A stretch of 64,000 nucleotides of DNA, from the NCBI GenBank assembly GCA_009869945.1, contig WIXG01000001.1, positions 124,001 to 188,000 of the forward strand. Reading direction: 5' to 3'. A program made the position numbers and the translations under genes. The number at the start of each line of letters is the position of its first letter. The stretch's first letter is position 1. Shown here one piece after another: positions 1-64,000 of this stretch. A model generated the notes under the pieces. That model did no database searches and had not been told where the DNA came from. It worked only from the letters and a program-made list of their open reading frames with translations. Source of the DNA: Mesaphorura yosii. Taxonomy: Eukaryota; Arthropoda; Collembola; Poduromorpha; Tullbergiidae.

Positions 1-3000
1 ACACGATACCGGCCAAATTGGTTTCTTTCTTTCTGTTGTGGGTCTGTGTGCATGGAATCTATTGTTCTGTATCAGAAAATGGAGTTGGATAAATTGATGC
101 GACAGCGACGGTAATGGTAATAAAAGGAGAAAGGTTTCCCAGACCTAAATCCACAAAGAGCGAGCAGCAGACTACAATGGCTATATTTAACCCAGAGACA
201 CGAAGCACAGGATCGAGATGACCCTGGCGTGGCAAGGCAAGGCGGTGGAAATTGTCTTTGTTTTTTATTGTAGTGTTATTATTACCAAATTACACGCAAG
301 AACGGGAAATTATATGTGACAATACAGACACAGACAGTGACTATTAAATTAAAATACACGAGAAAGCACGGGCGAGGCACCGGCTGAATCGGACCTTTAT
401 TACCTATTTAGCATATAAAGGAACCGTAGCCGTAAAAATGTCCAGGAAGCAGAACACGGCCCAGAATCTTAGTCCAGTCCAGCACGTTGCTTGGCTCTCG
501 AATGTGCTTCCTCCAGGTAGCAGGAGGAGCATGTAGGTGGCGAATTCGTGCCGAGACGAGCCAACTTTATCTCAATTAGTGAATTTTATTCATCACACTA
601 TTCACACGGTTGTGACTTCTAAATGTACCTTCAGGGACTCGTTGCACTCGACTCCAGTCGCCAGTCTCCCGTCCATTTTTCAACACGTAACAGGCGGGAG
701 GCGAGGGTATATTTCCAAATTAATGTCAAAATCACATTTCAGAAAATTAGTTTGGACTCTCGAAGAAAGGGTAATAAAAAATCAGAACCGGCTCGTCTCC
801 GGCAATCTGCCCGGTTGAAATCCGTTGCTCTGCGTCACTCGGCTCCTTTCATTTTCATACGTCTTGTCTCGAGCGACTCGATTTCCGACACGGGAAAGTT
901 TGCATATAAATTACCACCATACACGCATTGCAATACCAGTCGTTCAAGAATGTTGTGGATTAGCGTTATACCAGTTATGAAACTACGTCAACATTTTCAC
1001 AGCCGCTACCTTGAGGAATAGCAACATCATTCAGCACTGCGATATTGCGAATGTGGACAGTTTAAGAATGACTCCACATTTCTTGCAGCACGAATTTATA
1101 CGAAGAGCATTTCACAAATACTAGAAACGCAGACGCTAGTGAATAAATTAGTAAATGTCACCGTATAATGACGGCAATGGCAATGGCACTGCTGCTGTCT
1201 GGTGACGTAGTCACCTCTTCTCCGTACTGCTGGAGTTCTCCTTCATCGTCTGCCCGGTTTTGAATAATGCACAACTTTAAATATGCAGTGACTGACACGA
1301 GCTACAAACAACGACAACGATACGAGCCTAAGTGAGAAAAATGAGAGCTCCTGACAAAGTAGTTTAACATTACAATTACTCTTTGTCGTAGTAATAAAAG
1401 AAGCGTATTATGCGAATCACGAGTATAATGCAGCTGGTTGGAATTTTCATCATTGCAGAACGAGACGAGCCGACGACGTCGAATTGAGAAAGTTCAACTC
1501 AAAAGACAACACAAAGGAAGAAATTCTTCTTTCCCTTCCGTGGCATCAATGACAATGCGAAATTTTTTCCCTTGCCTTTCAATCCTGAGTTTTTCGTCTT
1601 GAATCCTGTCTTGTTCTCGCTTCTCCGAACTGACTCGAAATTCCTGATGGGTTTCTGCTCGGCCTGTGATAATGGCGTGGAGCGGGCGACTCAAGAATTT
1701 AATACTTTAAAAAGTATTTCAAACAGATCAAAGACCGAGCTTATGCTGTTTAGTGCTTATGCAGAAGATGAATTGAAGGATCACAGCGAACAACGTCAAG
1801 ATGAATAAGTTGATAAGTTGATACATCTTTTGTTCGTTTCGCGGCGTCTTTAATTCGCCGTCTTATTGTATTGATTAATTATTATTGCAGATTCCAAAGA
1901 AATTAAGACTAAAGATAAAAATAGAAACACACAGAACAGAAACAAGAGACAAAGAAGAAGCGAGAGACTTTATTCTTTGCGGCGATGGTGAAAGTGAAAG
2001 ATTAATATGCTTGAAAGGGAAGCTGAAATTGAAACGCGTCAGGCACTTTTTAATAACAGAACCTTTTGTCTTAAGTTGTCTCAAGTCTTAGCGCTTGCGG
2101 TTTTAGCTTCGGTGGCTTTGGGTCCATGATTTATGATCTTATGGTGCAATATCACAATGCACGGAGCTCGACAAAGAGAAGCGATTGGATTGATTTATTT
2201 TACAAAAATACCAATTTAATTTCAAAGTTGCTTATTAAAGATAAAGGAGATTGTCATTGTCGGCGTTGTCTTGCGTGGGCGAGAATGAGTTATCCAATCA
2301 AGCTTCGGTGTTCTCAATGCGAAATGTGAGTGATGAACAGTACTCAAGACCAAAAAGAATTGCAGAATGAGAGCCAGTTGGCGCCGGTCGACGTCGTGTC
2401 ATGTGGCTCCTCGATACGAGCAGAGAGTTGGATGTCCTTCAAGTTCACTTTTCGGGATCCACTCTTCAATTGGGCCGACACCGGCCTTCTTCCAATCATC
2501 GCGTACCTTTGGACAGAAGAAGCGAATAAGAAATGAATTAGCGAACAAGTTTATGGGTCGACACGACAAGACACAAGACAAGACAAAAGTTGAAATATTA
2601 TAAAAGGAAAGTTTGTAATGAAAACGAGACGTGGACTTGGAGAAAGGAAAGGGAAAGCATTGCGGACATTAGAAATCTCTTCGATGCGTTTCAGACAAGA
2701 GAAGACAAGACAATGGAAAGAAATCTCCTGCTCTTTGCCGTCTCTGCTCTGGCCTGGCTCGATCGTCGGATCTTCTTTTATTTATTGACTACGAAGTGAG
2801 TGAATGCGTTTGACTTGAACTAAAACTAAAACTGTTCTCTGCACAAAAGCACGATTCGAAATTTTCTTTCAGGATTAGGAAAGTGAAGTCGATGCCAGTC
2901 GAATCAAATCCTTCTGCAACCGACGAAGGCGAAGAAGTTTCAAGACTAAGAGAATGGGCAACTTCTTGAAAGCATTTTTGTGAGCATTATTATCATCATC

Positions 3001-4325
3001 ATCATGATTATGAAGGTGATGTTGATTTCCGCATGGCTGGTATTCTTCTCTCTTGATCTCTCGTAATGCACGCAAGATTCTTTTATCTTCCGAACCTTTT
3101 GCACGCAGTCGAAACTGGATGCTGCAAGTGGAAGGATCAGGATCTGTCGGTGAAGGCTGCCTGCCGACTGTGACTGGCTGGATATGATTTCGGTGGATGG
3201 AAGATGAAAGGTACAGTACGCACAGACAAGACGGCATCGTCAGTAAGTAACTTTCCTGCTATCTTTAATAGAGTAATGGAGAAAAGCTGTCTGCTCTGCA
3301 AGCAACAAGCAACTAGCAAGGCAATTTCGGAGAAAACTTCCATTTTTTAGTTGTGTTGTATCGAAGCAAAAGCAAAGCAGAAGTAAAAGCAGAAACAACG
3401 CAACAGGGGTACATTTAGAAATAACTTTTTGGGCTTGTTGGTGATTGAAAGGAATAAATAACAAGTTGCGTACGTTTTTCTCTGTTTTTGTTTCTGTCTA
3501 CATTCCCTTTAGTAAGCCGTGCTCGTATGCGAGAGAAATGCTAAGTAGTTACCGCATCGTGTAGACAAAGTTCTTTGTATTGATTGAAAGATGCTTCGAC
3601 TGACTCCTAAATTGCATTAAAATAAGTAACAAGTTATTGATCGTTCTCTGACTGATTTCGTCTAGGGCGCTCGTTCACGATAAGATCGAGGCTGGAAGCA
3701 ATTGCGCAACATTTACAAGGCAAATTACATGAATGTTTAATCAGACAACCGAATTGGATTCACAATCAAGAAAGTAAAGCAACTTGTGAATTTGGTCGAG
3801 TCAATCGGCCTTTAGAAAATCTTGGCATTTTCTTGTGACTCCTGCCATATTCTAATTCCAGTCAGTCCGAATGTGATTCTGATTTGGTATTCATCTCTCA
3901 GTCTCAGCTTCCTCGAATTGGTCTCGTCTTCGCGGTGGTTTTCGGTGATGAGCAGAAGAAAGAGTAGCGCACACGTTGGGCTTACAGCATACGAAAGAGA
4001 ACGATGAATTTTGAGAATGAAATTGAAAAAAGAAGAGAGGCGCCCGCAACGGGGAAGGAGAGAAGAAAAGAAATGTAACAAAGAGGAATTATAAGATGTC
4101 GTAGCGGAGAATGAAATACGTTTCTACTTGCACTGCCTCCGTGCTATTTTTATCTAAAATAAGAGAAGGAATATTTTTTCACTTCAGTTGACTGTAAAAT
4201 GAGTCTTTTCTCTTTACCATCTTTGCCTTTGCTCTCAGTCGCAGCCTCGGCTTCCTTCGTTTGCTTTCTCCTTGATTTGGACGGGAAGTAAGCTCACCAA
4301 GAAATCTCGACGTCGACATGCAAAT
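1..4325. other. No gene recognised; flank downstream of the dipeptidase gene
   Basis: I see no convincing coding exon here. Open frames are short, occur on both strands with similar lengths, and show no family motif. The 1.9-2.8 kb part is rich in GA/AAG on the plus strand, which keeps several frames open by chance. The stretch may hold the 3' UTR or last exon of the dipeptidase gene, whose 3' end I could not place. Confidence 0.5.
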
Positions 4326-4687
4326 GCGGAGCCTGCACTTCCTACATGGCGGTTCGTTCGTCTTCGTCGCCATAATACTTTAAATAATAGTCAAGCTAAA
4401 GCTCAGCTAGGACGAGTAAAGCCAGGAAGGCAAAGACAACTACGAATGCACGGAAAAATGAGTCATGAGAAAATCAATGGTTCGGAATAAAAGAAGTCAT
4501 TCCAGGTTCAGGTTGTGCGGTACGCACAACGAGTAAGGGAAGGAAAGGTGAAAGATATAAAATTGAAAAGAGCAATTAGTTTTAGTGTCGCAATACGCAC
4601 GAGCAATGGGTTTATAATGACAATGTACAATCCCCGTAAATGAACCTGAGCGGGTCGAGTAAAGAGTAACGAGTTTTTAACACTTAC

Positions 4688-7600
4688 GACTTCCACTTGG
4701 CGGAACACGCGCAGGAAATTAAATCCAATTAATTTCTTCAGGTCCAACTCTGACCACGTGCTGCGGCCCAGGAGCGCCTCGACGAGGTTCGGGTACTTTG
4801 ATACGTCTTCGAGTCCGGTAGGCACACTGCGACGACGACGCAAAGCCCAGCATTACAATTTAATCTCCAATACTACAATGTATTACTAAATGATGCCCAG
4901 CGCAGGCCAGAAATGGAATAGGACATAAATCCACGCGGAACAAAAAAACTTTTAAAAGTTGCCGTCGCGCGTTCATTCATTTCGTTGCATTGTGCGTAAG
5001 ATTTGGCAAATGATCAGTTCTTCGCGTCGTCATCGCGCCACGCAAGCACGTCGAGTCATCATACTTTTACTCGGAGAGCGACGCACTCAGCTCAGCAGGC
5101 AAGCAGGAATTCGTATGGCCTCATTTTAACAACCAAGCGACCGACCAACTTTTGCAGTAGCAAAAAATCTTTGCCATTGCCATCGTCATCGTCATCGCTA
5201 TTACTATTAGTATTATTACAATCTAATGCCCTCACAAGGAAGAAAGTTGAGACGAAACTTTTGTCAACATAAAAGGAACACTTTTGGCATGGTTTGGCTG
5301 AGAATCGCCGAGCGGAGTAGCAAACAACGCAAGAGTGAGCAGGGAAAAGGTTCGTCGGCAGTGGCTCAGTTGCTCACACTCACACTCGCGTGTACTTTAC
5401 TTTATTTTTCTCAAACAATATTATTCTCACTTCTACATCATTTAACTTTTTACTACGTGACTGTAACTGTAAATGATGATGTAAAGTTCGCGTCGATGAC
5501 GGCCGCAGCGAAAGGCCGTTCGCTGTCGACTTCTGTTTTGTGTTTTTTGACTTTCTTTCTGCTCTGTGATCTGTGTCACAACGCATGAAGGAAACCCGAA
5601 CCTTTTTGCAGTGAATGCGTGACATGAAACTGCAGCTACGTCGCAATGTTATGTTGATGTGATCGTTTCGCGATTACGACTCGGAATGGTGACAGCGGAG
5701 TCGTAAACAGTGATGATAATGCGGTTATTATTCTGTGCACTACGCAATAAAATAAAAACCCACAGACTTTGTTCCTGCTTGAAGTTTGGCTTCGACTTTG
5801 CCATTTGCGAAATTGTGACAGAAATGGAAGACGACAAGGAAGAAGGAACTTACAAATTTATTCCGTCGTATCCAGCTCCGATTCCGACATGATCCACACC
5901 TGCGACTTCGCGTATGTGTTCGATATGAGCTGAAAATAGCAAACAGACGACAATGGTGAGAGTAATAAAAGAGAAATTTTAAGAGTCGTTTCCTGTCGTG
6001 TTCTTGCCACCTCTCGCCGTGCGTGCGGCGTGTCTCAATTTGTAGCATGTGTTCACACGGCACGGTCTTTAATAATAGCAGTGGAATAAACTCATCAGCG
6101 TTTCACTTGTTTGCTTGGAGCCGTACATTGTGCTTGGTGCTCAAAGAGAAAGTCTCCGTGCGTGCGTGAGTCGACTTACCAATAACGTCTTCAATGGAGG
6201 CAGTCTCATTACAGGCAATGAACACATTGTAAAAACTGACCATAACCAATCCACCGTTGGAAGTCTGAAACAAGAAACACACGAATGGAGAAACTTTCGC
6301 CTGTCTTTCACCTAGAATTAGGGTGACGTTATTTTGAATGCGTAATAGGCTTAACGCTAAGCCTGGCAGGGTGAAAGAGAAAGCTGTATTTCATTGCATT
6401 GCTAAATCAGGGCTTAAGGTACGCGATACGGTACGAAATGTCTCGCTTTTCGCTTGTTCTTCCTTACCACAAGTTTCAGGATTTCATCAGGTACGTTCCG
6501 TGAATGATTACAGAGTGCTGAGGCAGCCGAATGTGAAAAAATGACAGGTGCTCGGGACACGGCCAATGCGTCGCGCATCGTGTGAACAGACACATGAGCA
6601 AGATCGACGATGAGTCCAAGTCGGTTACTCTCAAGTACCACCAACTGAAAGCAGACCAGGAATCAAAACTCTGGGGTTCAAGAAGCGTGAGGCAGCGACC
6701 GACAGGGAAAGTTCATATATTACGACAGGGGCATGGGAAATGCTTGAACGAGTCTGCAAAATGTGCAAACACGAACGCGTAAGCACAACCTGTCCAAATA
6801 GTAATCTGAGATTTTCATGGCAGCAGCAGAAGAGCTTAGACGCATAATGTGAAGTGTGGTAACAGCTCATAAGAAATACGCCAGAAATTTCTGCGCACTC
6901 TTAATATTGTGGCAATTGTGGCCTTCTTTTCTTCAGCGTTAATTTATTGCCTGCCAAATATTTACGTGCAAAATTCATCTTTTCATATTTTCTTCGATGT
7001 GGTCTCCCGAAAGACCCTCCTTCACTTTTGTTTGGGCTGTGGGATGTGATTTATGGGATTGGGGAGTCGCTGTTTATTTAGGAGCTCCAGCTCGGGTTAG
7101 GTTACGCAAATGAAATCTAGCCATGCCCGATTCGGTCGCAATTCGTAATAAGGACCTACTTACGGATTGATTTGATTTATTGCAAATCTCTTCAGCGCTC
7201 AACTTTTCGAGGTCGCACAATTCAGGACAAATAAGACGGGATTCGGTACGGGTTTTAGAAACCAATTTACCTTTCCGAATTCGGTTAAGCCACCACGATC
7301 AGGTAAATAATGATCAGACGAAGCAGAATCCGCCCTAGCGTCAGGAAGAAAGTTCAGAAAACGTCGTTTATAAAGATAAAATTTCATCAAATACGAGAAT
7401 CAAAGACAAATTTTTGACATGGCGTGATGCAGGTTGTCGGTGCAAGCTAGATTCACGTACCATGGAGTATTGCAATTATGGGTCAGCGTTAATGACCTAG
7501 CCCCAAGAATATAAAGCATCCGCAATATCGCCAGACTGTTTCCGATCGCGTGTCCACCTTCCACTGCAATCAGACTCGCGATCTTTCGATGTGTGTGAGC

Positions 7601-10600
7601 GCGTTCCACGTCTGCAAATTAAAAGACCGATGGATGTATTAATTTACACGTTTATTGCATTGCACATGATAAAGGTCTCGAAACTTTCCAAGCCTGGGTT
7701 GTGTTCGAATCAGGCGTTTCACAAACACAAGTCAAGTAGCTCATCAACAACTTGGTCAAGTGGAAAACATCAACAGAACAAAAACAATGTACGGAACTCT
7801 ATTCATTCAACTCACCGCTGACAGAAGTGACGAGACTGAACGAGTCTTTGTATTTGTCAACCAATCTCTTTATCACATCAATTTGTTCCACAGCTATTTG
7901 GACAGCATCCAAATGTTGGGCCGAGCACGGGACGTACGCAGACCACAACTGGTGGTTGAGGCAATGCAAAAAAATAAAACTTGGTTTGCGTGTACATGCG
8001 TAAGACAGAAGATGTACGCAGACGATGAGCCGCGATGACACAAATGAGACAGCAGATTTTTTATACGTGGACCATTTCTCCAGGAAATGAGCAAACACGG
8101 CTTCGGTCGCCGGTCCAGGTCAAACCCAGCCATGTTTGTCATTCGCAAACATTATTGTCTATTCTCCTCGCGTTGGGGCCGTGCTCTTTCCGGGCAGCTC
8201 TCATTTATAACATTGCAGCTCATACTTTCAGATTGATACACTTACCTGAGCTCCCACGCCGCCTTCACGCAGTCGCTTGAGGTCCGTGTGCGACCAAACG
8301 CTTCCAGCGAACGGTTCAAACTGGAGAGCATGGTACCGGAGAAAGAACAAGAGCACAAAGTCAAGTCGGGTAATGTAATAATAAAGAGAACAGGAGCTGG
8401 AGAAAGTGTCAAGAGCTGAGCTTCTTTATGCACCGCACAGAAACTTTAGGCTGAAAGAGACTAAACTGGGCTAGGCGCTAGACTAGACTGGTGACAAGTG
8501 AGCAAGGCACAATTCATACTACTACAGCCCTTTACAGCTCCAATAAATTAAGTTTGCTATAACACGAGAAGGCAAGAACAAAATGAACCTGTCTCAAATC
8601 ATTGTCAAAGTTGACTTCCAGGAGTTGATTTTGTAGAAACTTTCGCAGATTCCAGGCGAGATCATTATGGCTGTAGAAAGGAGAGAAAGAACAAAAGATT
8701 CATAAAAAATTATTCGGCTCAACCTCCTTCTCGTGACTCTCTCTCTCTGTTCTGCTCTTTAAGACTCGTATTTTATTTCGTGGTTCGCAGTTTCTTAATT
8801 TGAAATTATTAGCTTCACTTGAACATGAATCTGTATGCTGGGTGCGTAGCAAAAAGACGAACTCTGAAAAATCATTTAATTCCTGGCCTAAAACACAATA
8901 CAATTCAGACAGAGGCACAGCATTGCGGGTGGAAGCCAGAAATACCGCAAAAACCGAAATGCCGTAAAAAGGAGGGAGTCAAGACAAATTTTCTAATTAG
9001 AATGGGTGAAAAGTTAAAAACTCTTTGCACTTGTACTTCCTTTTTGATCTTTACTCTTCTGCACACGGACGTTTTCATTAGCAGCAACATTCACATTCGC
9101 ATGTCGACCGTGAAGGCCGGTATGCAGCTAGCGTTTTCACCGTGAAAATTCCACGATCAGTTTTCACAGTGGGAAAAATTGTTCTTTTCACGTGGATTTG
9201 TGAGTGAAATCGCATACCCTTTTTCCACGCTGGTGGAATGAAAACTGTGGTGAACTTCTGTTGTCCTACGGTGTTCAATATTGAATATAACGAAATAATC
9301 TTGTGCTGGCTATACTGGACGCAATTTTAATTACTGTGTCTATTGCGAAAAAAAGGAATGTCGCGAGACGTTTCCCAGCTTTCAAATTAAAAAATAGCGT
9401 TAGCTGTCACAAAAACAAAGTCACGGTTAATGAAATCATATCACAGAACAATGAGCATTAGCTAGAGCTATCTTGCAGTCGCTGAGGAAAACATGTCTGC
9501 GAAAGAACGAGTTCATGAAAGTCAAAAGATTAAAGGAATTCAAGATTAGCCTATCAATTGACGCGTCTAATCCTGAGCTGATAACTGTGTCACGGCTTTG
9601 GTAAATTCAAAATCAACTTAGGATAGGACGTTTAAATTACTTGTTTCTCCGATTTAAAAGGGCCTAGTAAAATTTCACGATGAAAAGCTGCGTACTGAAA
9701 GTGTGATATGCCGAGGGAAATATCTTTTCACCCAACATTTTCTCGGCGGAATATTTCCCCACAATTATTTTGCAAGACAAAATTTCACGGCGAAAAAATT
9801 CGAGCTGCATACTTAGCTTGACTCTTAACAATTGAGAAAAAGTTTAAAGTTCTTCCAGCCACCCAGGCGAATGCATGCATAGAATTCTGGAAACGGACTC
9901 CATCGTTTCTTGTAGTCTTTGATTAGGCAAAAAGCAAATGAACAGTGCAGCTGTTGGTATTAAAGTTGTGGTAAGGGTCGACAGGGCGCTTAATTAAGAA
10001 AGAATGAGACAGCATGCTACACGATAACGAACAAGTTCCAGCCCAACTTGCCCAGCATAAACGATAAACCATTTCACCTTAATGCTAGAGCTCGGGTACG
10101 GGAGTACGTAAAAAGAAGTTTCAACGCTCGCTTAAAGAAAAAATGAGGAAATTATAATATCCATGTATAGAACTTTCTCTGCTAACAAAAGCGCAGGTAT
10201 GGTGCAAGTTCACCCCATTTGTACTTTCCTACAAGGTAGAAATGGTCCATAATAAATTACTTTTCTCAAGGCTAAAAGCAAGCCAAGAGCGGTCGTTGAG
10301 TTTATTGTTACTATAAATAGAACAGAAACAGAGATGAACAGAGATGAACAGATGTGCAAATTACTGCAGAAGGGCACAAGGCACAGAGCATACAGTGCAG
10401 TGCCTGGATTTAATTATGTACACCAAAGTTTCGCAATTAAAAACGTTCATCAAATATACACTTTTAAGCATTTGAAAATGCAATTTGATGGAGTGCAGGA
10501 AAAATGGGCCAAAGTGAGCATTTTCGCGTAGAGTTAGAAGAAATCAGGACAGTATCTGAAGCATTTATGGCTAAATCAGCTTGAAAAATCCACATCAAAC

Positions 10601-13600
10601 GTTTCAAGCCTTGCCGATTTTTATCTGTTACAGAAAATTGAGCTGAACGAATCAGAGCAGAGCCTTGAGGCTTTGAGCACGTCAAGCGAAAGAAGAGGAT
10701 ACAGAAGGCTCCTTGAAGGTTGAACGTACCCGTCGATAAGTGGGACTTCAGTGAGTAATTTACGAACAGTGTCAGGCTTCAAACCGGTGCTTTTCTCATG
10801 GCTTCGTAGCTCGAGGGCTATCGGCACGCCAACTCCTACACCGAGCGCGGCAGCCACAATAAGAAATCCACAAACGACGCACACTTGGCGCAGATCCAGT
10901 TCAAATCCTGCGAAGAAACAAAACACGCTCAGAATGGAAAGAAATCACATCACAATAATACAAACACAAGTATCATGTGCACAAGTCTGAATAGTATAAA
11001 TTAGATGGATTAGATCAAGAACAAAAGCTCGCGCTCGCATACTACCACAACAATGCAAATACGACGGCCGTCGTCTGGGTCGCGGATCTTATTTCAAACG
11101 AGCTATTTTTCAAGAGGCAGACAGAGCAAGAGCCCATTTTTGCACAAATGCGTCTCATTTCCCTCCCTTTGCTGCCTCTACCTCTTATTTTTGGTACCAT
11201 GCACTGGTCTGTGCGTGTAGATTGGCGACAGACTGTGTTTTGTTGCTTTCTTTTTGTTATTTACTATTCACATCAACTTTATATGTTAACAACTAAAAAC
11301 AGTATGGCACACTTATCATCATGACCGACCAGTAGTCTCTTGCTTCGCTGTCTCCCAGTTGCATGAATATGAATGCATCTGCCTGGCACAGGAGCAACAA
11401 CCCACAACTGGTATCCTTTGTATTTGTTGTTTTCTGGCCCAGCCTGCGAGTTGAATCTGAGTTCAACATCATTAGCGCTAGCTCATTTCTCATTAATTTT
11501 CAAAGCAATTATTTTACCAACAAAGGCGAAAGCTGGCGTCAATTTTCTGCATCACTTCGAAGAACAAAGCAAGCCATCAGCGCGGAGGCCCGGCCTCTCC
11601 ATTTCCTGTTCTTGTTCTCGTCTCGGTCTGCACCTCAACTCAAATTTGACGTGACGATATAGTAAATCATATTAGTTTCTCCGTCCTGGAGTTCGAGCGC
11701 TGCTAACTGCCAACAGTCAACAGTTTGAATTAATGAAGTTGGACGGCCTCGCCGGCTTGCTTCGGTTTGACAGACATTTACAAGGTTGGAAACATGTGTC
11801 AAAATTCAGAACATTGCGAGCAAGTTTGGAAAGTTCCAAAGTTCCAAGTCGCAGTTCGTGTTCGTGTGATGTCAGTCAACTCAAAGTCAAAGTCAAGATT
11901 TCATTGATATAATTACGTCAGACTGCCAAATGCTGAGCTGAATTGCTTCCTTCTCCGTAGTGAACAACGCATGAAAGCATCGTGGTAAAGGCTGAGAGCA
12001 CTTAAAGTCTATTAATGCACTTAAGCAAAAACATGACAACAATTCATCTCATCCAATGTCGTCGCGACTTTCACTTTCACTTCTTCTTTTGGTTCTTTTA
12101 CACGTGTGCTACTTTTAAGAATCATTTGAGCATTATCCTCAGGAAATGGATTGCATAAGTTTGGAAATTTAACTTTGAATTAGCCGATTGGATTCATTTT
12201 CCTTGATAATAGAGCTCAAAAGTTCATCTTTGGAAATTAGCATTGAAACTTAGTCTCTGGCCCATAAAATTTTTCAATTATTCATGCTCTTGCTCTGGGA
12301 TAGCCATCGTAAGCTGGGAAATGGAAATGGTTGCGGATACTCTGAATTATACATCACTCACTGCTTTGAGTTTAGCTTTTAAGGAATTGTAATTCCTTCC
12401 TGAACGAAGCACAGCAGAATTGAATTGAGGCACGAGAAGAGTTTGCAATTTACGCAACTTAACTGGCACAAAGTGCAGCCTTGGCTGCTTGACTGGTCTT
12501 TGCTTTGTGTTGCCGTTTGCTTTCTGGATCTGTCAGTCTGAGTGTGCCTCGTCCGAGTTCACATTCCATTGAAGAAGAAAGGAACCCGACCTTCTTTGCT
12601 CTCGCCTCTCTTGCCCGAGAAAACATCATACGAAAGACAAACTTAAAGATCAGATAAAAGTTTAAATGAAAACCATTTTCTAGGGCTGGCAATGGTCGGC
12701 AGTCGGGAAAAATCCTCGGGAATGCACGCGTAACGCGTAATCTTTGCGTTTGGTGTATAAGAATGAATCTGTAACATTTTTCATGTCAAAATATATTTCT
12801 CTCGCTCCTCTTTATCTCCCACTTCCTCTTTCTATTTCTGCTCTCTTTCTCCAGCCGCTCACGATCATGACGAGACTCTCATTCTGTGCCTGCTTTCAGC
12901 TGGTGCTTTCTCTCAAATCATTTGTTATTAGAAAACTATGGACTGTGAATGAATCCAACTGAACCGAGAGAACTCAATCACTTTTTAAAAACGATGTGCA
13001 TGAAATGGGCGAGACACGCTCTGCTTTGTGAAAAACTAAAAACGTGTTTGCTTTTTTTTCTTGTCTGCGATGCGATCTGCCTACTGCCAGCCGGGATAAT
13101 CTTTTCTTGCGAGAGGAGAATGTGAGAAATGCCAGCGTGAAGAATTCTGACTCATACATCAACACAAGATGCATTTTGGACCGGGCTCATTTCGATAACA
13201 AAAGAATTGTGCTCTGCCAGCATTCCAAGTTTGATGTGATCATGCCTGTCAGCCAGTCGGCAGAATCAGCATCAAAATCTGCCTCTTTCCAAGACTCGAA
13301 ATGATGACAAGGAAAGCTCTGGAGTGAGAGCCTTACAGGCTAGCATCCGTATCTGCAATCGCCTCACGTATGAATATAAATATCCAAGTTTAAATTTAAG
13401 GTTAAGTACTGCGCGCAGTAATACATGCATAATTGCTTCGCAACGCACACGAAAGAGTGGTCGAGAACTTACCATCGCAAAAGATCCGTCGTTTCCTTCG
13501 AGGGCTTTTGATATTTTGATCTGTGGGTGACGAAAGTTGTTGGGATTGCGAAAGACGCACGCTCGACCCAGTTCGGGACTCAGGCACAAATGAGGTCGAG

Positions 13601-16600
13601 TCGGGAATGAGAATGATGCGCGAGTTTTGGTGTTCGGATGGCAATTTCACCCCAGCGGTGCTGGCGCTTAGTGTGTGGTTGTGGTGCTGGTGGTGATTTA
13701 ACAGCGTGACATCCTGGTTCAATGACAGCTGCAAAAAGCATCACAAAACAACTGTAGGTTAAACACACCCTCTTATACTATAGAATTTTCCAAATTAAAC
13801 GACATTCGACTTGGCGCATGTAAAATTGCGTACAATTTGAAGTATATTTCTCATGCCTTTTCTATAACAATCGTCCGAAATGAAAAGACTGGAATTTCAT
13901 GACCAGGCGCATGTGGTAGTGTCAGGGTTTCACCTTTCCATTATCTCTTTAATCCTTCGTCCCACAAAAAGCAAACAGATGGATGGAGTAATATTGCCAG
14001 CACCACGTTATGATTGCAACCATGAAAAGATTAGATTTACATGTAGAAAGCATATACGCTGTGGCTGCGACTGCATCGGTGAGTTGAAGTTGAGTACTTT
14101 CATTTTATCATTTTCCAGATAAACTATGCAACTATGTACATACTCTCAGAACTAAGAGTATGTGGAATCCGCACCCTTGCTGGCTAGACGAAGACACAGA
14201 TAATGGCCCGCATTCATCAAGCACATGTGAGCCGGCGGGGGGCCGTCGTGTTCTGTTCGGGTACAAGAATTATTCGCATGTCAGGCCATGTATGACCCTT
14301 AAAATGTTATACTATCGCAAATCGTGAGATAACATTCTACATTGCGCGCGCGGTACAGGAATTTGCTGGTTTTGAAACGGGAACTCGACTCAGGAATTTA
14401 GGTCCAGGCTTCGTCGCCTGTGTTTTTATCTCCAGCTGCCTGTCTTGTTTACATTTTAAATGTAGGATAGGAATTATCATAAGACGCAGGCCTTCGTCGG
14501 CCTCTGTGTCTTATGAGAGTGGACTGGGAAAAGTTCTTGGAAGAAAGATTATGTTTTCCTTCACCACATTCACCGTGCTCGTCGCCATTCTTGTCGACTT
14601 CTCGTTCGCGTAACGTTGCAATGTTAAGCGAGTGTGTGTGCTCGCCGGGGCTGGCTCGACAAGACAGGCTGACTTCCCATTTGGGACTTGTGAGAAAATA
14701 GGACCGGCGGCGGCGGCAGCGGTGGAGGAGACAAAGTATTTATAAGATGCTAATCCTACCATTTCCTTTTTACATTTATCATTTCACTCAACAAGCCGCC
14801 GAGCCAAGCAATGGTATAGTCCTGTTCCCACACGCTTGTAAATTCCCTTCGAGACCAAAGCGACACAGCACACACGATTCAGACAGCAGCTTGGCTTCTT
14901 GGGATCTCGCCTTTCTTAAGGACAGGATTTTGTGGTCGCTCAGAGTTCGGAACGCTTTCTTAACCGTATGTACGCGTATTTGATTCCTCCTGCTTTCTCC
15001 TTTGCCACACGCGTCTAATTTCATACTACTTGTAATAAATAACAAGTTCCTGATAAAAAGAAGCCGTTCCTGACGACGGCCTCGAGACGGGATTGACTTT
15101 CTCGTATTGCAATTCATTTATCTTTAACTGTCGTCGTCTCATCTCAAGTGGGAAATACACGAGACTGGAGACGCTCGAGACACGAGACAGACGCTAATCA
15201 GAAAAGTTTAAAACTCGTGCACAGCGCACGCACTGAGTACACAACTCTAGAACCGCCTGAACTCTCAAATGACCATTTTACAAATTTATCGCATGCAATC
15301 ATTAGCCCAGCAGCAAGTGCACGCACACGTCGAGCAAAGAAAAACTCATTCCATTTCCGCCTCTCCTCAGCTTCCTGGGGAGTAAATTGAATTTTGGCCG
15401 GCCAACAGATGAAATTTCACAATCCATTTGCCATTTACTGAAATGTACCGCCGGCAACAGAAACAGCTACAAAGCATTACGGCAATGGTTATTATTTATA
15501 TTGGCTGCTGGACTGGAACATGGACCACATTGTACGCGTACGCATTTTTGGACATTTTCCATTTCAATATTGCGCCGTGCGTGGAGGTGGTCCGACAAGG
15601 GATTTGTACTTGCCACTGAAATGAAACGTAGAACGGCTCAGTCAACAATCGAGTGCACATTCATTCCGAACTAAAACATTTGTTTCTGACTTTTACACAG
15701 AACGAGAAGCAAAGTTTTCCTATAAAGAGCAATGCAATGCAATTGACCAGAGAAAGCAAAGCAGCGAAGAAAGTAACGCTGGAGCCATGTGGTTGGTTGG
15801 TCGACGGTTAAGTGTACCTTATTTCGAAGCGTGTCCGTCGAATGATGGATGGTCAGTGGCTGCTGTTGAGTCAGAGACGTACTTGCCGTGGTTGTGTTTG
15901 AACTTGTGTTGGCAGTGACTAGGCCGCTCGGTTCACTAACTGGAACAATCAAATCAAGCTCGGCTTCCCATTGCCTCTGCTTTTGTTCTTTCACAGCCGT
16001 GCTCAGCGTCGTGGCTGAGGCTAAAGTGGCACTCGCTCTTTGCTGCTGCTGCTGATGGTGCGCCTGTGAAGGCAATGTTGACGATCGGAGAATGGTCGCG
16101 AACGTTGAAGTCATACTTGAGTTTGACGGCGGCAGTGGCTTGGGTTTGGACATTTCTTCGTGATCGTGAGCGTGAACGTATGGGACGACTCGAGAGAGGT
16201 CCTGCCAGACAGAAACAAAATGAAACAATATACGTAAAAGAAGCCAGCAGGCAATGAACCCAATCATTTCCAAGCGTGCTCAATTTAGTAAATGAAAAAT
16301 GTCAGAGCAGGTGAACAGAAAGTCCTTATTATTAATTACTTACAGGATTATTGTATTGACGTTGCTGCGAAAGAATCCATTCTGTGTTTGACATTTCTTG
16401 TACGCTCTTTTGAACCTGAGCACTGCTCCTATCACATTCATCCTCGTAGGAAAGTGTGCTGTCGAAGGGGAACGCTAATGGGAACGGCTGAGACGCGGTA
16501 GAGTCAGAATTAAAAGTAGCGTGAAGGGTGTGTGCGTGCGAATGCGAGGTCGGAGGTGGGGCTCTTAATAAATTAGAAATCACTGAGTGCGGTGTAATGT

Positions 16601-17315
16601 CATCATCAGTTGTGGTAGGCTCTGATGAAGAGATCCCGCCACTGCTACCACCACCGCCGCTTCCTCCGTTGTACCTCTTGTGCATGGCTCCAATGCCAAG
16701 GAACGCTGGATTGGTGCCGCTACCATCACTCGAATTATTACACGTCTCCAGCAACAATTGCTCGCACTTATTCCACGGATCTCTTGACTGATCTTCGTCT
16801 TGCTGAAATTCGCTTGCACAATAGCACGGAGGAGAAGAATTATGATTAGTTTCGGATTCAATAAGGTCCACTCCTGACGAGGCCCTCGAACTTTTTCTAA
16901 TAAAGGAACTCGTTCTTGACGATGGTGCCTTTGTGTCAGTGGCTGACAAGGACATGTCTGAATTATTCTTTTCATTTCTTGGTCCGACGGCTGCTGCATC
17001 AGCAGCAACAGCAGCTGCGGACGCTGCACTGCGCTGTGCACTTCGCGTAGGAGTGGGAAGATGATTAAATTTGATAGTTGTCGCATCTGTTTCTGTTCCA
17101 CCATTTGGGAGCGTTGCACTCGACGCGCCGATAAAACAATCAGTGCTAAACTCAACTTTCCGTTTTCCAACCCCCAAACGAAACCTCTTGAGCGTCTCGC
17201 CTCCAGCAGCACCAGCACCTGCATCTTGACCCTGCCTGTTATCACATTCACTTTCCTTTGCCGAGTCTTTTGCTGTGGCACCAGCGGCAATGGCGGTCTT
17301 TCCAAACCGCGACAT
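4688..17315 (-). CDS. Membrane dipeptidase (renal dipeptidase family, M19) with long N-terminal extension; last exon not placed
   Basis: Thirteen coding exons join in phase: 17315-16344, 16201-15818, 13728-13473, 10907-10730, 8670-8589, 8320-8246, 7948-7816, 7611-7461, 7334-7271, 6644-6468, 6264-6180, 5929-5854 and 4826-4688, giving about 924 codons. Residues 1-540 are low complexity (Ser, Ala, Gly, Gln, His runs). A hydrophobic segment follows at about 546-569, then the catalytic domain from about 590. Family motifs are clear: HNDLAW (zinc ligands His and Asp), VEGGH (bridging Glu), DLAHVS and FSHSAA (zinc His), NVPDEIL, and [11 protein letters not shown] near the end. Known members hydrolyse dipeptides outside the cell, and vertebrate forms carry a GPI anchor. 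Here the helix before the catalytic domain and the lack of a signal peptide suggest a type II membrane protein (inference). The loop usually written GDxDG reads GAGYDG, so activity is uncertain. The start is the first in-frame ATG after the acceptor at 17377. The last exon is unresolved; one weak candidate lies near 4326-4396. Confidence 0.88.
4827..5853. other. Intron of the dipeptidase gene
   Basis: This intron is bounded by a GTAAGTTC donor and a CGTCGCAG acceptor on the minus strand. It holds only short open frames and small CAT/ATC-type trinucleotide runs near 5180-5210. I see no gene in it. Confidence 0.6.
9119..9812. mobile_element. MITE-like element or cluster with GTATGCAGCT ends
   Basis: The left end begins GTATGCAGCT (9120-9129) followed by TTTTCACCGTGAAAA, itself a palindrome at 9134-9148. 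The right end, read in reverse, begins with the same ten bases and then a diverged form of the same TTTTC(G/A)CCGTGAAA block. A second inverted copy of the end (GCATACC, 9212-9218) lies 100 bases in from the left, and a direct copy of the right end (ACGATGAAAAGCTGCGTAC) lies at about 9669-9695. There is no coding capacity and no clear target-site duplication. This fits a non-autonomous DNA transposon or nested MITE fragments. It lies inside the intron 8671-10729 of the dipeptidase gene. Confidence 0.5.
10908..13472. other. Large intron of the dipeptidase gene
   Basis: The donor is CGATG|GTAAGTTC and the acceptor is TTTCTTCGCAG on the minus strand. The exons on both sides join in phase. I see no coding sequence or repeat of note inside it. 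Confidence 0.6.
13729..15817. other. Intron of the dipeptidase gene with hairpin sequences
   Basis: The intron runs from the donor AATAAG|GTACAC to the acceptor TTTTTGCAG. It contains two short inverted repeats (14138-14163 and 14478-14515) and scattered copies of a CTTCGTC...TGTGT motif, which may be remnants of a small transposon. No coding exon was seen. Confidence 0.5.
14478..14515. repeat. Imperfect hairpin with TTCG-containing loop
   Basis: The arms CATAAGAC and GTCTTATG are exact complements. Inside them AGGCC and GGCCT pair around a TTCGTC loop. Related words occur at about 14187-14202 (inverted) and 14395-14415, so it may be part of a decayed repeat rather than a functional RNA. Confidence 0.4.
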
Positions 17316-17685
17316 GCCTCCACGTAACACATTACTAACTGTGGCACGGCGGGTCGTCGGGGCTTCCGGATTCCGACCTGCAGATATCACATTTTGAAAT
17401 GCAAATGTAAACACGAATGACTGCGATACGTGGACAAGGTATCAATAACAGAAGAAATGCAGGCGTATCAGGCGTTTCTCGCTGAGTGAGACTTGTTTGT
17501 TGCTTTAATTTCCTGTTACTGGAAGTCTGAATGCTAAGACACGCTCCACACTGAAGGGAAAGCTGAACTGAGGTCAGCTGAATCAAGATTTTCACTGAGA
17601 GCACTGCTCACAAAAGAGGAGCATTTTAGTCTCTGGGATTCCATTCTGGAGAAGTGAAGAGCACAGTTGTGCTCAAAGCACTTAC

Positions 17686-17800
17686 CTATTCACTGGAACT
17701 CAGAACTGAACTTCAAGGAGCACGCACAGGCGTTCAACGTCCAATAGCACACGTTTGGTAGCGGACAGACAGTTCGGCAGACACAGGCACTGGCACAGGG
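17686..17800 (-). other. Likely 5' untranslated first exon of the dipeptidase gene
   Basis: On the minus strand a good donor (ATAG|GTAAGTGC) ends an exon at 17686, and the next acceptor (CTGCAG|GT) is at 17377 just before the first coding exon. There is no ATG between the TATA box and the donor, so this exon would be untranslated. Its 5' edge is only an estimate, placed about 30 bases from the TATA box. Confidence 0.5.
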
Positions 17801-17822
17801 CTGGAGAAGTATCAGTTTTTCT

Positions 17823-17830
17823 ATTTTATA
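17823..17830 (-). promoter_or_regulatory. TATA box for the dipeptidase gene
   Basis: The minus strand reads TATAAAAT, about 140 bases upstream of the donor of the untranslated exon. The spacing suits a start of transcription near 17800. Confidence 0.5.
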
Positions 17831-19900
17831 TCCAGCTCACACATAACTTCTTTAATAGCCATCAGCTCTCCGAGCACAAGCATCAGCTCTCCGATCGTCG
17901 TAGGACGCACGAGTCCTAGTGCCTAGTAATGGCAGTTTCGGTCAATAAACTGTGTTATATCATAACTCACTCGAAATTTCTTTCTTGAACTTTCAATGCT
18001 GTAAAAATGCACTAAAATGGATTAAACTTACTCGCAGGATTTCCTCCCGCATGGGTCGGGTACGTGAGCGTTTGTACGAGAAACCAATTACCAGCAACTG
18101 CAACCTGAACACGACTCCAGGAAATACGATTGAGTGAGCCAACTACAACTGCAACTGCTCAGACTTCCTCGAACATTAATGTGACTCGCTTCGCTGAGTT
18201 ATCACATCAACGGGTTGACTGCCAGCTTAGCAAAGTACAGCAGTGCCACGGCGTGTTGCTGGTCGATGAAGGTAACATCTGTAAGACATGGAATCAATAT
18301 CGAATGGGCACATGTGCAATTTAAAATAAACTGCGCTGGCCATGAACTTGACATGAGTTGGACTTCCGGGTCTAATTGGTCGGGCTTAATAGCCGAATTT
18401 ATGACAGCCTGAATCAATATATTTCAGCGTTCACGAATTCCGCGAAACTACACTGCTGAACTGAAGTGTATCCATTTCTTATACATATGCCTTTTTCACG
18501 ATGCGAAAGCTGATAAGATGGTACTTGTCTTTCTTTTTGTGCCATTTTTAATTACAGCCTTCTGTGCTCTGCCTTGGTACTGCAATTTAAGATGTCCTTC
18601 ATGTAATATTCTTAATATGAGGGTTTAGTAAGCCCTTGGGAAATCAAAACGTCGTCTTCCTCAGACGAAAGAGGCATGAAGCTCCATCCAGCCTGAAGTT
18701 CAGTCGCTCCAGGTTTCTGATGTGTACGAAGAAGAAAGTGAGTCAAGAGGGAAACGGCGGAAGAGAAAACTCCTCATCTGCATCTTATCATCCTCTTCAT
18801 TTCGTCATTCTATCAAGCAGTCCTTTATTTTTAATTTCTTGCCAATCCGGTGGCTTTTGAAGGGATCAATTGTTTCGAGAGATTATAATTATATCGAAAT
18901 GCGGTCAGGTTTCGTTGAATGTATCGTTTTTACTGAAATTCTGGCATGATGGCGAGAAAATTGCGGGCAGATGGTCATATTCTCCAGATAGATTCAGAAC
19001 GTTGTACGGATGAGCGACCTTAACACGTAAGTTGACCATTAAAGTTGACGTCCAACCGCACGCACGAGAGCTTTGACACTCCACTTGTACGCCAGCGATG
19101 GCGTGGATCACTCGGCTCAGATGATCGTAAAGTGAAACCGTGCGTGGCAGGGACATGTAAGCCGTGAATTCTGGCGCTATTCGATAAGTTTCACATTAAA
19201 TTAACCCAACCATCGCCCTCGCTAGCTTGAACCCTTGTTAACACAAGACCACATGTGATATTTATGTGAGGTACTAATTTTGACCAAACGAACATGGTAC
19301 ATGACGCACAGCTCTATCGCATCTTCGTAATTAACTGACTCGCTGTCACACGAAGCATGAAGTGTTTGTGTTGGATTTTCACTCTCAAAACCATTGTTTA
19401 AAATTATAGGTTACTAATTGCCACAGTCTCACCTGAACCGTACTTGTTTTTACAATTTAACGCGCACTTGAGCGTGAACATTGACTTTTGCTCAGTGAAG
19501 TGCCTACGCCTTGAGTTTGGTCTTGGACTCAGCTTCCACGGTGATGTGGCATGCCAGCCCATGCATGAAGATGAAGAATTTGGCAGAAGATTTTTCTTCA
19601 TGCATATTTCAGTTCAACTGTATGAGATTTGAAAGCATAACGACTACTCTACTTTTGGGCTCATCTCTCGCAATCTCACCATGCATGCGTGCGTGCATAA
19701 CCATAACCTATCTTAAACGCTCAATACTTGACTTTTAGTAGCTAAAATCAAGTCGCTGCCTGTCACGAAGATGATTCGAGAATTTGATTACCATTTAATC
19801 CTACGCTACGTCATAGCAAATCAGAGTAGACTATTTTTAATAAGAGGAGATACAAAATTCAGACGCGATGGCAAAAGTTTCGAATGGTTAAAGGTGAATG
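17831..19900. other. Intergenic region between divergent genes
   Basis: This separates the start of the dipeptidase gene (minus) from the small secreted-protein gene (plus). A short direct repeat (CATCAGCTCTCCGA) occurs twice near 17862-17897. The 16-nt match to 5.8S rRNA at 19103-19118 is listed separately. I see no gene. Confidence 0.5.
19103..19118 (+). other. 16-nt match to the 5' part of 5.8S rRNA
   Basis: GTGGATCACTCGGCTC is identical to the well-known conserved block near the 5' end of eukaryotic 5.8S rRNA. Downstream similarity is poor, and no 18S, ITS or 28S sequence is recognised nearby. It is either a decayed 5.8S-derived fragment or chance. Confidence 0.3.
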
Positions 19901-19908
19901 TATAAAAG
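19901..19908 (+). promoter_or_regulatory. TATA box for the small secreted-protein gene
   Basis: TATAAAAG lies 81 bases before the ATG. The expected start of transcription is about 19930-19940. Confidence 0.6.
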
Positions 19909-19981
19909 GACGTGAAAGTGAAACTTGGCAAGTTAGTGTACGTTAGAAATTCAACACGAAGGATTTCAAAAAATCTGAAAA

Positions 19982-20806
19982 ATGAAGACTTGCGTAAGTA
20001 CGCTCATACTCGCATCCCACTGAAAACTTGCGACATGTTGTAATACGCTTTATTTGCACAGATCGGAACCCTCCTACTGGCTTTCAGCTGTGTCAGTTTT
20101 GTCTCCGCGTACCCCAACCGGGCGTATTATTATCCCGTCCCAGCCTCCGACGAACTGCAAGATGAGGATTTTTATCAGCTAATCCCAGTACGAAGGGATC
20201 CAAGATCAGTCCCAGCCGGAGATAACACTGTCGGTAAGTATTACAAGTAGTCTCCAGCCCGCTTTCTTGTAGTCTAGGACACAAATCAACACCGACTTCT
20301 TGTGTGGTGAATGGCCAGAAGATTCATCTTCCAGCCATGAAATCATTGCCAATGCCATTCAGATTCCGCTACCCGTCGCGGCCGCAGCCACAAATCGGTG
20401 CAAAGCCGTAGAAATCTCCAACAAGAGACTCCATTATAGACTAGTGTTCCCGCTGAATTACGCCGGGGATCGCCATGACCGTCGCCATCGTGTATGTGAC
20501 TCCAAGTACAAACTCCATATCGTTGTGCTGTGATTTTTAGTTATTCCAAGACGCCAAGTCATGATGGCAATGGCCCCATCACGTGCCGAGCAAGAGCGCG
20601 AGCGAGAACCACAGCCACCACGCTTCGAGGAACGAGACTACCTCTACGCTGCTCCGACCTCTTACGAGCCTGTGCCTGCCGAGACTGGAAACTCGCACGG
20701 TCACTACGATTACGTTGACTACGGAGCGTACACAGGAGGCCACGGCGCATTCGGCTGGTACTCCGATCACCCCGTCTACGTTCAGTCGGGTGGGCACTAC
20801 GAGTAA
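19982..20806 (+). CDS. Small secreted Tyr-rich protein, unrecognised
   Basis: Three exons, 19982-19993, 20062-20233 and 20541-20806, join in phase to encode 149 residues. The first exon has only four codons (MKTC), with the signal peptide completed in exon 2 (GTLLLAFSCVSFVSA, then YPNRAYYYP). The mature part has basic pairs (PVRRDP, IPRRQV), an acidic/basic stretch rich in Glu and Arg, and a C-terminal half rich in Tyr, Gly and His (HYDYVDYGAYTGG, ending SGGHYE). The layout with a tiny first exon and a Tyr/Gly tail is common in arthropod cuticle and other secreted structural proteins, but I see no chitin-binding R&R consensus. A peptide precursor cut at the basic pairs is an alternative. A TATA box upstream and AATAAA downstream support a complete, expressed gene. 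Confidence 0.8.
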
Positions 20807-20945
20807 CCAAATCGAACGAGTACAAGTGACGTCCATTGTTGAATGTGTTCAATCTAGTCATAATTGGCGGTGTCGAATTGTTTTCTATCACGAAGCAAGT
20901 AGACAAATTAGAGCAATTTTCTTGAAAGAAATTTAAAATTTTATT

Positions 20946-20951
20946 AATAAA
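20946..20951 (+). promoter_or_regulatory. Polyadenylation signal
   Basis: AATAAA occurs 140 bases after the stop codon of the small secreted-protein gene, in an AT-rich stretch. Confidence 0.55.
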
Positions 20952-23200
20952 TTATATAATAATGCTGTTGTCTAAACGTCCATATGGCCATCTACATCGA
21001 TGCTTAGCAATTCATGCCAGCTTTCACTTCAACTGCTGTGGACCAACGCGCCCAAACCAAGTCCAAACCATTGCTCATAAATTCAATTTCGCCGGTGGTT
21101 GGCTGCTCAGCACAAAAATTAATTAATTTACCCATTAGCCATTAATATATGAACTTGTGCTCTAAATGGACCCTGGACTCGAGTTCCAAGGCCCAGGCAC
21201 GAGTACAAAAGCGTTTTGGCAAGGGAAATAATTGCTGTATTGCAGAGTGCAGCGTCTTGGTCCATTACGGGAAATGTCACGTAGTTTTTGTTTCTTCGTG
21301 CCATGCCATATAACTTCATTTGTATGAAGTTGCACGATCATCATCCCCAGCCTCGTTCATTCTTCTTAATCTTATTTACACTACACAACACAAACTGTAT
21401 TATAATTTGTATTGCACGTATTTGCCCAAGACAAGATACCACTGGCTCACTTTCTTTCACACGTACAGCAATTCATTATCCCGTACTATCATCCTCATCT
21501 TCACCTCGACAGGCGGCCTCGTCTGGCTACTGTGTGTCTCCACTTTGTGCGAGAACTAAATTAATTCATATTCGCAAGGTAAACATAATCTATTACAACG
21601 TTAAATTAAATTCCATTCCAGCTCTTCGAGCGGAGTGAATAAAATATGGATTAAGGAGCTACGACTTGGAAAATGTCAACAGTTTATAAGCTCGTAAATC
21701 TTTCGCCGTTCTACCGTCGCGTCTTCAGTTCCAGTTAGTTTAGACGAAGCGCCAGGGCAGCCAAGCAGGATCTGGTCGGTCCTTTTCACATGGACCGCCG
21801 ATTTAATTGGATAATGCACAGTTTAATGAATCTAATTAAAAATTAATAGGATGCAGTCCGCGAGTCCAAGTCATGGAATTGAACAGGAGCAGACTGAGAA
21901 TCCAAATCATGCATGCATGTGAAGTATGTGGTGCAGTCGGCTTCTAGATTCCAGATCTCTGCATTTGGCATTTCCCATTTCCCAGAAGCCAAGAGGTTTC
22001 GGATCAGAGTCTGAGCTGAACCAGGATTTTCTTTTGTCTTGCTGCACTATTGCGCTATTTCGCTGTTCATGCTATCCATTCGTAATTTTATGCACTAATT
22101 AATATTTTAGAAGCTTTGCTACTCTCAGTTCGTGGGGGACCTGTGTTGAACATATGCTGTACTCTGTCGTACTTTGCTGCAGGGTTTAATCATGTGAAAT
22201 CTCATTAGAATCGTCGTCCGTACTGGTCCAATGGTTGCTGATGTAATGTCGGTATTTTATTATTTTGAATGATTTTATTCTTGGAACTCTGAGCCGATGC
22301 CGACAGGCTGCAGGAGTTGTCAATCACTCTGAGGATACTCCAAACATACATGTAAGAGATTTATTTGCGTAACGTAGGTAGGAGAATAAAAGATACGAGT
22401 TTTATATGCGCCACATGGCCACTGTTCAATGTGTCTGCATTTACTTTGCTTCGGTTCCAAGAATTGGGAATTGTATTCAGGATTGGATGATGGGCTAAAT
22501 TATGGCAAAAGTAAAATAAACTTCATTGTTCCACTTAATCTTATTTCATAGTCGAACTGGAGAAGGAGCTTTAATACAATCTCACCAATCCATGATGAGC
22601 GGATTGCGGATGATGAAAGTTTTAGTGTGTTCTTTGCATTCACCATAATCTGGGAGTTATCAAGAAAGCAATCATACTGGAGTTGGTATTGTTTTGTACC
22701 GAACAAGCAACAAGAAACATGTCTTACATTCATGGGTCGTTCGCATCTAGCTCACAGGCACGCTTTTGTCGAGAGCACAGATTATCAAGTAATCTTGACA
22801 GTAATCGCTTTGTAACACGAATAATTCCGATAATTACTAAAATGATGATCGTTTACAGTAAAAGCGCATATGAAACAACTCATCCCTTTGCCCTTAGGTC
22901 TTGCGAGACTTGCGACTTATATCTTCCGTGCCCAAGTCATTCCAATTCATTGGAGCTAAAGCTATTAGCTGTCACTGTGTCTATGACAAATCGCAAGTAC
23001 CGCTAACCGCCGATACGATTCTTTGATTTTCGCATAATTTGGCGCAAACCTTAGCTTTACCTGGTATTAGCTTTTTCCATTTAATCCTCAACATTATATT
23101 GTGGGTTAATAGGATTCCAAGATGTGATGATATATTTGTGAATCATATTAGAGTCAACCCGCTGTGCTTGCTAAGTACACGCTAATGTATTACATGCCAT
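20952..23200. other. Intergenic region, no gene seen
   Basis: This is AT-rich sequence with many TTAATTA-type words. The only open frames are short and lack codon bias or motifs. Promoter elements of the gene starting at 23201 may lie at its end, but none is recognisable. Confidence 0.5.
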
Positions 23201-24110
23201 ATGGCCATGATTCCGCCGTCGACAATGAATCTAAACAAGGGCTTCACAGATCAAGAGCCCTTAGTACTGAAAGCACCCAAAGCGTTATCCACATCAATGA
23301 AGACGAGGAAGAAAACTGATCCCCGTATGACTGCCAATTCAGTAGCATCCAATCCAGTGGGAAATAAAACCACGTCAGATCAGATCTACCCGCCGCTGGA
23401 TCCACCCTTCACCTTCGAAAACACGAACTATCAATTTGGACTGAAGGGCTGGGAAGAAGTCCACAAATATTTGAACGGCACCGGTTTCTTCGACAAACTC
23501 AGCAACGTCATCGCGAAATTGTATGAAGAAATCGAGAGGGCGGGTTGTTTTACGAGAGGAACGTCGCCGAGTACATCCACAGGCAATTAGGCGGTGAGGT
23601 GGGCAGGGTTCCGTGGAAGAAGCAAGTGGAGGTCGCCAGACGGAAACGGGATAAAATACTGGCCCGGGTTGAGGGCCTGGAGAAAGAGAAAGCGAAGCTC
23701 ATGCATCACGTAGAGACCGGAGACCGCTGGCTGGAGAAGGTGGTGTTTCTTCGTTCGAGTGAAGTAAAAAGTGTAAGTATAACTTCTGGCCTCTCTTCGT
23801 CTGCACGGGGTGTTAGCGCAAAGGGGAGTAAGAAAAATCTAAGTGCAAGAGTCGAATGCTGCGGTTACTGAAGGCGCCACCACCGTCCAAACAACCCTCA
23901 ACAGCAGTTTGGCCTCAGCCGCAGGAGCTTGGCGACAGCCCTCCACCAACGGTTGCTTCGACTGGCCAACTTAATGGCAGCTCTGGCAGTGGAGGGAATG
24001 ACAATGAGAATGTTATGAAAGAAACCAAGTCGGAAGTGAACCCTGGGGAAGTTGGCAAGAAGGGAAACCGGGAGAAGAATATCAACCAAAAGAAGCCGAG
24101 CACACATTAA
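23201..24110 (+). CDS. Unrecognised two-exon gene with a one-base frame break
   Basis: The reading frame opens at ATG 23201 (MAMIPPSTMNLNK) and stays open through FENTNYQFGLKGWEEV and NVIAKLYEEIERAG to about 23543. The protein-like sequence then continues one base out of frame as LFYERNVAEYIHRQLGG and a charged, probably coiled-coil stretch (KKQVEVARRKRDKIL, VEGLEKEKAKLM). A clean 101-base GT-AG intron (23773-23873) joins this second frame in phase to a Pro/Ser/Gly/Lys-rich tail that ends at TAA 24108-24110. AATAAA follows 80 bases later. An in-phase intron argues against a processed copy. The frame break could be an assembly error or a real disabling change. No family is recognised. Confidence 0.55.
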
Positions 24111-24189
24111 GTAACTTTAACATAATAGCAGGTGAAATGGAGTCAGGATACAAAATTGTAACATAATAGATTGTGAACGTGAAAGTTGT

Positions 24190-24195
24190 AATAAA
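24190..24195 (+). promoter_or_regulatory. Polyadenylation signal
   Basis: AATAAA occurs 80 bases downstream of the stop at 24110. Confidence 0.5.
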
Positions 24196-27046
24196 CAGCC
24201 AACGTTCTTCCTCAATTTGAAGGTGACTCTGGTTCAAAACTTTGAATTTAATTAATTGTTACTTGCGGCAAGGCACGTTTCGCCCGGCCTTTTAATTAAC
24301 TAATGCCTGGTATTCACACTCAACAAAGAAAATTGCAGCGCACGTTTCTTGTATGTCGTGATGCTATTGCAAGTTCCGCTGCCTCAGCCCATCAGTAACT
24401 TGCGTACATGAATGTTGGCCAATTTCGTAGTTTGCACTTCGCCAGAGGAATTTCGTCTCTGGAATGAACTTGATGAGTGTGGGTTCAGTGTGATAAGTTG
24501 TAACCTCAAAGTGGAATTTTAATTAGAAGGATTCAGCGAATGTGTTTACGTCACTGCCAATGTGAGACTTGTTCCTCGCTGTCCACGCAAAAGTTGGCCA
24601 AAACTCCTCCATGGTCCGCCAAGCTTTCTGCCTTTTCGCCGTAAGTTGATATAGTCAAACATTCTTTGACACTTGACAAAGCGGGTTTCCACATTTGAAG
24701 CCCCAGTGTTAAATTACGACGACACGGTCAAATTAGTGTGAAATTGTTCGTGCCAAACCGCCGCGAAAATGTGATGGCAAAAATACTTCACTGCCTGCTT
24801 GAGCTCTTAGTTCAAAACGCGGTCTATAGTAAATTTCTTGGAAAATTCCTGAGTGTGAATTTATCCTTCCCATCATCTTCTTGATTCGACTTTTGGCAAG
24901 GCTCGAGTTCGAGTACGTACAATGCTGTATCCGAAGTCCGACGCCGCGCTCGTGCTGACTATTGACAATTCCATTGAAAGCTTTCAGACGGTCGTACTTC
25001 TGGTCGGGTGGAATGACTCTCCGATTGTTCCACGAGCGATCCACAAAATTGTTGATCATCATCACATTAAGTGGTACTTTATGGAATTGGACGAGCAGTG
25101 ATTACAAAAGACGTGGGATGGTCAGTCGTGAGCCGATAGCCGGTTGGGTTACTTGATTTGAACTTGTACTCTGACGAAGATCGAGAGAAAAATTATCGCG
25201 AGTCAGCTGTCGAGTTGCGAGTGCGTTTGCCAGGGCTCAGTTCGAGAACAACGGGGCCAGCACTGATGACAGTGATTTAATGCTACAGGCTAAGTGGAGA
25301 AAAGAGAGATAGTAATAATGATGATGACAAGTTGTGCGCTTTTCGCTGCACTGAGCACAGGCTTGACTTCAGCACAGTGGTCTAGTGACGAGTGACTGGA
25401 GATAGCACAAGTTGGTAATAAGGAGGACGGAGCAGACTAGATGACAAGACTTGGTCCGTGGTCCTGATTCTTCAAATTGCTACACTATATTATTTTTCCC
25501 TTCCCATCGCCAAAGCCAGTGCAAAGGAAACGAGCGAACTTTCTTTCAGCGGTTTCGTGACAGAGTGTTGAGCTGGGCCCAAGTGATGAAAGAGCTTGAA
25601 GTCCTACTGAGACTGGTGCGTTACGAATTGCGTGGAGAGAAAGTAGTCTCATTTCATTTAATGAGCGACATTTGTAACAACACGAAATAACAATAATAAA
25701 GGCAAGCAGAATGATTTGATGGTTAGCATTGCTGCATTCGACATTTGAGTGGAAGCGGAAGACAAGACCACTTTTTCTAAATAAGTAATTCACAATTACA
25801 AGAGCGAGCAACGCACTGACGCACAATGCACAAAGATCATCTCCAAGTCGTCGGCAAGACCATTTTATGATTGGTACAGCAAATTTTATTGTCTTCCTTT
25901 CGGCCCCGTCAGACGAGTGTGTCTCGTGAATCAATTATGATTTTTATAGTGGTTAGTCCAATTCACAATCTTACAACACAAAAATACAATGGTCGAAACT
26001 TTGATGCGGTGGTCATGGTGTTGACGTCTATTCCACGTTCCAGCTACATAAAACTGTCTGAGCTTTTAAGACTGATGAAATGTTAAATAAATAAATTCGC
26101 CCAGGCTTCCTAGCTTTAAACTGTACCAAAATTACCGACCAAATCCAAAGCTGGTGCATTAACCTTCACGTGAACCAGTGATAGTATTAAAAGCCCAGAC
26201 CATGCCGGTTAAGAGTGGAGAGAATTTCAAGATTATTTTGGTTCAATGAACAAGTGAGCAGCAGCGATGCGCTGCGTTTCCCTTTTATTCACAGCTTCAC
26301 GGGCTTCGTGCTCAACGAAGCCGGAGGGTTATTTTTAATCAAGTAGATGCTGAATTTCATTAGCGAGAAGGAATCCGTGGGGAATTCTGTTTGTCTATAA
26401 ATAAACATCAATCAACATCAAAAGCGTTACTGGAAACTTGGAAGCTGATTCCAATTTAGGATGGTGAAACTGCGTTGAATTCCTCACGTTCGGGGTTGTA
26501 GACGTGCGTAAGTTCGTTTTACGTGTCGGGATCGGAAGAACCTGCGTTAGACTAAATTCAGTCGGTCACTGCAAATACTTCCAAATCTCATCAATTCCGT
26601 CTGAAGCTTGCATGCATAAAACTTTACGCACCTTCACCTGGTTTTACAATTTGCATGCATGCAATACAAACGAAATATTCATTTGGCGTTGTGTCGGATG
26701 GTGACAATTTTGGATCGCACCAAGCATCAAGGCATGCGGCATGAACCATGCTTCATTACAGTTTTTTACGGTGAAAAAGAACGACACGGATCATGCAATA
26801 AGCGTGGCAGGCAGAAGCCAGCAGAAGTAGAGGTAGCCGAAACTTCAACGGTTGATTATTACTAAAATCAGTCAATTGATTTGACCATTTTAAACTTTAG
26901 CTACTTTTCCAAATTATAAAATTATTGTTTGTGTGGGAATTGTTGTATATCTCGAAGAATTTACTGTTAACCACTGTACACTCGTTGTTCGACATTTGTG
27001 TGCGATCAGAATTCGAGCAGAGTGACCTAGAGCAAAAGTCGCCAAA
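24196..27046. other. Intergenic region, no gene established
   Basis: No supported gene. A 333-base minus-strand frame (24733-25065) with a possible GTACGTAC donor is discussed under rejected items. Otherwise there are only short frames on both strands. Confidence 0.45.
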
Positions 27047-28381
27047 ATGAGGTAAGAATCGTAAGAATTTATCGCAGAATTTATCTGTCCCATTATCATA
27101 ACTTGGTCGTGGATGCCTTTCTAGTTATCGCAACTTCTTTGACCGGAAAAAGATTGTCAGCCCAAGCAAACCTGCTGAAAATGCAGCTGAAACTGGCACT
27201 CCTGGTACATACAAAGAGAAAACTGCAAGTCTTCCTCGGATGGGAAAGACGAAGAGCCCATCACCAGTTCTTGGAGTAGGACCACGTAGCAGCCGTCGTG
27301 CGAATACTTTGGGAGAAGGATCTCAACCACCTTCAGCTGAGGTAACTCCAATCCATCCTCAGTCAGTTGCCTTAATACGAATGCTGTTGTAACGATCGTT
27401 AGGGCTATGATGAGAAGCAAAGAAAGCTGAAGCTTTCGAGCATCACTAAAAGGTTCAGTTTCAGAAATATTGGATCATTTTTTGGACAAAAGCATCAGAA
27501 TGATGGCGGTACTGCGACGGCCCAAACGTGAGTTGATAATTGGTATTGTTTATGTTATTTCAGACTAAAAGCTGAGGAAACTTCTTATTAACTGTGCTCT
27601 CCATGTGTTCTGTTACCTGCTCTTGCATTTAGATCTGATGATGAGGAATCCCCAACTAACGAGGATCGCAAGGAAAAGCAGCTTGCCCTACTGCATGCAG
27701 ACGAGCAAAATTATGAAGCTTGCGAAAACGACTTGTACGCCCTTTACAAGGAACTGAAACGTCTTCATGCTGCTGTTTTCTACGACGAGGATTCTTTTGA
27801 TGCAGAACTGGTTTCAGCGGAGGATGACTTGGTAAATTAAGTGTATTTTCGTTTTGATCTATTCAACTCTGTTTTCTAATGTATTGCAACATTGAATGAA
27901 TATTTCCAATTTTGTAGCCACTTGAAAAGCTGCGCAAAGCGATTGGGTCTTGCTCAGTCATTGTAAAGGCGTTGGACATCAATTGGAAAAGATACCTGGC
28001 TGCTAGGAAAACGTACGTGATCCTACATTATCAGTTGCTCCGATTGGTCATCAGAGACCAGATTAGGCAATAAAATCAGACGTATGTGGATTTAGAAAAA
28101 AAAATGATTTACTTATCTTTTAGATGGAATGAAGTTCATGAATCTCTATCATCAGAACTAGCACAAGGTAAGAGTGAGATGCGCCGATACATTTCGCTTC
28201 AAAATGTTCAAGATTTTTTCATTACTTCTTTAACATTCATTGCAACTTCCTTGCCTGTCACTTCCCAGCTAAGGAAAGCGTTAACCCGAAGGACTCGGAG
28301 GCTAACCTTCTCCACCAGTCGTCATCAGAGGAGACAAGCGTCCGTTGTACTGCTGGCACATTTGCTGTTCCAGATGACTGA
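27047..28381 (+). CDS. Unrecognised cytoplasmic protein of 265 residues, seven exons
   Basis: Exons 27047-27051, 27125-27341, 27403-27527, 27633-27831, 27918-28012, 28124-28167 and 28269-28381 all have GT-AG borders and join in phase. The first exon holds only ATGAG. The N-terminal third is Ser/Pro/Lys-rich and looks disordered (KTKSPSPVLGVGPRSSRR), followed by a basic aromatic patch (ITKRFSFRNIGSFFG) that could bind membrane or nucleic acid. Residues about 125-225 look helical and charged (DEQNYEACENDLYALYKELKRLH, then PLEKLRKAIGSCSVIVKALD), and the tail is Ser/Glu-rich, ending VPDD. There is no signal peptide or membrane segment. The arrangement could suit a helical-bundle adaptor (for example BAR-like), but that is a guess. 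AATAAA follows at 28582. Confidence 0.8.
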
Positions 28382-28581
28382 GATGGCAACCCACAAGCAT
28401 AATTGTACGTCGTCTTTAAGGGGTTTATTAGCAGCAGGATAAGTTAACTTGTTCACCTTTAGTTTCACATATGAATTAACGCCCATGTGTCATGTAAACT
28501 AAACTACTTCTTGAATAATCCTCCAACTCTAAATTCTAAGATCACATCCTTTAAACATTGTATGAGTACTAGAAACTTCAT

Positions 28582-28587
28582 AATAAA
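28582..28587 (+). promoter_or_regulatory. Polyadenylation signal
   Basis: AATAAA occurs 200 bases after the stop codon of the seven-exon gene. Confidence 0.5.
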
Positions 28588-31500
28588 GACATTCAAAATA
28601 TTTCTTAATCGAAGGTGTCTAAGGTAAAATTTCAATCAGGTCTAGTGGGAAAAAGTTTTGTCTAATTTAGTCGTGAGAAAGGACAGGAAACAAAGTGAGA
28701 GAATTTCCATTCTTTGCTAAACTTTCAAGGAATTTTGTGCTGCCGAGTGCAGAAGAGAAGACCGCTGCTGCTAGTCTAAAGATGTGACAGATGGCCGGGA
28801 AAATGTTTGTGATTTCCGCAACCCGCAATATTTCCACATGAATGATGCCCATTCAATTCTGTTCTTGTTCTGGCCTAACAAGATTTTTCATATGGCTCGA
28901 TAAGTTTCCTCGGTCCGAACTCAATAATGCTTAATGCAGCCTACGCAGTAATATGAAGTGGTGAGGCTTTCTTCCGGATGGGCAGAGAAAGTAAAAATAG
29001 ATTTCAGATATTTCTTGCCCATGCGAGCATCTCTGCACTGGTCAACTCGATTTTCGTATATGTATTTGCGAAACTATTGTTCAGGTTCAATCAGGCTCAG
29101 GCTCGGACCGAGCAAGACGACGAAGTTCGTGCGCCAGGCTAAGCTCCAGTTCAGAAGAAATACTTTGAAGTTTGAAAGACGCGAAGGTGGAGGTAGAGAA
29201 TAATGTCCGCATGTTTATGACAACTTATTATGGACTGGATCTAGAGCTAATAATAGGAAACATTGAGAGCAACATCAATCATTTTCATTCAATTACTTTT
29301 CGCTGCACTTAGGCTCTAGATCCAGAATCTACTGGCACTGGCATTGGCACTACCTGCACCTTGAAGTTTTTGAATTGTTGCTCAATTTTGTGTACGGAGT
29401 TGATCTTGAATGGGAATTTTAAGCAAACGCTCTTGAACTCGAATGTTGAGGCCGTTTCGTTGAGAGTCCGTGGTCCAGTCTAGCGTCAAGCCTGGCCGAG
29501 CGAGTTTTTCGGGTTCTGCATTCTGTTGAACTGGGCGATCTTGATCTCAAGTAGATGCCGGTTTAAAGTGGTTCTGGTCCTGGTCCGGACAGACGCCAGG
29601 CCAAAGGCCAAGCCCAAACCAGGTTATCTGCGAGGATGATCTTTGATTTACATAATAAAGAGACCCCAATCTCCCATTCCCATCAGCCCAACCACTTTTA
29701 AACTGGCTTCCACCTCGCGAAATGGCTAGTGGTATAATTTAATATTTTTATGCCCCCAAAATTGAGTGCGAATAATGTAGACCAAACGACCAACTTATTA
29801 TTATTGTGCCCAAAAGAACTTTTTCTCTTCACGAGTCAGGTAGCAATTTCCATCCACACGTTTGGGCGTCTTGAAGAAGCCAAGAAGAGACCACAGTCAT
29901 ACAGCATTCAGGGAGCACAGTTTAACCAAAACACATTCCGAAATCTGCGAAAAGCAAACGCCAGACTAAGCAGCAAAAGTTTATATAAATTGCCAAAATG
30001 TCAAAGAACTCTTTTGGGGGACATTTTTATGTCAAATTCATATCGTTTTTATGTTCAAATTATTCTCCATCTCTTATAATATGACACTCGGTTACATTGT
30101 TCCTTTTTTATGTGAACTAAGTTCGCATGCTCGTGTGTCTTGTATTCGCGTTGCAGTTGCAATTCGCAGTATCTCATCTCGCTGTATATCATACCATACA
30201 CTTATCTCGCTTTTATTGGCTCCTCTTCGCGTCCTGTATCGCGAGTTGCGAATCGCGTATGTTTCTTCTAAAGCCACTGCTACGGCGAGGCGAGGCAAGT
30301 GTTGCCAATAAACTTTTGTTCACGTCACAGCAGTGTCGGCTTGGCTGGCAATGCATCTTAATAATTCTTGTTTCAAATGTTAATAACAGTCAAGCAGAGG
30401 CAGGAGCAGACGCAGAGCTTTATGGTGTTAAAGTGCCATTCGGTGCCCAATTTCAAAATACTGCTGCCGTGATGGCGATGCCTGCCTGGCGACGTTTAAG
30501 ATCAAGGCGTCAAGGTTCTAGCTTGCACTGCCCGAAACGCAATTTCAATACAACATCAATCACACAATCACACTCATGAGCCGCCACCATAGTCAGCGTC
30601 GTGCATAACCAGTTTAAGCTTCTCCAGCTTCTTCGTACGTGTGGGCTTGACAATTAAGGCTTCCATGCGTCGCTGTCGTCTCACTCTAACTGGTTGGTAA
30701 TTACTTGGGTGTGACGCCCGACGGGGACGTGATGGGTGTTTACTGTTTGATGGATGGTACTAAGTTCTGAAAGAGCCTGACCCCGACCCTCGACAAACTA
30801 TTCAATCAAGCGTGTCATGTTTTTGACACTGTTCTAGGCTTCAGCTTCAGTCATTGTAAAAGTAAAAAGTACTTTTGTTGCACTTTTTAATGGAATATTT
30901 ATTCAAATATGTACAATAAATATTTGCAACTTGCGCTAGCGCGCAAACATCACTGGCAACCATTCGCCAGCTTCAGCAGACCTAAGATCGATCTTTGAAA
31001 CGGAATTTATATGCTAATAAAGCGTTTAGCGTCGGACCGAGTCGGATCCATAAAGTTCAAGTTGGTTGGTAACTTGGATCTAGTGACTGGTTTCGTATTC
31101 AAGCCAGGTTGTGCTAAAAATTGAAGAACGGCGAAAGCGGGAGCAAAAATAACGTGCAGAAGGTACCCCAGAGTTTTTGCATTTTGCAACTCACAACTTT
31201 TTAAACTTTTCCAGGAGCTCTGTTGGCAAACGACGAGAAGTATCGACTGTAAAGTTTTGAAATGGTCTCACTTACTCGCTTGAGTAAGTACAAAGTAAAA
31301 GTGTGCGCGTACTGGGAAACCATTATCTTTATCATAAAATATAAACTGGTTATGTTACACCACCACGAAGAAACTGGAAAACGAAGTGTTACTTTTAGCC
31401 CAACAACTTTTCACGTGTGAGAAGTTGCATTTTATGAAGAACGTGCCGACAGAACAGGGTGAGGAGTGAAATATTTCCCTGTCCGCTGCTTGATTCGTCG

Positions 31501-31676
31501 ATTTCTGCAGTCCCAGCTTTTTCGGTGAAATTATGCAATAAGAAAGTACAAAATTCGAATTCTATCAAGGAAGGCCAACTTTTTATCAGTAACGCCAAAG
31601 CAATGTTATGAATTCAGTACTGCGTTAATTCATATAAGAAATTCAGCTAATTCATTGCAATTAGAAACTAGCCAAG
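28588..31676. other. Intergenic region with an inverted repeat
   Basis: No gene is supported. The longest open frame (30127-30579, plus) looks spurious. An exact 13-base inverted repeat (29235-29247 and 29313-29325) is listed separately. At 29560-29620 there is a degenerate GGTCCTGG/CCAGGCCAA-type repeat. Confidence 0.5.
29235..29325. repeat. 13-bp exact inverted repeat, 65-base spacer
   Basis: CTGGATCTAGAGC at 29235-29247 is the exact complement of GCTCTAGATCCAG at 29313-29325. The spacer is AT-rich and has no coding capacity. It could be a short hairpin or the ends of a very small MITE. No target-site duplication is obvious. Confidence 0.45.
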
Positions 31677-31682
31677 TTTATT
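31677..31682 (-). promoter_or_regulatory. Possible polyadenylation signal of the GTSF1-like gene
   Basis: The minus strand reads AATAAA 144 bases beyond the stop codon at 31826. Confidence 0.4.
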
Positions 31683-31825
31683 TAGGTTACTTTTAAACCT
31701 ACCCGAGTATTTCTTCGCTCTATTCTTAAGTGGCTATACTGACTGACCCTTAACGAACTCCTCTACAAACCCTAAAAAGTCGTACTGCTTTAAATCATCG
31801 AAGTCTTCACCTCCCCTCGTCGACA

Positions 31826-33289
31826 TTACTTATCCATCCAGTCATCACTTGGTCTCGTTTTGTAGACGAACAACTTGAAGATTTTTGCCCTTTCTTCGAG
31901 CTCAGCATTTATTTTGGCCAGAAAAGGGTCCTTGGCGAAATGTGCATCTCGTTTTTGTCTTGCTCGTTTCTTGGCTTCCATTTCTCTCATGGTGACACCA
32001 TGTGATCGACTTGATGTTGACGTTGATGTTGACGCCTCACTATCAGCTTCGCCGCCTATCCCGGTGTCGCCATCCTTGTCCATATTGAAACCATATTTCT
32101 TTGCCTGTTCGTCAAGGTAGTTTTGCTTCCTCTCAAGTAATCTTGCTCTAGCGTTTTCGTTCTCCCGAAATTCTGCTCTTTCGGATTTTGTCAATCCTTG
32201 AGGGCAACTATTGAAAAGAAAAGAAAAATAGGACTGTAACCAGACAAAAAGGAATGCTTTGATGCGTTAATTCAACAGTTATCATCACCCTATATATAGT
32301 TTAACCTAACATAGTTTTAATATACTTACAAAAATAAGGTCCCCTGATCAGCAAGCATCTCAACAGGGTTAAAACTTCTTCCCATTGTTGCTGTCAATTC
32401 CCAGTTTTCTTCTGTCATGTTTTGCAGTCTTCTGTTCCTCTCCTCAGCACTATCACGATCGACTCCATGTGATGTTGGTGGAATCTTATGTTGAATGGGT
32501 GGTTCAACTGCTGTAAATTAAAACCTCTACATATAATAATATTCTACATTATAACTTTCAATATTTAACTTCTTTACGAGCGAACTAACTTGGCATCTTA
32601 GAAGGAAGCGCTGCATTCCTTATATTCTCAAGTTCCATCCGGTACTTGATGGAAGCCGGGCACGTCTTAACATGTTCTGGCATTTCGTTGATTTGAATGT
32701 GATGGCTTGTATCATATTGACAGACCTCAATTTCTATTGGTTTCTTGTTCTTCTTTTGTGTGTTCACGTAATTATGACGGCATTTTTCCAGATGTCTTAA
32801 GAATCTTGCTGTCCTGAAGTTAAAAGAAATGAGCTGCTTATTGCCGGCCTACCGCAGTGTTTAGTATTTAATTGCTTTTAAGACTTACAAAATTTGATGT
32901 CCTTTATCATATGGACACTGCTCCATTGTTTCTCCCGGGGCCAAAAAGAAATTACAGTTAGGCCCAGCCTTAATCTTCGGACAATATTGTGTAGGAATCT
33001 CGGTTCTCGTTCCTGGCTCGTCGCCCCATTCGTAATCTTCCTCTCTCTCATTCTCCAATCTTTTGGGCGGAGGTGCAACCCACGGCTGCACCTCTTCGTA
33101 CACACCTTGTCCGTAGGAAGCTGGTAGCTGGCAGGGATAACAGTTGTCACGATTATCTCGCGGCGGTGCGTCCGATGAATTGCACCTTTTCTCCAAGTCA
33201 CGCTCACCGTTGCGATTTAACCCTGGAACACCTTTTCCATTCCAGGCGCCCCATCCACTTGGTTGTTGCCGTTGTTGATTTGAACTCAT
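31826..33289 (-). CDS. GTSF1/Asterix-like protein with two CHHC zinc fingers
   Basis: Exons 33289-32889, 32813-32590, 32510-32330 and 32207-31826 join in phase and encode 395 residues. Two CHHC fingers of the U11-48K/GTSF1 type fit the C-x5-H-x9-H-x3-C spacing exactly: Cys125, His131, His141, Cys145 and Cys165, His171, His181, Cys185. In animals GTSF1/Asterix proteins bind tRNA through the fingers and PIWI proteins through C-terminal aromatic residues, and they are needed for piRNA-guided silencing. This protein has a Trp-containing N-terminal extension (PSGWGAWNGKG, QPWVAPP, YEWGDEPG) of about 120 residues and a long Lys/Arg/Glu-rich C-terminal part with EENWEL and a final DDWMDK. It is much longer than the roughly 170-residue vertebrate form. 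The third donor (A|GTTAGT) is weak but the joined frame is clearly coding. The start is the first ATG in frame; an upstream open stretch has only a TTG. Confidence 0.87.
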
Positions 33290-34219
33290 CTCAATTGTTG
33301 TCAAGATTCGAAGACTGAATCGGTTGTTCTGTTTGAATGTTGTTAAGAGTGGCGAACTTGACGAATTCTTAAACTGTTCGCTTACAGCTACAATTGTGTA
33401 GTGTGAGTGAATCAGTAACAAAGCGAATGAGATGAAGACTTTCAACTAATGACGGAGTGACAACACTGCACAACGCAAATGCTTGAGTAAATGCAGTGGA
33501 CAGACGCTTTGAGACAGGAAGCGACTACGAAGCTAACTTGTTAGCGTTATGAAACGTACACAAAAACGATTTCTTGCAACCTATCTATCCTGGTTTAAAT
33601 GATAGCGGGGCTTGACTTGCCGTAGTCTCAACAGTTTAGTGAAGCTTAACGTTATGAAGACGAGATAAGGACAGTGAAGCAAGACCTCGGAGGCAAAACG
33701 AGACGAAGACTGTGAAATGGGTTAGGGTCCTCTCTACCTTCTCACGAGCAGAACTTCTATTAAATTACGAAATTGTAGAGCCCTGTAAACGTAAAACATG
33801 AACTCTGAACACGATCTGAATTCCCAGTCCGGATTGGACGTCAGATATATCAAAGTCGAAATCAAGTATCAGTAGCAAAGTGCAACGCTTCTAGTCATTT
33901 AAATGATTATTATGAAAAGGAAATTAAAAAAGTATGCATAATCTCGAACTTGGAGTATACATGGAACAAATATCCTCGGGATCCTTCTTGGCATAACGTG
34001 TACTGTAGTAGTGCGCTGTGCACTGGGGACGGCAACGGAAGCAATTATTGCAGTCAACCACCTAGTTAACTAAAGGAACGAGAAAGATGCTTGAACTCAT
34101 GCGCCGTGTAGAAAAGTAACATTCGAAGTAAGCCGAGGTGACTAATGAATCCGTTCGGGATTACAACGTGCACAACATGAACTTGAATTCCTCACGCTTT
34201 CAATAAAATCTCACGCATT
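33290..34219. other. Intergenic region between the GTSF1-like gene and CLCA-like gene A
   Basis: No coding sequence was recognised. It should hold the promoter and 5' UTR of the GTSF1-like gene. The open stretch just upstream of its ATG (to 33445) lacks an ATG and contains splice-like words, consistent with UTR. Confidence 0.45.
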
Positions 34220-34225
34220 TTTATT
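34220..34225 (-). promoter_or_regulatory. Polyadenylation signal of CLCA-like gene A
   Basis: The minus strand reads AATAAA about 80 bases downstream of the stop codon at 34307. Confidence 0.5.
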
Positions 34226-34306
34226 CTAAAATTATAGTCATTAATTAATAAATAAAAATGGATCAGACTTGATCAAAGGTCACAATTATAACCAATTTGG
34301 ACACGC

Positions 34307-37300
34307 TTAAATTCTATCATCCTCTTTCTGGAGTTGTTGGCTGTTTCGTCTCTTCTTCATGAAATAGAACGCACCTCCTCCAATTGCACCGCCAACTATC
34401 AGCACGATAAGGACGATCACGACGATACCACCGGCCTTCTTGAAGAATGGCTTGTCATCATCTTCGGATTCGAGATGAGTTGTTGTTTCCGTTGATGTCG
34501 TAGTCGTGATTGTGGTTGGGGTTGTGACTTCTGGAGTTGTGGTGTCTTCTGGAGTTGTGTCCTCGACATCGTCGGGATCATCCACCAGTTGAGCAATGTT
34601 AGATTTCACAATCTGTTAAAAGGGTCGGGTTGTAAACACAACATGATGCAGGCTGAATAGGAATACTTTTTGGAATGCATACGCGTTCAGTTGGCAGAGC
34701 TGGGAAGTTGGAGTATACGGAATGCACGACGTAGTATGAATAATACTCCCCAATAGAAGGTGGTGTAATAATTTGAACACTTTCCTCCGCACCGGGCTGA
34801 GAAACTTCGAAGACTTCCCGTATCAACTCTCCACCCGGGAGCTCAGAATTGAGTGTATCAAAGCTGTTGGCCCCAAGAATGTAATATCGGGTAGCTGAGA
34901 GAAAAGGGGAATTGGAATTAGTTTGGAGACATTGGAGGGCTGCTGTTTAAGTTATTGGGACGTGTTGTTCAAAGCCTTGAGGGTATGAGCTTACCTTTTG
35001 CACTGGAGTTTGTGCCACCAAGAATTTTTGGAGAACTAAATGTGAGTTTCAGTAGCAAGTCGTTGGGATCTTGTCCTTCCAACAGCACAGCTGAAAGGTC
35101 CAAGATCTTAGCTGGTCCCTAAATATTAATCATTAGGTCAGCATTGGACATTTCACCATCGAGACTCTGAAGTACTTACCACCGGGAATTGGTCAACATT
35201 TGTAAATCTAATATCACTAATATCAAATGTGCCGGTGTACGCTTCATCCAATGATACTGGTTCACATTCCTCACAGTCAAAATCTTCCTGGTCAACCGGC
35301 AAAAGTCTTGACGGCCCAACCCTGTTCACGTAAGATAACGCGCTTCTCTCGGCGTCACCACTGCTTTCAACCTTCACAGAGACTTTGTAAACTCCGGAAT
35401 CGGGAGGAATGTGTAAGCCACTGTAAACTCCGTCACCCTTTTCCAGGTCAGGGAATCCGGTGCCCTCATCCAACAAATCGACAATGACTTCTGTCCCATG
35501 GTTGTCTGTAACCGTGGCTTGAACAACAACGTCCTTCACAGGCTTGTGGTTGAAAAGAACCTGCGCAGTCGAAACTAATGTGAAATATAAATCAAAGTTT
35601 TCTATTATAATCAAATCCTTAAAATGTGTGACTTACGGTAGCATAAATAGCAAAGGGCTGAGAAGTAGCACTGAAGTTCACAACACTATTAATCGCAGAT
35701 GTGCTGATAGAAACGTCAACGTTTTCATATACGCTTGATTCTGAATGTTGTCCAGCCACAAGCACTCGCGCCTCGAATAGTTCATGACAGGCATCCTCAC
35801 ATGTGTACTGCACTTGGAAATTACCCTGGATCTACCGATAGGACATAATTGTGATCATCTCCTGACTCAACACCGACGCCAATTTCCTAATGATCAAGGA
35901 ATCCCCAAAACTTACATGTTCAGGCACTTCGAAGGTGTAGACAACTCTTCTTGTAGGCTCTTTGTCTTCGTCCCATTCGTTTCTCGGGGTTCCCGGAAGC
36001 TGAGCGTCCCCAACCTGCAGGACCGGCACGGTGCCGTGAGGAACGGTGATATGGACCTTGACATTTGAGATTCCGCTCGGTTGGATGATAGATTTGGACT
36101 CCCCGGGCTTCAGTTTTCCCCTGAATAGCTGCAAACACACATTGCCCCTTAAACAATCGAATGCAGAGTGTGTTTCAGGGCAATCGGCACAGATGCCTTC
36201 CACTTACCGATTGTGTTGACTCTGCAATCGGCACTGGTTCGCTTGGTGTGTTTAGAATAGTTCGAATCTCGTTAACGATGGCCGCGATCTGTTCCGGTGC
36301 AGTGGTAGGATTATCAAATTGGCCGTGCTTGCCGCCCGTTCGCTCGGCGACTGTTTTAAGGTTGACAAATGGAAGGTCGGCCGAGGCCGGCACTTCGACT
36401 GCGAACATTTTGATATTTGCCTTCGAAAATGCGGCAGAAACTTCTTCCTCAGGTTGTAGTGATCCTATTTGAATGAAAATTAGACGAAATCTTTCATGAA
36501 TTTCATCGAAAGCAATCCCGCCTGCAATTTTATCTGTAATTTCGGCGTACCGTAGTACGTTTGGACTCCACCCGTTTTGACAATCAGCACAACAGCCCCT
36601 GCTTTCGAGCTCAAACTTTCAACACTTCTGGCCACATCCAGGAGGGCAGAACTGAAGTCTCTGAAGGGGTCGTAGTAGGTTTCGACTTCACCAAGTTTAC
36701 TAGGAGCCCAGGCACAGTATGCTAATTAAAATCCGACCTCCACCTGCTTTACGTCTCATGGTATCATCGTAAATCTCACATACGCGATAAATTCGTCCTC
36801 GTTTCCGCGGACTCTCTTCCATGGCACAAGTGTTTGGAAGCCGTTGTCATTGAATACAGAGAGTGAACCAACTAGATTCGCGTTCTCTTGACTTTCGACG
36901 TCAAACAATGGTGCCAAGTTACGAATCACATGATTGACGATAATAAGATTATTTGGATCCTGAAATAAGTGGTGTAAATTAGTTTACATATTCTTCAAGT
37001 TTTGCAATTTGCAACTCTTACGTCAACAAAGCCACGATCAAGCAACACGTGGAGTGTGGGATAATTGCTAGTTTTGACCACATTTACACTTGGAACTAGA
37101 ATTTCTATAAGCGGTTCGATTTCGTTAAAGTCAGGACTGGACTCGATGACTTCCCACACGCTCTTGTAGTCACAATACAAGTTCTGCTTGTTGGGTGCGA
37201 GCTTGTTGTGGGTATCTTTATTACAGAAGTGAGTTACGGACTCGAGCCAGTGGTAGCCCATCAAGGAAGAAGTAGCTCTGCTGGTGGATGACGGATGAAA

Positions 37301-38863
37301 CCGGCAGTCGGCCTCCGGTGCTTCGCAGGGCGTGTCGCTTCCGCTGTGCAAGAAGTAATCGCTGCTTAAATTGTACAGGAATCAAACGATAACTGAGTAA
37401 TTACTTACACCGTTCGGTACACTCCCTCAAGCGCGACATCAGAACAGCTTGTTGGTTCCCAACTTTTCTTGTCGGCTGGAATTCTTCGGTAAAAGTAAGG
37501 AAATTTGTCTGTGCCAGGATAGCCGTGCTCTTCCCAAACTCCCCATCGGAATCGGGCCCATTGAGTCAGAAGAGCCTTAACTGTTAATAAGTTATTAGAA
37601 TCATTAGACGTCATCACAAATAGGTTAACCAAAGCTAAAACAATGAATGTCTCAAGTACCAAGTGAGCCATAAGTGGGGTCTTCCTGTTCTCCACTCAAG
37701 AATGTGTGTGGCAATTCAATGTACTGGCCCGGGTGACCACACAAATGCGGATTGGCGACATAGGGCGCGGATACTCGCGTGGAGAGTCGAACGTCAGAGG
37801 TTGAGTAAGATTCGCTGTAAAACCGACAAAGGAATTTTAACTAAAGTATTCAGATAACAAAGCTGAATACTTTAAAAACTTGTGTTGATTGTGACCAATT
37901 CTAGTAGTAAATTAAAAGATAACGCTGCCAAATTGAATTTCCTCATTCGCTGACGTGAGGCATTGTAGGATTATACTGAAAGTGAAATCGGAGCACGGGC
38001 TATTATCAGACGTGCGAACTACTTGAACGAAATGACAATCGTACTCGCTCATTGTTTTTCCGAATAAATTGTTTGTCATTCGCATTTCAGTAAGCAATTA
38101 GCTGCCCACGGGTCCTTTATGTCTGTAGTTTGGTATTTATGAACCTGATAAGGCTGCTTTAGACGTACAAGCAATCATGGTTTGTCCCTTGTCTACCGCA
38201 TCACATCGGATGAAAACTTATTTGAAAGCGTATGTAGTGATGAACTCGACTGTTGCCTCTGACTGGGCATGAAAATATTCAGAATTCAGAGCGGGTTCAA
38301 ATGATACTCCTCTCAAACGCTGACTGGAGTGTTATAACCATTAATGTAAGATTGGCGCCTAAATCCCGATAGCTTAACTCTAGCTTTTTTAAGGTGAAGC
38401 AATGCTGATCGCTAACGTTAAACACTAGACACTAGGTTGCATCGGACTTACGTTGACGAAAACTCATATTTGGCTGTCCCTTCTCCACTCCAACTTGATG
38501 GCAACAAAACATGCACATCATCCAGGTGGAAGTAGCCATTTGTGGACATGAACAGTTGAATGTTGAAATTTTGGATTGTAGTCTGAAAAGAAACGACGCG
38601 AACTGCACTATGATTAAAATCAGAAGGCTAGGCAATTTGGAAGGTTTAAAAAGAATTCTTACGCGAATGTTGGCAATGTAAGTTTCTAGCGCATCTGCGG
38701 TGGACGGCTCGGGGACGCTCTCTTCGATAGCCAATGTGAAGGTGTATCCTCCTGTGGTCGGGTTGACTGTGGTGACGCTCTCTGCACGCTTAACGACCAG
38801 ACTAACGATTAAGAAGCCAGCGCAGAGGAGTAACCTGCGAAAAGTAAAACTAAGAATCTTCAT
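34307..38863 (-). CDS. CLCA-like (calcium-activated chloride channel regulator family) protein A, non-catalytic
   Basis: Fourteen exons join in phase to 995 residues: 38863-38663, 38582-38452, 37814-37660, 37580-37409, 37343-37022, 36959-36784, 36699-36551, 36464-36208, 36128-35916, 35825-35637, 35560-35180, 35118-34995, 34894-34683 and 34612-34307. The order of parts matches CLCA proteins: signal peptide (about 1-29), N domain with VLLPSSWSG and NPHLCGHPG, the RWGVW block, the Cys/Asn block (HNKLAPNKQNLYC), a VWA-like region, a beta-sandwich with LLDEG and GDGVYSG, a Thr-rich stalk, and a membrane helix at about 957-979 with a short KKRR tail. CLCA proteins normally self-cleave through an HEXXH protease motif just before RWGVF. 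Here the same place reads LLTQWARFRW, and the VWA metal site reads LLDRGFVD instead of LDxSxS. It is therefore predicted to be a non-catalytic surface protein. It is the most downstream of three tandem copies. Confidence 0.9.
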
Positions 38864-39817
38864 TTTGCTTTAAGAGTTATACGAAAAACTAAATCGCGTT
38901 TCGGCAGTGATTGCACTCTGATCGCACTTTGCGACTGATGGCCGATCGAACGGTCCGTGGATGTTTTATTAAGAGAATTGCATCGTGTCTCGAATAATAC
39001 TGGTTATCTTTGCTATTCATTCCAGGTTGTACTAATTTTCAACACGAATGCACGACTCACTCTCCGATAAAAATACAATGATGAGCTCAATGTCTATTCA
39101 ACAGGTATTAATCAATGTATTAACGGCAATTATGTTGCGTCAGGGGCTACATGGTTCATTGTCTAAAGAACTTATCGCTGCTTTACGTCAAGTAGCAAGC
39201 GAGTACAGCACACATTTATCATGAATCAGTTCATTATTTCGCCAATTCCCGAATTTATGCTGAAGTCGTGCATATTTGTTGTCTTAGTCTGCCCATTTAC
39301 TGCCCCTTGGTTTTAAATTGCCTCACTGATAAAGCGCGTATGTCCTGTAACATGAGTAATCATTGCATCACTGTGTTCATCAGCTGAGACTTGAACGTGA
39401 GCACTTCAAGCCATTGTTTTCAATACCTGGGTGAATTTCTTGATTAGAATGCGACAATTATGCACCCCTTTTCAAGCTCAAGGGCCACCCCGCATGGTAC
39501 CAAGTACGTTAGCACTTGTCCACAGGGAGCAGAGACCTTCTAGAATTTTTAGCTTGGGGTTTTAAATAGAATTGGTCAAAGTCCTACATCTCTGTGGCTG
39601 CTTGCCGTGGAGTGCGAACTGTGGAATTTGAAGAATCGTTGTTCACTTACTTCACTTCAGTCAGATACTCAAGCCGTCGGTTCTCCATCTCGGGCACAAA
39701 AATCATTGCCACGTAACCATTCCTTTGCTTCTTGTCATTTCAACCTCTTGCAGCTCAATATAACTACCTAACCAACTAAATATTTCGGAAAGAAGGTAGA
39801 AGGGGTACTTATCAATC
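38864..39817. other. Intergenic region upstream of CLCA-like gene A
   Basis: No coding sequence was seen. It should contain the promoter of gene A on the minus strand. No TATA box stands out. Confidence 0.4.
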
Positions 39818-40170
39818 ATGCCGACAAAATCAGTACAAGAAACCTTCCATTCAGCGTCCGAACGTGTGTCGGACGCTGAAACCAGCAGCAGCAGCTCCTT
39901 TACTGACAACGGCACAATGACAGCAACAACCACAGCTATATCATTGCGTGCTCTGGACCTTTCGGTTTCTTCGACAAGCTACAAATGCAATGGCGCGCTG
40001 TAAATGCGTCTGTCTTTGGCTTCCAAATTATCAGTGCGCAAAGGGTCATATTGTCTGTTCGAAATGCTACGGAGCGATTTTCCCAGTCTTTCCGAAGACA
40101 TATATAGGAAATTTTGTGGCGGAGACGATTGCGCTGGATACATGTCAGTTGTCGGCACAATAGGAATAGT
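39818..40170 (+). pseudogene. Degenerate SIAH/SINA-type RING fragment
   Basis: The window opens with a Ser/Thr-rich frame (MPTKSVQETFHSASERV, then a Ser run) to about 40003. In another frame it continues with WLPNYQCAKGHIVCSKC, which resembles the PPI-x-QC-x-x-GH-x-VC-x-x-C half of the RING domain of SIAH ubiquitin ligases. The next block (FPVFPKTYIGNFVAETIA) aligns with the CPxCRxxLGxxRNxAMExxA end of that RING but has lost its Cys residues. The frame change and lost ligands point to a dead copy. No clear substrate-binding domain follows, although 40300-40640 has further protein-like frames (DTDFCFTYFSGHRNFC). Confidence 0.38.
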
Positions 40171-40723
40171 TGTGGGCACAGCTTCAAACTCAAGATGCTG
40201 GGGCCTCATTTGTTGGATTGCAAGTTCAGGTAAGGTCAAGCAAGGCCACCAATGGCGGAGTCCGGCCTTGATATTTAATTTATTAAACTTATGCAGTTGC
40301 CTTCTTTGTGCAGCATGAACAAGTTCGTTGACAAGCTATTCCGAACGAGCGATACGGACTTCTGCTTCACCTACTTCAGTGGTCACAGGAATTTCTGCAA
40401 TACTTACGATATGCTCTGTATGCAAACCACAGAACTTGAATTGATTGCCACATCATCGCCTTGATTCACGCACAGGCGCATGGTGGATTCAGGATTGAGT
40501 GGGAAAGAGATGTCATTGGCTTTGACACTAAATGTAAAGATAACAAGAATCAGAAGTTTACACTCCCATGGAGCATTTACATAGCCCAGAGGAAGAGATT
40601 TGCTGCAGAGAGCGCGGGGTTTAACCGTTCATGTGAAGCCTAGCGTGCCAGAGCTCCGACGTCAATGAAGCTATTTTTGGCAAGATTGAAAAAATATCAT
40701 CTTGAAGTTCTTATTCTGTTCAC

Positions 40724-40729
40724 TTTATT
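40724..40729 (-). promoter_or_regulatory. Polyadenylation signal of CLCA-like gene B
   Basis: The minus strand reads AATAAA about 80 bases past the stop codon at 40808. It is the same spacing as in gene A. Confidence 0.5.
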
Positions 40730-40807
40730 TGGCCCAAATCAATAAAACATACTGTAATGATGTAATGTGTTTACTGTTTTGCCTCAAAAGTAATTTAATC
40801 ATTCAAA

Positions 40808-43800
40808 TTAAGCCACATTCAGATTTGACTCTGAAGCTGAAGGTTCAGTAGTTGTGAACGTCGCTGGAGTTTCGGCCATTAACTTGCCGAAGTCTGTGCT
40901 CTGATTTCTTCGCTTTAAGTAAAAGTAACCCCCACCTCCAGCTGCGCCAAGGACAATCAGAATAATCAACACAATTACAACTATTCCACCTGCGGTTTTA
41001 AAGAATGGTTTGTCGTCGTCCGAGCTTGGTGTTCCTGTTGTACTTGGAGTCTGTGCGGTCGTTGTAGTTGTCGGCTGTACCGTGGTCGTAGTTATTGAAG
41101 GTTGTGTTGTCGTTGTTATTGGTGGCTGTGTTGTTGTTGTTATTGGTGGCTGTGTTGTCGTTGTTGTTATTGGTGGCTGTGTTGTCGTTGTTATTGGTGA
41201 CTGTGTTGTAGTCGTCGTTGTAGTTGTTGCAGTTGTCGTAGTTGGTTCTGGTTCGTCAGTCTCCTCCCCGATTTTGATGGCATTTGATAGTCTCGACTAT
41301 AAACAAACCATTGGGGATTAGTTGTTGAAAAAGCAGATCGTTATGCCTATTTTACCGTAGTCAATCCATTTTTACTCCTAATCGCTATGTACGCATGTTC
41401 TTCATACAGTGCTCTGGCAATGGGGATTGAGCGAGTCTCAGGAGACTCCGGAACAGCCTCGCCGACTTGGTCAGGTAGGATGACCTCGACAAAGGAATCA
41501 CTGCTCGTTGAAGCGAGTACATCATATCGGAAATTTTCAGCTGATGACAAAACAAATATCCACCTGGTGCAAATGCGCGCAATATTTAAACTGCTCCTTA
41601 GAAATACTTACAGCCGACATTGCCAGGCGTCTGTGGGACAGTGAACGTTATCGTAATTCCTTCTGCGCTCGGTTGACCATTTAGATTAAGAATCTTGAAC
41701 GGTCGATCAACAAAATCCTACGGCATAATGTCAAGGACAATGTAAAGAATGCCAGAATGTCCACACGAGCAAAACTGTAGATTGTTTCTTACCGGGGGAA
41801 TTGAACCTGTATTCCTTACAGTAATTGCATCTTCCAATTCAGCATTCTGTACGAAATTCTCACCCACTTCGACCGACTCGCGTTCATCTTCTTGCTGGTC
41901 GACCGGCAGCAATCTCTGCGAAATACTCCTCCCATGCACTTGCACGTCTCTTCGGCCCCGAGAGCTCTCAGCTGCAACATAGACTTTAAACACGCTGTCT
42001 TTCGTTGGTATGAAATTTCCAGAGTAAATGCCGTCCAATTCGTCCACGTCGGGTGTGCCAAATCCGTTATCAAGCAGAGTCAACTCATACATTCTGCCAT
42101 CTTCTTGGTCTTCAAGGTAGGCTCTAACGAGCAAGTTTCGTACTGGAATTTCATCTTGAATTATCTGCATCAATATCGGTATTAAAATTCACATGCACGC
42201 CACCGCGTCATATCAAAGATCTGCCTTTCACCTTCGCGTAAATTCCAAATGGAGAAAGCGATTCGAGAGTTGTAGCAAAGTCAACCACATTATCCTGTGC
42301 GGAAGTCGAAATTGTGATTTCAACGTCGGCAGTAGCTGCCAACAATCCTGGCTTCGAAGCAGACGCTGTGCGGTCAGAAACTCCGTAGATCAAAAAGTGG
42401 CCAGACGCCCCGCATCCAACTCCAGCACAGCCATAATTGAACGACCAGACTCTTTCATCCTGTAATTCAAGCGACATTCGACTTATCAATTCTCTACAGA
42501 TGTAGGGGCTTTGTAAATGTGTGAATACTGACGTTGTTCTCCAACGGAGGAGTCAAAGAGAGTACGTTTCTTGCCGTAGTTGAACTTATTAAATCCACCC
42601 TCCAATCCATGCTTCTCGTATAATTCCGGGGCTCGCCCGACACCATAAGCATAGCCGTACCTGTGCTATCAGAGGGAAGCACTAGATGGGCTTCTACGCT
42701 TGTCACATGTTCCGGGATTTCCACGTCAATGGCATTGCCGAGGTTCACTTGTCCATTAAATAGCTGTAAAATTAAGTTGACCTGCTCAATTGCTGAATCT
42801 AAAAGGCTCTATTTAGGCTGCAAAAATGCGACTTACTATTTCAATACTCTCTGCCGGTGTCTCAACTTTTTTGACCAACTCAGCCTTTAGCAATGTCAAC
42901 AGTTCATCAATCACGACATCAACCTCCGCCAGCGTATTCACTGACCGCAAAATGCCACCCGACTTTTCATGAAGATTTGCCAAATGTTCACTGCCAAGTT
43001 CAAGCGAAATCAGAGTAATTTGCTCCTTTCGAAGTATGGCAGCAACTTCCTCTTCGAATGGCATATTCGGTTTTAATTCGGTTCCACCAATTTTCAGGAA
43101 GAATATTACTCCACCACCCACAGGACGTTTGGCACGAATCAGCCTCGTCACTTCGATAATCGGTGAGGCAAAGTCACGGATTTCTTCCCCGTCCGTCTTC
43201 AAATCCCCAAGTTTGCTGTGGGAAAGAAAATTCATTCAAGTTTGAAATTCGCACGAAAAATTCACGGAAGCTAGTCATACATGATGAATTCTTCCAAATT
43301 CGATTCAAGTTGTGTGAAGCCAATTTCCGCATTTAGACTAGCACCATCGATGGGTTTGACAAGAGGGAATGTTCCTAAGCCAGCTATCGTATTATTTAGT
43401 TCGCCCGGTTGAAAGAATTTGGTCAAACCATGAATTACCGCGTTCGCGACTGGAAAGTCAACCTGCAGGCAAATCTCACAAATAAGATTTAGTTCGTTCT
43501 TCTCTATTAAAACACGTAAATGGTCTTTACCGTGGGTCTCGCTTTGTCCAGTATGAAATAGAGGTATGGCGTCGTGTTTGGCTTCAATGTTCTGAATTGA
43601 ATTAGTTCAATTTCAATAGGATCGGTTGGCGGTTCAGTGACCAGCTGATAGTCCGAACTCTGACTGATAATTTCCATGACACTTTTCTGGTCACAAAGCA
43701 GGTTTTGTCGATTAGGAGCGAAGAGGTTGTGCGTGGACTCGTCGCAAAAGCGTATCACGGAATCCAGCCAGTGGAAATGCATCAAAGATGTTGTGGCATT

Positions 43801-44832
43801 GCTCTGAAAATTAGGGTGGAATCGGCAGTCTTCGTTTGGACGGCCTGCAGGGTCGACCTCGCACACATCTCCGTGCCTAAAGATTCGAATCCTATCAGTA
43901 GTTAATCCAAACTGGCAAGGTCTTTGCAACTTACCGATCCAACAATTTTCCATCCAGATGCTCGTTCGAGCATCCTGTGGTAATCCAATCTCTCGAGTTC
44001 AGTTCTGCCTTGGAGAAGTAGGGGTACCTGGTACTCGTGCTGTGGCCGTGCTCTTCCCAGACACCCCAGCGATAGCGCGCCCACAGCGCAAGAAGTGCCT
44101 TCCCTAGTAGGGAGACATTACATTATATTGATTCAGAGCCTAAATCAAATTGCGACCCTGATGGTTTTTCGAACACAATTAATTTTGCGTCATTTACATG
44201 CGACTCCGTACTGTCCATCATTCCCATTGAAAAATGTGGACGGTAATGAAATGTGGTCGCCGGCTAATCCACATGGATTTGGGTTGTCCACCGATGCATA
44301 CTTGATTTGGTCTGATAAGCGAACTTCTGACGACTGGTACGAGGCACTGCAAAACACAATTAACATGCACTATTTTTAACAAGCAGCATCAAGTCTAGCT
44401 TTTGTTTCAGCTTTCGGGCTTCTCCGCCCAATTCATTTCATTATTGTGCGTGTTGGCTATTGCTGGAATAGGCGAATTTACGTAATGTCAGCTTCGACCG
44501 CTCCTGCCGCTGTCCACGTGTCTGGAATGAGAATGTCCACAGACTTCACATGAAATCGCTCTGTCGTTGCGAATAAATTGTTGGAAAACTCTTGCAGAGA
44601 TCGCTATTAACATTCAAGGTTGCTATTAGTCGAAGCTAAACGCAGATTAATCGAGATTTAATGTAGAATCACTAACTTTCAGGCTTCCGATGTACTGGGC
44701 CACATTTGCCGGCTCTGGTGTATCTTTGTCGACCGCAACGACGAAGCTGTACCCACCATCGATGGCGAGCTCAATTCCATTTGCTATTTGGATCACAACT
44801 GTACACACGGCGATGAGTTGGATGGGTTTCAT
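40808..44832 (-). CDS. CLCA-like protein B, non-catalytic, with Thr-rich repeat stalk
   Basis: Thirteen exons join in phase to 1037 residues: 44832-44677, 44603-44482, 44346-44198, 44103-43935, 43876-43531, 43462-43281, 43215-42837, 42763-42533, 42459-42232, 42164-41793, 41717-41612, 41540-41356 and 41296-40808. It has a signal peptide (MKPIQLIAVCTVVIQIANG), the N-domain words ILIPDTW and NPNPCGLAG, the Cys/Asn block (FCDESTHNLFAPNRQN), the VWA-like region, LLDNGFG plus LDGIYSG in the beta-sandwich, a mucin-like stalk of ITTTTQPP repeats, a membrane helix at about 979-1002, and a 35-residue tail. The HEXXH position reads LLALWARYRW and the VWA metal site reads ILDKARPT, so both are lost. Exon order and phases follow genes A and C, which marks them as tandem duplicates. 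The cytoplasmic tail is longer than in A or C. Confidence 0.9.
41090..41215 (-). repeat. 24-27 bp tandem repeat encoding ITTTTQPP units
   Basis: About five to six head-to-tail copies of a 24-base unit (one is 27 bases) lie in the last exon of CLCA-like gene B. They encode ITTTTQSP, ITTTTQPP, ITTTTTQPP and close variants, which form a Thr/Pro stalk likely to carry O-glycans. Near-identical copies suggest recent expansion. Confidence 0.8.
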
Positions 44833-45836
44833 TTTTCACCGGTATGAGCGCAATGATCAAATTGGGTCTGGTGCCTTTTATGCTTCTCCAAGGCCAGAAA
44901 TTCCAAGCTGGTTACAGTCTGAAGCCTCGACTGCTCAATGCCGAACTTAAGAATCACGAAGGCGAGGATTATTCATCAACTCCAGTTCAGTAGCAATTTA
45001 ATTTAATTACAGCAGTTGACCAAGAGCTGATAGCATAATCCTATTCAACATTTCCATGCAATGCACTGATAAGGGCTTCCAGTTTAGTTATGGAGCTCCA
45101 TACGGGCATGCTATCTGTCAGTTTTCTAGTGCATCAATAGCAAAGAGCGTATTGTGCCATTGTTTTGTAGAGGGGTTGTGTGTTTAATATCAGCAGTAGA
45201 GGTACGAATTATTTGAGCTATTATGTCATTGGAAAATTTTAGGCTGAAATGCTGACAAAGTAAGCAAAGTGATGTCAAATTGCATGAATGCAAATGCCAG
45301 ATTCTGCGAAACGTGATTTAAGGTTTTCAGTAATCTTGAACAGAATCCAATGAAATGGAAAGTCATCAACATTGGTTTATTGGGAAGGTATAATTTGTAA
45401 AAATGCAATTTGTATATTTGTAAGCTTGTGCGTTAAAATGGACTGTTCTTTCATAGAACTCACAATTTCACATCAATCATGATGGATTAATCCAGTTGTA
45501 CATTTGTTGCGTAAGTTGTAAGTGGTATTAACAATTTATTGTTCTCAGCTGACGCGGTGCTATCAGCGATGGTGATTATCAGTCTGTGCGGGCCCGCACT
45601 GCTCTGGAATTATGAAGGTCGTGGCGGTGATGGTGACGTTGATTTTGCTCGTTCTCTTTCGCTTTCCTTCTGTCTGCGACTGGCGCGATACTTTCGCCTT
45701 TTACGTGCATCGTGCCCTAGGACATATCAGCACAAATTAAGAAGCGGCAGTCTGATTCACCCCAAGAATTCCCGAATTAATGGCCACAAGAAGCAAACTC
45801 ACCAGTTGGAAATGACTAGACTTGGATTTATTACAC
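44833..45836. other. Intergenic region between CLCA-like genes B and C
   Basis: No gene was seen. It should contain the promoter of gene B. A short run of open sequence at 45539-45868 (plus) has no motif. Confidence 0.45.
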
Positions 45837-45842
45837 AGATTA
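45837..45842 (-). promoter_or_regulatory. Polyadenylation signal of CLCA-like gene C
   Basis: The minus strand reads AATAAA about 60 bases beyond the stop codon at 45903. Confidence 0.5.
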
Positions 45843-45902
45843 ATAACATACAAATGGTTACTGGTTAATTTCTAGGATAATTTGAAATCAAGGTGCAGCG
45901 AC

Positions 45903-48900
45903 TTAAGCAGTAAACATATTTGAAGACTGAGAGCGTTTCTTACAAAACCAGACACCACCAGCGAGAAGTGCAACCACCACGATAATGATGGCGATGATCG
46001 TTACGATTCCTTCAGTTTTCTTCCAGAACGATTTCTCGTTCGTCTCCGGTTCTTGTGTGGAAGAAGAGGAAGGTGGCTCGGACCATGTAGTTGGTTCGCT
46101 AGTCGGATCGTCTTCCTCCGTTACGGGCTCTTCTGTGGGACCAGTTGACGTGAAGAAAGGCTCCAAGAGATTTGTGGTTCGCAGCGCTGACAACTCCGAT
46201 GTCTGAAACGGAATACACCGTACGCAGTGTACGCAATATGCAATCGAGAAGAATCATTATTACAAGTATATGAGTACAGCGTACCATCGACGTATCATTT
46301 CTGTTGAAGACGACAATTCCAATCCACACTAGTTCGTGGTAGCGATTAGACTTCACGCGCAGTTCTTCACGTTCTCCTGGTTGCTTGGTCCCGTATACTA
46401 TTTCCAAGTCCACCAGAGTGCGATTGTCCATGTGATCCAGAAGCAAGTCTCTTTCCTTTGCAATGTAGACATTATATCCTAGGTGCGCTGTTATGATGAC
46501 AAATAAAAAGGTCACTAATAAAACTCTGCCACGATTACATTGCCAATGGAAGACAAACCTGCCCCAGTTGTCCCATGGCTTGGAGTGACGAATGTCAGCA
46601 CGATTTCACCGTACGATGTTTCAGGTACATCCAGCTCTAGAATACGGCCCGGCTTTCCCTGGAATCAATCGAGCGGTTGTGACCGAACTGTGCTTCGGAA
46701 AATTTTTATTCAACTTACAGCAACAAATTCTCTTCTGTTGATAAATGTAACTGTGTCGACGGTATCGATGCTGGCTTGGTACACTTTCTCCAGTCTCACA
46801 GCTCCACAACCGCCCTCGTCATCCTCCGAGCATCCGAATTGGGTTTGGTCAACCGGAATCAATCTTGTATCGATTCTTTCGATTGGTTCACCAATTACAT
46901 CATTCTTGATCTGTACAGTAAATCTGTATTTTCCGTCTTCGTCAGGGATGTACGTTCCTGAATAAATTCCGTCTTCGCGGTCAATGTCCGGTTGTCCAAG
47001 TCCATCATCCACAAGGGGCACAGCGTGGACGCTGTCTCCATTCATTGACGCGACATGGGCATGGATCTTTAGTCCGACTACAGGGCGATGGTTAACACGA
47101 ACTCTTGCAAATATGGTAAAAGGTGAAGGGAAGTCTTTCGTTGCGTTCAGATCCACAATTCGATCAACTGCGGAGGTGAACACTTGTACATCCAGTTCGT
47201 TGGGGGCTGGATCTTCCCGTCGCCCACGCCCACTCTGACGTTCATGATCAGTAATTGTAGCATCTTTTTGGAATCCATTCACAAACAAATGAGCTCGCAT
47301 GTTTCCACAATTCTCCGTGCAAGTGTACATGATTTTCCATTCGCCACCGTTCTGATCAATGAAACAAAATGATTATATGCTATAGTGTAAGTAATAGTTT
47401 ATCGGGAAAAGAGTACAGTTAACCCACTCACAAGTTCTTGTTCTGCTGATGGAAGAAAGAAGCCCGGATAAGTGACCCTTCTCTGCCCATCACTCATTTC
47501 GTCCCACTCAGGCGCTCCTTGCTCGACAACAGTTCCGGGAGCCGTACTGATTAAAACGTCAGCCGATGCTGGAATCGTCAAGTAAAAATTCATTCTTGTC
47601 AGGTTTGGCTTGACTAAAAGTGTTGTGAGCTGCGCTTCCTCCGTGAAGCCTCTGAATATCTGCAAGAATAGGTCACGTCATGAAATACGCAGATTCGTAC
47701 AGTCAGTGAAACCGAGCCTCTCATCCTTACAGTCGTCTCCGTCGAAATTTCTTCAGTAATTGGCGCACTCAATGCAAACCGAATATTCGCCAGCAGACCC
47801 TCGAACAAAGTTGGATTGTCGACAGTGGAACTGGTTACAATTGTGTGTTCACCGTTCACTGACGCCAGCAGAGATCCCATGTTCAAGTATGGTTTGCTAG
47901 TCTCGCCCCTCAGCTCCAAACCAAATACCTTAATTTTCTCACTGGCGAGCGCAGAAAATACTTCTTTTTCGTACGCCAGGTCGCCAAATGAATTTTCACC
48001 GGCACCTGTTTTAACAATCAGGAGCACGGCGCCCGACGGTGAGCTTTTGCGTTTAATTATCTCCACAGCTTCAATCATTGCATGTCCAAAATCTCTTCTC
48101 GAGTCTCCGTCAGAAGGAAGTTCGACAGCGCTATAGAATCAGAAAATATGTCTTTAAACTGATTAGATTGGACAAAGTTCAGATTCTTCCGTATTGTAAT
48201 GACGTTACTTTTGGAGGACCACTCTGTTCGAGCTTACTGTTGACCATTGAACTCTTTCAATGACATGTCCACTCCTTGTGGACTGAGAGCTTGGAAAGGT
48301 ACCAACCGCTGCTAGAGTCGTGCCTGGAGTTGGCTCGTCAAACAATCGGGAGACCCAAGCGTTAATTTTTCGCACCGTTGAGGGGAGCTAAACAAACGTT
48401 CACGTCAGCGTATCTCATTCATTATTGTGATCAACCAAACTTTCCACTTACTTGAGTCTGGCCCTTATCTACAAGCACATATAACACAGGAGTCCCCAGT
48501 TCCTTGTATATCTGGAACTGAGTGACAGGAACTCCGTCTTCAATCTGCTGAGTGACCGTCTTGCTATCAGCGGTCTCACGAATCACTTCCAAGACGCTTT
48601 TATAACCACAGAACAGGTTCTGCCTGTTTGGTGCATCTCGATTGTGATTGGTTTCGTCGCAAAAATTGGCCACGGAATCCAGCCAATGAAAGTGCATCAA
48701 AGATGTAGAAGCGTCATTTCCAAAGTTTCTCGGCTGGAATCTACAGTCGGAGTGAGGCTGTTCCTCTCGATCTATGCTGCATTGCTTGCTGATATCATTA
48801 TACCTAAACATGAACAGAACAGCTTAACAACTTGCATCAATGACAGAAGCATTTCACCTTTACGTTATTTACTTGTCCACGTAATTTCCAATCAGCGGTC

Positions 48901-49748
48901 TGTCGGAACACCCGGTCGTTTCCCAAACTCCGCGCTGGCTATCGCGATAAAAGTACGGAAATCTTGTGCTCGACGGAAATCCGTGCTCGTCCCAAACTCC
49001 GTAACGGTATCGGGCCCATTGTGTGACCAAAACTTTGGCTGTAAGAAAGCAACGACTACAGCATATCCAATCGAAAACTTGAATTGAAATGTTCAACCAA
49101 CCTTGTTGGCCGAATGGTGTTTCATTCAATTTCTCAAAGAAAGTCAAAGGCAGTTCAATATGACTGCCAATCATCCCACACAGATTTGGGTTTTCGGTGT
49201 ATGGGTCCACGAACTTGTCCGAGATGCGCAGATCGGCAGTGCGGAAAGATTGACTGCAAAATTAATTAATCAGATAATTTTCATCAAGAGCACGGAAGAA
49301 TCTCCCGTCTTTGGCTCTCGAGGGTCTTACATTGTTGCGGACATTGCATTATCGCCGTGTGTAGTGTTCCAGGAGGCCGGAACCAAGATTTCTGCTCGCT
49401 TGATGTAAAATGTACCATTTGTACTTCGATACAAGTGGCCAGAGAAGGAAATGAGCGTGTTCTGAACAGGAGGAAGACAACTTATTAATTCACAGTTCAC
49501 TACTTCTCAGAGTTCATGACTGTCCGATGATAAATTACCTTAACATTTGCTAAATAGCCGACACTGTTAGTTAAGTCCTGATTCGTCTGAATGGCCAGTG
49601 TAATCTCATACCCACCGTCCGCGTTCAATTTGGCAGCGGATGCAACTGAAGTGCAATGAAAACTTAAACCATGCATCAACTGCAACACAACTGAAACAGT
49701 TAGCGCGTAGGAGTTTAGAATGGCCTTGACCTGGAATCTGAGTTTCAT
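45903..49748 (-). CDS. CLCA-like protein C, non-catalytic
   Basis: Twelve exons give about 1005 residues: 49748-49539, 49461-49331, 49253-49102, 49038-48873, 48803-48452, 48387 to about 48245, 48130-47731, 47659-47432, 47351-46719, 46658-46559, 46487-46285 and 46202-45903. It has a signal peptide (LNSYALTVSVVLQLM core), ILVPASWNT, NPNLCGMIG, the Cys/Asn block (FCDETNHNRDAPNRQN), the VWA-like region, LVDDGLG plus EDGIYSG, an acidic Thr/Ser stalk, and a membrane helix at about 971-992 with a short KKR tail. The HEXXH place reads LVTQWARYRY and the VWA metal site reads LVDKGQTQ. In exon 6 the best donor (CA|GTAAGC, 48238) would shift the frame, so I used a weaker donor (TG|GTCAAC). The exon 47351-46719 fuses two exons found in A and B. 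ATG 49748 is the first in frame before the signal peptide. Confidence 0.85.
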
Positions 49749-52700
49749 TTTTATTCCAGATCTTCGATATTTCTTCACGTTTAGCAAAAAATCGAGAGGT
49801 TGTTACCTCCAATTTGAGCAAACGAAGACTAACAAGTACTTCCTGAACTGAAACAATGGCTAATGTTTCGGTGTCCACTTAGTCATTTGCTCGTCGATTT
49901 CAGAGAATAAGTTTATCAGTTATTGGGCTAAGTTTAGCTCAATAATGGAAATCTGCCATCCACCCGGGTACTCACAGATTGCATTACGCTATTAGGCATT
50001 GTATATTTGATTCGTGCTAAGTCCTGAAGGCTTATCTATCAAATTACTCCAAATCTGCACATTACTCATTCGGTATCATCTAATGGAAGATTCGAAACCA
50101 TACATCGACAGATCCCGAACAATCGCGTCAACGAGTCGCGGCCACATTGAAGAATTATGTGGGATTTAGTTGCTGAAAACAAATCTCTGCTGGGGCTGTT
50201 ATCAACCTTTTGACATTTACGAATTCTGCGTTACACATTTGGCAGGAGGAATTGTTTCATGGAATACTCAACAGGACACGATGAAAAGCACCAGCTTGAT
50301 GTTTACTTTCCATCAAGTTGCACGTGGAAAGGTCAACCCATAGCATGAGGCATTTTATTTATGAGTCATAACTTCGCGTGCGATGAAATCACGAAGATAA
50401 GTAATTGATCCAAATGCAATAACCTTGATTCGTATAGGAGCACTACTCGCTTTTCCTTAGGCACTTCTTCGCAAACGCTGATAGCATGGAAATGTATTTA
50501 TACACCAACAGTACGAATTTTATCGGACAATGAGTTTGATTGAGTTTTTCAACTCTTGGGCTTTCTTTCGCGTAGACGCAAGTTGGAGACCTTTGACGAA
50601 CAAATTCCTTCAACTTATTGAAAATAAACACACTTTACTTCAATGTCGCTGACTCTCATGATTCGCTTTTTGTCTTCTCCTTTTTAAAGTACTCCTATCT
50701 CTCTTACACTGCTGCCGAGGCGAGATGAAATTGTTTTAATCGCCACAAAACATGAATTATGACATTTGGACTTGGCTAATATCATAATTAATGTTAAGTT
50801 ATTTTACTTTATATGCAACGGCCGACTGAACAAAACCAAATGTGATGTAAATGGTGTTTAACAATGTTCTCCCATTAAGAATCAGCCAAATTACGTAATT
50901 GTTTAAGCTTGCAGATTCTAAATTCACGGTCTGAAGAGCAAGAAGGCGACGAAGCAAGAGCAAGATGTTGAGCAATTAGTAAATCGATTTGTAATTGATA
51001 TTCTCGAAAATTCCTTTCTTTTGGCGTCACGGGTGATTTGTTGCTAAATTCCAAGAGATTAAGTCACATTCGCACTGGAATAGAATTCGAAGCTTTCGTG
51101 ATTTCAATGACATTGCTTGTACGCATTTGCGACACTGTAGAAGTAAATAGCAGTATAAAAATAACACACAAATAAATGCAAGTGAGGAACAAAAATAAAT
51201 TGGCGCTAATCAAATTCACGCCTTGTTTGCATGCAAGTCGTAGGTTGCGAATTCCATAAATTTAAATTTTGAATTGAATGGATTGGGTCATCAATCAAGA
51301 GTTCCTGTCCATTGACAAGCAGACTGTTACTCATGAACTCCTAATTCACAAGACACGTTCACGCTCCACTCGCATCTATGCTCGAATGAGATGACAGGTT
51401 CAAGGGCTGGCTAACATCCACTAACGAACGTGCATCAGTTTGAAGGACAATGCAATCCTGATCGAGTTTCATGTGTGAGTTTGATGGACAGCATCTGCGT
51501 TCGAATTCGCAATACAGCAAAGACAAATAGAAAGTCCGTACGCAAGGTTGGCGTGAACGAATGTAAGTATTACGTGTCGAAGTTGTATTATTTACAGAAT
51601 AGGAAGCAATTAAAAGATCTGTATCCAGGAAACCGGCACGACCAAATAAAGTGATAAATGAAATGCAGATCACCTTACTCGACTGAAATCACAGCCATAG
51701 CCAAAGCTAAAAGTCGAGATAATGATAAATCAATAACACATGGATAGCTAGTCGTAACTGGCTGAACAGTCAGAAGAGTTGTAAATAAAATCGTGTTAAA
51801 ACGCACGGAGCCATTTAAAGCAGTTATTAAAAAGCAAGCAATCTAAATTACAGGGCTACTCGACTGAACAAAAGGATTTAAATGCTTTTTCACACATCGT
51901 ATTTGCTCTGCACTGCACTCAGTCTTGAATCGTGCTAAATGATTACGTTGCAGGATGCTGAAAGGACAAACGCATCAATCTTCGAGCCGTGGGTCTGTCT
52001 GCATCTCGGTTCCCGCATGAAAAATCGTGCGTCTGCTTGCGGTCGGTCGTGCTTTTTGAAAAAATGCCTCTGCTTTGCGTTCATTGTCGTGTGGTTCGAA
52101 GGTGAGAATTCTCAGACGATTTTATGCAATCATCGTCCGCATTTCATTGCATTCAATTAAAATGGAATTAATTCAATTTACGCCAAATTCCCCACAAGCC
52201 AAAATCAAAAGTGGTTCACTGCTGCATTGTTCCAAATTCCATCCCACCCCAAAAGGCTATGCAAAACTCAAGCCAAGACCCAAATTCGCGAAATTAAAAA
52301 TTCAGCACGAGCACGTAAACGGCAGAAAAGACGCAAGTCGGTCGGTTACGCAACGGAAGGATGCCGCGAGTCGTGGCTGACACTCATTTGTGGTTTGGCT
52401 GCTGCGGGTTTCTCCAATTCGCGCTGGTTTCGGTTTCGCCTCACAAAAATGCACAGCATGCGAGACGGGGACGCTGACAAATTGCCACATAAATGCTGAT
52501 GCTTAATTAAATTCGAACGATATAATTCGCATTCGTCGCCCTGGCTGGCTGACAATGTGCGATCCCGACACTTGAGTCGGGACCGCACATATCGTTAATC
52601 ATCAGTGGCATTGCAAGTCTATTGGTGCAAATTCGCAAATGTAAATATAAACAAATACAATACCAAAGCAGTTTGTGGAAAATATTCTTTTGTTATCTTC

Positions 52701-55700
52701 ATATTGTTCGTGTCATTGTTGCGCAGTACACCAATTCTGTCAATTCAAGCTGGCTTTTAGTCCCTAAACCCAAAAGGCAAGGGTTCAACTCATGCGTAAA
52801 AATATATGTGAAGCAATGATATTATTTGCATAAACACCGCAGATTCAAAAATGAGACGAGCAAACGTACGTAAGTTTTGTATTTAGCCACTCGGAACGCA
52901 TTTGTGTTCTTGAAGCATGTGCTGTTATTTTTGTTTACGTTTCTTGTGTACTGCGCACACAAAAATAAAGTTGCAAAATTGAGTTAAGATGAAACTGAAT
53001 CCTGCAGCGTCACAGAGCATTAAATTGGTATTAACATTAAATTATGCGTAATAAAAAGTAAGTAGGATGAGAATCTAATTCAAGAACTGGTATTCAGTGG
53101 ATTTTTCTTGGTAGGAGCATTCTTAATTTTGCATTTATGAAATTGCTGGTCATAAAATTCCGAGTACTCATGAATTGCGGACGCACTGAAGCCTGACACA
53201 GCATTGCTGATTTGCAGATGAGCAGAGAAACCACAGGGCCCTGATCCAAGACCCAAATTCCTTGACTCTTTCCGAATGAAAGGCAATTTGGTCTGTTGAT
53301 GATATCGCACTCAATCGAGTCAAACATAATAAATCGTTTAATAATTTCTGATCAGTAATTCTGTCTCTGTTTCCAGTCTCTACTCTTGACTTGAGTCATC
53401 TTTACTAAACTTGACGTGCCAGAAATCATAAATCTTGATTAATTATTCTCATTGTATTGTTGCAACGCTGAGCTAGGCACTCGCCACAAAGTCACGACAA
53501 AGTCCGCCATGATGGCGGTGCAATGGCGAGTGGTGACTATTCATTCTGTAATGGATGACGGAATTCCCTTCCTTTCTATTTCATTGTTTTGATGTTCACG
53601 AGACAGGAATTGGAATTATTAATAATCATGTCTGTTAATTGTAATAATGGCGATGACGATCATGTCAAATATGAATCACAACTTACGAATTGCGAATTGC
53701 GATTTTGTGTTTCTGTTCTGTTGAGGAAATGAAATGACAACGCTTTAAATATCTCAGCCGGCTGATTTGACGAGTTGACAGTTTCGAGAATTTTTCATTT
53801 CGAAGACAAAACTCAGACGAGAAGACAAAGGCAGGCACGAATGAAGAAATGAAACAAAAAATCAAATCATTACAGTTTTGCGCTGAGCTTCGTGCAGAAG
53901 GAGGAAATGGTTCGAAAATGCAGACGAAATTCGCGAGCCATTTAACAAATGTCATTTCACATTTTTCGCAACTCATAATCTGACGAACGACCGACTTGCA
54001 ATCTCATTTACATTGTCTTTGTGTAATCAACTAATTGCCTGCCCGTTGAAGTGATTGAAATTTTGATTGTAAACAACGCGAAACGAATCCAAGAAGAAGT
54101 ACGTGACAAACGACAGCGACAACAATGACAGGACCAACTTTGACTCTCACTTTTGTCTTGTTCTCGTGTTTGACAATTTTAGCCAGCAAGCGCAGTTGCC
54201 ATAATCTGCATGTTTAACGTGTAAATTGATGAGTTTCTGGTTTAAGTGGCTTTTGGCTCGTCTCGGTCTCGGAAGTGGATGCCTAATGATAGGAAACAGA
54301 AACAGAAAGTGAAAAGTCATGTACACGCCAGCCTGAGCGACAGGTAAAAGTAAAAGCATTGCGTGACGCCTTGACGAACTTGGTGCACCGAGTCTGGCAA
54401 TTTTGCCTTCAGCTTGGGTGCATTTTCTGCAAATATTTTAGCCACAGCGGCATGATTGCCAACAAATTCACCGCAAGAAGGCAAAGGACAAAGGACAAAA
54501 GTCATCATCGTCGTTTCCTTTATTTATAATTTTTGGCAACCGAGTATGTACAATCCGCGTCGACAAAATTCATTGCTTATTCTAATAGTTAATGCTAAAA
54601 ACTAGTAACAGTAAATAAGAACCTTAACGCTTCAATCAGTACAAGGCGGTAATTGTTTGGAGATTAAGTGAAAATTAAGTACTCAACGCGCAGCGCGTAC
54701 AAAATAACAACATTGTTAGCGTAAGTACATTGCGACATTTCATGGTTGAATAGCTTTACCAGTCAACCTTGTCATGCCCGATCAAAATTCAAATTCAATT
54801 CCGATTCTGCATGGTATTAGCATGAAGTCATTATCATATGTTATTCACGCATCAATACTCAAGTCATAGTCGCAAGTTTTGAATGCTCAACCGTTGATCT
54901 CTGCAATTTGCATATGCCAAAGCAGTCAATTCAAAGTCAAGCCGCACGTTGTTATTGTAGATGATGTGTGAGGTCGGGTCGCGACTCGACACTTGCTTAG
55001 AACAATACCGACCGGCGGCGTGGCGGATAATAAATCATTATCACTCAATCACTTATCACAGTCACTCGTTCAGTCACAAGTACGTCAATTCCAAGCCATT
55101 TAACACGTCAACGTCGTCAGAAGGGCTCACGCAGAGATTTGTTGTGGTATTTGGTAGCTGGTGTACTGCAAAGAGTTGATTAAGCGTCACATGAATCACA
55201 TCACATGTGAAATGTGCGTGGCGCGGCTGGCTTCACAAATCGCATGTGGGCATGCATGCACGGCTTGACAGTCGACAATCAGCAAGATGAACCACAGACT
55301 CTCATTGTGTTGTCTATTACACAAACTCGCAGCTCACAGCACAACAACTTAATCTTCGTTTTGTAACAGTTTCTTCTGTCTTGAGTCTTGTTGACGTTAC
55401 GTTACATTACACCGCTGCAGGTAACGTAATTTGAATGCACTTTCACACGTCCATCACAATTGCCATTGCAATTGCATGCACGCAGCAAGACATTGTTGTC
55501 ATTCGCAGGTGGCTGATGGTTGGTTGAGGCTGACGCTGAGCCGCGATCGCGATTCAAGTTCTTCATCGTACTCACGTATGATATCGGTATCAGGAACAGA
55601 ATTACAATAATACAAATACAATCCGTTGCTCTGCCTTGTGTAACATAACACATAATAACCGTAATGTAATCGACATGCAATTCACGATTCACAATTACGA

Positions 55701-56469
55701 CATTTTTCTCGTACTCGTATTTCACTGTTTACTTTTGCTATTGCGTGATTTATGGCTTTGGCTTTTAACACTCGGCTCTTAATTCATAACTCCCAAGTAC
55801 CATTTCAGCTAATTTTATGTTTTCAACTCACAACTCGCAATTTGATACGGGCACAGGTTGAGAAGAAGGTTCAAGGAGTTTAACATTGGCAACAATCACA
55901 ATCATCACAATTACAATGAGTATCATTACAAGTTACATGATACTCGCAATTACAATTATCGTAATGACTTTGAAACAGATTTACTTCGTGAGCGAGCGGA
56001 TCGTCAGGCAGAGACAAAGAGAAAGAAGTCCCATATTTGGAGAGCGAGAAATTGGAGTCTCAAGTCTCACTGGCAAGACAAGCGTGGACGTCTGGCACAA
56101 AATTCAAGACCTCAATTTCGCAATCACAACTCCAATTCGTAATTTGAAGATAATTACATGAATTATATTTGAAATTGACCAGGACGCTTACGCTGCCAAT
56201 ACTCGACAGCTGACAAAAGAAGGCTAAGGCTATGAATAAGGCAGCTCTAATTCGCCATTCGAGAATACGCCAAAGGTTGACAGTCGCTAAGTTTCACATG
56301 ACATGCACGTTCAATCAAGGGCACACATCAGAATTTGTCCCACAGCTAACACGACCGACGATTTGAGACACAAAGCGAAATTGAAATGTTTACGGAAGCT
56401 GAAGCCGTTCGTTGGTTGAAAATGGCTATTAATTGCTAATTGCAATTCCGCATTGATTCTAAATTAAAT
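49749..56469. other. Long intergenic region with degenerate simple repeats
   Basis: No coding exon is supported across 6.7 kb. The sequence is AT-rich with scattered words built on AATTGCG/CGCAATT (for example at 53685-53705), and AATTACAAT/CACAATCA-type runs near 55890-55960. These look like cryptic simple sequence. The promoter of CLCA-like gene C should lie at the left end. Confidence 0.5.
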
Positions 56470-57951
56470 TCAGTACGATACAGACCAGGAGTACGAGCCA
56501 GGCGTTCTAAGTGAATAGCGCACTGGCCTACGGGCTGGAAGATATCCTCCGTAACTGCTACTGTTTGAGAAATGCTTCGGTCTTCTAAGGCTGTAGGACG
56601 ACGGTCCTTTCAGGCGATTAAATGATGAGCCCTGATGATGTTGATGATGGTGCTGATGGTGGATTTTGACTGGTTTCGGTGCGTGTGTGTGTACTGGCGG
56701 TGGGCCATAAAATGTCGGTCCAGGTCTGTCGCTGTGAATGTCGTCCTCAGGTCCCAGTACGTCGTACTGTGGCAAGTTCAGCTCTGCGCCATACTGTTGC
56801 GATGGTTTGGGCACTGGCGCAGGCCTGTATTGCGGCCTCAGATCCGCGCCATACTGCTGCGAAGGTTTTGGCGCAGGTGGCAGGCCGTACTGCGGCCCTA
56901 CTTCTGCGCCATATTGGGGCGATGGTGCTAATGGCCCGGATTGCCCGAGCGCGACATGTGATCCAGGCAAAAACTTCACAGTTCTTTGACCTTTGACTTC
57001 ACCTAACTGGTGCGTATAGTGGAAATGTGCCACGACAGGGACAACAGGATTTGGACTGCCGTGGTGCACAATTTCAGTCTCAGGGGCCGTGGGTCCATAA
57101 GATGCTGACGGAGGCAATGGCGCGGGCCCCGGTTCCGAGGGGTTATGTGTATGAACATTGTTATCAGGAACAACATGGATCTGTCCGTGTTCGATTCCAG
57201 GATGATGCGCGAGGAAGTTGTACTGGGGCGGATGCTGCTGTTGGTGAAGGTGTGGCGGAGGGAAATAACTCGGTTGGTACGACGGAGGGGGTGGAGGAGG
57301 AGGGTGTTGGGGAGATGGAGCTGGTGGAAGGTATTGTATGGAATTCGCAACTGGTCCGTAAGACACGGATGGCGGGGGTGCAGATGGCGGGCCATAGGAT
57401 ACGGAGGGCGCGGGCGGAGGTGACGGAGCGTATTCTGGCGGTATTTGCACGTGCGGCTGAGGCTGATGCTGCTGCTGTGTTGGCGGATGATTCTGCAGTA
57501 AATCCAGCTGTAAATGCTGGGGCGGTTCCTGATACTGTTGTTGCGGTTGCTTGTACAAATGTGGCTGCTCACGAAGTCGTTGCTGATAAATCATCTCATC
57601 AATGTGCTGCAGCGTTGATCCATAGCGGTTAAAGTCTTCATCCGTGAGAATCAAATTCTGATTGTTGAAATGGTGTCCAGAATTGGGATTCGCTGGTTTT
57701 ATGCTCTGAGGACGCTCGTGCCAGCGTCCAGGATGTGGAAAGCCGTGATGCTCGGCGTACGCATTGCCGCTGAGTGGGCGATCAGTCGGGATAGTTTGTC
57801 GGAAGATTTGTCGCTTCACTCTTGTGTAAGAGTCTAGTTGCCGTTTTTGTGCTTGCACACCTTCCACGTTCGCCGAGTATGAAACTGGCACACTAACTAG
57901 CACTATTACCATTAGCTGTAACAGTACGCTTCGTTTGCCAGATGACCCCAT
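56470..57951 (-). CDS. Secreted Pro/Gln/Tyr-rich protein with furin-type site
   Basis: One long coding exon encodes 493 residues. ATG 57951 follows an acceptor (ACTGAAACAG) at 57961-57962, so the 5' UTR is split by an intron whose donor is near 58041. The N terminus is a signal peptide (SVLLQLMVIVLVSVPVSYS), followed by RVKR at residues 44-47, a furin-type cleavage site. The mature part starts with a non-repetitive His/Asn-rich section (NAYAEHHGFPHPGRWH). It continues with Gln/Pro-rich sequence, VSYGPP repeats, QYGAE/QYGAD repeats (three), a His-rich patch, and a Tyr/Ser/Arg-rich end (TPGSYSWSVSY). Such SYGPP and QYGA repeats occur in arthropod extracellular matrix and cuticle-associated proteins. 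I cannot assign a family. Codon use is balanced and the frame is free of stops, so this is a real gene. Confidence 0.85.
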   Translation of the reverse strand: MGSSGKRSVLLQLMVIVLVSVPVSYSANVEGVQAQKRQLDSYTRVKRQIFRQTIPTDRPLSGNAYAEHHGFPHPGRWHERPQSIKPANPNSGHHFNNQNLILTDEDFNRYGSTLQHIDEMIYQQRLREQPHLYKQPQQQYQEPPQHLQLDLLQNHPPTQQQHQPQPHVQIPPEYAPSPPPAPSVSYGPPSAPPPSVSYGPVANSIQYLPPAPSPQHPPPPPPPSYQPSYFPPPHLHQQQHPPQYNFLAHHPGIEHGQIHVVPDNNVHTHNPSEPGPAPLPPSASYGPTAPETEIVHHGSPNPVVPVVAHFHYTHQLGEVKGQRTVKFLPGSHVALGQSGPLAPSPQYGAEVGPQYGLPPAPKPSQQYGADLRPQYRPAPVPKPSQQYGAELNLPQYDVLGPEDDIHSDRPGPTFYGPPPVHTHAPKPVKIHHQHHHQHHQGSSFNRLKGPSSYSLRRPKHFSNSSSYGGYLPARRPVRYSLRTPGSYSWSVSY

Positions 57952-57960
57952 GCCAAATGC

Positions 57961-58041
57961 CTGTTTCAGTGTTTGAATCTAAGAGTGATAATTTCATAAA
58001 CATGCATTCAAATCAATCAATCCCAGAATGAGAAAAGTTAC
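57961..58041 (-). other. Probable 5' UTR intron of the Pro-rich protein gene
   Basis: On the minus strand the donor (GGAAG|GGTAAC or GGAAGG|GTAACT) near 58041 and the acceptor AACAG at 57961 bracket about 81 bases. The upstream exon would start in the 58.1-58.4 kb region. No TATA box is clear. Confidence 0.4.
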
Positions 58042-61000
58042 CCTTCCAGATTGTGGTGGACTGAGGAACTTTAATTTGTCCCTCAATTTTAGCTTCATTT
58101 TGCGCTGTATTTTGCGGCGTGCCGGCCCTCACAGGAAATTAGAACTAATTACTCGCGGATTTGCTCGAAGAGTTCGGTGATAATCGCCAAGTTTCAGTGT
58201 TCGTTCTCTCATAATTCTTGATGGACTTGTTATTTCTCACTGTCACAGACATTAAAGGAAACCTGAAATCCGATTCACAGGTATGCGAGTGCTGTAGATG
58301 CGACTACATTGCCAAAACCAAATTCCACGTGCTTGGAACGGACAGCAACACACACAAGCTTTAAGAGGGTAATCAGACTGACGCTGGGTGGAGAGTTCAG
58401 TTGATAACGCTGTCGAGTTCGGTTAATCTTCACGACTGACTTAATTTTTAAGACTGACTCTCTTTAAGAAGACGCAGGTACGAATTCTTGAGAATATCGA
58501 CTGTGGGTACTTTGAGCCAACTGCACGCAGTGTATCGTGAATGAAAACGAAATTCACGACTTGCCAAATACAAAGAACTCCTCGCAATAAAGTTAACGTT
58601 AAAACCTCTTTAATAAATAATAAACATTATGTAAAGAACTACTTGCGTGTTATGTTGTACACATCATAAAACGAACGCTGATGCTGGCTGCGAGTCTCAA
58701 AACTAATCACATCTTTGGGCTGCATGCATGCAAGACGTGGCCGAGGCTTAGCATGGGAAGCCAAAAGGGATTTCATGTAAGCCAGCCCAAGCGTCAGCGT
58801 ATTTGTATTCTGGTCATTCAAAATACGAGTACGCGAATTACAACTGCAGCTCGTAAAATAATTACGACTGCAATAGCCGTTGCGAATTGCGATTTGGCAT
58901 TTGGGTCTCGAGTCTCGAGATGATGTGCGTAAATACAAAACGCATTATTGCATCGCAATCGCATCTTGTTATTATTAATGATCCCTGCCATGCGCTGCAA
59001 ATTGCACGCGGGCCTGTGCAATACACAATCCCTGGTGAAGTGAAATTGGAGGATGAGGTCGTCCGAAATTATTGGGCCAAATAAAACCATCCAATTTGCT
59101 AATTCGCGATTCGCAGTCCTCAATTCGCCAATTGCCAATTGCCGCGCCGCAAAAGGTTACGGCGAATGGTTCGAGCGAATAACGAGCTCAATTAATAAGT
59201 TTATAATTAGGCTTTGCGAAATATTGCAATCACATTGGGATTAGTATAACAATAAAATCTGCGCCGTAGTGCGATTGCGACATAGTTTCTGATAATGGCT
59301 CCATTGTAAATGCCAAGTGTCTGTTTACAGGTATGAGCGTCATAAACAAGAGTAATTAGTAGAATTGAAATGAAAAATTGCAGTTTCTTAACTCAAGCTG
59401 TGCGACGTCGGTCGACGAACGACCTTCAATCAACTCATCTCTGATTTGTGGAGTTGTCGAGTTATCTGAACATACGGTCATTGTCGACTGTCATTCTCCT
59501 CAATCTTACTATTGTAATTGCTGGAAAGTTTGTCAAAGATTTTCTTTTAGCACCAAAACAACTGAAATTATTAGTTGTGTGTATTCCTATCACCTTCAAC
59601 TTCGTTCAGAGTTTCAGAGGTATTCCTTTGCAATACTGCCAAATATTCTTACGTAAACTACCGCGTGTAAACTAAAATTTGATTTCAATCTCGAACATTG
59701 GGAGTATTGTTCTCTTTTCTGTCTCTTGCATACGCAAGATGAGTTTACAGTCAGGCAGGGTTCGCAGATTTAAGCTAGTCGGCACAATCTCAGTCTCAAT
59801 CGTGGTTTTCTTTGGATTCAAGACGAGAGCCGAAGTTGCCGACTTCAGCGATTTTATATTTCTAGAATTAGAAAAGCAAAGCCCAAGATTAAGATTTAAG
59901 AGGTAGGCGGCACGGCGGAATTGAAAGTGCAAGTGCATGCTTCGTAATAATGATGATTCAGAAATAATAACGGGAATCACAATTGCATTGCCGTGGATAA
60001 TAATAATAACAGACAAGCACACAGTTCGCCTCGTGTACCTGACTTGCATCTCGGCAGCAGCAGCAGCAAGAGAAATTATTACTCTCAAATCCCAGATTCA
60101 AAGCAGGAAATCAGGATAAAAATAAAGTAACACAAAGGGATTAAGAGCCTGGTTTAAACTGAATCGCAGACGCGACGTGATGTCCATTTTCATTAAGAAG
60201 CACAATGCGATGCGAGATGCAAACGCAAAATCAATCCCCACTTCAATTTCAGTAATTCAATCTGAAGCCAACGACACGACGTGTTATTACCAGATTAAGA
60301 GCACAAAGGCTTGTGGTCGGCGTCTGCACGCACACCTGCTGTTGATTTTGTCCATTTTTGGCCAAAATTATTGCCAAAATCGCGAAATCTCAAAATGCGA
60401 ACGAGAATTCGTTTAATCTGATTTCTATTGTACTGCGAATCGCATCTCGTGGATTGTATTGATGCATTTAATTGAGGAGAGTGTAATTTGCGCTGCACTG
60501 CACTGCATCACGATCCCGCCTTGAGACTTGACTGCAATCAAGAAGGCAAAGGAACGAGAATAATGTGAGATTAGCCTCATGCGCGCCTGTCAGATGAAAT
60601 ATATTTCCAAATGATAGCAAACATCAAGTCCTTTTACGTTCTGCGAGAATGAAGTAATTTAAGTAATTTTGATGAACTCGAGACGAGACTCGAACATGCA
60701 CTTTTGTGGTTGTGGTTTCTTTTTTTTGTTCTGGGACTAAATTGTGAGAAAAAATCTTCGTAATTGTGTGAGTGCGATTCAATTTAGTCGTACTCGCACC
60801 CATTCGTGTTTTACACCAAAACACCAACAGGCTGCAGCAGGTTGAAGCCAGTTTCCTTAATTTATGTCTAGCTTCCACGCATAGAAAACTTTAGTGCAGC
60901 TTTGCAGCACCTAATGCTAGTGTTTATTACATAATCACTGTAATTATAAAATCATGTTCATACTTCACACACGTTGAAAGTATTAAAATGACACGACTTT

Positions 61001-63215
61001 GTGGTGAGATCAATTTGACGACATTCGTGTCAAGTTTAGTGTGGTTTTGTATCAGAGTTGTTGTAAATTGTCAACTCCAACTCGTGTTTCATAACATCTA
61101 TGCGTGTTTATCAAGTTCGACTTGACCAAGACGGCGAAAAACCTTAATGCCAATAAATTCAGGAATATGATCTAAAGCCTGTTATAAACACAAAGTTTCA
61201 TCGCTTGCGCTTCGTCGAACATGCGTTCGATGATTGGCGGTGATTTATTAGGGGTATTCATGTGGTCTCTGGCAGATGTGTTATCTTGCATTTTCGCAGA
61301 TTCGCAGAACAGCGAAAGTCGTTGAAGAAACGATATTTGGCGGTTCAAGGTGTTTACAGATCTGCGAGTCCTCTTACCGAAATAATCACAGATTTCTAGT
61401 TAACGTATGTTAAATTAAAATAATTTTAATGGTATCAATAGTAAGGATATCGGTACTTGACCTAAACCCTTATTCTTTTCGCTTAATTTAGCTTATTAGT
61501 GAATTACCGAATTTAATTTGGAACACAGACATGCTGAAAGAACTTTTAGCCAACTGCTAAGAGATCTCGCAGATTTATATATGTCTGCGACTGTCGCAGT
61601 TTCGCGATTCATTCGCAGTTATGCTATTCAATCAGAGCAGAGAAAAACCTGCGAGGCACGGCGTACTTCGCAGATGTGCGAGACTGTGAGGCTCGCACTT
61701 CTACGAGGCCACCTCAGCAATAGCCCTATTGACAATTGTATTTCAAGATAAATAACTCATTCTTTTCAATTCTTAGCAGTATACTAAGCCTTGTAACCCT
61801 AAATTAGCTTGGGATGAAAGGTGCTGATGCGTTGTCCGAATCGAAGGTACAATAATCTGCTGGAGAACAGAAGACGATGTGCGAAGACTTCCCAACGTTT
61901 CTTGGCATTTGTGCAATTAACTGGGAAGTAATCGTCAAGGACGTATTAGGAAGATGTCAAGGTATCGCACTAATCGTGTCGTCACACAGCATTTGAGCGT
62001 TTAATTGAAGCAGAAGGTCACCGTCCATATAACATGAATGTAACTAATGAATTACGGGGGCAAGTCTTGTCGTCAGCGTAAAAGTACAAACCACAGCTTA
62101 AAGGCTCCATTATCGACCTGTCGAAATTGTCTCCGCTTGTCACTCAATTAAGTTCTTCCATTCCATATGCAGGCGCATAGACTACACAGAAGACGGACGT
62201 GGAGCGTACAAGCGCACGCCAAGCAATTAAGCCGCGCTTTCTTCTTATCTCAGGCTGACTCGATACATACAACAAAAGAGCGCAGATTAATTGCGTTGAA
62301 GGTTACTGCGAGCTATCTGAAACAAACGAGGAATTACAAAGCCCTGGCAGAGACACAGACAAGGCAAGTCCATGTATTGCATTGACATTTTAATTTTATG
62401 CATGCTCTCGTATCGAATCGAACTGAGTAGACCATTAATTTAATATCAAATGTAATCCTTTTAAATGTGACGCATTGTTCATTGCGCCGCACGCGTTGCA
62501 TTTGCAGTGGGTCATGCTTGACCCAGTAAATTGCACTAAATTGTGTGCAATTCAATGCAAATCCTGATTTGATCTATTTAACTCTATTGTTTCAGGACTA
62601 AAAGCTTTTGCCATTCCCACTTGCAAATTGGATGCGCCTTTTATTACGCATCACGCACGTAAGACCAAATTTTGCATTTAAATTGAAAATATTTTTATAA
62701 TTAATGCAATATTTTACGTTTTGCTTTTACGAGAATCTTTTCTTTGGGCAGACTGCACGTAGTCTATTAATTATGCAAGCGTTCATACGTGCGTGGTGGC
62801 TGCTGGGCTCGTCGTGGTTCAGAAAGGAATTCTTTCGTGTTCAGTGTGGCGTGGCAAAGTAGTAAATAAACTCGAGCGCCTTGTGTGCATTCTATTCAGT
62901 TTCGGTATTCGGCGTTCCTTTGTTTTAGCATCGACTTCAGGAGAGTTAGATTGGGTGGAATGCGTGAGTGGAGTTGACGCGATGTGCATTTTCGCTTTCA
63001 CTTGTTTACACGGTGTCAAGCGCGTTGGCGTTGGCAGAAATGTTTAGAATTAATTACAATAATTATGAAATAAATATTACGCAATTGATGAATTGATCTT
63101 TGAGGGCTCTGAAATGTGAGGCTTGCGGATGTCGGAAGATTTTTTCAGAAACTAATATTCACACCAGTCGATAATTTGCATTAGTTTTTTTTCTTATGTC
63201 TGCTTTGAGATAAGA
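58042..63215. other. Long intergenic region, no gene seen
   Basis: This stretch is AT-rich with short frames only. At 58860-59160 it has clustered TTGCGAATTGCG, CTCGAGTCTCGAG and CAATTGCCAATTGC words, which are simple-sequence decay. It should hold the promoter of the Pro-rich gene (left) and of the partial gene at 63216 (right). Confidence 0.5.
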
Positions 63216-63992
63216 ATGATACCAACCAATAATGTGAAAAAGGAAGGGCAGCAACTGCCACCAACACCTCCTCATGTAAATACTTCTCTGGGATTCATCA
63301 ACCAGGGAAGTCTCGATAGTAGAAGACCAAACCAAGTTGTGAGCAGCATCAGTTCAAGGTTGAGTCTGACTGATCAGTCGCTGAACACCGGTCGTGGGAC
63401 CAACATCCCGACACCACCACTACTGCCAGGCCAGCAGGAACAGGCGTGGGAACAGTCTTTGGGAAGGTCATGGGGAAACGGATGGTCATCCAACCAAAGT
63501 GTGGGCAGCATCGCCGGGAGTGAAGAGACGCTGAATTCCCGTGGTGGCGCCAAAATCCCAACGCCACCACCTCTGCCTCCGAGTCTGGGACAGGCAGCTC
63601 AGGAACGATCAGGGAAGAAGATTCAAACAAGGGCGAATGATCAAAAGCCCAATACTGGGCCTGGTCCTAACCCATCAACACCGTTGTCCAGTCGGGGAAG
63701 AGCGAAGCAGAAGCGTTCTAAGAAGTCGTGGGAAAGCAGGCGGTCGCCTAAACCCAATCCGAGTGCGAGTACTGCGTCGAGTGATCAATCCTTGAGCACC
63801 AGCTCTGGTCCCGCCGCCAGCGTGCAAGCCCCGTCGCCAGGCATGGGCCTGTCCAAGCAGCGCTCTGGTAAATGGTGGAAGCGAGCTGGCCGCAGGAAGG
63901 GAAGCAGACACGGTAACCGAGAGTCGCACAAGAAGTATAAAGAGTACAGTCCATCGTATGTGCACTTGCGACAGACTGATACAGAATCGGAT
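63216..63992 (+). CDS. Partial unrecognised protein, first or early exon, cut by the window end
   Basis: An open frame of 259 codons runs from ATG 63216 (MIPTNNVKKEGQQLPPTPP) to a donor (GAT|GTAAGTCT) at 63992, so the gene continues beyond the window. The sequence is Ser/Pro/Gly-rich. It has repeated blocks in which SLNTGRG or TLNSRGG precedes xxIPTPP and a Pro/Leu run, and a strongly basic end (KWWKRAGRRKGSRHGNR) that could be a nuclear or nucleic-acid-binding signal. There is no signal peptide or membrane segment. A T-rich tract and AG just before the ATG could be an acceptor, so upstream exons are possible and the start is not certain. I do not recognise the family. Confidence 0.6.
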
Positions 63993-64000
63993 GTAAGTCT

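Follow-up and report, generated by a model that had tools for sequence, protein, structure and literature searches.

Background

Self-cleavage and MIDAS-dependent channel binding of CLCA proteins have been demonstrated in mammals. The vertebrate members CLCA1, CLCA2 and CLCA4 (PF08434) comprise a CLCA_N domain, followed by a VWA-like and a beta-rich region, and CLCA2 and avian CLCA1 carry a C-terminal membrane anchor. The zinc site of the mammalian proteins has the form HEXXHXXXGXXDE (PMC11231702) and the cleavage site has been described as R/ALY (PMC9007345). Mutation of the zinc site in mammalian CLCA2 and CLCA4 abolished both the cleavage and the channel effect (PMC10669480, PMC11231702). 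A structure of 14 exons is tabulated for the chicken gene CLCA1 and for the mammalian genes CLCA1, 3 and 4 (PMC9007345).

The HEXXH motif does not decide membership of the family, since it is reported for only 72% of CLCA_N members (PMC3650047). Substituted CLCA active sites were already published in 2013 by Lenart et al. (PMC3650047), including the replacement of the second His by Lys (H5->K), which these authors often saw in CLCA_N domains that had lost HEXXH. They left open why substituted HEXXH sites hold Lys and Arg in excess. Altered HEXXH motifs within a retained metallopeptidase domain are likewise known from inactive ADAMs and other metallopeptidase pseudoenzymes, which are described as acting by protein-protein interactions (PMC11266112). 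In contrast to the proteins analysed here these belong to other families, and a term search of that review gave no mention of CLCA.

Results

The window, i.e. the whole analysed stretch of 64,000 nucleotides of the springtail Mesaphorura yosii genome, contains three neighbouring CLCA-like genes, designated A, B and C (Table 1). A search of the genome for COX1 was negative, while 66 Chitin_bind_4 matches are as expected of an arthropod. The lipocalin family gave 7 matches; for one of these, a fatty-acid-binding protein, the best PDB matches were vertebrate chains, which did not help to discriminate.

Table 1 Features of the CLCA-like trio (positions within the window)
Feature	Positions	Strand	Sequence or remark
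Gene A, CLCA-like	34307-38863	minus	14 modelled exons, 965 aa; CLCA_N E 2.4e-44
Gene A, last exon	34307-34612	minus	Thr-rich stalk, membrane helix, basic tail; border approximate, preceding exon ends in GC donor
Gene A, first VWA metal loop place	37025-37042	minus	LDRGFV
Gene A, HEXXH place	37537-37566	minus	TQWARFRWGV
Gene B, CLCA-like	40808-44832	minus	13 modelled exons, 971 aa; CLCA_N E 1.2e-37
Gene B, last exon	40808-41125	minus	Thr-rich stalk, membrane helix, tail; start position uncertain
Gene B, first VWA metal loop place	43534-43551	minus	LDKARP
Gene B, HEXXH place	44060-44089	minus	ALWARYRWGV
Gene C, CLCA-like	45903-49748	minus	12 modelled exons, 993 aa; CLCA_N E 1.8e-39
Gene C, last exon	45903-46202	minus	Ser/Thr/Pro-rich stalk, membrane helix, tail; borders of C-terminal exons approximate
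Gene C, first VWA metal loop place	48455-48472	minus	VDKGQT
Gene C, HEXXH place	48995-49024	minus	TQWARYRYGV

The spliced models of all three genes form an uninterrupted frame from Met to one terminal stop, and the CLCA_N domain was aligned over 255-260 of the 266 positions of the Pfam profile. The initial annotation had described a trio of co-linear CLCA genes on one strand, with clean reading frames and changed HEXXH and VWA sites, and all the motifs that it named were located in the frames. It had also credited the genes with the full CLCA layout; the CLCA_N part of this statement held for A, B and C, but Pfam found neither VWA nor DUF1973 in them. With vertebrate CLCA the trio shares an almost complete CLCA_N domain, a putative VWA-like and a beta-rich region downstream of it, and a membrane anchor at the C-terminus like that of CLCA2 and avian CLCA1. 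It lacks HEXXH, DxSxS, a Pfam-recognised VWA domain and R/ALY, and carries a Thr/Ser/Pro-rich stalk, while the number of exons modelled for gene A equals that tabulated for the vertebrate genes.

A family search of the genome, with 31 candidates scored at first look, gave 15 CLCA gene regions, three of them being the trio. All 15 N domains matched Pfam CLCA_N (PF08434) at E <= 0.001, 20 alignment columns were invariant among them, and none of the 15 regions has an intact HEXXH. The place of the motif reads xxWxR in ten genes, trio included, and HEWxK in the other five, so the second His is replaced by Arg in 10/10 and by Lys in 5/5, respectively. Both His residues and the catalytic Glu are gone from the ten-gene group. 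The acidic pair that follows the motif is conserved, the second Glu being present in all 15 genes and the first position holding Glu or Asp in 15/15. Compared with the sites of Lenart et al. (PMC3650047), the five HEWxK genes display the often seen H5->K state, whereas the group of the trio is changed at all three catalytic positions with Arg consistently in place of the second His. Neither this state nor a count for a single genome was found in the main text of that paper.

The loss of the motif could be only apparent if HEXXH were placed elsewhere in these proteins, a check that had been named beforehand, but it was found in 0 of the 10 models of the ten-gene group. When the coding strand of the trio regions was read in all three forward frames, a single HExxH was encountered, and it lies past the stop codon of gene A. 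The genome was also scanned directly for DNA encoding motifs of the HEWxHxxRx[YF]G type, which covers the Tyr and Phe forms, with zero matches. The Trp form of vertebrates, HEWAHLRWG, falls outside this pattern and therefore the absence of an HEXXH copy rests on the 15 regions of the family search.

The features by which a zincin pseudoprotease is recognised, namely a retained domain, replaced catalytic residues and purifying selection (see below), were all found. Judged from the sequences, the trio are old paralogues and every detected member of the family is a predicted pseudoprotease. PDB sequence searches with N domain and VWA queries gave zero CLCA relatives, and the VWA profile produced 6 weak and unrelated PDB matches (best E 0.013). 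A profile scan for an HEXXH outgroup among prokaryotes returned 15 pattern matches and zero relatives. The sole stretch taken from the prokaryotic HEWAH pattern scan, L051, was rejected, as its longest frame (1057 aa) looks by eye like a transporter and no CLCA was seen in its frames.

The parallel loss proposed for the trio turned out to be an unnecessary assumption and was dropped. As the substituted state is common to ten genes, and the remaining five retain HE but carry Lys at the second His position, one stepwise ancestral loss is simpler: the second His would have changed to a basic residue early, and a single loss of His-Glu would then account for the ten-gene group, as read from an unrooted tree.

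The DxSxS signature is missing from the first VWA loop in 15/15 genes. The T and D of loops 2 and 3 are apparently lost too, as judged by eye in an alignment of 12 rows, none of them a CLCA VWA of solved structure. Pfam recognised VWA in 0 of 10 segments of the ten-gene group and in 2 of 12 of a mixed set (L042 at 7.9e-08), hence both matches belong to the HEWxK group. When the profiles of the two groups were compared, the VWA segments gave a weak, co-linear match over 168 columns (P 4.5e-4, hhalign probability 33%), in comparison to 16 columns and a probability of 0.7 in the control against the N domain. It is by position and by this weak match that the segment may tentatively be called VWA in the ten-gene group.

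A C-terminal Thr/Ser/Pro-rich stalk with a membrane helix was found in A, B, C and L037. In the open-frame scan of the ten-gene group, in which L032-L036 had unresolved ends, the helix was found in 4 of 10 regions. This architecture in A, B and C appears compatible with the surface role that had been suggested for the trio.

The dN/dS ratio between the three copies, proposed earlier as a check on selection, proved unreliable because the synonymous sites are saturated (pS 0.78-0.80). NG86 dS was undefined, so identity at fourfold sites, identity by codon position and codon-model likelihoods were used instead. In the codon model the trio gave lnL -7672.2 at omega = 1 versus -7515.3, i.e. 157 units worse, and for five genes omega = 1 was worse by 316 lnL units, with kappa held at 1.456 in the omega = 1 runs. 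Identity within the trio was 0.58-0.60 at second and 0.30-0.32 at third codon positions, and the closest pair, L035/L036, showed dN 0.276 and dS 1.50. Introns 1 to 3 have the phases 0,2,1 in 9 of 10 models, the exception being L031, modelled as 2,0,1. The view that the trio is under selection rather than in decay was thus upheld by the open frames, the common intron phases and the much worse fit of omega = 1, and despite the synonymous saturation the codon patterns point clearly to purifying selection on the trio.

Discussion

As A, B and C are predicted neither to self-cleave nor to bind via a VWA metal, they are probably membrane-tethered pseudoproteases that stay uncleaved and serve as adhesion or scaffold proteins at an epithelial surface. 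They would be type I membrane glycoproteins that do not shed themselves by zinc-dependent self-cleavage, and a VWA metal ion would be unavailable for gripping a partner. Partners would instead be bound via metal-independent faces of the retained fold, and the fixed Arg or Lys may occupy the zinc place and stabilise the dead site. The epithelial location is suggested by the topology and by analogy with the vertebrate family.

The idea that a basic residue stabilises the dead site can be taken further. Arg or Lys stands in place of the lost second His in 15/15 genes, which is the sole lead. A cation-for-zinc swap is conceivable, though rather unlikely, in which the fixed Arg or Lys sits at the Zn2+ place, pairs with the retained Glu-Glu and locks a binding surface. 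If true, the substituted residue would mark a structural gain, not a plain loss, and would account for the excess of Lys and Arg in substituted HEXXH sites. The uniform basic residue offers a direct structural test of this open question on inactive zincins.

If the whole CLCA set of this one arthropod lacks both the zinc protease and the VWA metal site, then mammalian self-cleavage and MIDAS channel binding are not the universal reason for keeping the family. Were the whole set inactive, the lineage would also be a natural place to seek the function of uncleaved CLCA. In the literature on arthropod and other invertebrate CLCA no paper on an arthropod CLCA site was recognised by title or start of abstract among the matches listed. 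A text search for HEWAH or HEWAK gave chance letter matches among those listed.

Cleavage by another protease, followed by metal-independent action of the released N part on a partner, is an unlikely alternative to the uncleaved state. Mouse CLCA4a with a mutated HEXXH is still partly cleaved (PMC9007345), so another protease might cut the trio proteins as well. The beta-rich domain and the part downstream of it are retained, and five of the ten models, namely A, B, C, L037 and L031, have a common L(L/I)PVDQ stretch near the expected cleavage position, the others ending earlier. R/ALY itself, however, expected near residue 700, is missing from all five models that extend to the site.

It is quite improbable that the inactive proteins serve as decoys, binding and restraining active CLCA paralogues in a dominant-negative manner. 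CLCA2 precursors are reported to co-immunoprecipitate, and with the inactive human CLCA2 E165Q store-operated calcium entry fell below the vector control (PMC10669480); Lenart et al. proposed decoy roles for inactive zincins (PMC3650047). The decoy reading is disfavoured because an active paralogue was not found among the 15 detected genes or, for HEWxH before Tyr or Phe, in the direct scan. Decoy targets other than CLCA paralogues are possible.

Some catalysis preserved by a different metal site or chemistry, for example via the retained Glu-Glu and other residues, is very improbable: the conserved acidic pair would suit it, but the ten-gene group has lost all three catalytic residues, and the change of one H or E is reported to abolish mammalian CLCA4 cleavage (PMC11231702). 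Relaxed remnants or pseudogenes, functionless today, would be in line with the loss of two functional sites and a VWA unrecognised by Pfam, but this reading is already largely refuted by the Met-to-stop frames across 12-14 exons, the 157 lnL units lost at omega = 1, the conservation of second over third codon positions and the 20 invariant columns of the N domains.

Loss of the zinc site in all detected CLCA genes of the genome

The genome was searched with PF08434, giving 32 matches at E <= 1 that fall into 15 gene regions, namely the adjacent minus-strand genes A, B and C and twelve others (L031-L042); all family counts refer to detected regions in an assembly of 1127 contigs that may be incomplete. 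The same genome has 66 Chitin_bind_4 matches, which hint at an arthropod source. None of the 15 regions retains HEXXH, the zinc protease site of CLCA_N. The first-reported motifs of A, B and C proved exact on re-reading, and at the HEXXH place the genes form two groups. A group of ten comprises WAR forms (TQWAR in A and C, ALWAR in B, NQWAR in L031, TLWAR in L037) and WLR forms (NLWLR in L032, L034 and L036, SLWLR in L033 and L035), with T, A, N or S at the first His place and Q or L at the Glu place. The remaining five read HEWMK (L038), HEWGK (L041) or HEWAK (L039, L040 and L042). The second His place is therefore Arg in 10/10 and Lys in 5/5. Since the two other substituted places vary, the constancy of this basic residue hints at a structural role. 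The stretch WxxxRxGxxEExG has the same Trp, Arg, pair of Gly and second Glu in all 15, and its first Glu is changed (to Asp) in gene C only. A direct DNA scan of the genome for HEWxH, covering the Tyr and Phe forms, gave no match.

CLCA features named in the text, and a further frame (window positions unless a locus is named)
Feature	Position	Strand	Description
Gene A	34307-38863	minus	CLCA-like, 14 exons, 965 aa; spliced-aligner model
Gene B	40808-44832	minus	CLCA-like, 13 exons, 971 aa; spliced-aligner model
Gene C	45903-49748	minus	CLCA-like, 12 exons, 993 aa; spliced-aligner model
L031	G000:C1:55500-64500		fourth CLCA gene of the ten on the contig of the trio
L038	G000:C5:507500-517000		most divergent CLCA region
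L038 long open frame	L038:5331-7740		hydrophobic helix, then long Pro/Ser/Thr-rich stretch
502-codon frame	56470-57978	minus	high content of Pro and Gln, with many SYGP/QQYGA-like repeats

VWA region, cleavage site and gene ends

DxSxS, the metal motif of VWA, is missing at the first loop in 15/15 regions. The first Asp of this loop is kept in nine of the ten-gene group, and the five-gene group reads EETGN except in L038 (EDSLE). The published cleavage site R/ALY (PMC9007345, consulted in part) was absent from all five models extending to the expected place; gene B has an ALY further downstream, outside that place. At the place of the third VWA metal loop, as judged by eye in the VWA-region alignment, the ten-gene group has Lys/Arg for the canonical Asp; here too, a basic residue stands where a metal site was lost.

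Of the full CLCA layout claimed in the initial annotation, CLCA_N is clear (E 2.4e-44, 1.2e-37 and 1.8e-39 in A, B and C) and is matched by the N domains of all 15 regions; Pfam VWA was not matched in any of ten segments following it in the ten-gene group, nor DUF1973 in A, B or C. VWA was matched in two of 12 segments of a mixed set (L042 at 7.9e-08), so both matches belong to the five-gene group. The VWA-region profiles of the two groups aligned co-linearly over 168 columns (P 4.5e-4), but hhalign put the probability no higher than 33%; a control comparison against the N domain gave 16 columns and a probability of 0.7.

The models of A, B and C, made with a purpose-written spliced aligner, are complete, with a single, terminal stop each; last-exon borders are approximate and the start of the Thr-rich last exon of B is uncertain. 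The C-terminal part of all three consists of a Thr/Ser/Pro-rich stalk followed by a hydrophobic helix and a short tail. The C-terminal comparison also covered L037, which ends in the same way, and L031, with a Thr/Pro-rich stretch near the gene end. A hydrophobic N-terminal segment exceeds the cut-off in A and B and falls below it in C. The first VWA metal loop place lies at the extreme end of exon 5, adjoining the intron, in A (37022), B (43531) and C (48452).

A probable shared loss in old genes under selection

Parallel loss in the trio, as originally proposed, need not be invoked: starting from HEWAH, the published vertebrate state (parts of PMC9007345 and PMC10669480), a single replacement of the second His by a basic residue, followed by a single loss of His-Glu, would suffice on the unrooted tree. 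The N-domain tree had no outgroup, so treating the ten as a clade presupposes a root on the five-gene branch; bootstrap was 100 for the five-gene group and for L032-L036, and 49 to 55 at the weak deeper nodes of the ten. Introns 1 to 3 have phases 0,2,1 in 9/10 models. It is possible that the second His changed separately to Lys and to Arg, in keeping with the codons at this place, which are AAR in the five-gene group and CGN (nine) or AGA (one) in the ten.

To judge from their sequences, A, B and C are old copies, 32-35% identical as proteins and 0.29-0.32 identical at fourfold sites, which amounts to saturation. The trio codon model gave omega 0.035 (lnL -7515.3, against -7672.2 at omega = 1), a value in itself unreliable because of saturation. 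A codon model over five genes likewise fitted better than omega = 1 (lnL -12049.7 vs -12365.6), second codon positions of the trio are more identical than third (0.58-0.60 vs 0.30-0.32), and the closest pair, L035/L036, has dN 0.276 and dS 1.50. The proposed selection rather than decay is thus upheld by the poorer fit of omega = 1 and by the codon positions, which indicate that the CLCA genes are kept and not decaying.

Relation to known CLCA proteins

Substituted sites of this kind are already known, since the portion of Lenart et al. (2013, PMC3650047) consulted reports HEXXH in 72% of CLCA_N members, loss of the site most likely five times independently and frequent H5 to K replacement. Added here are a count over one whole genome, a loss that is probably shared and not parallel, the disappearance of metal motif and cleavage site together, and the constancy of the basic residue. 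No earlier work on arthropod CLCA sites is among the literature matches listed, though it may exist.

According to excerpts of the mammalian studies, the zinc site cleaves the CLCA precursor, in trans for CLCA2 (PMC10669480), and potentiation of TMEM16B by CLCA4 needs the VWA metal site (PMC11231702). By known chemistry neither process should be able to run here, and the trio proteins are likeliest to be uncleaved, membrane-tethered adhesion or scaffold proteins. Against the uncleaved state counts mouse CLCA4a, in which partial cleavage reportedly persists after mutation of HEXXH (PMC9007345, in part). That the inactive trio proteins act as decoys restraining active CLCA paralogues is improbable, as no detected region with HEXXH could supply an active partner.

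The family is partly clustered, L031 lying about 96 kb below the trio. The Pro/Ser/Thr-rich stretch of L038 may be a cytoplasmic tail, in contrast to the short ones of the trio. The 502-codon frame, which had no Pfam match at E <= 0.1, could by its composition encode a cuticle or matrix protein.
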